Of a DNA stretch of 45,426 nucleotides, positions 1-45,426 are shown in pieces (the stretch's first letter is position 1; each line of letters opens with the position of its first letter). This stretch comes from Allobrachymonas sp. (lineage in GTDB: Bacteria > Pseudomonadota > Gammaproteobacteria > Burkholderiales > Burkholderiaceae_C), in NCBI GenBank assembly GCA_030529505.1, contig JAUMWT010000014.1:1-45426 (forward strand), read 5' to 3'. The translations under genes and the position numbers were made by a program. The notes beneath the pieces were generated by a model, which searched no databases, was not told where the DNA came from, and saw only the letters and a list, made by a program, of their open reading frames with translations.

Positions 1-545
1 GCGATGAAGAAACGGCGGCCTTTGCCCGCGCCTTTGCCGACGGCATTGCCTGGGGCGATGCCAAGCAGGCCCTGTTCGAGCGCATCGACCGCGAAATCGC
101 CTCCATGCGCGCACGCTATGCCGAGTTGATCGCCCACCCCGCCGAGGTGGAGCGCATCTTGCAGCGCGGCGCCGAAAAAGCCCGCGCCGAGGCCACGCCC
201 TACATCCGCCAATTGCGCGAGGCCGTGGGGCTGCGCAACCTGGCGACCGCTGCCGCCGCTGCACATGCATCTGCCAGCAGCAAAGAAACATTGCCCACCT
301 TCAAGCAATACCGCGAAGCCGACGGCCGCTTCTACTTCAAACTCACCGCGGCCGATGGCAGCGTGCTGCTGCAAAGCCTGGGCCACGACAACCCCCGCGA
401 AGCGGGTCAGGCCGTGAAACGCTTGCAAAGCGAAGGCCCCGCCGCCCTGGCCGATTTGCAAAGCAAGCTGGCTCCCATCGCCGATCGCGCGGCGCTGGAA
501 CACGCCCTGGAACGCTTGAAAGCCGCCACCGAAGCGGCGGAATAA
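1..545 (+). CDS. trpS: tryptophan--tRNA ligase, C-terminal part (partial)
   Basis: The reading frame is open from the first bases (first full codon at position 3) and ends at TAA 543-545, so the start and catalytic core lie upstream of the window. The visible part begins with the class I TrpRS C-terminal helix pattern (DGIAWGDAKQALFERID, then RYAEL and ILQRGAEKAR). A further domain of about 75 residues follows, starting around TFKQYREADGRFYFKL. This C-terminal add-on is known from TrpRS of Comamonadaceae and related Burkholderiales; its role is not established. The enzyme charges tRNA-Trp with tryptophan in the cytoplasm. The identification rests on the GWGDAK-like segment and the lineage-typical extension, because the HIGH and KMSKS motifs are outside the window. 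Confidence 0.85.
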   Translation, partial: DEETAAFARAFADGIAWGDAKQALFERIDREIASMRARYAELIAHPAEVERILQRGAEKARAEATPYIRQLREAVGLRNLATAAAAAHASASSKETLPTFKQYREADGRFYFKLTAADGSVLLQSLGHDNPREAGQAVKRLQSEGPAALADLQSKLAPIADRAALEHALERLKAATEAAE

Positions 546-864
546 ATCAGGGCAACAACAAGGCCAGCACGCTGCTGGGCCTACGTGGCCTGCGTGGGTA
601 GCCCTTCGCGCTGCAATCAAGACAGGCGCCTGACAGGCCCGGGGCCTAGAATGCGCGCAGCTTGGGCGCTGGCCGCAGTGGCAACGCCACCGCCATCTGT
701 TGGCGCGGCAGTGTCATACCCTGCTGGCTCCGCGCCCCAGCCCTTGTTGTTGCTCTTGCTTCACGCACAGACGGGCTACCAAATCGCGGCACACCCCGCC
801 GCTGGCCGTCCCAAGGCAAGCGCAGCGCCCGCTTTCGCTTCCTGCCTCATTTGTGGATTGAGCC
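546..864. other. intergenic region, no gene seen
   Basis: This gap lies between trpS and the NlpE-like gene. Open frames here overlap one another and have no recognisable protein pattern. I see no convincing terminator or promoter; a TAGAAT at 647-652 lacks a properly spaced -35. Confidence 0.5.
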
Positions 865-1341
865 ATGTCTTTTTCGTCCTTGTTTGCGCGCACACGCCAA
901 TGGCCTACGCTGGCGGCCTGTGCAATCACCGCCTTGTTCATCGCTGGCTGCGGCAGCAGCCCCAAGCCGGTGCCCAAGCCCTCAAAGCCGCGTCCGCGCC
1001 CACCCGTGGTGCGCCGTGTCGAAAACTGGATGGGCACTTACCGCGGCACCGTGCCCTGCGCCTCGCTGGCCACGCCGGGTTGCACCGCGCAACAGCTGAC
1101 GCTGACGCTGCTGCCCGGCGACCAGTACGAGCTGGAAACCACCGTGCAGCGCGGCGGCCGCCCCTACACCATCATGAGCAAGGGCCGCTTTCAGTGGGAT
1201 GCGGGGCGCACGGTGATCACGCTGGCCTCCAAAGACGAAAACGCCCGCCTGCGCATTGGCCCGAACACGCTGGAGCGCCTGCCCGGCCTGCACGATGATG
1301 TGCAGGAAAGCTACCACGGCTACATCCTGCGCAAGCCTTGA
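865..1341 (+). CDS. NlpE-like outer-membrane lipoprotein
   Basis: A 158-residue protein with a lipoprotein signal peptide: positively charged start, hydrophobic stretch around residues 15-27 and lipobox FIAGC, giving acylated Cys29. A Pro/Lys-rich linker (residues 32-48) follows. The rest carries the NlpE N-terminal signature GTYRGTVPC, then GCTAQQLTLTLL and YELETT. NlpE proteins sit in the outer membrane. In E. coli NlpE signals surface contact and envelope or copper stress to Cpx. This protein has only the N-terminal NlpE domain, as many short homologues do, so a Cpx role cannot be assumed. The ATG is preceded by no strong ribosome binding site, but the signal peptide fixes the start well. 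It appears to be monocistronic. Confidence 0.75.
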   Translation: MSFSSLFARTRQWPTLAACAITALFIAGCGSSPKPVPKPSKPRPRPPVVRRVENWMGTYRGTVPCASLATPGCTAQQLTLTLLPGDQYELETTVQRGGRPYTIMSKGRFQWDAGRTVITLASKDENARLRIGPNTLERLPGLHDDVQESYHGYILRKP

Positions 1342-1766
1342 AAAACTCTCTTCAAACGCACTCCGGCCCCCCCCGATCATGCGCAGAATGAAAGCGATGG
1401 TGAGGTAGGCTCCAGCCGCAAGGCTGCCGTGACTTCATGAACTGGGCAACGCGCACTATCGCTTGCCGGTGGTCTGCACGCAGCGCATGGGAAGATGAGC
1501 TTGCCCATGTCTTGGGCGCTGCGTTGGCGAAGGTGGCCAGCGCACCTGTGCTTTGCGCTTTGCAGCTACCGCCTTTGCCAAGCAACGCACACGATGCAAA
1601 AACTTTGAACAGGCGCTGAATCGCTCACAAGCGCGGCAAGCCTCGAGACGACATCTGCTGTTCGGCTGTACAGGGCCAGCAAGTCAAACGATAATTTCCG
1701 GCTGGTATTCGCTGCTTGGCATGCTTGTGCGCCAGCATCATCAACTTTGCATCAGCTTTACCCACC
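1342..1766. other. intergenic region, no gene seen
   Basis: About 425 bases between the NlpE-like gene and the P-loop gene. The short open frames here have no family signature and alternate between strands. No clear terminator or repeat unit was seen. Confidence 0.45.
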
Positions 1767-2255
1767 ATGCCCACCCACATCGACCCCAACCGCTACATCA
1801 ACCCCGCCGCCTACGAGCTGGACCCCGTGGACGAAACCAACCGCGCCTGGGCGCAAGCCTATGCCGAGCTGGACGAAGCCCTGCGCCAGGCCGCGCCCGA
1901 CGGCAAGCTTTACCTCGTCTGCGGCTTGAGCCGCGCGGGCAAAACCACCTGGGTGCAACATCACTTCAATAAATTTGGCGACAAAACCGTGTTTTTTGAC
2001 GCCGCCGCGCCCGCCAAAACCCACCGCCAAAAAACCCTGCAACTGGCGCACAAACACGGCGTGCCCGCCACCGTCGTGTGGATCGACATCAGCCCCGAAC
2101 TGGCCCTGCAACGCAACCGCGAACTGCCGCCCGAAACCCGCTTGCCCGAATCCACCGTGCGCCACGCCTTTGCCCTGTACCAACTGCCCAGCGCCGAAGA
2201 AGGCTTTGCAGATGTGCAAATCGTGCCGGCTGATGCGGATCTGAACGCAGCCTAA
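1767..2255 (+). CDS. small P-loop NTPase, predicted kinase-like
   Basis: A 162-residue protein when started at the ATG at 1767 (MPTHIDPNRY). An in-frame ATG at 1716 would add 17 residues that look like untranslated sequence, so I prefer 1767. A Walker A motif GLSRAGKTTW lies around residues 53-62, followed by a strand and VVWIDIS, in the place where polynucleotide-kinase-like or Zeta-toxin-like small kinases have their second conserved strand. The ending LPESTVRHAFALYQLPSAEEGF resembles the R-x-x-F-x-x-P-x-x-x-E-G-F lid and tail of AAA_33-type predicted kinases. The substrate is unknown. It stands alone and is followed by a strong terminator. Confidence 0.65.
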   Translation: MPTHIDPNRYINPAAYELDPVDETNRAWAQAYAELDEALRQAAPDGKLYLVCGLSRAGKTTWVQHHFNKFGDKTVFFDAAAPAKTHRQKTLQLAHKHGVPATVVWIDISPELALQRNRELPPETRLPESTVRHAFALYQLPSAEEGFADVQIVPADADLNAA

Positions 2256-2310
2256 GGCGCAATACGCACTGAATTACCTTCTGCAAGTTTTTTGGACGAC
2301 TGCAAAAACA

Positions 2311-2345
2311 AAAGGCATGTGCCACTCGCGCACATGCCCTTTTTA
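2311..2345 (+). terminator. rho-independent terminator after P-loop gene
   Basis: A perfect 9-bp stem (GGCATGTGC at 2314-2322 with GCACATGCC at 2330-2338), a 7-base loop and a following T-rich run at 2340-2344. An A-rich stretch precedes the stem, so it may also work on the other strand. Confidence 0.85.
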
Positions 2346-2555
2346 TTCGCCCACATCTACAGCACCTAAGCAAATACCAATATCCGCCATGCAGTACAAA
2401 TTGTGCGCGTGATCCATTGGATAGTCTGCATCAGAACGTAATACGACATGAGGATAGAAAATTACAGAACGGGAAAGCAAGCGCAGGTGCAAGCGCATGC
2501 CGTGTGCTGAACTGGGTGGGGAGGAGAATGTTAAGAAAAGCTTGTACCACCCTCT

Positions 2556-2582
2556 TTGAAAACGCTTGCAAGATCGTATAAA
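2556..2582 (+). promoter_or_regulatory. possible sigma70 promoter for the orphan gene
   Basis: TTGAAA at 2556-2561 and TATAAA at 2577-2582 are separated by 15 bases, slightly short of the ideal 17. They lie in locally AT-rich DNA about 110 bases upstream of the start codon at 2696. Confidence 0.4.
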
Positions 2583-2695
2583 CTTGGTTGCACTGAAATG
2601 CAAAATGTTTCATCTTTGCTTTTCGTATGCAGTGCCGCTTCCAAGCTCTTTTCGGCACATACACAACGTTAGGAAAATAAAGAGGCCTTCAATAC

Positions 2696-3520
2696 ATGAA
2701 ACCGTGGATACGAAAAACCATCTTGGCGCTGGCACTGCTTATTGCTGGCATGGTTGGCGTGGCGCTCTGGACACCGGCTTACCTATTTTGGGTTGCGGCG
2801 GCTATTGCACCAGAACTGACCGCAAAAATGGTCGTGAAATGGAGTCTGTACCGCAACGAACTGATCGCTAAAAGCTTCTCGCTAGAAGAGCAGAAAAAGA
2901 ATCTGGAAGAACAAACTATCCGCATCGAACTGGGCGGAAAAAAATACAATATTCCGGTGCGCTATGCCTATAGTGAGGCGATTGAAAGACGTGGCTACTG
3001 GCCTGACGTTAAAAAAGAGCGCATCCCCGTTAAAGCTTTTTCTATGGATGTTTTGCTACCTGATTTAAAGCCTTACTATCCTGAAGATGACGCAGAGTGG
3101 AAAAAGTTGGGGCATGGAAAAAAGCTTGCCCTGAGCATAAGGCAAGAAGATGGTGAAAATTGGTATTTCTCGAAAAGAAAAAGCTTTTTCAATCATCAAG
3201 AGCTCTATCACAAACGTTCAGATGATGTTTATGATTTGGCTTATTTTGAGCCAACCGGTGGACTAAGGGATGAATTTTTTCCTCTTGATGAAAACGTAGA
3301 GCTAAATATTGAATGCACACCCAAAAAGAAACTTGATAGCACGCCATCTCCTGGCTGCAGCATCAAGTCAAACTATAAAAATGGAATTATTCTCGACTAT
3401 TTTTTCTCAAGAGATTACTTGAAAAACTGGAGAGAAATAGATCGTAATCTGAAAAGTATGCTGGATAGTTTTGAGCAAGAAGCAGCAATCGAAGCAGCTG
3501 CCAGCCCCAAGGATAACTGA
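2696..3520 (+). CDS. membrane-anchored protein of unknown function, AT-rich orphan
   Basis: A 274-residue protein with one N-terminal hydrophobic segment (about residues 8-38) and no lipobox, so it is probably anchored in the inner membrane with the remainder in the periplasm. The soluble part is rich in Lys, Glu and aromatic residues, with a charged helix (SLEEQKKNLEEQT) and the segments RGYWPD, LLPDLKPYYPED and KLGHGKK. I recognise no enzyme motif. This layout, a single anchor with a small soluble domain carrying the RGYWPD and LLPDLKPY signatures, reminds me of orphan immunity-type proteins linked to type VI or polymorphic toxins, but no toxin gene is present and I do not assign that role. 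Its DNA is clearly more AT-rich than its surroundings and is bounded by terminators on both sides, which suggests acquisition by transfer. An AAGAGG before the ATG may serve as the ribosome binding site. Confidence 0.7.
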   Translation: MKPWIRKTILALALLIAGMVGVALWTPAYLFWVAAAIAPELTAKMVVKWSLYRNELIAKSFSLEEQKKNLEEQTIRIELGGKKYNIPVRYAYSEAIERRGYWPDVKKERIPVKAFSMDVLLPDLKPYYPEDDAEWKKLGHGKKLALSIRQEDGENWYFSKRKSFFNHQELYHKRSDDVYDLAYFEPTGGLRDEFFPLDENVELNIECTPKKKLDSTPSPGCSIKSNYKNGIILDYFFSRDYLKNWREIDRNLKSMLDSFEQEAAIEAAASPKDN

Positions 3521-3596
3521 AATGGCATTGGCAATCACGCAAAAGCAATTGGCGCAAGCACTCAGATTTTGAAATATCCAAACCTTCTGTCCCTAA

Positions 3597-3628
3597 ATAA
3601 AAACGCCCCATCACTGGGGCGTTTTTAT
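3597..3628. terminator. bidirectional intrinsic terminator between convergent genes
   Basis: A perfect 14-bp inverted repeat (ATAAAAACGCCCCA at 3597-3610 and its complement at 3615-3628) with a TCAC loop. A-rich and T-rich flanks give a T run on either strand. It lies between the plus-strand orphan gene and the minus-strand DAHP synthase gene and probably ends both transcripts. Confidence 0.92.
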
Positions 3629-3655
3629 TGGTCGATCCGAACATTGCCAAGGCGC

Positions 3656-4786
3656 TTACTGCTGCTCCTTCTGCCGCCGCGCCAGCACCGCGTCCGACAA
3701 GGTGTGCAGCAGTTGCGCGGTTTCGTCCCAGCCCAGGCAGGCGTCGGTGATGCTTTTGCCGTATTCCAATTGCCGGGGGTTGTCTTGGCCGGGGGTGAAT
3801 TTCTGCGCGCCGCCGTGGATGTGGCTTTCGATCATCACGCCGAAGATGGCGTGCGAGCCAGCAGCCAGCTGTTCGGCAATGGCCTGGGCCACTTCGGGCT
3901 GGCGTTCGGCCGTTTTGTAGCTGTTGGCATGGCTGCAATCGACCATGACGCTGGCGCGCAGGCCGGCCGCTTCCAGCGCGGCGCAGGCGGCTTGCACACT
4001 TTGCGCGTCGTAATTGGGCGCTTTGCCGCCACGCAAAATCACGTGGCAGTCGTGATTGCCCTTGGTGGCGACGATGGCCACTTGCCCATTCTTGTGCACA
4101 GATAAAAAGTGGTGCCCGCGCGCGGCGGCCTGAATGGCGTCGGTGGCGATGCGGATGTTGCCATCGGTGCCGTTTTTGAAGCCGATGGGCGCGGACATGC
4201 CACTGGCCAGCTCGCGGTGCACCTGGCTTTCGGTGGTGCGCGCGCCGATGGCGCCCCAGCTGATGAGGTCGCCCACGTATTGGGGCGAGATCACGTCCAG
4301 AAATTCCGTGCCCGCGGGCAGGCCCATGCGGTTGATGTCGATGAGCAGTTGGCGGGCGATGCGCAGGCCCTCGTCGATGCGGCAGCTTTCATCCAGATAG
4401 GGGTCGTTGATGAGGCCCTTCCAGCCCACGGTGGTGCGGGGTTTTTCAAAGTACACGCGCATGACGATTTCAAGCGTGTTGCGGTATTGCTCGCGCAGTT
4501 TCACCAGGCGCTGGGCGTAATCGATGGCGGCTGCAGGATCGTGAATGGAGCACGGCCCGACGATGGCAAGCAGCCGATCGTCCAGCCCGTGGATGATGCG
4601 CTGGATGGCCTGGCGCGTTTGCCCCACCAGCGCTTCGACCGGCGAGCCGTTGATGGGAAAGAAGCGGATCAGGTGCTCGGGCGGCGGCAGCACGGTGAGG
4701 CTTTGGATGCGGTTGTTGTCGGTCTGGCTGGTTTTGTCTTCGGGCTGGGCGTACCAGGCGTTATCGAGCGTGGATTGGGGGGACAT
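3656..4786 (-). CDS. aroG: 3-deoxy-7-phosphoheptulonate (DAHP) synthase, class I AroG type
   Basis: A 376-residue cytoplasmic enzyme that condenses phosphoenolpyruvate and erythrose 4-phosphate, the first step of the shikimate pathway. Visible motifs are GPCSIHD (77-83), RVYFEKPRTTVGWKG (110-124), LRGG (251-254), VDCSHANS (282-289), ESHIHGG (320-326) and SITDAC (345-350). The metal ligands of E. coli AroG correspond to Cys79, His285, Glu320 and Asp348, and all are present. It is about 25 residues longer than E. coli AroG at the N-terminus; the class is usually feedback-regulated by Phe or Tyr. The start MSPQSTLDN has AAGGAAT upstream as ribosome binding site. About 170 bases upstream on the same strand lie a Phe-rich leader peptide and a terminator hairpin, implying control by phenylalanine supply. 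Confidence 0.95.
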   Translation of the reverse strand: MSPQSTLDNAWYAQPEDKTSQTDNNRIQSLTVLPPPEHLIRFFPINGSPVEALVGQTRQAIQRIIHGLDDRLLAIVGPCSIHDPAAAIDYAQRLVKLREQYRNTLEIVMRVYFEKPRTTVGWKGLINDPYLDESCRIDEGLRIARQLLIDINRMGLPAGTEFLDVISPQYVGDLISWGAIGARTTESQVHRELASGMSAPIGFKNGTDGNIRIATDAIQAAARGHHFLSVHKNGQVAIVATKGNHDCHVILRGGKAPNYDAQSVQAACAALEAAGLRASVMVDCSHANSYKTAERQPEVAQAIAEQLAAGSHAIFGVMIESHIHGGAQKFTPGQDNPRQLEYGKSITDACLGWDETAQLLHTLSDAVLARRQKEQQ

Positions 4787-4897
4787 GGTGGCAATTCCTT
4801 CAAACGGTTCAGCGATTCAAAGCAACGATTGCAGCAACGGAGTCAATCAACAAGCCGGGCCTGCGGTTGTGCTCATGGCCCAAACAGGCGCGCGGGC

Positions 4898-4931
4898 AAA
4901 AAAAAACCGCCGGGCGATGTCCTCGGCGGTT
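4898..4931 (-). terminator. intrinsic terminator in the aroG leader (attenuator)
   Basis: On the minus strand, AACCGCCG (4931-4924), an 11-base loop and CGGCGGTT (4912-4905) run directly into a tract of nine or more U. It lies between the leader peptide stop (4958) and the aroG start codon (4786), so it must be read through for aroG expression. That is the position expected of an attenuator. Confidence 0.85.
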
Positions 4932-4957
4932 TGTCAGTATGGCGTTTCGTGATGTGC

Positions 4958-5026
4958 TCAAGCCTCCTGCCCACCGGGGACGGGATGAAAGGCAAAGCCA
5001 AAAAAGAAAACGCCAGAAACTTGCAT
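4958..5026 (-). CDS. phenylalanine-rich leader peptide of aroG
   Basis: A 22-codon open frame that starts at ATG 5026-5024 and stops at TGA 4960-4958. Residues 7-13 read FFFGFAF, giving five Phe codons in seven. The stop codon lies 27 bases before the terminator stem. Phe-rich leader peptides followed by a terminator control pheA and pheST in enterobacteria, where stalling at Phe codons prevents terminator formation. Here the downstream gene is a DAHP synthase. A 1:2 type hairpin can form between TGGCGTTTTC (5015-5006) over the Phe codons and GAAACGCCA (4948-4940). No Shine-Dalgarno sequence precedes the ATG. Confidence 0.8.
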   Translation of the reverse strand: MQVSGVFFFGFAFHPVPGGQEA

Positions 5027-5033
5027 GGGCGCG

Positions 5034-5043
5034 AATATACCAC
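5034..5043 (-). promoter_or_regulatory. extended -10 promoter of the aroG leader
   Basis: On the minus strand TGGTATATT (TG at 5042-5041, hexamer TATATT at 5039-5034) forms an extended -10 element. No good -35 lies at the right distance. A start site seven or so bases downstream would fall on or next to the A of the leader peptide ATG at 5026. Confidence 0.55.
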
Positions 5044-5378
5044 GCTTGCCTTCGTTGGATGACAGAAGATGACTTTTGCAGGCAGACTTGAAGCGTTGTG
5101 CGCGATCCGCTTGGCAGGCGCTGTTGCGAAGCGTTGATGCAGACGTGAACGCAATCCTTGAAGCGAACGTTGATGCAAAGGCCCTTGCGCATGGCTCACG
5201 CCGCGCATGCACAGGGCCGCGCGCCTTGCCCGAGTGCGACGGTGCGCCGTGAACAGGTCTCGTGATCTGGGCCGCGTGCATCTATCTGGCGTGGCAACCC
5301 AGGCCCTGCTGCAAGGCCGAGGCGTTTGCTGCGCCAAGCCCCATGCGCTGCCTGTTGATGGCCTGGCTGCTTCGCCCG
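5044..5378. other. intergenic region, no gene seen
   Basis: Lies between the aroG leader promoter and the HAD phosphatase gene, both on the minus strand. A short local repetition (GTTGATGCA near 5132 and 5169) is present but too small to classify. Confidence 0.45.
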
Positions 5379-6101
5379 TCAACCATGCTGCAGCAGCCAC
5401 TGCTGCAAATCGGCAATGGATGGGGCCACATGCAGCGGGCGAAGGGCGGTCAGGCCCGAGGCATCGTGCGCGCCGTAGGTGACGGCCACGGCCGGGCAGG
5501 CGGCGTTGTGCGCCATGAGCAGATCGTGCGTGGTGTCGCCCACCATCAGGGTTTGCACGGGCGCGGTGTTGAAGGTGTCCATCAACTCGTTGAGCATGAG
5601 CGGATCGGGCTTGCTCGCGGTTTGGTCGGCCGTGCGCGTGGCATCGAACACATGGCGCAGATCGACCGCATCCAGCGCCTCGTTCAAGCCGCAGTGGCTT
5701 TTGCCGGTGGCAATGGCGAGCAGGTGGCCGCGCGCCTTCAGGGTCATGAGCATCTCGCGCGCGCCGTCGAACAGGGTGATGTCGTGCTGCAGCTGGCGGT
5801 ATTGCTCGCGATAGGCCTGGGCCAGCAGCGGCAGGCGGTGCGAGGGGATGTCTGGCGCAACCGTTTCCAGCGCCTGTTGCAGGCTCAGGCCGATGACGTG
5901 GCGCGCCGCTTCGCTGCTGGGCGGGGTGCCGCCCATTTCGGCCACGGCGGCTTGCAGGCTGCGCACGATGTTGCCGGCCGAGTCGAACAGGGTGCCGTCC
6001 CAATCGAAAACGATGAGCGGATAGCGCAAGGCCACGTAGTTGGGCGTGGCCAGGGTGCTGGAAGTGATTGGTGGCAGGGTCATCGATTCTTCATCCCTCA
6101 A
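5379..6101 (-). CDS. HAD-family phosphatase, phosphoglycolate phosphatase-like
   Basis: A 240-residue HAD hydrolase of subfamily IA. Motif I is DWDGTLFDS (Asp33 nucleophile, Asp35 acid/base), then a helical cap domain (about 45-110), motif II AIATGKS, motif III Lys in SKPDPLML, and motif IV VGDTTHDLLMA with the metal-binding aspartates. The pattern resembles Gph and related sugar-phosphate or nucleotide phosphatases. The substrate cannot be fixed from motifs. The first ATG (MRDEES) and the one at MTLPP are both possible starts; motif I then lies 33 or 27 residues in. It is a single gene, on the same strand as aroG but about 335 bases upstream of its promoter. Confidence 0.85.
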   Translation of the reverse strand: MRDEESMTLPPITSSTLATPNYVALRYPLIVFDWDGTLFDSAGNIVRSLQAAVAEMGGTPPSSEAARHVIGLSLQQALETVAPDIPSHRLPLLAQAYREQYRQLQHDITLFDGAREMLMTLKARGHLLAIATGKSHCGLNEALDAVDLRHVFDATRTADQTASKPDPLMLNELMDTFNTAPVQTLMVGDTTHDLLMAHNAACPAVAVTYGAHDASGLTALRPLHVAPSIADLQQWLLQHG

Positions 6102-6181
6102 TCAAAGCGGATGCGCCGATGGTAGGCGATGGGCGGGACATGGCGCGGCCCCACACCATTTGTTTCAGAAGCTGTGGTTTC

Positions 6182-6531
6182 AGAGCCTGTTCAAAATCTC
6201 AACGCAAGGCGCCTGGCTATCGCAAGGCTTGAATCAGGACGCAGAAGGCGCAGAGCTTTCGCCAAAGCCGCAGAAGTTTTCAAAGCTGTTTTCACCGCAA
6301 AGGCACAGAGGGCGCAGAGCTCTTTTGATGTCTCTGCGTGACGTGAGCGCATCGCAGCATGGCCAACAAATGAGGCACGGAAGCAGCCGTTCTTGGCGAG
6401 CCAACTTCTGTGCCCTCTGCGTGGCTTCTGCGCCTCCTTTGCGGTTTCCGCGCCCACCCAGCCCTTCGATTGACCCCAGGCCGCTCATCTCCATCTTCAA
6501 GCGCCCGCAAGGAGCTTGTGGATCAGCCTCT
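6182..6531. repeat. expanded copy of the AGAACCTGTT inverted-repeat element
   Basis: The left end (6182-6200, AGAGCCTGTTCAAAATCTC, followed by AACGCAAGGCG) matches one terminus of the dispersed element. The right end (about 6493-6531, TTCAAGCGCCCGCAAGGAGC and then CAGCCTCT) matches the other terminus in inverted orientation. The copy is about 350 bp instead of about 165 because its middle holds GCAGAG-type repeats. Its right edge touches the stop codon of the outer-membrane factor gene (6531-6533). Confidence 0.65.
6236..6455. repeat. GCAGAG/CACAGAG repeat block, copy 1 (inverted arrangement)
   Basis: Units such as GACGCAGAAGGCGCAGAG and CCGCAAAGGCACAGAGGGC run on the plus strand at 6236-6325. 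The complementary form (TTCTGTGCCCTCTGCGTGG, TTCTGCGCCTCCTTTGCGG) runs at 6405-6450, so the block is roughly palindromic. A 20-plus base core (6261-6288, centred on CGCAGAAGTTTTCAAA) recurs in opposite orientation at 20125-20151. Confidence 0.7.
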
Positions 6532-8267
6532 CAGCGCGCAGCGCCAGATGCAGAAGGCGAAGGTGCGGCAGCCGCAAGCACAGCAGGCCCTGCCGCAGAT
6601 GTTGCAGGCATGGGCGCAGGGGCTTGTGCAGGCTGGACTGGCGCAACGGTGGCTGCCTTGGCGTTTGCATTTGCAGCGCCGCGCTCGGGCTTGCCGCCAT
6701 TCAAGGCATCGGCATCAGCTGCGGCAGGCGAACTCGCCACATCGGGCAGCACAGGGCTGCCGCCCAGCGCTTGCACCAGGGCGACGTGGTTTTGCAGGCG
6801 AGCCAGGTTGGCTTCTTGCTCGGCCAAGGCGGCGTTGCGCAGGGCCTCTTGCGCATCCAGCCAATGCTTCAGCGAAATGGCCCCGGCGCGGTAACGCACG
6901 GCCGTGAGCTGTTCGGCCCGCTTGGCTTGCGCATGTGCCTGCTGCTGGTACTGCCACTGCTGTTGCAGGTGCTGGCGGGCGCTCAGGGCGTTTTCCACCT
7001 CGGCCAGGGCCTTGTGCAAGGTCTGGCGAAAGTGGATCACGGCCAGCTCGTAGTTGTTGCGCGAGGTTTGCAGATTGCGCTGCATCTCGCCCACGTTCAA
7101 AAACGGCAGGGCCACGCCCAGCCCCAGGCTCAGCGTCGGGTGGCTCAACACGTTTTTGAGCACGGTGCTGGCGCTGCCCATGCTGCTGGTGAGGCTGAAG
7201 CCCGGCAGGTAGCTGGCACGCACCGCATCGCCTTGCGCCAGGGTGGCGCGCAGGCGCAGCTCGGCGGCTTGCAGATCGGGGCGGCGGCCCAGCACATCGG
7301 CCGGTACGCCCGCTGCCACGGCCGGCATGGCGGCCAGGGGCGGCAGTTGCGGCTGGCGGGCCGCTTCGCGCAGCGCGGGCCATTGATCCATCTGATCCAA
7401 ATGGCCCGGCGGCAGATCAAACAGGATCGCCAGCGCGTGCTGCAATTCGCTGCGCTGCTGCGCGATTTGCTCGGCCGCAGCCTGCTGGCGCGCCAGGGTT
7501 TGGCGGGCCTGCGCCAGATCCAGCCCCGAGATGGCGCCAGCCTCGTATTGCACCTGCGCCAGTTGCAGCGTTTTTTGGGCGCGCAGCAGGCTGTCTTGCT
7601 GGGTGCGCCATTTCTGCTCGGCCACGGCCAGCCGCCAGTAGGTGCCCAGCACGTTGGCGACCAGGGCTTGCGCGGTGGCTTGCCGGTCTTGCCAGGTGGC
7701 GGCGGCCTCCCAATCGGCGGCGCGGTGCTGGCCGGCGAGCTTGCCCCACAAATCCAGTTCCCAATTGATGCCGACGCTGGCGCTGTAGCGGCGCTGCCAG
7801 TCGGTATCCGTTGTGCCGCCTACGGGGCCAGAGGCATCCTGCTTCAAGTCGCGGCTGGCGCTGGCCGAGCCGCTGGCGTTGAGTGTGGGCAAGCGCTTGC
7901 CCCAGGCGTTGCCCGCAGCCAGGCGGGCATTGCGCAAGCGCCAGCCCGCCGCGCGCAGATCGTTGTTGCGCGCCAGGGCCAGCTCCACCAGTTCATTGAG
8001 CTGTGCATCGCCAAAGGCGGCCCACCAGCGGTCTTGCAAAGTGTGTTGCACGATGCGCGCATCAGTCGCGCCACCAGCGGGGTCTGCGGCCTTGGCCCCA
8101 TGCGCCCATCGCGCGGGCAGTTGCAGATCAGGCCGCTGATAGGGCGTGTGGCACGCGCCCAGCAAGGCCGCGCACAGCAGCGCAGCGGCCGACAAACGAA
8201 TGCGACGAAATCGGCCCGAGCCAGCCAAGTGGGCGCGGACACCGGTGGAGCTGATGGTGGGGGTCAT
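6531..8267 (-). CDS. outer-membrane efflux lipoprotein, NodT/TolC family
   Basis: A 578-residue outer-membrane factor. The signal peptide ends in lipobox LLGAC with lipidated Cys39, typical of the NodT/OprM branch of TolC-like channels. Two OEP repeats follow with the usual coiled-coil helices (for example LVELALARNNDLRAA, then LGLGVALPFLNVGEMQRNLQTSRNNYELAVIHFRQ abbreviated here to its GVALPFLN core) and the GRRPDLQAAE motif near the middle. The last 80 residues are Ala-rich and of low complexity, beyond the usual end of the family. It is the third gene of a macA-macB-like operon, 29 bases after the transporter gene, and would form the exit duct for that pump. The gene ends exactly at a repeat element, so its tail may have been altered by that insertion. 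Confidence 0.9.
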   Translation of the reverse strand: MTPTISSTGVRAHLAGSGRFRRIRLSAAALLCAALLGACHTPYQRPDLQLPARWAHGAKAADPAGGATDARIVQHTLQDRWWAAFGDAQLNELVELALARNNDLRAAGWRLRNARLAAGNAWGKRLPTLNASGSASASRDLKQDASGPVGGTTDTDWQRRYSASVGINWELDLWGKLAGQHRAADWEAAATWQDRQATAQALVANVLGTYWRLAVAEQKWRTQQDSLLRAQKTLQLAQVQYEAGAISGLDLAQARQTLARQQAAAEQIAQQRSELQHALAILFDLPPGHLDQMDQWPALREAARQPQLPPLAAMPAVAAGVPADVLGRRPDLQAAELRLRATLAQGDAVRASYLPGFSLTSSMGSASTVLKNVLSHPTLSLGLGVALPFLNVGEMQRNLQTSRNNYELAVIHFRQTLHKALAEVENALSARQHLQQQWQYQQQAHAQAKRAEQLTAVRYRAGAISLKHWLDAQEALRNAALAEQEANLARLQNHVALVQALGGSPVLPDVASSPAAADADALNGGKPERGAANANAKAATVAPVQPAQAPAPMPATSAAGPAVLAAAAPSPSASGAAR

Positions 8268-8296
8268 GATGATGGGCAGGGTTCTTTCGCGCGCCG

Positions 8297-10276
8297 CTAT
8301 TGGCGCGTGAGGGCATCCACGGGATTGAGGCGGGCGGCGCGGCGCGCGGGCAAAAAGCCGAACAGCATGCCGATGAGCGAAGAGCAGGCAAAGGCCGCGA
8401 TGATGGACGCCAGCGAAAACTGCATGCTGAAGGCGCCGCCGCTGGCGTAATCAAACACCCAGCCGATGAACAGGGCCAGCGCCACACCCAGAATGCCGCC
8501 GATGCAGCAGACCAGCACCGATTCGATCAGGAACTGCTGCAGGATGTCGCCCTGGCGCGCGCCCACGGCCATGCGCACGCCAATCTCCTGCGTGCGTTCG
8601 GTCACCGAGACCAGCATGATGTTCATCACGCCAATGCCGCCCACCACCAGCGAGATCACGGCAATGGACGAGATCAGCAGCGTGAGGGTTCGCGTGGTTT
8701 TTTCCACCGTTTGCCGAACGCTGTCGGTGCTGATGGTGAAAAAGTCCTGCTTGCCGTGGCGCTGCACCAGCAGCCGGGTGATGCCCTGCTCGGCCGCGGC
8801 ACTGTCCACCTCGTCGCTCACGCGCACGGTGATGCTGCGCAAATGGCTGCTGCCCATGATGCGGCCCATGACCGTGGTGTAGGGCAGCCAGAGGTTGAGC
8901 GCATCCGAGGGGCCATAGGCCTGGTCTTTTGGCTGCGTCACGCCAATCACGCGCACGGGCACCATGCCCACGAGGATGATCTGGCCGATGGGGTTTTCAT
9001 TCTCGGAAAAAAAAGCTTCGCGCATGCCGGCGTCGATCACCGCATCCTGCATCTGGCGCTGGATGCTTTCCTGGTCGAAGAACACGCCTTCGGCCAGCTC
9101 GTAGCCGCGCGCGCGAAAGTATTGCTCGCTCACGCCGCTGACGGTGGCCGTTTTTTCGACATTGCCACGGCGCAGGGTTTGCGAGGTGTTGGCGTTGGGC
9201 GAAACGCTGTCCACGTAAGAAAGCTGCTCCAGCGCGCGCGCATCGGCCGGCACCAGGGTGCGGATGCGCCCGGCCGTGCGGTCGCCAAAGCCGCTGCCGG
9301 GCAGCACCTCGATGGTGTTGGTGCCCATGCTGTTGATGTCGGCCAGAATCTTCTGGCGCGAGCCTTCGCCCAGCGCCACCACCGAGACCACCGAGGCAAT
9401 GCCGATGATGATGCCCAGCATGGTCAGCAGCGTGCGCAGCTTGTGCCCGATCATGGCGCGCACGGCCATGCGCGCGGCTTCGCCCAAGCGGCCCCAGGCT
9501 GCGGCCCAGGTGTTTTTTTGCGCGGGCGCAGGCTCTGCCTTGGCCACTGGCGGGCAGGCGCCGTCGCGGGTCTGGTTGGCCACGATGCGGCCATCGCGAA
9601 TTTCGATGATGCGGTTGGCATGGGCCGCCACCTGGGCATCGTGCGTGACGAGGATGATGGTGTGTCCGCTGGCGTGCAGCTCTTTGAGGATGTTCATCAC
9701 CTCATGTCCGCTGGCCTGGTCGAGCGCGCCGGTGGGCTCGTCGGCCAGGATCACGTCGCCCCCGTTCATGAGGGCACGCGCAATCGACACGCGCTGCTGC
9801 TGCCCGCCCGAGAGTTGCCCGGGCTTGTTGCCCAGCCGCTCACCCAGGCCCAGCCGCGTCAACAGCTGCTCGGCCCGCGCATGCCGTTGCGCGGCGGGCA
9901 AGCCGGCGTAGATGGCCGGAATTTCGGCATTGCCCACGGCCCCCAAATCACCCATGAGGTGGTAGCGCTGGAAGATGAAGCCGAAGTGCTCGCGCCGCAG
10001 GCGGGCCAGTTCGTCGGGCAGCATCTGGCCCGTTTCCTTGCCCGCCACCTGGTAGCTGCCGCGCGTGGGGCGATCCAGGCAACCCAGAATGTTCATCAGC
10101 GTGGATTTGCCCGAACCCGACGGCCCGATGATGGCGACCATTTCACCGGCGCGAATGTCCAGATCCACGTCTTTGAGCACGGCCACCACCTCGTCGCCGG
10201 CGGGGTATTCGCGCACCACGCCGCGCAGACGCAGCAGCGGCACGTCGTTGGCAGAAAGGGGGGTGGCTTGTTGCAT
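8297..10276 (-). CDS. macB: MacB-type ABC transporter (ATPase-permease fusion)
   Basis: A 659-residue inner-membrane protein. The N-terminal ATPase has Walker [10 protein letters not shown] (51-59), signature [15 protein letters not shown], Walker [13 protein letters not shown] and H-loop VTHD. A first membrane helix follows ([24 protein letters not shown]), then a periplasmic MacB_PCD domain and three C-terminal helices of the FtsX fold. This is the full MacB architecture. MacB couples ATP hydrolysis to export of substrates from the periplasm through a MacA-TolC duct; known substrates include macrolides, heme precursors and peptides or siderophores. The related PvdT exports pyoverdine. The substrate here cannot be predicted. 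The macA-like gene lies 33 bases upstream and the outer-membrane factor 29 bases downstream. Confidence 0.95.
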
Positions 10277-10309
10277 GGGCAGCTGCTACCTTTTGAGCGA
10301 TCCGGCCGA

Positions 10310-11686
10310 TCAGATCACGCGCGGGCCACGCAGGCGGGCGCTGGCCTTGTCGCCAGCGGCATCGCCCACCACCACGCGCTCGCCTTCTTGCAGGCCTTCG
10401 AGCACCTCGGCCTGCACGCGGTTGTTCAGGCCGATGCGCACCTGGCGCTCTTGCACCACCTCTTGCCCTTTTTCGCCCGTGGCCACGCGCACGGTGTACA
10501 GGCGGCCACGCCCCGCCGGTTCTGCTGGCCGGTCTGCTGCACCGCTCGCGTTGGCGGCTGCCGGGGCCGAACCCGCTGCGCGGGCAGGGCTGGCGCGGCT
10601 TTCGGCAGAAGGCGCTGCCTGCGCAGCCGATGCCCCGTCCGCAAGGGGCTGCCCCTTGCCTGTGCCGCTTGCACCCGCGCGCTTGCCGCCGCTGCCTTGT
10701 ATCAAAGCGCCCGATGGAATCACCAAAGCGTTGCGCGCCTGCGCCAGCACGATGGAGACTTGCGCCGTCATCTCGATGCGCAGCTTGCCCTCGGGGTTGG
10801 GCACGTCGAGCAAGCCGTTGTAGTAGATGGCCTTGTTGGTGTTGCTGTTGGCCGTGCCGTCGTAGGTTTTCATGTCCACGGGGCCGGGTTCCACGCGGCT
10901 CAGGCGCGCGGGGTATTTCTGGTCGGGCTCGCCCAGAATGGTGAAGTAGGCATTCATGCCCGGGCGCACGCGCGGCACGTCGGCTTCGGAGATTTGCGCC
11001 TGAATGGTCATGTTCTCGAGCTGCGCCACTTTCACGATGGTGGGCGCGGTCTGGTTGGCGTTCACCGTTTGGCCTTCGTCCGTGACGATGGCCACCACCG
11101 TGCCCGCCGTGGGCGAGGTGATGCGCGTGTAGCCCACATTGGCCTGCGCCGTTTGGGCGCGCACCGCATGCTGCTGGATTTGCGCATCGGCCACCTTGAG
11201 ATCGGCCTGCGCCGCCGCCAGCGCCTGCTGGGCGCTTTGCCAATCGGCCCGGCTCGCGGCATCGCGATCGAACATGTATTTTTGCCGCGCGTATTCGGCC
11301 TGGGCTTTGCTCAAAGCCGCTTGCCGCGCTGCCTTTTGCGCACGCGCCGAAGCCAGCGCCGCTTGCGCATCTTTCAAATCGTTTTGCTGACGGGTGTCGT
11401 CGATGTCGGCAATGGGCTGGCCCACTTCCACCACGTCGCCCAACTGCACGTACAGCTTCTTGACCTGGCCCGAGGCTTGCGAGCCCACATTGATGAGCTT
11501 GGAAGCCTGAATGGTGCCCGTGGCCAGCACGGCATCTTCCAGATCGGCGCGCGTGACTTCTGCGGTGATCAGCGGCGGCACGGGCGCTTTGGCGAACCAG
11601 CTTTTGTAAGCCAGCCAGCCCAGCAGCAAAAACAACAGGCCGCCGGCCAGCAGCCACCATTTGCGGGTTCGGATGAATGTGCGCAT
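10310..11686 (-). CDS. macA: MacA-type periplasmic adaptor (membrane fusion protein)
   Basis: A 458-residue adaptor with an N-terminal membrane anchor (about 10-27), a biotinyl-lipoyl half motif (TGTIQASKLINVGSQASGQV), a long alpha-hairpin (about 100-185), a second lipoyl half (YTRITSPTAGTVVA), and the beta-barrel and membrane-proximal domains. It links MacB to the outer-membrane factor. Residues about 331-394 form an Ala/Gly/Ser/Pro-rich insertion inside the membrane-proximal domain, between IPSGALIQ and RLYTVRVATG. MacA homologues usually have only a few residues there. It is the first gene of the minus-strand operon; no clear promoter was seen upstream. Confidence 0.93.
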   Translation of the reverse strand: MRTFIRTRKWWLLAGGLLFLLLGWLAYKSWFAKAPVPPLITAEVTRADLEDAVLATGTIQASKLINVGSQASGQVKKLYVQLGDVVEVGQPIADIDDTRQQNDLKDAQAALASARAQKAARQAALSKAQAEYARQKYMFDRDAASRADWQSAQQALAAAQADLKVADAQIQQHAVRAQTAQANVGYTRITSPTAGTVVAIVTDEGQTVNANQTAPTIVKVAQLENMTIQAQISEADVPRVRPGMNAYFTILGEPDQKYPARLSRVEPGPVDMKTYDGTANSNTNKAIYYNGLLDVPNPEGKLRIEMTAQVSIVLAQARNALVIPSGALIQGSGGKRAGASGTGKGQPLADGASAAQAAPSAESRASPARAAGSAPAAANASGAADRPAEPAGRGRLYTVRVATGEKGQEVVQERQVRIGLNNRVQAEVLEGLQEGERVVVGDAAGDKASARLRGPRVI

Positions 11687-12055
11687 GCGAAGAAGGCAGG
11701 GTCAAGCATTTTCGATAAGGGGCGCCCGCCCATTCGGGCGAGCCGGGCAAGCGGCTGGCCTGCTGCAAGAGGCAGCAAACCGGCGCGTTCTGCCGCTGCC
11801 TGTTGGGGGCGCCGGGCCAGGGCAAAGTATGCCCCAGCAAAGGCGGCCTGGAGGGAAAGGGCAGCCGCGCTGGCATGCAATGGCTGCGGGCCAGGCCTTT
11901 GGTGCAGGGATGCGGGCTGCAGCATGAACAAAGCCTGTTCTGAGCAGCCCACAAGGGAGGGCGAGGGCCAGAGCGGCGCGCCAAGCATCCATGCTGGTTG
12001 CCGCCTTCATCAAAGGCGCGGAGCAGCTCTCGGAAGCTGTCAAAAATCTCCTCGG
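11687..12055. other. intergenic region between divergent operons
   Basis: Holds no recognisable gene. It includes a small palindrome (CGCCCG...CGGGCG near 11724-11741). At its end is a partial duplicate of a repeat terminus (CTGTCAAAAATCTCCTCG, 12036-12053) directly in front of the full element at 12056. Confidence 0.5.
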
Positions 12056-12231
12056 AGCCCGTTCAAAATCTCCTCGCGGGCGCTTGAATGACGGAGGCGG
12101 GCGGTCTGCGGCATTGCCAATCTTGTCATCCATTGGCCCATGCCGCACGGGCCATGCACATCGCCATGCATGGCGATGTGCGCCTGGCATCCCATCATCG
12201 CTCCCCATTTCTCATTGCCTTTGAACGGCTT
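12056..12231. repeat. AGAACCTGTT inverted-repeat element, degenerate copy
   Basis: The left end GCCCGTTCAAAATCTCCTCGC with GGGCGCTTGAATGACGG matches the left end of the copy at 25108. The centre has the typical near-palindrome around the CATGCCGCACGGGCCATGC segment. The right end, TTGAACGGCT at about 12221-12230, is eroded. Confidence 0.6.
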
Positions 12232-12338
12232 CGTGCGGTTCATCCGGCCTGCCTGGGCGCTGCGAACGGGGCGACAATCAGGGGGAAACCGGCCAGGCCA
12301 CCAGGCCGGGCAGGTCAGGCATTCTCTTATGAGGATTT

Positions 12339-12366
12339 TTCATTTAATTAACATAAATGTTAAAAT
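12339..12366 (+). promoter_or_regulatory. promoter with palindromic operator for the metal-uptake-like operon
   Basis: AT-rich island in GC-rich DNA. The palindrome TTAACATAAATGTTAA (12348-12363; 7-bp arms, 2-base spacer) overlaps an extended -10 element TGTTAAAAT (hexamer 12361-12366). A weak -35 (TTCATT, 12339-12344) lies 16 bases before the hexamer. A repressor bound to the palindrome would block the promoter. The sequence does not fit the Zur (ATGTTATA-TATAACAT) or Fur (GATAATGATAATCATTATC) consensus, so the regulator is unknown. Confidence 0.55.
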
Positions 12367-12437
12367 TTCTTACACGCCCTTGCGCCCGGGTTTTGCGCAG
12401 GGCCTTAGTCATTCAGTGAATTCAAGGAGTTTTTCCC

Positions 12438-13055
12438 ATGATGTACACCGCCAGCAACAAAGTGTCCTTTTTCGATACCCTTGCCAAGCAATGGGACGAA
12501 AAGCTGGACCTGCCCGCCTTGCGCAAGAACCTGGTCAAAGCCCTCAAGCCTTTTGACATTCAGCCCGGCGAGCATGTGGTGGACATCGGCTGCGGCACGG
12601 GCAACCTCACCCAGGCCCTGCTGGATGTGCTGGGGCCGGAGGGCAAGGTCACCGCCGTCGAAGTCTCCATGGATATGTTGCTGGAGGCCCAGAAAAAAAT
12701 CAGCGACCCGCGCATGCTCTGGCAAATCGCCGATGTGGAGTGGCCCCTGCCCTTCAAGGACGACTGCTTCGACCGCCTCTTCTTCTACCAGGTCTGGCCG
12801 CACTTGCAGCCGCAGGAGGCCATGCTCAAGGAGTTCCTGCGCGTGCTCAAATCCGGCGGCCAATTGCACATCTGGCACACCGATTCGCGCGAAGCCGTCA
12901 ACCAGATGCACGCCAAGATCAAAGATCCGGCCGTTGCATCCGACGTGCTGCCGCCGGCCGAAGAAGTGGCCGATTTGCTGAAGAAAGCCGGCTTCATGGT
13001 CAGCCAGGCGGCCGAATCCGACAAGGACTATCTGGTCAGCGCCCGCAAGCCCTGA
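12438..13055 (+). CDS. class I SAM-dependent methyltransferase (first of two)
   Basis: A 205-residue soluble protein of the Methyltransf_11 type. SAM-binding motif I is VVDIGCGTGNL (47-57), followed by VTAVEVSMDML (motif II, acidic Glu) and DVEWPLPF. The post-motif segment is FLRVLKSGGQLHIW. After it comes HTDSREAVNQMHAKI, a histidine-containing segment that may belong to the substrate site. The start is well supported by AAGGAG (12424-12429) eight bases before the ATG. It is the first gene after the palindromic promoter and precedes ABC importer genes by 434 bases that hold a repeat element. The methyl acceptor is unknown; context suggests a chelator, metal species or cofactor linked to the importer. 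Confidence 0.85.
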   Translation: MMYTASNKVSFFDTLAKQWDEKLDLPALRKNLVKALKPFDIQPGEHVVDIGCGTGNLTQALLDVLGPEGKVTAVEVSMDMLLEAQKKISDPRMLWQIADVEWPLPFKDDCFDRLFFYQVWPHLQPQEAMLKEFLRVLKSGGQLHIWHTDSREAVNQMHAKIKDPAVASDVLPPAEEVADLLKKAGFMVSQAAESDKDYLVSARKP

Positions 13056-13231
13056 TTGCAGGCACTGCCATGCATCGCCCATTCGCACCCGTGCCCGCAT
13101 GTTGCACGTTGCACGCGGCGCCAGCGGTGTGAATGGCGGCGCTGGTTTGCGCTGGCAACAGCCTTAAAAACAAGGCGCGCGGCCAGCGCCGCGCAGTGCC
13201 CGCAGGGCTCGGCGATTGCCAGCGGCTTCGC

Positions 13232-13403
13232 AAGCCGTTCAACATCTCAAGGCCGGGCGATTGCCTGTGGCGCGGTACGGGATGCCAGGCGCAAACCCTT
13301 GTATGTGGCGCGGCGTAGCCTTTGCCTCGAACAAGACGGGCAAGGCAGCAAGCCGCGCCCACTCCCACCATTCAAGCGCCCGCGAGGAGGCTTGGAACAG
13401 GTC
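13232..13403. repeat. AGAACCTGTT inverted-repeat element between operon genes
   Basis: The left end AGCCGTTCAACATCTCAAGG and GGGCGATTG match one terminus; the right end CCATTCAAGCGCCCGCGAGG plus GGAACAGGT matches the other, inverted. It sits inside the 434-base gap between the first methyltransferase gene and the ABC ATPase gene. The rest of that gap (13056-13231 and 13404-13489) has no recognisable gene. Confidence 0.7.
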
Positions 13404-13489
13404 CCCGGGCCATTGCCGGCAAACGCATTGCTGGCAAACGAAGGGGCGGGCAGCAAGCCCGCATGCCATCCACAAGATGAGGTGAAGCC

Positions 13490-14215
13490 ATGAGCGCAAA
13501 CCCGCCAGCCGCATCTCAAGCCTGCGCAGCAAGCTGTGCGGCGCCGCATGCGCACTTGACGCATCTGGCGCATTCGGGCAAGCCTGCTGGCACGGCCGTG
13601 CAGGTGGCCGATCTGCACTGCCATTTCGGCCGGGTGGCAGCGGTGAACAATGTGTCCTTCCAGATCCAGCCGGGCGAACACATCGCCATCACCGGCGCCA
13701 ACGGTTCGGGCAAATCCACGCTGCTGCGCTGCCTGATCGGCCTGCACCGCCCCAGCAGCGGCGAAATCCGCATCGGCCACACCAGCGTGTGCCGCCACCC
13801 CACGCTGGCGCATCGCCTGTGTGCTTGGGTGCCGCAACGGCAAACGGTGGGGCGCTTTCCATTGCGGGTGCACGAGTTGCTGGCCTCTGGCGGCGCGCCC
13901 GAAGCCGCCACCGCGGCGGCCGATCACTTGGGCATTGGCCATTTGCTGCAGCGGCCTTTGTCCACCCTCTCGGGCGGGCAATTGCAACGCGCTTTCATCG
14001 CACGCGCCATGGGCAGCCTGAACCATCAAGCCAGCGTGCTGCTGGCCGATGAACCCACAGCGGCGCTTGACTTCGCCGGCCAGCAGGAGATTGCCGCCCT
14101 CATCGCGCAGCTGCCCTGCACAGCCGTGGTGGTGACGCACGATCGCGGCATGGCCGCCCGCTGCGACCGCGTGTTTGAAATGGCGGCCGGTTCCCTGCGC
14201 GAGGTGCACCGATGA
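13490..14215 (+). CDS. metal-type ABC transporter ATP-binding protein (ZnuC/TroB-like)
   Basis: A 241-residue ATPase. Walker A GANGSGKST (69-77), Q-loop Gln116 in WVPQRQ, signature LSGGQLQRA (160-168), Walker B VLLADE (183-188) and H-loop His217 are all present. The short Q-loop region and the GANGSGKST form match the metal/cation importer class (Mn, Zn, chelated Fe). The N-terminal 35 residues before the domain are Ala-rich with scattered Cys and His (for example HAHLTHLAH), and may be disordered. The stop codon overlaps the ATG of the permease gene by four bases (ATGA), so the two are translationally coupled. It is distinct from the second importer ATPase at 30804. Confidence 0.9.
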   Translation: MSANPPAASQACAASCAAPHAHLTHLAHSGKPAGTAVQVADLHCHFGRVAAVNNVSFQIQPGEHIAITGANGSGKSTLLRCLIGLHRPSSGEIRIGHTSVCRHPTLAHRLCAWVPQRQTVGRFPLRVHELLASGGAPEAATAAADHLGIGHLLQRPLSTLSGGQLQRAFIARAMGSLNHQASVLLADEPTAALDFAGQQEIAALIAQLPCTAVVVTHDRGMAARCDRVFEMAAGSLREVHR

Positions 14216-15114
14216 GCATGCTTGCCGCCCTTTTTGCATCGCACGCCGCATCGGCCCTGCACGCCTGGCCCGGCGTATCGACTGCGGCACTGGCTTTCAC
14301 TTCGCCAAGCAACATGCTCGATTTGCTGGCTTTGCCCGCCGTGCAGCGTTCTTTTCTGGCCTTGTGCGTGGCCTCGGCCGGGCTGCCGATTGTGGGCGTG
14401 CTCATCATCGGGCTGGAAGTGGCCACCGTGCGCTTTGCCGTGATGCATCTGGCCCTGTTCGGCATCGCCCTGGGCCTGTGGCTGGGCGTCGATCCCACGC
14501 TCATGGGCATTGCAGTCGCCACCCTGGGCACGGGCATGCTGGCGCCCTTGGCGATGCGGCCTGCTGGCCTGAGCGGGCCGATGGGCTTCCTCATGACCAT
14601 GGCCATTGCCGTGGCGCTGTTGATTCTTTCGCTTTCGGGCGTGAACGCCACGGGCGCTTTCGAGCTGTTGTGGGGCTCCATCCTCGCCACACGCTGGCTG
14701 GATTTGCTGCTGCTGGGCATCGTCAGCTTGCTGGTGCTGGGCATTTTTCTGCTTTACCGCCGCCAGATCGCCCTGGTGCTTTTCGATCGCGAAATGGCCC
14801 TCGTCTCGGGCATTGCCGTAGGCCGCATCGTGCTGCTCATGCTGCTGGTGATTGCCGCAGCCATTGCTTCTTCCATCCGGCTCACGGGCGCACTGCTGGC
14901 CGATTCGCTCACGCTGCTGCCTGCCTTGGCAGCGCGCAATCTCACCAGTTCTTTTGCCAGCATGACGGTCTGCGCCATCGGCCTGGGGCTGCTGGGCAAT
15001 GTGGGCGGCTTTGTGCTGGCGCTGCTACTCGATCAGCCGCCCGGCCCCATTCTGGTGCTCACATCCGGCGGCATCACTTTGCTGTCTTTTCTTTTTCCCC
15101 TCTACAAACGATAA
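14212..15114 (+). CDS. ABC-3 family metal transporter permease (ZnuB/TroC-like)
   Basis: A 300-residue polytopic inner-membrane protein with eight or so hydrophobic segments. The family-typical pattern is seen: an early helix followed by EVATVRFAVMHLALFGIALGL, a central loop with ELLWGSIL, and late helices TGALLADSLTLLPALAARN. It would form the membrane channel for the binding protein encoded next. It overlaps the ATPase gene by four bases and is followed after only 11 bases by the binding-protein gene, whose AAGGAGG lies between. In canonical members the second conserved segment reads GDAISHAVLPG, as in the second ZnuB at 32193; here that place is RFAVMHLALFG, so this is a divergent branch and zinc as substrate is not assured. 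Confidence 0.88.
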   Translation: MSMLAALFASHAASALHAWPGVSTAALAFTSPSNMLDLLALPAVQRSFLALCVASAGLPIVGVLIIGLEVATVRFAVMHLALFGIALGLWLGVDPTLMGIAVATLGTGMLAPLAMRPAGLSGPMGFLMTMAIAVALLILSLSGVNATGAFELLWGSILATRWLDLLLLGIVSLLVLGIFLLYRRQIALVLFDREMALVSGIAVGRIVLLMLLVIAAAIASSIRLTGALLADSLTLLPALAARNLTSSFASMTVCAIGLGLLGNVGGFVLALLLDQPPGPILVLTSGGITLLSFLFPLYKR

Positions 15115-15125
15115 GGAGGCACATC

Positions 15126-15965
15126 ATGTCACTGCCACGCGCTGTTCTCACTTCCATCCGCATCGTGCAGGCGGGCCTCGTCAGCGCCGCGCTTTTGCTA
15201 GCCCCTGGCGCCAGTCTGGCCGAGCCACACGCCGGACATGCGCCGCCCAGCCGCACCGCACCGGCCCGCCAGACACAGCCGCGCGTGGTGGCTTCCACCA
15301 GCTGGGTGGCGGCCTTTGCCAAAGCCGCAGGCATCCAGGACGTGGTGCTGGTGGCCCCAGCCAATTTGCAGCACCCGCCGGATTACGACCCCAAGCCCTC
15401 TGACCTGGCCGCCATTGCCCAGGCCGATTACGTGCTGGTGGCCGGCTTCGAAGGCTTTGCCCAGCGCATGAAAGAGGCTTCCGGCTCGCGCGCGCAAGTG
15501 ATCAATGTGCGCGTGGACAACCAGCCCGCCAACATCAAGAAGCAGGTGATGGCGCTGGCCGAAAAATTCGGCACGCAGCAGGCCGCGGCCGCCTGGATCG
15601 CCCGCTTCGAGCAACGCGTGGCCGCGCTGGAAAAAGAAATTGCCGCCGCCGTGCCGCAGCAGCCCAAGCCACGCGCCATTGCCCAGTTCTGGATGGCCTA
15701 TTGGGTGCCCTTTGCTAGCATGGAACTGGCCGGCACCTACGGGCCGCGGCCGCTCACGGCCAGCGAACTGGCCAAGCTCTCGGCCCTCAAGCCCGATGTG
15801 GTCATCATCAACGCCCATGTGCAAGGCGGCAATCTCTTCAACGATCTGCCCGCCAAAAAGATCGTGCTCCACAACTTTCCGCCGGCCAACAACATCGATC
15901 TGATCGCCATCTTCGAAGGCAATGCACGCGCCATCATCGAGGCGATGAAAGCGCCCAAACCCTGA
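15126..15965 (+). CDS. divergent TroA/ZnuA-like periplasmic binding protein
   Basis: A 279-residue protein; a strong AAGGAGG (15113-15119) fixes the ATG at 15126. The signal peptide is residues 1-32 (cleavage after GASLA). The mature chain starts with EPHAGHAPP. The C-clamp fold is indicated by VVASTSWVAAFAKAAG, the YDPKPSDLAAIAQADYVL segment, a long linking helix (about 134-172) and LKPDVVIINAHVQGG. The first ligand site resembles the family (LQHPPDYDPKPSD, His83), but the usual second (DPHVWxDP) and third (HxAFxY) histidine motifs are absent. In their place stand FEGFAQRM and FWMAYWVPFASMEL, rich in Trp, Met and Tyr. This suggests a ligand other than a bare Zn or Mn ion, for example a metal complex. 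It is the third gene of the importer set. Confidence 0.8.
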   Translation: MSLPRAVLTSIRIVQAGLVSAALLLAPGASLAEPHAGHAPPSRTAPARQTQPRVVASTSWVAAFAKAAGIQDVVLVAPANLQHPPDYDPKPSDLAAIAQADYVLVAGFEGFAQRMKEASGSRAQVINVRVDNQPANIKKQVMALAEKFGTQQAAAAWIARFEQRVAALEKEIAAAVPQQPKPRAIAQFWMAYWVPFASMELAGTYGPRPLTASELAKLSALKPDVVIINAHVQGGNLFNDLPAKKIVLHNFPPANNIDLIAIFEGNARAIIEAMKAPKP

Positions 15966-15984
15966 GGCCTGCAAGTCCCCTGTC

Positions 15985-16025
15985 CGCCCAACAGTTGGTT
16001 CAAGCATCATCCCATCTGTTGGGCG
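15985..16025 (+). other. intercistronic hairpin in the metal-uptake-like operon
   Basis: CGCCCAACAG (15985-15994) and CTGTTGGGCG (16016-16025) form a perfect 10-bp stem with a 21-base loop. There is no T run, so it is not a standard terminator. It lies between the binding-protein and second methyltransferase genes and could stabilise the upstream mRNA or tune downstream expression. Confidence 0.6.
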
Positions 16026-16044
16026 TGCCGCCAAGGATCACATC

Positions 16045-16854
16045 ATGAGCAACGACAAGCACCCCCACACCGAAACGGCCAACCAGCGCGTCAACCGCTA
16101 CTGGAACTCGCCCCTGTGCGTGGCCGAATACGACCAGACCCACGCCCAGGGCATTGGCGCCGAGCGCGACGACCAGCTGTGGAAAGAAGAGTTCCACACC
16201 TACCTGCCGCCGCCACCGGCCCATGTGCTTGACCTGGGCTGCGGCACGGGTTTTGCCAGCGTGCTGCTGGCCGAGATGGGCTACCACGTCACCGGGCTGG
16301 ACCAAAGCGAGAACATGCTGCGCGAGGCGCGCCAAAAAGCCGCAGACCGAAAAGTGGACGTCACTTTCTTGCAGGGCAACGTCATGGCTCCGCAACTGCC
16401 GCCTGCAACGCTGGCCGGCTTGCCCAATGGGGGTTTCGACCTCATCGTGGCGCGCTGGGTGTTCTGGACGCTGCCCGACCCCGCTGCCGCCGTGCGGCAA
16501 GCCTGCGCGCTGCTCGCCCCCGGCGGCATGCTGGCCGTGTTTGACGGGCAATGGTTCAAAAACCCCGAATGCACCGGCAACAAAGATCAGCAGCACCCCG
16601 ATCCGCATGCTGGCGACAAGAACGAAAAAAACCAGCTCTGGGCCGGCGTCTACACCCCGGAATTTCTGGCCAGCCTGCCCCTGCTGGGCGACGAGCCGCC
16701 ACAGGCGCTGGCGGCCCTGATGCAAGCCGCGGGCTTCACTGAAGTGAGGCACAGCGGCATGCCCCATGCCAGCGCCATGTACCGCCAGTACCGCGGCACG
16801 AATTGGGATGAGGATCAGATGTATGTGGTGCGCGGCGTCAAGCCACGCAGCTAA
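16045..16854 (+). CDS. class I SAM-dependent methyltransferase (second of two)
   Basis: A 269-residue soluble methyltransferase. Motif I is VLDLGCGTGF (61-70), followed by VTGLDQSENML (motif II) and FDLIVARWVFWTLPDP (motif IV region), then ALLAPGGMLAVFDGQWF. It is longer than the first methyltransferase, with an extra segment rich in charged residues and His (CTGNKDQQHPDPHAGDKNE) in the C-terminal part. The N-terminus (RVNRYWNSPLCVAEYDQTH) resembles methyltransferases whose N-terminal helices cover the active site. AAGGA lies about eight bases before the ATG. It sits between the binding protein and the TonB receptor, in the same direction. The substrate is unknown. Confidence 0.85.
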   Translation: MSNDKHPHTETANQRVNRYWNSPLCVAEYDQTHAQGIGAERDDQLWKEEFHTYLPPPPAHVLDLGCGTGFASVLLAEMGYHVTGLDQSENMLREARQKAADRKVDVTFLQGNVMAPQLPPATLAGLPNGGFDLIVARWVFWTLPDPAAAVRQACALLAPGGMLAVFDGQWFKNPECTGNKDQQHPDPHAGDKNEKNQLWAGVYTPEFLASLPLLGDEPPQALAALMQAAGFTEVRHSGMPHASAMYRQYRGTNWDEDQMYVVRGVKPRS

Positions 16855-16953
16855 AGCGCATGGCCTGGCCTGTACACGCTCTCTTGGCCCAGCAAGCCCA
16901 CCAGCCAACTCATTCCATTTCCAAAAATTTTTCACCCCTTCAAGGAAAAAATC

Positions 16954-18918
16954 ATGAACCCCCACTTGACGACGATTGCCCGCGCCAGCCTGCTGGCGCT
17001 TTTCAGCCTGGGCCTGGGCGCAGCCCAGGCGCAAGCACCCGGCGCTGCGCCCGCTTCTGCAGGCACGAATCAAACCAGCCTGGAGTCCGTGGTGGTAAAT
17101 GCCAAACCGGTGATTGAAGAGGTACGCGTGGACGCTTTCTCTGATGTATCGGCCATCATCACCGAAGAGCAATTGCGCGACCAGAACGCCATCGACCTGA
17201 CTTCGGCACTGCGCCGCACGCCGGGCGTGCAAACCTCGCGCTTCAATCCCGTGGGTGCTTTTGGCGGCACCGATGGCGGCGGCGTCTTCATCCGTGGCAT
17301 GGGCGCCAGCCGCCCTGGCGGTGAAGTCACCACCAGCATCGATGGCGTGCCCTTCTACATGGGCGTGTGGAACCACCCGCTGCTCGATCTGCTGCCCATC
17401 AATGGCATGCAATCCATCGCCGTGCACAAAAGCCCGCAGCCGCACAACGGTGGCAACCGCTTCGCCTCGGTCGATCTGCAAACCAGGCGCGCCACCGAAG
17501 AAGGCGTGCATGGCGATGCGCGCATCACCGCGGGGTCGTTCAACACTTTCACCGAGCAAGTCAACCTGCTGGGCAAACACGGCGATCTGGACTGGATGCT
17601 GGCCCAGGGCCACGCCCAATCCAGGGGCCACCGCGCCAATGCCCGCGGCAAACTCAACAACATCATGGGGCATGTGGGCCTGCGCATGAACGAAAACTGG
17701 TCGGGCGGCGTGAGCTTTCTGGCCGTGGACAACCAGTCGCGCGACCCGGGCGATGCGCGCTTGCCCGCCCCAGCCAAGCCGCAGGAATTCAACACGCAAG
17801 GCAGCACGTTTTCTCTCGAACTGGCGCACCGGCATGGCCATTGGCAAGGATCGTTCAAGGTCTTCAGCTCGCAGGGCAAAGGCAGCTGGTTGAACCAACC
17901 CGCGCCCGATGGCGACACCATCAGCAAATTCAGAATGGCTGGCGTGCGCTGGAAAGAACAGTTCTCGCCGTGGAAAGGCGGCACGGTCACGGCCGGCATG
18001 GATTACGACCAGGTGTCAGGCAAGGTGCATTTCAAGCGCACGCCACCGGCCAAGCAAACCACGTTTGATACGCCCAGTTTCCGTCTCGTCTCGCCCTATG
18101 TGGCTTTGAGCCAGCAGATCGAACTGGGCCAGGGCTGGAGCTTGCTGCCGTCGGCCGGTGTGCGCTTTTACCATTCCAATCAGTTCGACTCCGAATGGGC
18201 GCCGCACGCGGGTGTGTCGCTCATGTCCGAGAAATTCACCGTGTTTGCCAACGCTTCGCGCGGCATTCACTACCCCGGGCTGGAAACGGCCACGCTGGCC
18301 TCGCTCATTCCACCACTGCGCACGAGCTGGCAGCAGTTGCATGCCGAGAAGATGGATCATGTGGAAGTCGGCTTCAAGTTTGCGCCCACAGCGGCCACGC
18401 AGATCGATGCCAGCGTGTTCAGAGACAAGGTCAAGAACCGCTACGTCTTCGGCTTTCCGCCCAATGTGGCGCCGCCGCCCCAATTCCTCAATCTGGGTTC
18501 CTACCACGTCAAGGGGGCCGAGTTCGCCATCCGCCAGGATGTGGGCGAGCACTGGTCGGTCTTTGCCGGCTTGACCGTGCTGGACCCCAGCCTCAGCCAC
18601 CTGCCCTATGCGCCCAAGCGGGCGCTCACGGCGGGCGTGAATGGCCGCATCGGCCCGGTGCGCCTGGCGCTGGACGCCCAGCACCAGTCATCAACCTACG
18701 TCTTCAGCAACGCCCGCCGCGCGGGCAGCCGCAACACGGCCAAAGTGCCCGGCTTTACCGTGGCCAATATGCGGCTGTCCTACCCCATTCCTGCGCTGGG
18801 CAAAAAAGGCGAAGTGTTTGCCACGGTTGAAAACCTGTTCAACAAAAAATACGCTTACCGCCCCGGCTACCCCATGCCCGGCCGCTGGGGGCAAGTGGGC
18901 TTGGCAGCGAGTTTTTAA
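16954..18918 (+). CDS. TonB-dependent outer-membrane receptor
   Basis: A 654-residue receptor. The signal peptide ends at about residue 26 (AAQAQA). A TonB-box-like ESVVVNA (about 43-49) follows, then a plug domain (about 55-170) with LTSALRRTPGVQTSRF, GVFIRGMG and SIDGVPFY, and a 22-stranded barrel whose last strand is GRWGQVGLAASF with terminal Phe. The PHNGGNRFASVDLQTR segment matches the plug end. Receptors of this size carry siderophores, heme, vitamin B12 or metallophores. The ligand cannot be read from sequence, but the operon context suggests it feeds the divergent metal ABC importer. AAGGA lies nine bases before the ATG. It is the last gene of the operon and is followed by a strong terminator. 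Confidence 0.92.
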   Translation: MNPHLTTIARASLLALFSLGLGAAQAQAPGAAPASAGTNQTSLESVVVNAKPVIEEVRVDAFSDVSAIITEEQLRDQNAIDLTSALRRTPGVQTSRFNPVGAFGGTDGGGVFIRGMGASRPGGEVTTSIDGVPFYMGVWNHPLLDLLPINGMQSIAVHKSPQPHNGGNRFASVDLQTRRATEEGVHGDARITAGSFNTFTEQVNLLGKHGDLDWMLAQGHAQSRGHRANARGKLNNIMGHVGLRMNENWSGGVSFLAVDNQSRDPGDARLPAPAKPQEFNTQGSTFSLELAHRHGHWQGSFKVFSSQGKGSWLNQPAPDGDTISKFRMAGVRWKEQFSPWKGGTVTAGMDYDQVSGKVHFKRTPPAKQTTFDTPSFRLVSPYVALSQQIELGQGWSLLPSAGVRFYHSNQFDSEWAPHAGVSLMSEKFTVFANASRGIHYPGLETATLASLIPPLRTSWQQLHAEKMDHVEVGFKFAPTAATQIDASVFRDKVKNRYVFGFPPNVAPPPQFLNLGSYHVKGAEFAIRQDVGEHWSVFAGLTVLDPSLSHLPYAPKRALTAGVNGRIGPVRLALDAQHQSSTYVFSNARRAGSRNTAKVPGFTVANMRLSYPIPALGKKGEVFATVENLFNKKYAYRPGYPMPGRWGQVGLAASF

Positions 18919-18974
18919 GCAGCATGCCTAAGGCTCTTGCTCCCCAAGAGCCTCATCAACGGCAACACCAAGGC

Positions 18975-19007
18975 AAACGAGCCAGCAAATGCTGGCTCGT
19001 TTGTTTT
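18975..19007 (+). terminator. rho-independent terminator after the TonB receptor gene
   Basis: A perfect 12-bp stem (AAACGAGCCAGC, 18975-18986, and its complement at 18991-19002) with an AAAT loop and a following GTTTTT tract. It ends the metal-uptake-like operon before the convergent glutathione S-transferase gene. Confidence 0.9.
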
Positions 19008-19051
19008 TGAACGGGATATGGGTTAAAGCGCCAAGGCGCGAAAACGTGCGC

Positions 19052-19669
19052 TCATCCCGGCAGGGTTTCGGCAAAGCTTGGGCGTTGCAACAGCTTATCG
19101 TGCAGCTCGGCCAGATTCGGGTATTGGCTGCCCCAGGCAATTTCGGGGAAGCGGTAAGCCAGCCAGCCCAAAGTGCAGCCCACGGCCACATCGGCCAGCG
19201 AGAACTGGATGCCCGTGCAAAACGGCTTGTCGGCCAGCAGGCGGCTCATCTCGGCCAAACCGGCGTTCACCTTGCCCAGCTGGCGCTCTACCCAAGCAGG
19301 GCTGCGCTGTTGCGGCTCGCGGCCATCCCAGGTGTTTTCCAGTCGCGCCAGAATGCCGGCGTCGAGCACGCCATCGGCCAGCGCCTCCCAGATCTTGACT
19401 TCCAGCCGGTCGCGGCCATTGGCCGGAATCAGGCGGCACACGGGGCTCAGGGTGTCGAGGTATTCCACGATCACGCGCGAGTCGTACAGCGCCATGCTGG
19501 GTTTGGAGAGCAACAGGCAAGGCACCTTGCCCAGCGGGTTATGCTGCAACAGCTCGGGCTGGGGCGTCCAGGGATTTTCTGGCTCGAAGGTGTACTCCAG
19601 CTTTTTTTCGGCCAGTACGACGCGCACTTTGCGCACATAAGGGCTGGTGGTGGAGCCGATCAGTTTCAT
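19052..19669 (-). CDS. glutathione S-transferase family protein
   Basis: A 205-residue two-domain GST. The N-terminal thioredoxin-like domain starts MKLIGSTTSPYVRKVR, with the Ser/Pro-Tyr pattern of bacterial GSTs, then NPLGKVPCLLL (cis-Pro loop) and LYDSRVIVEYLD, the glutathione gamma-Glu binding motif. The helical C-terminal domain contains FSLADVAVGCTLGWL. The open frame extends much further upstream, but the ATG at 19669 matches the family start exactly. Proteins of this type (YibF-like) conjugate or reduce small electrophiles; the substrate is unknown. It is a single gene, convergent with the TonB receptor gene. Confidence 0.92.
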   Translation of the reverse strand: MKLIGSTTSPYVRKVRVVLAEKKLEYTFEPENPWTPQPELLQHNPLGKVPCLLLSKPSMALYDSRVIVEYLDTLSPVCRLIPANGRDRLEVKIWEALADGVLDAGILARLENTWDGREPQQRSPAWVERQLGKVNAGLAEMSRLLADKPFCTGIQFSLADVAVGCTLGWLAYRFPEIAWGSQYPNLAELHDKLLQRPSFAETLPG

Positions 19670-19784
19670 GCCTGTTGGGTGGGAAAAACAAAGAAGCCGG
19701 CATTTTAGCGAGAGCCTGTTACCCCAGCATGAGAGAAAACTGAATGCCCGACGACCAGGCGGGGTAAGGCGCGGCAAGGCTGCA

Positions 19785-20165
19785 GGCGAGGGACGCAGAG
19801 GGCACAGAAATGACGCAGAAAACGCAGAAATTTTTATTGATGGGCCGACTTCAATCGCCCCGCTCACCGCAGAGGCGCAGCGCACACAGAGCGAGCGTCG
19901 CAGAGGTTTTTCTTGTCTGAAGTTAGACGCAGAAAACGCAGAGCGCACGCCAAAAACGCAAAAGTCTTCTGCTTTGAAGCATGTGTTCGTCGCCAAGGCA
20001 CAGGGTGAGCGCGAAGCCAGCAAGGAGTTGGCTGCCAAAAGAGGCAAAGCAAAATTTTCTCTGCGACTCTTCTGTCCGCGCTGCGGCTCTGCGGTGAGCG
20101 AGGTTTTGCCCCAGGCCAATTCCAATTTTGAAAACTTCTGCGCCTTTGGCCTCACCTTTGCGTCT
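19785..20165. repeat. GCAGAG/CACAGAG repeat block, copy 2 (inverted arrangement)
   Basis: Plus-strand units (GACGCAGAGGGCACAGAAAT, GACGCAGAAAACGCAGAA, CACCGCAGAGGCGCAGCGC) run from 19785 to about 19975. Complementary units (CTGTCCGCGCTGCGGCTCTG, AACTTCTGCGCCTTTGGCC, TTTGCGTCTTCTGCGC) run from about 20060 to 20165. It fills most of the 535-base gap between the GST and ccsB genes. It shares the core at 20125-20151 with copy 1. No gene is visible in the gap. Confidence 0.75.
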
Positions 20166-20204
20166 TCTGCGCACGAGCTGCCACTTGTATTGAGCACAGC
20201 AGCC

Positions 20205-22061
20205 CTATATTCGCCCATAGCTGTGCATGCCGCCCAGAAACAGGTTCACGCCGATGAAGGCAAAGGTCACCACGACCAGGCCAGCCAGCGCCCACCAGGC
20301 GGCCAGCCGCCCGCGCAGGCCCTTCACCAGGCGCAGATGCAGCCAGATGGCGTAGTTGAGCCACACGATCAGCGCCCAGACCTCCTTCGGGTCCCAGCTC
20401 CAGTAGGCGCCCCAGACCTCGGCCGCCCACAGCGCGCCGGTGAAGGTGGCGATGGTGAAAAAGGCAAAGCCCGTGGCAATGGCCTTGTACATCACATCGT
20501 CCAGCACGGCCTCGCTGGGCAGGCGCGGGCCAAGGGGCCGCCGCAGTGCGATCAACGCCGCCAGCACGGCGGCCAGCAGCAGCCCTATGCGAATCAGCCC
20601 AGCCAGTTTGGCCGGCGCCCAGCCCAGGCCATGGGCCAGCACCGCCAACACAGCCGCCACCAGCAGCGGCGTCCCCACCAAACCCAGCCACAGGGCGCGT
20701 GCGCTGGCCGTTTGAAGCAGGCTCATCAGCCCGGCCATGGCCGCCAGCGCAAACAGGCCATAGCCCACGAAGTTGGCTGGCACGTGCAGCTTCATCCACC
20801 AGCTTTGCAGCGCAGGCACCAGCGGTTGAATCAACTGGCCCTGGCGCGTGGCGCTGTACCAAAAGACGAAGGCCACGGCCGCGCTCACCAGCAGCAGCAC
20901 AAAGGCATTGAGCCCACGGGCCTGGCGGCGGCTTTCAAAATACAGGCCAAAGAGCAGGGTCATCCAGATGAAGAGCACGAACACTTCGTACAGATTGCTC
21001 AACGGAATGTGTCCGGCCTGCGGGTTGAGCAAATAGCTTTCGTGCCAGCGCACGCCGCTGCCGATCAGCCCCAGCGCCACGGCCACCCAGGCCAGCCGTG
21101 TGCCCAGGCGCTGGGCCATGTGGGGTTGGGATTGGGTGGGCGGCTGACGAAGTGCATCACCGCGCTGACCACTGCCATCCTTCAAAGCAGCTGTCGCAAG
21201 CGAATGGCCCATGGCTCCATCGGCTGGCTGGTCTGTGGCCGCGCTGGCCGCCGCCAAGCCTTGCGTATCTTGCATATCTTGCGTATCGTGCGTATGGCAG
21301 CGCCTATTTGCACCTGCATCAGTCACTGATGTCGCCGTGCCCGCCCCATCCCGGCCAGCCCACAGGCCGATCCAGTGAAAAAGCGTGGCCACCCACACCA
21401 GCACGCCCATCCAGAGCAGGGCCGATTGGCTGGCCAGCAGATATTTCAATCCAAACACCTGCCCCGCGCGCTGCACATCGCCCCGGTACAAGGCCACGGC
21501 GGCGGCCACGCCCAGCGCCACGGCAGGCAGCAGCCCGGCCAGCGCCCGCCAGAACCAGCCCAGCGCAATCAGCGCGGGCAGAGCCAGCCCCAGCAGGGCT
21601 TGCTCGTAAGCATTCATCAAAGGCTGCCAGCGCCACCAGGCCCAGGCACCGGCCAGCAGCACGCCAGCGGCAAAGGCCCAATCGAAGGCGCTGCGCGCCC
21701 TGGGCTGGCGCTGCGCCCGCACGGCCACGGTTTGCAGCACGCTGCCGGATGTGGGTGCGCCACTCTGCGCCGATGCGGCGGCAGGGTTGGGTGCAGGCCC
21801 AGCCGCAGTTCGGGGCGGTACGGCGGCTGCGGCAAGCGGTGGCGCTGCACTGGCGGCGGTTGCGACCGATGCGGCCACCGTTGCCGATGCCTCCTTCGCC
21901 TGCCCGGCGCTGGCGGCGAGCCCATCATCGGCCCACGCAGGCGCAGTCTGCACGGCCGGCGTTGACGATTCAGCCCATGCAGCCCCAGCAGATGCCGGAT
22001 CGGCGGCTGGCTGCACATTGACCGATGGAGCGGCGGCTGATGGTTCAGTGTGCGGCTTCAT
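20205..22061 (-). CDS. ccsB: cytochrome c biogenesis protein CcsB/ResC (system II)
   Basis: A 618-residue inner-membrane protein that, with ResB, brings heme across the membrane and attaches it to apocytochromes c. The C-terminal part holds the CcmC/CcsA-type heme-handling signature WGAYWSWDPKEVW and several helices with conserved His (GSGVRWHESYLLN, KLHVPANFVGY, LNYAIWLHLR). The start used (ATG 22061) overlaps the resB end by 17 bases, consistent with coupling. Two parts are unusual: an Ala/Pro-rich, probably disordered stretch of about 120 residues before the first membrane helix, and a charged loop (THDTQDMQDTQG and following) of about 60 residues between helices. No other ATG is available before the first helix, though a GTG start cannot be excluded. 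Confidence 0.9.
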   Translation of the reverse strand: MKPHTEPSAAAPSVNVQPAADPASAGAAWAESSTPAVQTAPAWADDGLAASAGQAKEASATVAASVATAASAAPPLAAAAVPPRTAAGPAPNPAAASAQSGAPTSGSVLQTVAVRAQRQPRARSAFDWAFAAGVLLAGAWAWWRWQPLMNAYEQALLGLALPALIALGWFWRALAGLLPAVALGVAAAVALYRGDVQRAGQVFGLKYLLASQSALLWMGVLVWVATLFHWIGLWAGRDGAGTATSVTDAGANRRCHTHDTQDMQDTQGLAAASAATDQPADGAMGHSLATAALKDGSGQRGDALRQPPTQSQPHMAQRLGTRLAWVAVALGLIGSGVRWHESYLLNPQAGHIPLSNLYEVFVLFIWMTLLFGLYFESRRQARGLNAFVLLLVSAAVAFVFWYSATRQGQLIQPLVPALQSWWMKLHVPANFVGYGLFALAAMAGLMSLLQTASARALWLGLVGTPLLVAAVLAVLAHGLGWAPAKLAGLIRIGLLLAAVLAALIALRRPLGPRLPSEAVLDDVMYKAIATGFAFFTIATFTGALWAAEVWGAYWSWDPKEVWALIVWLNYAIWLHLRLVKGLRGRLAAWWALAGLVVVTFAFIGVNLFLGGMHSYGRI

Positions 22062-24600
22062 CTTCTCCTCCCCTGAGCAGCTTGGCGGCCAGCTGCCTGA
22101 ATTCGCATTCGCCTTCGTGGCTGCGGCGGTTGCTGGAATAGGCCAGCAAGGCCTGACTAGCGCTGTCCGGCAAAGCCTCGTCTGGCGTGAGCCAAACCCA
22201 CAGCCGCCGCTCGCGCACAAAGAACAGGCACAAAATGCCCAGCACCAGCAGGGTGCTGCCCGCATAGACCACGGCCTGCCCCGGCGCGCGCGCCACTTGC
22301 AGCACGCTGGCCTGCACGGGTTGGTAATCCTTGGGCACAAACAGCAGTGGCTCGGGGTAGAACGGCGCATCGCTCAAAGCCAGCACAGCCTGGCTCATGA
22401 AAGCCTGATGGCGCGGCTGCGCCATGTCCAGCGGCGGCAGGCCCGCCTGCTGGCGCGCGCTTTGCAACAATTGCAGCAGGCTGCCGTTGAGCATGCGCAG
22501 CAAGGCGTTGCTGACGGGTTCGTGTTGATCGGGTGGCACCTGGCTTTCAACCCACGCCGCCACGCCCGCCAGCCCAAAGCTGCGCGTAGCCCGGCTTTGC
22601 AGATGACCTGCATGCAGATCGCGCCGCGCCTGCGGCCACTGGGCGGGGTCGCCCGCAAAGCGGTCGAGCACGCGCTGCGCCGTTTGCGCCAACTGTTGCG
22701 CCAGTGCGGCATCGCCCGCCGGTGCGGCTTGTGCAGCATACGCTCGGGCGGCCTGCTGGCGCTGCTGCGGATCGAGCAAGGCGCGGCGCAGGCGGATGAA
22801 TTCATCCAGCCCGCCATCGGCATCGGCCGGCACACGCAGATAGCGCCAGGGCTGCGCGGCGTTTTCGCGCACGCCAAACAGGTAGTGCGGCACACGGTGG
22901 GCGTTGGCGGCTGGCGGCTTGGCTGCAGCACCTGGGGCAGCTGATGCATGGATGGCCGGTGGGTTGGCCACCCACGCAGCGCCTGCGGCCGCAGTTTTGT
23001 TCGCCGATGCGTCAGTTGTGACCTCAAGCGCCGCCTCCATCGATGCGGCCTGCGCTGCCGCGGCTGCCGAAGCCACAGGGGCGTCCTCCCGGCCCGCCTG
23101 CGGCACGCGCTGCGATGGGCGCTGCGAGGTGTGTCCTGCGCCATCTGCAGCGGCGGGCGGCTCCAGCCCCTCTGCATCCACCGGCCGCATATAGCTGTGA
23201 AATTCCAGCGCCTGCCCGGCGGCATCGCGCAGGCGGTAACTCACGCTCGGCCCCAGGTCGCGCCAGGCCGTTTGCTCCGCAGGCGATGCGCCCCATTGCT
23301 GCCGCAGCCAGTGCCACCACGAAGCCGTCGCTGCGGATCGGGAAGCTGCGCCGCCGGCAGCGTGGGCATTGGCATCGGCCGCAGCGCCCAAGGGCTGTGG
23401 GTTCATCAGCTGCAAACCGGTGATTTCGAGCGTGCGCGGCTCGGTGGCATCGGCCCCATCGGCTTCAACCGGCAGGCGCTGCTCGCCGCCCACCTGGGCC
23501 CGCACATCAAACGGTGCGCGGCGGCCATCCAGCGCAAGGGCTTGCAGGGTCACGGCCGAGCCGCCGTCTTCAAAGCCGCTTTGATACAGGGTGATATCCC
23601 GATAGCGCAGGGGCTGGTTCACCGCAATGCGCGCACGCTGCGGCGGGCCGCCAGCGGGGTCGTGCAAGCGCACATCGCTGGCAAACAGGCGCGGCACGCC
23701 GTTGGGGTAATGCTCGGCGTGGAATTGCAGCAGCTCCACGGCAAAGGGCAAGTCTTGTATCACCACGCCATCGCCCACGGGCACGATGGCCGCTGCGCTG
23801 CGCGCGCCCTCGGCCACGCGCAATTGCCCGCGAAAGCCCGGCGTGCCCGGCCCCAGCTGATGTGTCGCAGGTACCTGCGCCACCAGCCCGCTGCCCCGAT
23901 AGGGCGTTTTGCCTTGCACAGCCATGTGCGCCCGCAGCAGCCAGCTGCTGTCGAGCAAGCTGCCCAAGCCAATCAGCACCACCGCGCCATGCGTGGCCAG
24001 ATAGCCGATGCGGTTGAAGCGCCCCTTGCGCGCAGCCAGCAGCCAGCCGTTGCGGGCGGGGATGTCTGATTGGCTGGCAACCCCGCTTGCAGGCTCAGGG
24101 GTATCGATTGCGGCCAAGGCACGCTCTTGCAGGCGCACCTGCCAGCCCGCATCGGCCAGCTGCTGCCCCAGGTTGCGCGCGGCTGTTGGGGCAGCTTGCG
24201 CCAGCATGGCCGTTTGCTTGTGCCCCAGGGCTTGCAAGGCTCGCAGGGGAATGTCTTCTTTCACATCGCGCCATTCGCGCACGATGACCGGCACGTGGCG
24301 CGCCATGCAGGCACTGGTGCTGGCCACCAGCACGCACAGTATCAAGAGGTACCAGGCGCTTTGGTAGATGTGAAACAGGCCCAGCGCTTCGAATACATCG
24401 GCCCAGAACGCGCCATACAGCCCCACGTACAAGCTGTAAGGCTGCTGCTGCGGCAGCACCGTGCCGATGAGCGATGCCAGCGCCATCACGCCCAGCAAGG
24501 CGATGGCAAAACGCATGGATGTGAGCAGCCGCCAGACCGCACGCAGGCAGCGCGCAACGGCAGATGGCGGCAGGGGAGTGGGGGCAACTTCCTCGGTCAT
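22045..24600 (-). CDS. resB: cytochrome c biogenesis protein ResB
   Basis: An 851-residue ResB/Ccs1 protein. Helices lie at the N-terminus (LLTSMRFAIALLGVMALASLIGTVLPQ, shown here by its core FAIALLGVMALASLIGT), then FHIYQSAWYLLILCVLVAST, then RFNRIGYLATHGAVVLIGLGSLLD with a conserved His, then a large periplasmic domain and a final helix (VVYAGSTLLVLGILCLFF). It is the heme chaperone partner of CcsB. ATG 24600 matches the family start; an upstream in-frame extension has no family support. The periplasmic domain carries an Ala-rich insertion of about 80 residues (DAPVASAAAAAQAASMEA and around) absent from typical homologues. In many betaproteobacteria a cytochrome c4 gene precedes resB; here no CxxCH-bearing frame is seen upstream. 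Confidence 0.92.
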   Translation of the reverse strand: MTEEVAPTPLPPSAVARCLRAVWRLLTSMRFAIALLGVMALASLIGTVLPQQQPYSLYVGLYGAFWADVFEALGLFHIYQSAWYLLILCVLVASTSACMARHVPVIVREWRDVKEDIPLRALQALGHKQTAMLAQAAPTAARNLGQQLADAGWQVRLQERALAAIDTPEPASGVASQSDIPARNGWLLAARKGRFNRIGYLATHGAVVLIGLGSLLDSSWLLRAHMAVQGKTPYRGSGLVAQVPATHQLGPGTPGFRGQLRVAEGARSAAAIVPVGDGVVIQDLPFAVELLQFHAEHYPNGVPRLFASDVRLHDPAGGPPQRARIAVNQPLRYRDITLYQSGFEDGGSAVTLQALALDGRRAPFDVRAQVGGEQRLPVEADGADATEPRTLEITGLQLMNPQPLGAAADANAHAAGGAASRSAATASWWHWLRQQWGASPAEQTAWRDLGPSVSYRLRDAAGQALEFHSYMRPVDAEGLEPPAAADGAGHTSQRPSQRVPQAGREDAPVASAAAAAQAASMEAALEVTTDASANKTAAAGAAWVANPPAIHASAAPGAAAKPPAANAHRVPHYLFGVRENAAQPWRYLRVPADADGGLDEFIRLRRALLDPQQRQQAARAYAAQAAPAGDAALAQQLAQTAQRVLDRFAGDPAQWPQARRDLHAGHLQSRATRSFGLAGVAAWVESQVPPDQHEPVSNALLRMLNGSLLQLLQSARQQAGLPPLDMAQPRHQAFMSQAVLALSDAPFYPEPLLFVPKDYQPVQASVLQVARAPGQAVVYAGSTLLVLGILCLFFVRERRLWVWLTPDEALPDSASQALLAYSSNRRSHEGECEFRQLAAKLLRGGEDEAAH

Positions 24601-24667
24601 GAACAAACAGCGGTCTGCCGGGCGGATCGGCAAGCGCCTTGGCCTGCATCGGCCTTGGCCGACAGGG

Positions 24668-24694
24668 GCTGTTTGAACCCAAGGCTCAAACAGC
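24668..24694. other. hairpin upstream of resB
   Basis: GCTGTTTGA (24668-24676) and TCAAACAGC (24686-24694) form a perfect 9-bp stem with a 9-base loop, about 67 bases before the resB start codon on the minus strand. No T run follows on either side. It could lie in the resB leader. Confidence 0.45.
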
Positions 24695-25107
24695 TCTAAT
24701 GGGTCTCTATATATCAGCGAGCGAGCATCAGGCGCGTATGCAACACGCATCAGAACCCAAGCAGCGGGCATGGCATGCCGCGATCCTACCAGCGGGGTTG
24801 AATGGCGCATCCATGCAATTGCAGGGGGCAAAGCCCAAAGCAGCGGTCTATGATGCAATCAATCACAGCGTGGCGCGTTTCGTCTCATCCGCCCAGCGCC
24901 CAGGGAATGCATTGCTGCGCCACAAGCACGGCGGGTGATAGCCGCTGCTGCGCTGCATCCACGCCAAGCACTGCCAGACTGTGGCCCCGGCCTGCCCGTT
25001 CACTACCCTCAAGCTTGACGCAAACACTTGAACAGTGCCCACCTGATTCCCGCTGGCTGGCGATCCATATGTCACCAGATGCGCCAACCATCCCCCGGCT
25101 GCCTCTA
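24695..25107. other. intergenic region, no gene seen
   Basis: Lies between the divergent resB and DUF445 genes. An AT-rich patch (TATATA near 24709) may mark the resB promoter on the minus strand, but no matching -35 was found. Confidence 0.4.
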
Positions 25108-25272
25108 AGAACCTGTTTACGATCTCCTCACGGGCGCTTGAATGATGGAAGCGGGCAGCTCTGCTGCGTTGCAAATCTCGTCCATAGCACGGGCTATGCC
25201 CTTCGATTTGTGCCTTGCATTCCATCCCGCGCCATATCCAATCGCCTCGCGTTGAGATCGTAAACAGGTTCT
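25108..25272. repeat. AGAACCTGTT inverted-repeat element, best-preserved copy
   Basis: A 165-bp unit with perfect 19-bp terminal inverted repeats: AGAACCTGTTTACGATCTC at 25108-25126 and its complement at 25254-25272. Inside the termini are CTCACGGGCGCTTGAATGA on the left and CCAATCGCCTCGCG (mirrored) on the right, with a central near-palindrome around CCATAGCACGGGCTATG. There is no open frame of note. No clear target-site duplication flanks it. The following bases to 25468 hold no recognised gene. Confidence 0.85.
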
Positions 25273-25468
25273 AACGATTTCCCGCACGCAAGCTCCAACA
25301 CGCCTGCTTGCCCCCATCCGGCGGGCTATCTGCGTTTTGTTTGACCCCTCGTTTTATCCTCTTCATTGGCTCAGCAAACGCGAGGCACTATCATTGCCCA
25401 TTCGCTCATCCATTTGTGCCCGGCTTGGCTTCTTGTGGCTGGCGCATTTTTTCGCCCCACGTTGTTTC

Positions 25469-26761
25469 ATGAGCATTCGCCCCCCTGATGAAAAAACCCG
25501 TGCCTTGCGGCGCATGAAAAGCGTAGCCCTGGCCGCCTTGCTGGCCGCTGTGGCGTTGCTGGGCCTGAGCCTTTACATGGGCCGCCAAGGCGTGTGGGGC
25601 TGGCTGGGTGCTTTTGCCGAAGCCGCCACCGTGGGCGCGCTGGCCGACTGGTTTGCCGTCACGGCCCTGTTTCGCCACCCGCTGGGCCTGCCCATTGCGC
25701 ACACCGCCATCATCCCGCGCAACCGCCAGCGTCTGGCCGAGGCCCTGGCGCAATTCGTGCGTGACAAATTCCTTGATAAAGAAGTGCTGCTGCAACGCAT
25801 GGCTGCCTACAACCTGGCGCAGAAGCTGGGCGTGTTTCTGGCCCAGCCGGGGCATCTGCCCCGCCTCACACAGCAGATGCGCGAATGGCTGGCCACCACT
25901 GTGGCCGCGCTCGACAAGCCTGAGCTGGAGCAAGGACTGCTGGACTTTGTGCGAAAGCAATTGCAGCAATGGGATGCCGCACCTACTGCTGCGCAACTGA
26001 TGCAATTTCTCACCTTGGGCGACCAGCACCAGCGCGTGCTCAATGCCTCGCTTGAAAAAATCGCCGAATGGATCGGCACCCCTACCATCCGCCAACTGAT
26101 TGCCGATCGCATGGTCGCGATGGCGCGCCAGCAATACCCCAAACTCGTGTGGATGACCGACAAGCTCGACTACACCGAGGACATTGCCGCCAAGTTGGCC
26201 GCGCAACTGGCCCAATCCTTGGTGGACGAAGTGCAAACCGTGCTGGCCATGCCCGAGCACCCTCTGCGCCAGCACTACGCGGCCGAAATCTCAAGCTGGC
26301 TGCAACGCCTGCAAAACGACCCCGCGCTGCAAAGCCAGGTGCAGCAGTTCAAAGACCAGCTGCTGAACCACCCCGCCCTGCAAGACTATGTGCAGCGCCT
26401 CTGGCAACGTGGGCGGCAATGGCTGCAACAGGATTTGCGCAGCGCAGACTCGGCGCTGGCCGCCGGCTTCATGCGCTACGCCACGGCCTTGAGCGAGCGC
26501 CTGCAACACAACCCCGCCTGGCAAAACGCCCTCAACAGCCAGTTGCAAGTGCTGGCCTGGCACCTGGCCGACCACCTGCGCGTGGTCGCGCCCGAACACA
26601 TCCGCCGCACCATGCAGGCCTGGGACGACAAAGACCTGGTCAACGAAATCGAACGCCACGTGGGCCGCGACCTGCAATTCATCCGCCTCAACGGCACCAT
26701 CATCGGCGGGCTGATCGGGGTGCTGATTTACGCCATCACACGTTTCGTCATGGGCGGATGA
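25469..26761 (+). CDS. DUF445 family membrane protein
   Basis: A 430-residue protein. After a charged start (MSIRPPDEKTRALRRMKS), a membrane helix (about 20-38) leads to the family hallmark AEAATVGALADWFAVTALFRHPLGLPI...HTAIIPRNR (written here with a break). A long helical middle region of amphipathic repeats follows (about 110-385). A C-terminal helix (IIGGLIGVLIYAITRFV) closes the protein. The architecture is typical for DUF445 (YjiN-like) proteins, whose role is poorly known. An earlier in-frame ATG (25337) would add 44 residues that do not resemble the family, so 25469 is preferred. It reads toward recA but is separated from it by a distinct promoter. Confidence 0.85.
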   Translation: MSIRPPDEKTRALRRMKSVALAALLAAVALLGLSLYMGRQGVWGWLGAFAEAATVGALADWFAVTALFRHPLGLPIAHTAIIPRNRQRLAEALAQFVRDKFLDKEVLLQRMAAYNLAQKLGVFLAQPGHLPRLTQQMREWLATTVAALDKPELEQGLLDFVRKQLQQWDAAPTAAQLMQFLTLGDQHQRVLNASLEKIAEWIGTPTIRQLIADRMVAMARQQYPKLVWMTDKLDYTEDIAAKLAAQLAQSLVDEVQTVLAMPEHPLRQHYAAEISSWLQRLQNDPALQSQVQQFKDQLLNHPALQDYVQRLWQRGRQWLQQDLRSADSALAAGFMRYATALSERLQHNPAWQNALNSQLQVLAWHLADHLRVVAPEHIRRTMQAWDDKDLVNEIERHVGRDLQFIRLNGTIIGGLIGVLIYAITRFVMGG

Positions 26762-26846
26762 GCATGGGTCGCAGGCACGGCCGTCAACTGCGGCCTCCTC
26801 CATTCAAGTCACAATCCGCCTTGCCAACCCGGACTGAAGCAGCCGC

Positions 26847-26874
26847 TTGACAGGCTGCCCGCAGGCGCTAGAAT
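26847..26874 (+). promoter_or_regulatory. sigma70 promoter of recA
   Basis: A perfect -35 TTGACA (26847-26852), a 16-base spacer and -10 TAGAAT (26869-26874), ending two bases before the LexA box. Confidence 0.8.
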
Positions 26875-26875
26875 A

Positions 26876-26891
26876 CTGTTCAAATAAACAG
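26876..26891 (+). promoter_or_regulatory. LexA (SOS) box of recA
   Basis: CTGTTCAAATAAACAG fits the CTGT-N8-ACAG LexA consensus of beta- and gammaproteobacteria and covers the expected transcription start. It predicts SOS induction of recA and possibly of the downstream genes. Confidence 0.88.
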
Positions 26892-26945
26892 TCTGTTGAT
26901 TTAATCAGTCTTCCTCTTTTCCACTTCTCTGCACGGAGTATTTTC

Positions 26946-27998
<1,053 letters not shown>

Positions 27999-28257
27999 GG
28001 CACACAGCACGCGCGCATCAACGCTTCGCTGCCGCAGCTTTGCGCTGATTTTGTGCGGCCATGCCGCGGCCCAGGCCCAGCACTGCGATGAGGGACACAG
28101 CTGCTTTGCGCTGAACCAGCCATCGTGCACCGCCAGGTGATGCATGCAGGCTGCGGCCTGGCTGCTCATGCCTTCCCTGCTTTGGGTGCCTCGTTTGTGC
28201 GTTCATGCGTTCATGTGTTCGCCAGCCTCTACCCCGGTATCAGCCACACACGATTTG

Positions 28258-28974
28258 ATGATTAGCTCCTCTGCCACCACCCTCAAAGGCAAGGCCCTGC
28301 AACTGCTGGCCCTGCGCGATTACTCGCGCGCAGAAATGCATCAAAAGTTGCTGAGCTGGTTGCGTGTACAAGCTGTCAAGCAGGCCAAGGGTGCAGGCCG
28401 CCAGCGCCCCAGCGCCTGCACATCGGCCCCGGCTGGCGCAGAGCAAAGACGCACGTCGGCGCTCGCTTTCAAGCCATGCGTCGAATACAGCGACGCCCTC
28501 GGCACTTGGGAAGATGCAAGGCATCTTTCTGGCGATGACGGCCCTGCAACAGATAGCGCGGTAGTCCACGAAGCCGCCACCAGCACGGCACACGAACAAG
28601 CCGCCGCCTGGCTGGAAGAGCAAAGCCGCCTCATCCCCGCCGTGCTGGATGAAATGCAGGTCAAAGGCTGGCTGGATGACCGCCGCGCCGCCGAGGCCCT
28701 GCTGCACCAGCGCAGCGCCCGCTTCGGCCAAGCCCGCCTGCGCCAGGCGCTGCAGCAAAAAGGCATTGATGCCGACACCTGCCGGGAACTGCTGCAAGCA
28801 ACTGCCCAGAGTGAGTATGCGCGCGCGCAAGCCCTGTGGCAGAAAAAATTCGGCGCCTTGCCCAGCACCCCGGCCGAACGCGCCAAGCAAATGCGCTTTC
28901 TCGCCAGCCGCGGATTTGCCGCTGCTATCATCCAGCGCATCTTGCGGCACGGGCCTGAAGATGACGGAATTTGA
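28258..28974 (+). CDS. recX: regulatory protein RecX with an internal insertion
   Basis: A 238-residue RecX-like protein with start ATG 28258 (MISSSATTLKGKAL). RecX binds RecA filaments and limits RecA activity. The first three-helix repeat begins as normal (GKALQLLALRDYSRAEMHQKL) and resumes at EEQSRLIPAVLDEMQVKGWLDDRRAAEALL. The remaining repeats follow (FGQARLRQALQQKGID, AQALWQKKFG, KQMRFLASRGFAAAIIQRIL). Between residues about 36 and 118 lies an insertion of roughly 80 residues, Ala/Ser/Thr-rich and without family similarity. Normal RecX proteins are about 150 residues long. Upstream in-frame ATGs exist (for example 28144) but would add a hydrophobic stretch not found in RecX. It lies directly after recA, the standard partner position. 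Confidence 0.88.
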   Translation: MISSSATTLKGKALQLLALRDYSRAEMHQKLLSWLRVQAVKQAKGAGRQRPSACTSAPAGAEQRRTSALAFKPCVEYSDALGTWEDARHLSGDDGPATDSAVVHEAATSTAHEQAAAWLEEQSRLIPAVLDEMQVKGWLDDRRAAEALLHQRSARFGQARLRQALQQKGIDADTCRELLQATAQSEYARAQALWQKKFGALPSTPAERAKQMRFLASRGFAAAIIQRILRHGPEDDGI

Positions 28975-29154
28975 ACGTTTGCAACCGCAAATCCCGACCG
29001 CTTCTTCAACACTTTTGCGGGTTGGCACTTCAGCCAACTTTTGCCGATCAGGTGTGAAGAACGTCAACAGCACCCTGTTCAGGGCAAGCCTCCCGCAAAC
29101 CTTCTCGTTTGCCAGCACTTTCTTCCCGCCATCTTTGAAGCTCACCGCCCACGT

Positions 29155-30807
29155 ATGAGTCTTGCCCTGGTAGCCAGCCGCGCCCTGCTGGGATTGGAAG
29201 CGCCTGCCGTCACGGTCGAGGTGCATCTGGCCAATGGCTTGCCCAGCTTCACGCTGGTGGGCCTGGCCGATACCGAAGTGAAAGAGGCGCGCGAGCGCGT
29301 GCGCAGCGCCATCCAGAACAGCGGGCTGGAATTTCCGCACAACAAGCGCATCACCGTCAATCTGGCGCCGGCTGATCTGCCCAAGGATTCCGGCCGCTTC
29401 GACCTGCCCATTGCCCTGGGCATTCTGGCGGCCAGCGGCCAAATTCCGGCCACCGCTTTGCAACAGCACGTGTTTGCGGGCGAACTGTCGCTCTCCGGCG
29501 GCTTGCGCCCCGTGCGCGGCGCATTGGCCATGGCTGCGGCCCTGCAACAGCAGGGCGAAACGGCGCCACTGATTTTGCCGCCGGGCAGCGCGCAAGAGGC
29601 CGCCCTGGTACCCGGTGCGCAGGTCTATCAGGCCCAAACCCTGCTGGACGTGGTGCGCCATTTTCTGCCCGCCCATGCCGAGCACACCGGCCACGCATCG
29701 GCCCACCTCGCCCCGACTCACGTCGATAGCCACACTGCAGCTGCGCGCGATGCAGGCGGCGCAAACGATGCCCATCTCGCACCAACGGCCCATGCCGCCA
29801 TCCCGCACGCAGCTCACGCCCTGCCGCTGCTGCAACCGGCTGCCCAGCTGCCCGAGCCGCACTACCCCGATCTGGCCGACGTCAAAGGCCAGGCCGCGGC
29901 CCGGCGCGCGCTGGAAATTTGCGCCGCAGGCGGGCACAGCCTGCTCATGGTCGGGCCGCCTGGCTCGGGCAAGTCGATGCTGGCGCAACGCTTTGCCGGC
30001 CTGCTGCCGCCCATGCACACCGATGAGGCTTTAGCCAGCGCCGCCATCGCCAGCCTGGCGGGCAAATTCCGCCTGGCCGATTGGGGCCGCCGTCCCTATG
30101 CCGCTCCGCACCACTCGGCCAGCGCAGTGGCACTGGTGGGGGGCGGCTCGCCCCCGCGCCCCGGCGAAATCAGCCTGGCGCATGCGGGCGTGCTGTTTCT
30201 GGACGAGCTGCCGGAGTTTCCCCGCCCCGCGCTTGAAGCCCTGCGCGAGCCGCTTGAGAGCGGGCACATCCACATCTCGCGCGCAGCGCAACAAGCCATT
30301 TTTCCGGCGCGCTTTCAACTGATCGCGGCCATGAACCCCTGCCCCTGCGGCTACCTCGGCAGCCGCGTGCGCAGTTGCCGCTGCACGCCCGATCAAGTCA
30401 GCCGCTATCAGGGCAAACTCAGCGGCCCCTTGCTCGATCGCATCGACCTGCACATCGAAGTGCCCGCCCTGCCGCCTGAAGAGCTGATGCACGCCGCCCC
30501 CGGCGAAAGCAGCGCTGCCGTGCGCGCCCGGGCACAGGCGGCGCGCGAACGCGCCCTGGCCCGCCAGCACTGCCCCAACGCCGCTTTGCAAGGGCAGGCG
30601 CTGGACGAAGCCGTGCAGCTGCAAAACGATGCTGCGCGCTTTTTGCAAGCCGCTGCCAGCCAACTGGGCTGGAGCGCCCGTGCCATGCACCGCATCTTGC
30701 GCGTGGCGCGCACTGTGGCCGATCTGGCCGATTGCGCACGCGTAGAAACCGCCCATGTGGCCGAAGCGATTCAAATGCGCCGCGGCTTGAGCAGTGTGCA
30801 GCCATGA
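29155..30807 (+). CDS. comM: ComM-type AAA+ ATPase (Mg-chelatase-like, YifB family) with His-rich insertion
   Basis: A 550-residue hexameric helicase family protein that aids branch migration when foreign DNA is integrated during natural transformation. The N-terminal ChlI-like domain starts MSLALVASRALLGLEAPAVTV. The AAA+ core has Walker A GPPGSGKS (267-274), Walker B LFLDELPEF, sensor segments and the Cys cluster MNPCPCGYLG...CRCTPDQVSRY. The C-terminal Mg_chelatase_C domain follows. Between the two domains (about 174-221) is an insertion of about 48 residues with eleven histidines, where E. coli YifB/ComM has a short linker. The stop codon overlaps the znuC ATG by four bases, coupling this gene to a zinc importer. 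Confidence 0.93.
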   Translation: MSLALVASRALLGLEAPAVTVEVHLANGLPSFTLVGLADTEVKEARERVRSAIQNSGLEFPHNKRITVNLAPADLPKDSGRFDLPIALGILAASGQIPATALQQHVFAGELSLSGGLRPVRGALAMAAALQQQGETAPLILPPGSAQEAALVPGAQVYQAQTLLDVVRHFLPAHAEHTGHASAHLAPTHVDSHTAAARDAGGANDAHLAPTAHAAIPHAAHALPLLQPAAQLPEPHYPDLADVKGQAAARRALEICAAGGHSLLMVGPPGSGKSMLAQRFAGLLPPMHTDEALASAAIASLAGKFRLADWGRRPYAAPHHSASAVALVGGGSPPRPGEISLAHAGVLFLDELPEFPRPALEALREPLESGHIHISRAAQQAIFPARFQLIAAMNPCPCGYLGSRVRSCRCTPDQVSRYQGKLSGPLLDRIDLHIEVPALPPEELMHAAPGESSAAVRARAQAARERALARQHCPNAALQGQALDEAVQLQNDAARFLQAAASQLGWSARAMHRILRVARTVADLADCARVETAHVAEAIQMRRGLSSVQP

Positions 30808-32189
30808 ACGCATCCTCGCGCCACACCCCGCAGCCGCTGCCACAGCCCGGGCAGGCCGATGCGCCCGAAGAACACAGCGGCACAGCCAGCGGCAGCGCAT
30901 CGCCTGCTGCCGCCAGCCCAACCATTGGCGCTGTTGCATCGGCAAGCGCTCCCACACCGGCTGCAGCCCCGGCCCTTGCCGGCAAGCCGCCCGCCTCATC
31001 AAGCCTTGCCCCTCATCGGCCCATCTTGGCGCACGCTGTCGCTGCGCCAGCCACCGTTGCACAGGCTGCTGTTTCCACCGGTGCGGATACGGGTGCAGGT
31101 GCGGATGCGGATACGGATACGGATACGGGTGTGGGTGTGGGTGTGGGTGTGGATGCGGCACCGTCTGCTTCTGCATGGGCGGATGCGCCGCCATCGCTTG
31201 CCCAAACGGCGTCGCCCTCTACCCACACCTCGCCATCCAGCAGCGCCATCGTGCTCGAAGGCATCAGCGTGCGCTATCAGGGCACGCCGGTTTTGCACGA
31301 TGTGTCGGCACGCTTTGCCTGCGGGCAGCGCTGGGCCATCGTCGGCGCCAATGGCACGGGCAAAAGCACCCTGCTCAAAGCGGCCATGCGCCTGCTGCAC
31401 TGCGAAGCGGGCCAGGTGCGCTGGCAGAACTTGCGCCGCGCAGACATTGCCTACCTGCCGCAGCAGGCAGGCATTGATCGCAACCTGCCCGTGCGCGTGC
31501 AAGACCTGGTGGCGCTGGGCCTGTGGCACGAGCTGCGCTGGTGGCGCGGCTTGCGCAAGGAGCAATGGGCGCGCGTGCATGCGGCGCTCGACCAAGTGGG
31601 CATGCGGGCCCAGGCGCGCGAGCCGATCGCGGCATTGTCCAGCGGGCAGTTTCAGCGCGTGCTGTTTGCCCGCATGCTGGTGCAGCGCGCGCGCATGCTG
31701 CTGCTGGACGAACCTTTCAACGCCGTGGATGAAGCCACCACCGCCGATCTGCTGCAAGTGCTGCACGGCTGCGCCCGCCAAGGGGCGGGCATTGTGGCCG
31801 TGGTGCACGATCAGGAGCAGGCCCGCTGCCATTTCGACCACATCCTGCAGCTGGACAAACCGGCACCGACGGATGCCAGCGCTGCAAAAGACACAAGCCC
31901 CGCCGCGCAGCGCACCGGCACAGCTGCGATGGGTACAGCTTCAACTCACGCAGCATATGGCGACACTGCCAATACCGCAGCCACGGCCTTAGCCACAACG
32001 GCCAGCACCAATCCCCGCGCAGCGGCTGCACCGCCCGCCCAATACAGCGCCGCCAGCTGCATGCACCCAAGCAGCCCCCTTGCCAACACCTGCGGCACTG
32101 GCATGGCGGCGCAAGCGCCTACGGGGCCTGGGCCGCGCACGGCCTGCATCACCGGCGCCTTTGCCGATCAGAGCAGGAATGGGAACTGA
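30804..32189 (+). CDS. znuC: zinc ABC transporter ATPase ZnuC with long low-complexity ends
   Basis: A 461-residue protein. The ATPase domain spans about 149-352: Walker A GANGTGKST (181-189), PQQAGIDRNLPVRVQDLV (Q-loop), signature LSSGQFQRVLFARML, Walker B MLLLDEPFNAVDE and H-loop VVHD. This matches ZnuC-type ATPases (family length about 250). About 148 N-terminal residues are Ala/Pro/Ser-rich and include a Gly/Asp-Ala/Thr/Val repeat (93-118) encoded by a hexanucleotide array. About 105 C-terminal residues are Ala/Thr/Pro-rich. ATG 30804 overlaps the comM stop; a later start nearer the domain is possible but the frame is open and coupled. The permease gene follows after three bases. Confidence 0.85.
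   Translation: MNASSRHTPQPLPQPGQADAPEEHSGTASGSASPAAASPTIGAVASASAPTPAAAPALAGKPPASSSLAPHRPILAHAVAAPATVAQAAVSTGADTGAGADADTDTDTGVGVGVGVDAAPSASAWADAPPSLAQTASPSTHTSPSSSAIVLEGISVRYQGTPVLHDVSARFACGQRWAIVGANGTGKSTLLKAAMRLLHCEAGQVRWQNLRRADIAYLPQQAGIDRNLPVRVQDLVALGLWHELRWWRGLRKEQWARVHAALDQVGMRAQAREPIAALSSGQFQRVLFARMLVQRARMLLLDEPFNAVDEATTADLLQVLHGCARQGAGIVAVVHDQEQARCHFDHILQLDKPAPTDASAAKDTSPAAQRTGTAAMGTASTHAAYGDTANTAATALATTASTNPRAAAAPPAQYSAASCMHPSSPLANTCGTGMAAQAPTGPGPRTACITGAFADQSRNGN
31080..31157 (+). repeat. hexanucleotide tandem repeat inside znuC
   Basis: Thirteen in-frame 6-base units of the form G(A/G)T(A/G)(C/T)(G/A). They include three identical GATACG units in a row (31110-31127) and four identical GGTGTG units (31128-31151). 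Each unit encodes Gly or Asp followed by Ala, Thr or Val. Slippage would change protein length by two residues without shifting the frame. Confidence 0.85.
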
Positions 32190-32192
32190 GCC

Positions 32193-33059
32193 ATGTTGTG
32201 GACGCTGTGGAATTGGCTGGGCCAACCTTTTGTCGAATTCGACTTTATGCGCCAGGCGCTTCTGGGCATCGTTTGCCTGGCGCTGGGCACCGCGCCGCTG
32301 GGCGTGCTGCTGCAATTGCGCCGCATGAGCTTGATGGGCGACGCCATCAGCCACGCGGTGTTGCCGGGTGTGGCCGCGGGCTATCTGCTGGCCGGGCACA
32401 ACGTGTGGGCCATGGGCGCAGGCGGCTTGATGGCGGGCCTGATGATGGCGCTGGGCGTAGGCCTGGCCAGCCGCCGTTCGCCCGTGCGCGAAGAGTCGCA
32501 CCTGGCCGCCTTCTACCTGGCCTGCCTGGCGCTGGGCGTGGCCGCCGTGAGCCGCTACGGCAGCCAGGCCGATTTGCTGCACCTGCTGTTCGGCTCGGTG
32601 CTGGCGATCGACACATCCACCCTTTACTTGTTGGGCGCGGTGGCAGGCATCACGCTGCTGGTGCTGGCGGTGTTTCGGCGCATCTTTCTGGCGCAGGCGA
32701 TTGACCCGCTGTTTTTGCAGGCGCGCGGCGGGCACAGCACGCTGTGGCACATCGTCTTTTTGATGCTGGTGGTGCTCAATCTGGTGGCGGGCTTTCAGGC
32801 CATGGGCACCCTCATGGCCGTGGGGCTGATGATGCTGCCCGCCATCATCGCGCGGCTGTGGGCGCGCACACTGGCTGGCACCATCGCGCTGGCCCTGCTG
32901 CTGGCGCTGGCCTGCGGCTATGGCGGGCTGCTGCTTTCGTATCACGCCGAGCTGCCCTCGGGCCCAGCCATCATCCTGCTGTGCGCGCTGGTGTATGTGC
33001 TCTCGCTGGCCCTGGGTACGCAAGGCGGCTGGCTGCGCCGCCGCAACGATTGGCGCTGA
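32193..33059 (+). CDS. znuB: zinc ABC transporter permease ZnuB
   Basis: A 288-residue polytopic membrane protein of the ABC-3 family. The hallmark RRMSLMGDAISHAVLPGVAAGYLLAG region is intact (GDAISHAVLPG), as is the C-terminal VGLMMLPAIIARLWARTLAG. Short charged loops contact ZnuC. It starts three bases after znuC, so the two are almost certainly co-translated. Together with ZnuC and the separately encoded ZnuA at 38271 it would import Zn2+ from the periplasm. The canonical motifs make it a much more typical member than the permease at 14212. Confidence 0.93.
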   Translation: MLWTLWNWLGQPFVEFDFMRQALLGIVCLALGTAPLGVLLQLRRMSLMGDAISHAVLPGVAAGYLLAGHNVWAMGAGGLMAGLMMALGVGLASRRSPVREESHLAAFYLACLALGVAAVSRYGSQADLLHLLFGSVLAIDTSTLYLLGAVAGITLLVLAVFRRIFLAQAIDPLFLQARGGHSTLWHIVFLMLVVLNLVAGFQAMGTLMAVGLMMLPAIIARLWARTLAGTIALALLLALACGYGGLLLSYHAELPSGPAIILLCALVYVLSLALGTQGGWLRRRNDWR

Positions 33060-33174
33060 GAAGCTGCCCCCATCGCCAAGCCCCGCGCCCTTTGCAGTTT
33101 GATGCGCCATGTGATTTGGCGTTTGCAGGGGCCTGTGCCAGAATGGTCCGCGCCACCCACGAAAAGTATTCCGC

Positions 33175-33906
33175 ATGCCCGCATTGCCCACGCCACCCAA
33201 CGACGGTTTGATTTTCAAAGCCCAAGGGCTGACCAAGGTGTACCGCATGGGCGACGTGCAAGTGCACGCGCTGCGCGGCATTGATCTGGAGTTGCGTGCG
33301 GGCGATTTCGTCGTCATCCTCGGGCCGTCGGGCAGCGGCAAATCCACGCTGCTCAACATTCTGGGCGGACTGGATGTGCCCAGCAGCGGGCAGATGTGCT
33401 ACCACGGCGAGGACCTGACGCAAGCGAACGATGCGCGCCTCACGCGCTTTCGGCGCGAGCACGTGGGCTTTGTCTTTCAGTTCTACAACCTGATTCCGAG
33501 CCTGACGGCGCGCGAAAACGTTGCCATCGTCACCGACATTGCGCCCCACCCCTTGCCGCCCGCGCAAGCGCTGGAACTGGTGGGCCTGGGGCAGCGGCTC
33601 GATCACTTTCCGGCCCAGCTTTCGGGCGGCGAGCAACAGCGCGTGGCCATTGCCCGTGCCATCGCCAAGCGCCCGGTCGTCATGTTGTGCGACGAGCCCA
33701 CCGGTGCGCTTGATTCGGCCACTGGCGTGCGCGTGCTCGAAGCGCTGGATCGCGTCAACCGCGACATGGGCACCACCACCATCATCATCACGCACAACGC
33801 CGACATCGCCCGCATGGCGCAGCGCGTGCTGTGGATGCAGGACGGGCGCATCGTGCGCGAGCAGGTCAATGCCGAGCGCCTGGCTGCGCACGAGATCAAG
33901 TGGTAG
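33175..33906 (+). CDS. ABC exporter ATPase, LolD/MacB-type
   Basis: A 243-residue ATPase: Walker [11 protein letters not shown]-loop [18 protein letters not shown], signature [15 protein letters not shown], Walker [14 protein letters not shown] and H-loop ITHN. The [16 protein letters not shown] segment is typical of LolD, FtsE and MacB-type exporters. It precedes an FtsX-fold permease and an HlyD-like adaptor, so these three form a separate tripartite export system. The gene begins 115 bases after znuB. Confidence 0.92.
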
Positions 33907-34210
33907 CAGCAACGGATGGCGCACCGCATGGAAACCAGCCGTTCAGTCCCCTGCCAACATGCCGCCAGCCGTGTGCGCACGCATGCCTTGCGGCTCTTCA
34001 ATCTGGCCCTGGTCGGCATCTGCAGGGCCTTGCCAGGCTTGGAAAAAGACTTGGCGGCCCACACGGATTGGCGGGCATGGCTCAAGAACCAGTGGGGCAC
34101 AGTCGCGTTGTTGGCCGAGAGCCAGTTCTTTGCTTGCGCCCTGCTGCCCACGGCCAGTAGCGGCCTGATGGATGCCAGCCCAACGCCATGTGGGCGAACG
34201 AGAGGCGCTG
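33907..34210. other. gap inside the export cassette, no gene called
   Basis: A 304-base spacer between ATPase and permease genes. A 102-codon open frame (33916-34224) crosses it and runs into the permease start in another frame, but shows no family pattern and no ribosome binding site. I see no terminator. Confidence 0.45.
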
Positions 34211-36571
34211 ATGAAGGCGCTTAATCTCAAAGCCCTGCGCGACCTGTGGCTGATGCGCGGGCAGGCGCTGGCGATTGCGCTGGTGATCGCATCGGGCATT
34301 GCCATGCTGGTGATGTCGCAGGCCACGCTCGATTCGCTGCGCAACACCTCGGCCCGGCTGTATCAAAGCGATCGCTTGTCGGACGTGTGGTCGCAGCTCA
34401 AGCGCGCGCCGCTCAGCGTGGCCGATCGCCTGCGCGAGCTGCCCGGCGTGGCCGAGGTGGAAACGCGCATCTTTGCTGGCGCCAAGGTCGAGCTGCCGGG
34501 CTTTGGCGAAGCAGTGGCCGCTGCGGTCGTCTCACTGCCCAGCAAGGGGCAGCCGCTGCAAAACCACCTGCATCTGCGCACCGGGCGCATGTTCCTGCCC
34601 GATGCGGCTGATGAAATCTTGATCAGCGACGCCTTTGCCGATGCGCACCGCCTCACGCCCGGACACAGGCTGCGCCTTACCATCAACGGGCGCGCGCAAT
34701 GGTTTACGGTGGCGGGCATTGCCACCTCGCCCGAATTCTTGATCCAGATTGGGCCCAGCGGCCTGCCCGATCACGAACGCTTTGTCATCGTGTGGATGCC
34801 CCAACCCACGCTGCAAGCGGCGATGAATATGCAGGGGGCGTTCAATCAGGTCACGCTCAAGCTGGTGCCACAGGCCAACGAGCGTGAGGTGATCGACGCG
34901 CTGGACGCCGCCTTGGCGCCCTATGGCGGGCAGGGTGCCATTGGCCGCATGAACCAGGGGTCTTACCGCACGTTGCACGACGAGTTGCAACAGCTGGGCG
35001 TGATGGCGCGGCTGTTTCCGGCCATCTTTCTGGCGGTGGCGGCCTTCTTGCTCAATGTGGTGTTCAAGCGGCTCATCGGCATGCAGCGCGATCAGGTCGC
35101 CATCCTCAAAGCCTTTGGCTACAGCACGCACCAGGTAGCGCTGCACTACGGCCTGATCGTGACACTGATCTGCCTGCTGGGAACGGCGCTGGGCGTGGCG
35201 CTGGGCTTTTGGCTGGGTGTGCACCTCACACGGATTTACCAATTGCACTTTCGCTTGCCGGTGCTGCACTTTGCCGTCAACCCCTCGGTGATTGCAGCGG
35301 GCGTTGGCGTGAGCCTGCTGGCCGCGCTGGCCGGCACGGGCTACGCAGTGTATGCGGCTGCGGGCGAGCCGGTGGCGCAGGCCATGCGCGCACCTGCGCC
35401 CGATCGCTTTGGCCACACCCTGGCCGAGCGCATCGGCATCTGGCGCTGGCTGTCGCAGCCCACGCGCATCATCTGGCGGCAGCTCGAACGCAAGCCGGGC
35501 AAGGCGCTGTTTTCGATCATCGGCCTGGCCTTTGCGGGCGGGCTGGTGGTGCTGTCGGCCTTTCAGCTCAGCTCCATCACCTACATCATTGATACCGACA
35601 CCCGCCTGGGCCACCACCACGATGTGTCGGTGCGCCTGGTGGATCTCAAACCCTACCGCGCCCTGCACGAGTTGCGTGCGTTGCCCGGCGTGCAGCGGGT
35701 GGAAGGCCAGCGCACCGTGAGCGTGCGCCTGCACAGCGCGCAGCGCCGCAAGCTCACGGCCCTGCACGGCTTGCCAGCCGATGGTCAGTTGCGCCACCTC
35801 ATCAACAGCCAGCACCAGCTGGTGCCCCTGCCACCGCACGGGCTGGTGATCAACCACTATCTGGCCGAACAAATGCAGTTGGGCGTGGGCGACTGGATGT
35901 GGGTGGAGGTGATGGAAGGTCGCCGCCAGATGCTGCGCCTGCCCATCACGCAACTGGTGCACACCGATCTGGGCATCGACACCTATATGGATCTGGACGC
36001 TCTCAATCGCACGCTGGGTGATGGGCAAGTCATCAACAGCGCCCTGCTCACGGCCGACAGCGCCGCGCTGCCCGCCTTGCAGCGTGAGCTGGACCGGCGA
36101 CCTTTCATTGCCAGCACCCAATCGCGCCTGGCTTCCATCCGCGCTTTTCTCGACACCATCGCCAAAACCAGCAACATCTTCACCTGGATCGCCATCCTGA
36201 TGGGCACGGTGATCAACTTCGGCGTGGTATACAACGCCGCGCGCATTGCCCTGGCCGAGCGCGCGCGCGAACTGGCCAGCCTGCGCATTCTGGGCTTCAC
36301 GCAGGGCGAGGTGAGCTACATCCTGCTGGGCGAGCAGGCGCTGCTGGTGCTTGTCTCGCTGCCGCTGGGCGCGCTGGTGGGCAATGGCCTGGCCCTGCTC
36401 TTTGCCCACGGCATGCGCTCGGAGTACTACCGCATCCCCGTGGTGCTGCCGCCATCGGCCTATGCCCTGTCGGCCCTCATCACCCTCGTCAGCGCCATCG
36501 CTTCGGGCCTGATGATTCACTGGCGCATTCGCCAGCTGGATTTGATCGGCGTTCTCAAAACACGCGAGTAA
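34211..36571 (+). CDS. FtsX-like ABC exporter permease (two FtsX domains)
   Basis: A 786-residue membrane protein. The N-terminal helix (about 18-38) is followed by a periplasmic MacB_PCD-like domain, then three helices of the first FtsX domain ([43 protein letters not shown] and one more). A second cycle follows: a helix at [18 protein letters not shown], another periplasmic domain, and a final FtsX domain with [21 protein letters not shown], the coupling motif. Start ATG 34211 has GAGAGG before it; an in-frame ATG at 34172 is less likely. It pairs with the ATPase upstream and the adaptor gene that starts six bases after its stop. The substrate is unknown. Confidence 0.9.
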
Positions 36572-36577
36572 GCAATC

Positions 36578-37810
36578 ATGAACATCGCCTTCTCCTCACG
36601 CAAAACCCTCATGCTCGCAGGCGGCATTGCTGTGCTGGGCGGCCTGCTGTGGCTGGCCCTGCGCAGCCCGGCCCAATTGGCCAGCACCGGCCAGGTCACG
36701 CGCGGGCCGCTCGAAGTGGCGTTTCAGGAAGAAGGCAAAACGCGCATCAAGCAACGCTATGTGATTGCCGCGCCCGTGGCAGGCACCGTGCGGCGCATCA
36801 CCCTGCAGGCGGGTGACGCCGTGCAAGCCGGCCAAACCCTGGCCGAAATCGAACCCGGCGCCAGCGCCCTGCTGGATCCGCGCGCCCGCAGCCAGGCCCA
36901 GGCCGATGTGCGCAGCGCAGAAGCGCTGCTTGCCGCCGCACGCAAACGCAGCAGCGCAGCCCAGGCCAGCCAGCAACTGGCCCAGGCCGACTGGCAACGC
37001 GCCCAGGCCTTGCAGCCCAGCGGCGCCATCGCCAGGCAAGAGCTCGACCAGGCCCGCAGCCGCCACGCCGCTGCCCAGGCCGAGCTGGGCGTGGCCCGCG
37101 CGGACGAACAAGCCGCCGCCGCGCGACTGGCCGCCGCCCGCGCCCTGCTGGCCGATGAGGGGCGCGCGGCTTCGGGCAGCCCAGCCAAGGAGGCAGGCAA
37201 AGTGCTGGCCATCACCGCGCCCGTGGCCGGGCGCATCATCCGGCGGCCGATTGAAAGCGCCACCCCCGTGCCCGTGGGCCACACGCTGATGGAAATGGGC
37301 GACCCGAGCCAGCTGGAAATTGAAGTGGAAGTGCTCTCCAGCGACGCCGTGCGCTTGGGCCCCGGCATGCCCGCGCGCATTCTGCGCTGGGGCGGCGAAG
37401 GCACGCTGCAAGCCCGCATCGCCCGCATCGAACCGGGCGGCTTCACCAAGGTATCGGCCCTGGGCGTGGAAGAGCAGCGCACGCGCGTCATCCTCGATCT
37501 GCTCTCGCCGCACGAACAATGGGCGGCGCTGGGCGACGGCTATCGGGTCGAGGTGGAATTCATCGTGCAGCGCGCCAACGACGTGCTGCAAGTGCCATCC
37601 AACGCCTTGTTCCGCCACGGCGAGGGCTGGGCCGTGTACCGGCTGGAAAACGGCAAGGCGCGGCACACGCCGGTGCAGATTGGCTTGCGCTCGGCCCTGA
37701 GCACCGAAGTCAAAAGCGGCTTGCAAGCCGAACAAACCGTCGTCATCCAGCCTGATGAGCGCATCAGCGACGGCAGCCGCATTCAGGCCAGCCCGGCAGT
37801 GGGCCACTGA
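36578..37810 (+). CDS. HlyD-family periplasmic adaptor
   Basis: A 410-residue membrane fusion protein with an N-terminal anchor (about 10-28), a lipoyl half motif (RYVIAAPVAGTVRRITLQAGD), a coiled-coil hairpin (about 100-190, Ala/Arg/Gln-rich) and the matching second lipoyl half (ITAPVAGRIIRRPIESATPV), followed by beta-barrel segments (LEIEVEVLSSDAVRLGPGM). It starts six bases after the permease gene. With the ATPase at 33175 and the permease at 34211 it completes a tripartite exporter; no outer-membrane factor gene is adjacent, so a TolC-like channel from elsewhere (for example the product of 6531-8267) would be needed. Confidence 0.92.
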   Translation: MNIAFSSRKTLMLAGGIAVLGGLLWLALRSPAQLASTGQVTRGPLEVAFQEEGKTRIKQRYVIAAPVAGTVRRITLQAGDAVQAGQTLAEIEPGASALLDPRARSQAQADVRSAEALLAAARKRSSAAQASQQLAQADWQRAQALQPSGAIARQELDQARSRHAAAQAELGVARADEQAAAARLAAARALLADEGRAASGSPAKEAGKVLAITAPVAGRIIRRPIESATPVPVGHTLMEMGDPSQLEIEVEVLSSDAVRLGPGMPARILRWGGEGTLQARIARIEPGGFTKVSALGVEEQRTRVILDLLSPHEQWAALGDGYRVEVEFIVQRANDVLQVPSNALFRHGEGWAVYRLENGKARHTPVQIGLRSALSTEVKSGLQAEQTVVIQPDERISDGSRIQASPAVGH

Positions 37811-37991
37811 AGCGGGGGAATCGATGCAGCGGGATGGATGCGAGGCATGGAGGCAGGCATCAGCCGTGCGCTGTCGCCCTGCGCGCAAAACACGCAGCAG
37901 CCCTGCACACAACAAGCCGCGCCCGCCTCCCAGCGCAGCGCCTTTGCCCGCCCCGCCGCCCATGCGGAAGCGGGTTGCCCAGAAGCTGCTC
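37811..37991. other. intergenic region, no gene seen
   Basis: Together with the repeat element that follows, this forms a 460-base gap between the adaptor gene and znuA. No terminator with a T run was found. Confidence 0.4.
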
Positions 37992-38181
37992 AGAACCTCG
38001 AGGCAAGGCGATTGGATGGTGAGCGGAATGGCATGCCGGGCGCACATCTTGGCATGTGGCGCAGTGCATGGCCCCTGCGACACCGGCCCAATCATGGGCC
38101 AAATGAATGACAAGACTGGCAAGGCCACAGACCGCCGCTTCCATTTGCAAGCGCCCCTGAGGGAGGGATTGAACAGGCTCT
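37992..38181. repeat. AGAACCTGTT inverted-repeat element upstream of znuA
   Basis: The left end AGAACCTCGAGGCAAGGCG, with GATTGG following, has lost about ten bases of the terminal repeat. The right end keeps AAGCGCCCCTGAGGGAGG and then GAACAGGCTCT at 38171-38181. Its right edge is 90 bases before the znuA start codon, so it may include or displace the znuA promoter. Confidence 0.7.
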
Positions 38182-38270
38182 AAGATGCCAGCTTTTCAAC
38201 GGCCCGCAGCGGCCTTGCATGCCGCGGCTTTCATCCATCCCTTCTTCAATCAATGTCAGATACACCCATT

Positions 38271-39266
38271 ATGCGCACCAAGATTTTTTCATCCCTGCTC
38301 AAAACCTTCGTGCTCGCGCTCCTGATCGGCCTGGGCAGCGCCTGGGCCAGCACGGCCAAGCCCCTGCCAGTGGTCACGAGTTTCAGCATCCTGGCCGATG
38401 TGGCCCAGCAGATTGGCGGCGAGCGCGTGGCCGTGCAGCCGCTGATCGCAGCCGACACCGACGCCCACAGCTACCAGATGACGCCTGCGGACGTACGCAA
38501 AATCCGCTCGGCCAAGCTGCTGCTGGCCAACGGCCTGGGCATGGAAAGCGCCCCGCTGCAACGCGCCATGCAGAACAGCAAGCTCCCGCTGGCCATCGTC
38601 ACCCAAGGCATTGAACCCCTGCCCACGCATGAACACGATCACGACCATGATCACGATCATGCCCACGGACACGATCACGGCCATGCGCATGGGCACGGGC
38701 ATCACCACCATCACCACCATTCGCATGGCCCGCAAGACCCGCACGTTTGGCAAGACCCCGTGCGCATGCAAACCTACGCCCGCAACATCGCCAATGCCCT
38801 GATTCAGGCCGACCCCGCAGGCCGCGCCCACTACGAACAGCGCCTGGCCGCCTACCAGCGCGAATTGCAGCAACTGCACACTTGGGCCGAGCAGCAGTTC
38901 GCCGCCATCCCGCCTGCGCAGCGCAAGGTGCTGACCGCGCACGAGGCCTTCGCCTACCTGGGCGCGCGCTACCAAATCACGTTCGTTGCGCCTTTGGGCG
39001 TGAGTGCCGACAGCGACGCCTCGGCCCGCCGTGTGGCCCGCCTGATCCAGCAGGTGCGCACGCAAGGCATTCGCGCCATCTTTCTCGAGAATGTGAAAGA
39101 CGCGCGCCTGATCGAACAAATCGCACGCGAAACCGGCGTGCCCATGCAGCAGCAGGCCTTGTATTCCGACGCCCTGAGCGGCCCCCAAGGCCCCGCCCCC
39201 ACTTACCTGCAGCTGATGCGCCACAACGTCAACGCCCTGGCCAGCGCTTTGCGCGCCAAGCGTTGA
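38271..39266 (+). CDS. znuA: zinc ABC transporter periplasmic binding protein ZnuA
   Basis: A 331-residue protein with signal peptide residues 1-27 (cleavage after SAWAS or nearby). Metal ligands of ZnuA are all visible: His66 in DAHSYQMTP, His158 in DPHVWQDP, the His of LTAHEAFAYLG, and the Asp of LYSDALSG. Between residues 119 and 158 lies a His-rich loop with alternating His-Asp and His-Gly steps and a run of seven His, typical of ZnuA and thought to capture or sense zinc. An ATG at 38253 would add six residues before the charged n-region, so 38271 is preferred. It is separated from znuCB by the export cassette, and ends at a strong terminator. Confidence 0.95.
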   Translation: MRTKIFSSLLKTFVLALLIGLGSAWASTAKPLPVVTSFSILADVAQQIGGERVAVQPLIAADTDAHSYQMTPADVRKIRSAKLLLANGLGMESAPLQRAMQNSKLPLAIVTQGIEPLPTHEHDHDHDHDHAHGHDHGHAHGHGHHHHHHHSHGPQDPHVWQDPVRMQTYARNIANALIQADPAGRAHYEQRLAAYQRELQQLHTWAEQQFAAIPPAQRKVLTAHEAFAYLGARYQITFVAPLGVSADSDASARRVARLIQQVRTQGIRAIFLENVKDARLIEQIARETGVPMQQQALYSDALSGPQGPAPTYLQLMRHNVNALASALRAKR

Positions 39267-39296
39267 GACTTTGAGCAGGCGCTGATCTTCGCCACA

Positions 39297-39334
39297 AAAA
39301 ACGCCGCACAGATGAGACGCTGTGCGGCGTTTTT
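39297..39334 (+). terminator. rho-independent terminator after znuA
   Basis: A perfect 15-bp stem (AAAAACGCCGCACAG, 39297-39311, and its complement at 39320-39334) with an 8-base loop. A- and T-rich outer parts let it work on both strands, so it may also end the convergent clpA transcript. Confidence 0.93.
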
Positions 39335-39671
39335 GCGGGCAATCCCTGGCTGCTTGAGCCAGAGTGGCCAGATGATCCAGCTTGACGTTTTCTGCTGCGT
39401 TTTGCGCAGCAATGGCTGCGGCTTCTGCGCTTGCCGGCTGAGCTGCCAGCACCTTTTCGCTCAGGCACAGCTGGAAATGGCTGGCGGCGCACCAAAAAAA
39501 GCGTTTGCACGCCCCTTTTGGGTTTGCCCCGGCGCTTGATTCACAAGCTGACGCTGCACCCCGCCTCTTGAGACTGGTTCTGTAAGAGAGGCCGCATCCA
39601 TCCCCAATAGATTGAAAACTTCTCCGTCCTCGTTAGGCTGCGATCTTGCTTGTGCCAGCAGTATCAGCGTT
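39335..39671. other. intergenic region between convergent znuA and clpA
   Basis: Holds no recognised gene. Overlapping short frames are Cys- or Ser/Arg-rich and lack ribosome binding sites. Confidence 0.45.
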
Positions 39672-42026
39672 TCAGGAAGAAGCTTCCTCGGCCGCGGCTT
39701 TGCCCGAGCGGGTTTCTTTTTTGGGCAGTGGTTGAATGTCGAGCACGATGCCGTTGCTGGTCGGTTCGGTCGCTTCCATCTCGGCGCTGTAATCCACGGT
39801 GAGGCGCCCGCCTTCGGTGAGCCGCCCGAACAGCAGCTCGTCGGCCAGGGCTTTGCGGATGGTGTCTTGAATCAGGCGCTGCATGGGGCGTGCGCCCATG
39901 AGGGGGTCGAAGCCCTTTTGGGCCAGGTGCTTGCGCAAGGTGTCGGTGAAGGTGACTTCGACCTTTTTTTCGGCCAGTTGCGCTTCGAGCTGCAGCAGGA
40001 ATTTGTCCACCACGCGCAGGATGATTTGCTCGTTAAGCGGTTTGAAGCTGACGATGGCATCGAGCCGGTTGCGGAATTCGGGCGTGAACAGGCGCTTGAT
40101 GTCGGCCATTTCGTCGCCGCTTTCGCGCTTGGTGGTGAAGCCGATGGTGGCTTTGTTCATGGTTTCGGCGCCCGCGTTGGTCGTCATGATGATGACGACG
40201 TTGCGGAAGTCGGCCTTGCGCCCGTTGTTGTCGGTGAGGGTGCCGTGGTCCATCACCTGCAGCAGTACGTTGAAGATGTCGGGGTGGGCTTTTTCGATTT
40301 CATCGAGCAGCAGCACGCTGTGCGGCTTTTTGCTGATTTGCTCGGTGAGCAGGCCGCCCTGGTCGTAGCCCACGTAGCCGGGCGGCGCGCCAATTAAGCG
40401 GCTCACGGCATGGCGCTCCATGTATTCGCTCATGTCAAAGCGGATGAGATCCACGCCCAGGATGTAGGCCAGTTGCTTGGCCGCTTCGGTTTTGCCCACG
40501 CCGGTGGGGCCGCTGAACAAAAAGGCGCCAATGGGCTTGTCTTGCTTGCCCAAGCCGGAGCGCGCCATCTTCACGCTGGCGGCGAGCACTTCGAGCGCTT
40601 TGTCTTGGCCGAAGACGACGCTCTTCAAATCCCGTTCGAGCGTGGCGAGTTTGTTGCGGTCGTCGCTGCTGACGCTGGCGGGCGGAATGCGCGCGATTTT
40701 GGCGATGATGTCTTCGATGTCGGCTTTGCCGATCATCTTTTTGCGCTTGCTGGCGGTGAGGATGCGCTGCGCTGCGCCGGCTTCGTCGATCACGTCGATG
40801 GCTTTGTCGGGCAACTGGCGGTCGTTGATGTATTTGGCGCTCAGCTCGGCCGCGGCTTGCAGCGCGGCCTGGGCGTATTTCACGCTGTGGTGTTCTTCAA
40901 AGCGGGATTTGAGACCCTTGAGAATGTCCACGGTTTGTTCCACCGTGGGCTCGACCACATCCACCTTTTGAAAGCGGCGCGAAAGGGCTGCATCCTTTTC
41001 GAAGATGCCGCGGTATTCGGTGAAGGTGGTGGCGCCGATGCACTTGAGCTGCCCGCTGGAAAGCGCGGGCTTGAGCAGATTGCTTGCGTCCATGGTGCCG
41101 CCGCTGGCGGAACCTGCGCCAATCAGCGTGTGGATTTCGTCGATGAACAGGATCGACTCGGGCTTGTCGCGCAGGGCCTTGAGCACGGCCTTGAGGCGTT
41201 GCTCGAAATCGCCGCGGTATTTGGTGCCCGCCAGCAGCGCGCCCATATCCAGCGCGTACACCTCGGCGTTGGCCAGCACCTCGGGCACCTGGCCTTCAGT
41301 GATGCGCCAGGCCAGCCCTTCGGCAATGGCGGTTTTGCCCACGCCAGCTTCGCCCACCAGCAGCGGGTTGTTTTTGCGGCGGCGGCACAGGATCTGGATG
41401 ACGCGCTCGACCTCGAAGTCGCGACCGATCAGCGGGTCGATCTTGCCTTCTTTGGCGATGGCGTTGAGGTTGTTGGTGTATTGCTCCAGCGGCGAGGCTT
41501 TTTCGTTGCGCTCGCTGCCACCTTCATCGCCGCTTTCGCCGTTGCTGGCGCTGGCGTCTTCGGGCTTGGCGCTGTCTTCGCCCTCGCCATTCTTGCGGAT
41601 GCCGTGGGCGATGTAATTGACCACGTCCAGCCGCGTTACGCCCTGCTGGTGCAGGTAGTACACGGCGTGCGAGTCTTTCTCGCCGAAGATGGCCACCAGC
41701 ACATTGGCGCCGGTCACCTCCTTCTTGCCATTGCCTGTGCTTTGCACGTGCATGATGGCGCGCTGAATCACGCGCTGAAAACCCAGCGTGGGTTGGGTAT
41801 CCACTTCTTCTTCGCCGGGCAGGGGCGTGTTGTGTTCCTTGATGAAGTGGAGCAGGCCCGTGCGCAAATCGTCGATGTTGGCGGCGCAGGCCCTGAGCAC
41901 CTCGGAAGCCGAGGGGTTGTCGAGCAGGGCGAGCAGCAGGTGCTCGGTGGTGATGAACTCGTGGCGCTGCTGGCGGGCCTCGACAAAGGCCATGTGCAAG
42001 GTCACTTCCAGTTCCTGGGCAATCAT
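39672..42026 (-). CDS. clpA: ATP-dependent Clp protease ATP-binding subunit ClpA
   Basis: A 784-residue Clp/Hsp100 ATPase. The N-domain (MIAQELEVTLHMAFVEARQQ, then HEFITTEHLLLALLDN) has the ClpA type. The first AAA+ module has Walker A GEAGVGKT and Walker B ILFIDEIHTLIGAG; the second has GPTGVGKTE and VLLLDEIEKAHPD. An IGF-type ClpP-binding loop is visible at TIGFTTKR. A charged Ser/Glu-rich linker (about 150-180) sits between the N-domain and D1. It unfolds substrates for ClpP. The length is slightly above E. coli ClpA (758). In related genomes clpS lies just upstream, but here the upstream 672 bases hold repeat elements and no clpS-like frame. Confidence 0.97.
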   Translation of the reverse strand: MIAQELEVTLHMAFVEARQQRHEFITTEHLLLALLDNPSASEVLRACAANIDDLRTGLLHFIKEHNTPLPGEEEVDTQPTLGFQRVIQRAIMHVQSTGNGKKEVTGANVLVAIFGEKDSHAVYYLHQQGVTRLDVVNYIAHGIRKNGEGEDSAKPEDASASNGESGDEGGSERNEKASPLEQYTNNLNAIAKEGKIDPLIGRDFEVERVIQILCRRRKNNPLLVGEAGVGKTAIAEGLAWRITEGQVPEVLANAEVYALDMGALLAGTKYRGDFEQRLKAVLKALRDKPESILFIDEIHTLIGAGSASGGTMDASNLLKPALSSGQLKCIGATTFTEYRGIFEKDAALSRRFQKVDVVEPTVEQTVDILKGLKSRFEEHHSVKYAQAALQAAAELSAKYINDRQLPDKAIDVIDEAGAAQRILTASKRKKMIGKADIEDIIAKIARIPPASVSSDDRNKLATLERDLKSVVFGQDKALEVLAASVKMARSGLGKQDKPIGAFLFSGPTGVGKTEAAKQLAYILGVDLIRFDMSEYMERHAVSRLIGAPPGYVGYDQGGLLTEQISKKPHSVLLLDEIEKAHPDIFNVLLQVMDHGTLTDNNGRKADFRNVVIIMTTNAGAETMNKATIGFTTKRESGDEMADIKRLFTPEFRNRLDAIVSFKPLNEQIILRVVDKFLLQLEAQLAEKKVEVTFTDTLRKHLAQKGFDPLMGARPMQRLIQDTIRKALADELLFGRLTEGGRLTVDYSAEMEATEPTSNGIVLDIQPLPKKETRSGKAAAEEASS

Positions 42027-42108
42027 GTCAATTCTTTCCTTTCCGGACGGGTGCTGCCGCCTGATGAGCGAAGCAGCCGCGAGCCGTATGCCGCATCGTA
42101 ACGCGGTC

Positions 42109-42271
42109 AGAACCTGTTCAACATCTCAACGTGAGGCGATTGGGGATGGGGCGGGAGGGGATGCAAGGCGCAAATTGCAGTGCATGGCCCGTGCTATGGG
42201 CAAGATTTGCAAAGCAGCAGGCCGCCCGCAGCCATTTTCAAGCGCCCGCGAGGAGATTTTGAACAGGTTCT
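42109..42271. repeat. AGAACCTGTT inverted-repeat element upstream of clpA
   Basis: A 163-bp unit. Termini: AGAACCTGTTCAACATCTC (42109-42127) and the complement of AGAACCTGTTCAAAATCTC (42253-42271), matching at 18 of 19 positions. The interior has AACGTGAGGCGATTGG on the left, a near-palindrome at GCATGGCCCGTGCTATGGGC, and TTCAAGCGCCCGCGAGGAG on the right. It lies 83 bases upstream of the clpA start. Confidence 0.85.
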
Positions 42272-42431
42272 CAGGGCCAATCCCATACTGCAGCGGCATG
42301 TGGGGGCATTGCGGGGGGATTCAAGCAAGTTCAGAGACGCACGGGACTCGGGGCATCTCAAGCGGTCAGATGAGGCGGAAGGCTGCAAATTGCCGAAAGG
42401 CGTAAGCGGCACGGCTTCAAGCTCATGCCCA

Positions 42432-42681
42432 AGAAGCTGTTCAATGTCTTTGCATGTGTTCGCAATTGCAACAAAAATGACCAGGATTGCAGCGTGCGCC
42501 GGCAGCCAAGGCAGGGCGATTGCAAGCCACGGGCCAATGAGCGGTGCCTTGCCCGCAGCTTGCGCTCAACAAGCCATCGCCAGCGTGGCCGGTTGGGCCA
42601 AGGATCGCATCTTGACGAATGCGTCATTGAAGCGCGCAATGCATCTTTCAAAGGAGGGGGCAACGAGGGGGCAGCAGGCTC
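42432..42681. repeat. possible eroded AGAACCTGTT element
   Basis: The left end AGAAGCTGTTCAATGTCT (42432 onward) and right end CAGGCTCT (42674-42681) resemble the element termini; GGGCGATTG-like and TTGAAGCGCGC segments occur inside. It is much degraded, about 250 bp long, and ends 17 bases before the next start codon. The bases 42272-42431 hold nothing I recognise. Confidence 0.3.
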
Positions 42682-42698
42682 TAAACTGCGGCCCCATC

Positions 42699-43823
42699 AT
42701 GCGCGCCTTTTCCCGTCACACCCCGTCTTCCCTTCATCCGCAAGGCCCGCGCTGGGCCGCATTCGTCAAAGGTGCAGCGCCCGGTTTGGCGCTGGCCGCA
42801 GCAGTGGCCTATGCGGCGGCGCTGGGCATGCGATTCTTGCCCTTGGCGCAGTGGGGGCTGGGCACTTTGTCGCTCGCGATTTTGCTGGGCATGCTGGTGG
42901 GCAACACCGTGGCCCAGCCGCATATGGCACGCCTGGCTGCAGGCTTGGGCGTGGCGCGCAAAAACTTTCTGCAGCTGGGCGTGGCCTTGTACGGCGCGCG
43001 CCTGCTGCTGCAAGACGTGTTGCACGTGGGCTGGTTGGGCGTGCTGCTGGACGTGGGCGTGCTGGCTTCGACCTTTGTGCTGGCGGTGTGGCTGGGCACG
43101 CGCTGGCTGGGGCTGGAGCGCAACACCGCGACATTGATCGGATCGGGCAATGCCATTTGCGGGGCCGCGGCCATTTTGGCGACCGAGCCGGTGGTGAAAG
43201 CGCGCAGCGATCAGGTCTCGGTGGCCGTGGCCTGCGTGGTGCTGTTTGGCACGCTGTCTACCTTCGTGTATCCGTGGCTGTTTGGCTTGAGCATGCAGCA
43301 CGGCTGGCTGGCGCAGGGGGCCAGCGGCTTTGGCATTTACGTGGGCGCTACCGTGCACGAAGTGGCGCAGGTGGTGGCGGCATCGGCCAGCATGGGCGAT
43401 CAGGCGGCCAAGGCGGCCGTCATCACCAAAATGGTGCGCGTGATGTTGCTGGGGCCATTCTTGCTGCTGCTTTCCTGGTGGCAGGCGCGGGCGCCCTTGG
43501 CGGCTGGTGTCGATTCAGCGGATCAAGCCGCTGCGCCCCATTCACCCGCCCGCCCCGGCGTGCCGTGGTTCGTGTGGGCGTTTGCCGTGTGCGTGGCCCT
43601 GCGTTCGGCCATCGACTGGCCGGCCAATGCCGTGCAAACCCTCATCGCTTGGGACAACGCCTTGCTCGCCATCGCCATGGCGGCGTTGGGCCTGGGGACT
43701 CAGCTGCGCGCCGTGGTGCAGGCAGGTACCCGGCCGCTGGCGCTGGCCGCCGTGTTGTGGCTGTGGTTGATGGGCGCAGGCGCTGCGCTGCATCTGCTGC
43801 TGGGCAAGCTCTTGGGTTTGTGA
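42699..43823 (+). CDS. YeiH/UPF0324 family membrane protein, putative exporter
   Basis: A 374-residue protein with about ten membrane helices (for example LGTLSLAILLGMLVGN, VGWLGVLLDVGVLASTFVLAVWLG). Family motifs are seen at RKNFLQLGVALYGARL, IGSGNAICGAAAILATEPVVKA and GIYVGATVHEVAQVVAA. YeiH-type proteins are annotated as putative sulfate exporters, but the transported compound is not firmly known. ATG 42699 is the first codon after the eroded repeat and is close to the family start; a longer upstream frame is open but crosses the repeat. No LysR-type regulator (YeiE) lies beside it. Helix spacing is interrupted by a short variable loop (ADQAAAPHSPARPG). Confidence 0.9.
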   Translation: MRAFSRHTPSSLHPQGPRWAAFVKGAAPGLALAAAVAYAAALGMRFLPLAQWGLGTLSLAILLGMLVGNTVAQPHMARLAAGLGVARKNFLQLGVALYGARLLLQDVLHVGWLGVLLDVGVLASTFVLAVWLGTRWLGLERNTATLIGSGNAICGAAAILATEPVVKARSDQVSVAVACVVLFGTLSTFVYPWLFGLSMQHGWLAQGASGFGIYVGATVHEVAQVVAASASMGDQAAKAAVITKMVRVMLLGPFLLLLSWWQARAPLAAGVDSADQAAAPHSPARPGVPWFVWAFAVCVALRSAIDWPANAVQTLIAWDNALLAIAMAALGLGTQLRAVVQAGTRPLALAAVLWLWLMGAGAALHLLLGKLLGL

Positions 43824-44011
43824 GGCCACGGCATGGCTCAACGGCCCGACATCGCTGGGGCCGTGTTGCCGCAACAAGATGGCAGCAACAAAATGTGGCG
43901 TGAGAATGAGGGTGAGGCGGTGGGCAGGGCCTGTGGGCTTGCCAGCTGGCCCCGGGGCAAAACGCGCTGAATGCCTGCACAAACAAGATGCTGGAACGCA
44001 TCCAAAGAAGA
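43824..44011. other. intergenic region, no gene seen
   Basis: Between the YeiH-type gene and the opposing tRNA gene. No strong hairpin with a T run was found. Confidence 0.4.
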
Positions 44012-44085
44012 TGGAGCGGGCGATGGGAATCGAACCCACGTCTTGAGCTTGGGAAGCTCAGGTCCTACCATTGAACGACGCCCGC
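44012..44085 (-). tRNA. tRNA-Gly, anticodon CCC
   Basis: The minus strand folds into a cloverleaf: acceptor GCGGGCG/CGCCCGC, discriminator U, encoded CCA at 44014-44012, anticodon stem TGAGC/GCTCA with loop TTCCCAA (anticodon CCC), and T loop TTCGATT. A U73 discriminator is typical for bacterial tRNA-Gly. Length is 74 bases with CCA. It decodes GGG. Confidence 0.95.
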
Positions 44086-44403
44086 TTGCAGGGCGGCATT
44101 GTAACGCCGCTGCCCGTGTTTGCCAGGCCGTTTGTTGGGGCGCTGGCGGGCCGTTCGCCCCAGCCAGCCCGGCCAAACAAACCGCACAGGCTGCCATGTT
44201 CGAGCGCTTTGCCTGCGCGCACGGCGCGTGATGAAACGTGCCCCGTGTCGCACAGCCATTCGGCATCTGGCAACGGCCCCGGCCGCTGCCCCAGCCGCGC
44301 GTGTTAGCAAGGCCGGGCGCTGAGCAGGCAATCATCTTCGCCCCTGCAAAACCGGCAGCGGCAGGCGGCGCGGTGCTGCGCTGCAGAAAAAAGGTGCCAA
44401 ATT
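44086..44403. other. intergenic region between tRNA-Gly and the alaS promoter
   Basis: Contains the unidentified promoter of the minus-strand tRNA and no recognised gene. Confidence 0.4.
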
Positions 44404-44409
44404 TATAAT
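44404..44409 (+). promoter_or_regulatory. -10 element of a likely alaS promoter
   Basis: A perfect TATAAT in an AT-rich patch 69 bases before the alaS ATG. At 17 bases upstream only CTGCAG is found, so the -35 is weak or activator-dependent. The start site would be near 44416. Confidence 0.5.
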
Positions 44410-44429
44410 CAGCGATTCACTTTTTTTGA

Positions 44430-45426
<997 letters not shown>

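Follow-up and report, generated by a model that had tools for sequence, protein, structure and literature searches.

The aroG locus and its leader region

The window, which is the whole stretch of 45,426 nt analyzed here from Allobrachymonas sp., contains the gene aroG together with a putative leader region, and the features of this region are collected in Table 1. The aroG product scores 525.1 bits against TIGR00034 (cut-off 173.2), and its relatives in the PDB include the Phe-regulated DAHP synthase of Escherichia coli. The gene starts with an ATG at 4786 that is preceded by GAAGGA. Upstream of it, on the same strand, lies a short leader ORF with five Phe control codons (residues 7, 8, 9, 11, and 13), which give the peptide the core FFFGFAF. 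The leader ORF is followed by a terminator that closes with a run of nine T at 4906-4898, and 111 nt separate the end of the terminator from the start of aroG. The distance from the TGA of the leader, given as 27 in a preliminary description of this DNA, is 25 nt when measured to the stem AAACCGCCG/CGGCGGTTT and 28 nt when measured to the G+C part of the stem.

Table 1. Features of the aroG leader region in the window
Feature	Position	Strand	Description	Basis
Extended -10 element	5034-5042	minus	TGG-TATATT; last base 7 nt before leader ATG	sequence
Leader ORF	5026-4958	minus	MQVSGVFFFGFAFHPVPGGQEA; 22 codons, ATG at 5026, in-frame	read from sequence
Segments 1:2 hairpin	4962-4993	minus	3' half of ORF; GCCUUU...GGAGGC, inner CCCGUC/GGUGGG	fold
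Segment 2	4971-4981	minus	GUCCCCGGUGG; antiterminator 5' arm	duplex with segment 3
Leader stop	4960-4958	minus	TGA	read from sequence
Segment 3	4919-4929	minus	CCGCCGAGGAC; common to antiterminator and terminator	duplex and fold
Intrinsic terminator, segments 3:4	4898-4932	minus	AAACCGCCG...CGGCGGUUU and nine U	fold, shuffles
aroG	3656-4786	minus	type I DAHP synthase, 376 aa; gene under proposed control	NCBIfam TIGR00034

A second GC hairpin with a T-run is found right after aroG (3626-3599, minus strand; AAAAACGCCCC-AGTGAT-GGGGCGTTTTT), and aroG is therefore probably transcribed alone. Elsewhere in the window, at 6531-10276 of the minus strand, ORFs are present that by eye resemble an outer membrane efflux protein and a MacB-type ABC transporter.

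Upstream of the leader, the same strand carries a HAD-type phosphatase gene with its end at 5379, and a lone terminator serving this gene, with an ORF standing before it by chance, would look alike. We regard this explanation as scarcely credible. A script run over both strands of the whole window found the aroG leader as the sole ORF with at least 5/9 aromatic residues and a T-run, and an aromatic ORF of this kind with a T-run appeared in 13/3000 dinucleotide shuffles of a 480-nt stretch surrounding the upstream region of aroG. The stronger argument that the leader is real is conservation, rather than this estimate of chance. The family retains the aromatic leader ORF ahead of aroG, and this conservation rules out a chance ORF before a terminator.

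Conservation and distribution of the leader

A comparison with relatives, the check proposed in the preliminary description, found both the leader frame and its Phe codons to be conserved. Together with direct reading of the sequence, this conservation bears out the Phe-rich leader of 22 codons and the terminator with nine U ahead of aroG. Using a threshold of at least 4/9 aromatic residues, an upstream script returned an aromatic ORF in 106/130 oriented loci, a count in which L112 and L130 look spurious and L106 has an odd frame. Where the upstream region of a family locus could be read, the leader was found in 33/33 oriented loci and in a 34th, G008. The script group f1 comprises L001-L032, L042, and L051-L095 and is not a checked taxonomic list. 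Outside the family, an upstream scan for at least 5/9 aromatic residues located the leader in 22/80 loci of the order and 1/40 loci of the class.

A covariance model built from 70 leaders (R1) was searched blind through whole genomes. The model matches 194/200 genomes of the family (175/178 of the good ones), 28/120 of the order, and 4/132 of the class. The four class matches consist of two from the window's own family, a true leader before aroG (G363), and one false match, on a plain terminator (G420). Among the matches listed, those of the family that are comparable with AroG positions, a set that leaves out one further family genome (G023), adjoin aroG in 26/26 cases with a gap of 30-112 nt, and those of the order lie just upstream of aroG in 28/28 cases with a gap of 22-124 nt. 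The window's own genome contains one copy above threshold, the best of the remaining, sub-threshold matches having an E of 0.287. A plasmid search with a 23-aa leader peptide, a short query and thus weak evidence, gave no match.

In the six family genomes that lack an R1 match, AroG matches do not exceed 63% identity. Two of these genomes (G086 and G191) have no AroG match at all, two (G074 and G105) have a partial match only, G196 has only a 55% relative, and G124 (L251) has a full-length relative of 61% identity that comes immediately after another gene and is without a leader. The second DAHP synthase, a set of paralogs 54-60% identical to that of the window (L047-L049 and L252-L255, L047 being G000:C95:97420-98463), had no aromatic leader in 7/7 upstream regions scanned. 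Likewise, no leader was seen upstream of aroG in Polynucleobacter (L067, L073, L078) and two Cupriavidus (L081, L085), in which AroG is 71-73% identical to that of the window. By these counts, the predicted aroG leader is widespread in the order and is not universal.

The typical leader core is AFYFYFWFSVPGGREA in Comamonadaceae, KFYFYFFWHLKPLADREG in Burkholderia and Caballeronia, and FFFTGYFYFSNSNPKAVE in Massilia and Rugamonas. In Polynucleobacter, another gene immediately precedes aroG. A leader is also found beyond the order of the window, in G363, where RFYRWYYFPKPPAEEG stands before aroG (L238/L264; R1 match G363:C33:188725-188855).

Promoter and predicted leaderless start

A promoter scan of the window region found no two-hexamer promoter. 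The leader ORF of the window is preceded by an extended -10 element (Table 1) and has no Shine-Dalgarno sequence. In the Comamonadaceae-type group, a -10 box (TAnnnT, at least 4/6 matches) ends 6-9 nt before the ATG in 67/69 unique leaders, 38 of which have it at 7 nt. A TGn extension precedes the box in 64 of these 69 leaders, and a Shine-Dalgarno-like motif occurs in 0/69. By the usual spacing between a -10 box and the first transcribed base, the RNA would begin at the leader ATG or right beside it. The position of the box and the missing Shine-Dalgarno motif imply that the RNA 5' end in this group is at or next to the ATG, which suggests that the Comamonadaceae-type leader ORFs are leaderless, as predicted from the box position. 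Among the other 53 leaders, a box located 4-12 nt upstream of the ATG was found in 13 and no such box in 40; the leaderless trait is therefore not general.

Terminator, antiterminator, and hairpins

The terminator folds with -17.6 kcal/mol (z -4.47), which was equaled by 0/200 shuffles, and a terminator scan listed 4898-4932 as the only terminator-like site there. Segments 2 and 3 form a duplex of 10 pairs and one mismatch, which is contained in the MFE structure of 4985-4917. The antiterminator had been called weak, but GUCCCCGGUGG/CCGCCGAGGAC is strong, with -19.5 kcal/mol as compared to a shuffled mean of -11.8 and 0/200 shuffles equal. A pause hairpin had also been drawn from 5015-5006 with 4948-4940. 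This pairing is present in the full-length MFE structure of the window, but relatives conserve a hairpin that is set further inward, where the ORF ends. In the window, the 1:2 hairpin does no better than shuffles (66/200 equal; 65/100 in a second run). The drawn pause hairpin joins the first leader codons to the spacer downstream of the stop, a pairing that has a group mean of -13.1 versus -10.5 for shuffles (n = 69); in the window 10/100 shuffles equal it, and L004, L005, and L009 show nothing.

No known Rfam element was matched, be it a Phe, Trp, or other amino acid leader, a T-box, or a riboswitch, and the Rfam Phe leader family in particular gave no match to the window leader or its relatives. 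A search of window positions 4700-5300 returned only one sub-threshold match, on the other strand (E 0.15), and a search of 16 relatives returned two matches to sRNA families, far below their gathering scores.

Across relatives, the antiterminator duplex has a group mean of -16.7 in Comamonadaceae-type leaders versus -12.9 when shuffled (n = 69), and of -16.4 versus -11.7 in the other leaders (n = 53). A leader's own antiterminator partners beat partners swapped between leaders (-16.5 versus -15.5, p 4e-4). For single leaders, the duplex is matched by at most 10/200 shuffles in 26/69 and 27/53 leaders only, and that of L003 is poor, with 156/200 shuffles equal. With 116/122 leaders used, the positions flanking the 2:3 core covary across lineages at +1 and +3 (0/2000 shuffles each), and positions +2 and +4 are weaker (50/2000 and 188/2000 shuffles, respectively), +4 not being convincing. 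In L042 and L028, a change in segment 3 (CCGCT) is accompanied by a change in segment 2 (AGCGG). The leaders are related to one another, and shuffles therefore overstate significance.

Within the 70-row alignment, the 2:3 helix showed no covariation beyond shuffles, 193/500 of which reach its score, and the covariation score of the 1:2+3:4 structure was reached by 313/500 shuffles. Two-sided changes were counted in 5 pairs and 9 cells when the structure was slid by -2 and in 4 pairs and 5 cells of the 1:2+3:4 structure as named, while the proportion of cells that pair is 41.6% in the former versus 95.3% in the latter. A column-wise covariation scan of alignment A1, which leaves out L006 (chosen start GTG) and duplicates, was set aside as mostly phylogenetic noise.

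The 1:2 hairpin of the relatives, with a group mean of -12.2 versus -11.0 for shuffles, keeps TTCTC/GAGAG in 51/70 and pairs in 93.4% of cells. The last Phe codon, which is located in segment 1, is TTC in 57/62 cases as compared to 60/246 for the other Phe codons, a bias whose p-value is only a guide since the sequences are related. Where ATC or CTC takes the place of the last TTC, TCTC is still kept. The TTC bias at this codon marks an apparent constraint on the RNA, not on the peptide.

Arrest peptides commonly contain aromatic residues, and the core AFYFYFWFSVPGGRE recurs among the leaders, as would be expected if the nascent peptide itself, and not the speed of decoding, stalled the ribosome upon an aromatic metabolite. 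However, the synonymous bias points to the RNA, and the C-terminal part of the peptide is variable. In L012 (1267-1400) and L066 (964-1096), a one-base deletion after TTCTC alters the rest of the peptide and GGCGG..GAGAG is kept, while in seven leaders (L010, L013, L015, L057, L069, L070, and L084) an early stop (GG-stop) shortens the leader and the RNA segments stay. Peptide ends that are variable, frameshifted, or shortened next to RNA segments that are kept speak for a mechanism based on RNA structure and the speed of decoding rather than for an arrest peptide, which we consider highly improbable.

Control codons

Control codons were tallied in 122 unique leaders, chosen by at least 5/9 aromatic residues and a T-run; the set leaves out leaders with 4/9 aromatic residues (e.g., L063) or without a T-run. 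In this set, chosen for its aromatic content, codons for Phe, Tyr, and Trp occur together in 94/122 leaders, Phe and Tyr in 25/122, Phe and Trp in 1/122, and Phe alone in 2/122, namely the window and L138. Counted by any occurrence, Phe is present in 122/122 leaders, Tyr in 119/122, and Trp in 95/122. The earlier designation of a Phe-dependent attenuator is correct in that Phe control codons precede a DAHP synthase gene, but it describes the species of the window and not the system.

Within the genus, the leader core is FYFWFAF in L002, FYFGFWF in L003, L004, L005, and L009, and FYFGFTF, with Tyr kept, in G008. Tyr and Trp are both retained by L002 as well as by the G002, G003, G005, and G006 leaders, and the TTT and GGC of the window correspond to TAT and TGG in L002. 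Since Tyr and Trp codons are found in most leaders and in the genus, the Phe-only state of the window leader, which rests on a single metagenome-like assembly that is 83.5% complete (G000), is by this comparison local and derived. The design of the leader family looks trivalent (Phe, Tyr, and Trp) and narrowed in the window lineage.

It could instead be that Phe-specific attenuation is ancestral and general, with only tRNA-Phe being sensed and the Tyr and Trp codons of the relatives being incidental. This would agree with the Phe-only leader of the window, with the occurrence of Phe in every unique leader ahead of Tyr and Trp, and with the F-Y-F leader of Corynebacterium glutamicum, which according to a review answers to Phe and not to Tyr (PMC11802643). 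Yet Trp, a rare residue, is present in 64/69 Comamonadaceae-type leaders, and TGG occupies one alignment position, directly before segment 1, in 60/70. Unless Trp sensing has been under selection, such recurrence is difficult to account for, and we find a general, Phe-specific attenuator unlikely.

Proposed mechanism

Sequence comparison establishes the ORF, its aromatic codons, the terminator, a complementary antiterminator, and the linkage to aroG. The region has what is expected of an attenuator, which is a leader ORF with codons for a product of the pathway, a terminator between this ORF and the gene, and an antiterminator that is located partly in the ORF and is incompatible with the terminator. 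Control of aroG by a ribosome-mediated transcription attenuator is very probable. In our proposed mechanism, transcription would begin at or next to the leader ATG, and the ribosome would translate the leader from a leaderless mRNA. With charged tRNA in good supply, it would reach the stop codon and mask segment 2, and segments 3:4 would fold into the terminator. Upon a stall at the aromatic codons, the ribosome would mask segment 1, and segment 2 would be free to pair with segment 3. The 2:3 pairing would prevent the terminator from forming, and aroG would be transcribed.

Because the family leaders mostly carry Phe, Tyr, and Trp codons, a shortage of any one of these amino acids would open the first shikimate step in the case of a typical leader. 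The window leader, with Phe codons only, should respond to Phe alone. We consider it moderately probable that Burkholderiales govern the shikimate entry step through a single trivalent attenuator. Acting on a leaderless mRNA, this attenuator would monitor how far tRNA-Phe, tRNA-Tyr, and tRNA-Trp are charged and would serve as an OR gate for the three end products. The lineage of the window would then have been narrowed to Phe by the loss of Tyr and Trp codons, and would be an example from nature of a metabolic sensor whose specificity has shifted through codon replacement.

The attenuator could have an additional role in trans, exerted by the terminated RNA of ∼130 nt (a small leaderless mRNA) or by its peptide, as reported for rnTrpL/peTrpL of Sinorhizobium. 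The same anatomy, a terminated leader that starts at the ATG, is described in Sinorhizobium meliloti (PMC7298713). However, the sequence evidence points to no target and the peptide ends are not conserved, and we take an added role in trans to be improbable.

Comparison with known systems

The ilvGMEDA attenuator of E. coli is multivalent for Ile, Val, and Leu. The aroG leader family resembles it in that a single leader combines codons for more than one end product of a branching pathway, which for ilvGMEDA is the branched-chain and not the aromatic one. Neshat reportedly described the aroR leader of aroF in C. glutamicum in 2014. In the accounts consulted, this leader (Phe-Tyr-Phe) precedes aroF, a DAHP synthase gene, and is an aromatic leader peptide that acts by ribosome-mediated attenuation induced by Phe limitation (PMC11802643, PMC4046766). 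Compared by description only, aroR differs from the window system in that it is actinobacterial, has no Trp in its motif as described, and is reported to be unaffected by Tyr (PMC11802643, PMC4046766). The Acholeplasma uORFC-13-1 motif upstream of aroF is similar as well, being a uORF with Phe and a terminator before a DAHP synthase gene; as described, it differs in that it belongs to another phylum, has 24 representatives and an RBS, and contains at least one Phe codon (PMC8632094). Attenuation at the entry step, which the preliminary description called a different wiring, thus has two precedents.

The enterobacterial pheA (pheL) and pheST attenuators, as reviewed, share runs of Phe codons and the terminator/antiterminator logic but act on the synthetase or on the branch that leads to Phe instead of on the shared entry step, and respond to Phe only (PMC11802643). 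The trpL/rnTrpL system of S. meliloti, in the source cited, is leaderless in the same sense, its attenuator RNA beginning with the leader ATG, but it reads Trp only and controls trpE(G) (PMC7298713). A proposed Tyr attenuator of aroF is listed under Shewanella and goes back to work in E. coli. In the open PMC papers covered here, we met with no account of an aroG leader in betaproteobacteria.

Significance

The interest of the aroG leader family lies in what looks like a trivalent, leaderless design and in the local narrowing to Phe. If the proposed reading is true, a large part of the sampled Burkholderiales would govern aromatic flux by translation of a leader and not by TyrR/TrpR repressors as in E. 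coli. The leaders would form a natural series (FYW, FY, and F) in which the sensed amino acids can be read from the sequence, and the leaderless design would take the initiation signal out of the switch. The aroG leader would also provide a ready-made sensor for engineering laboratory strains of Comamonadaceae.
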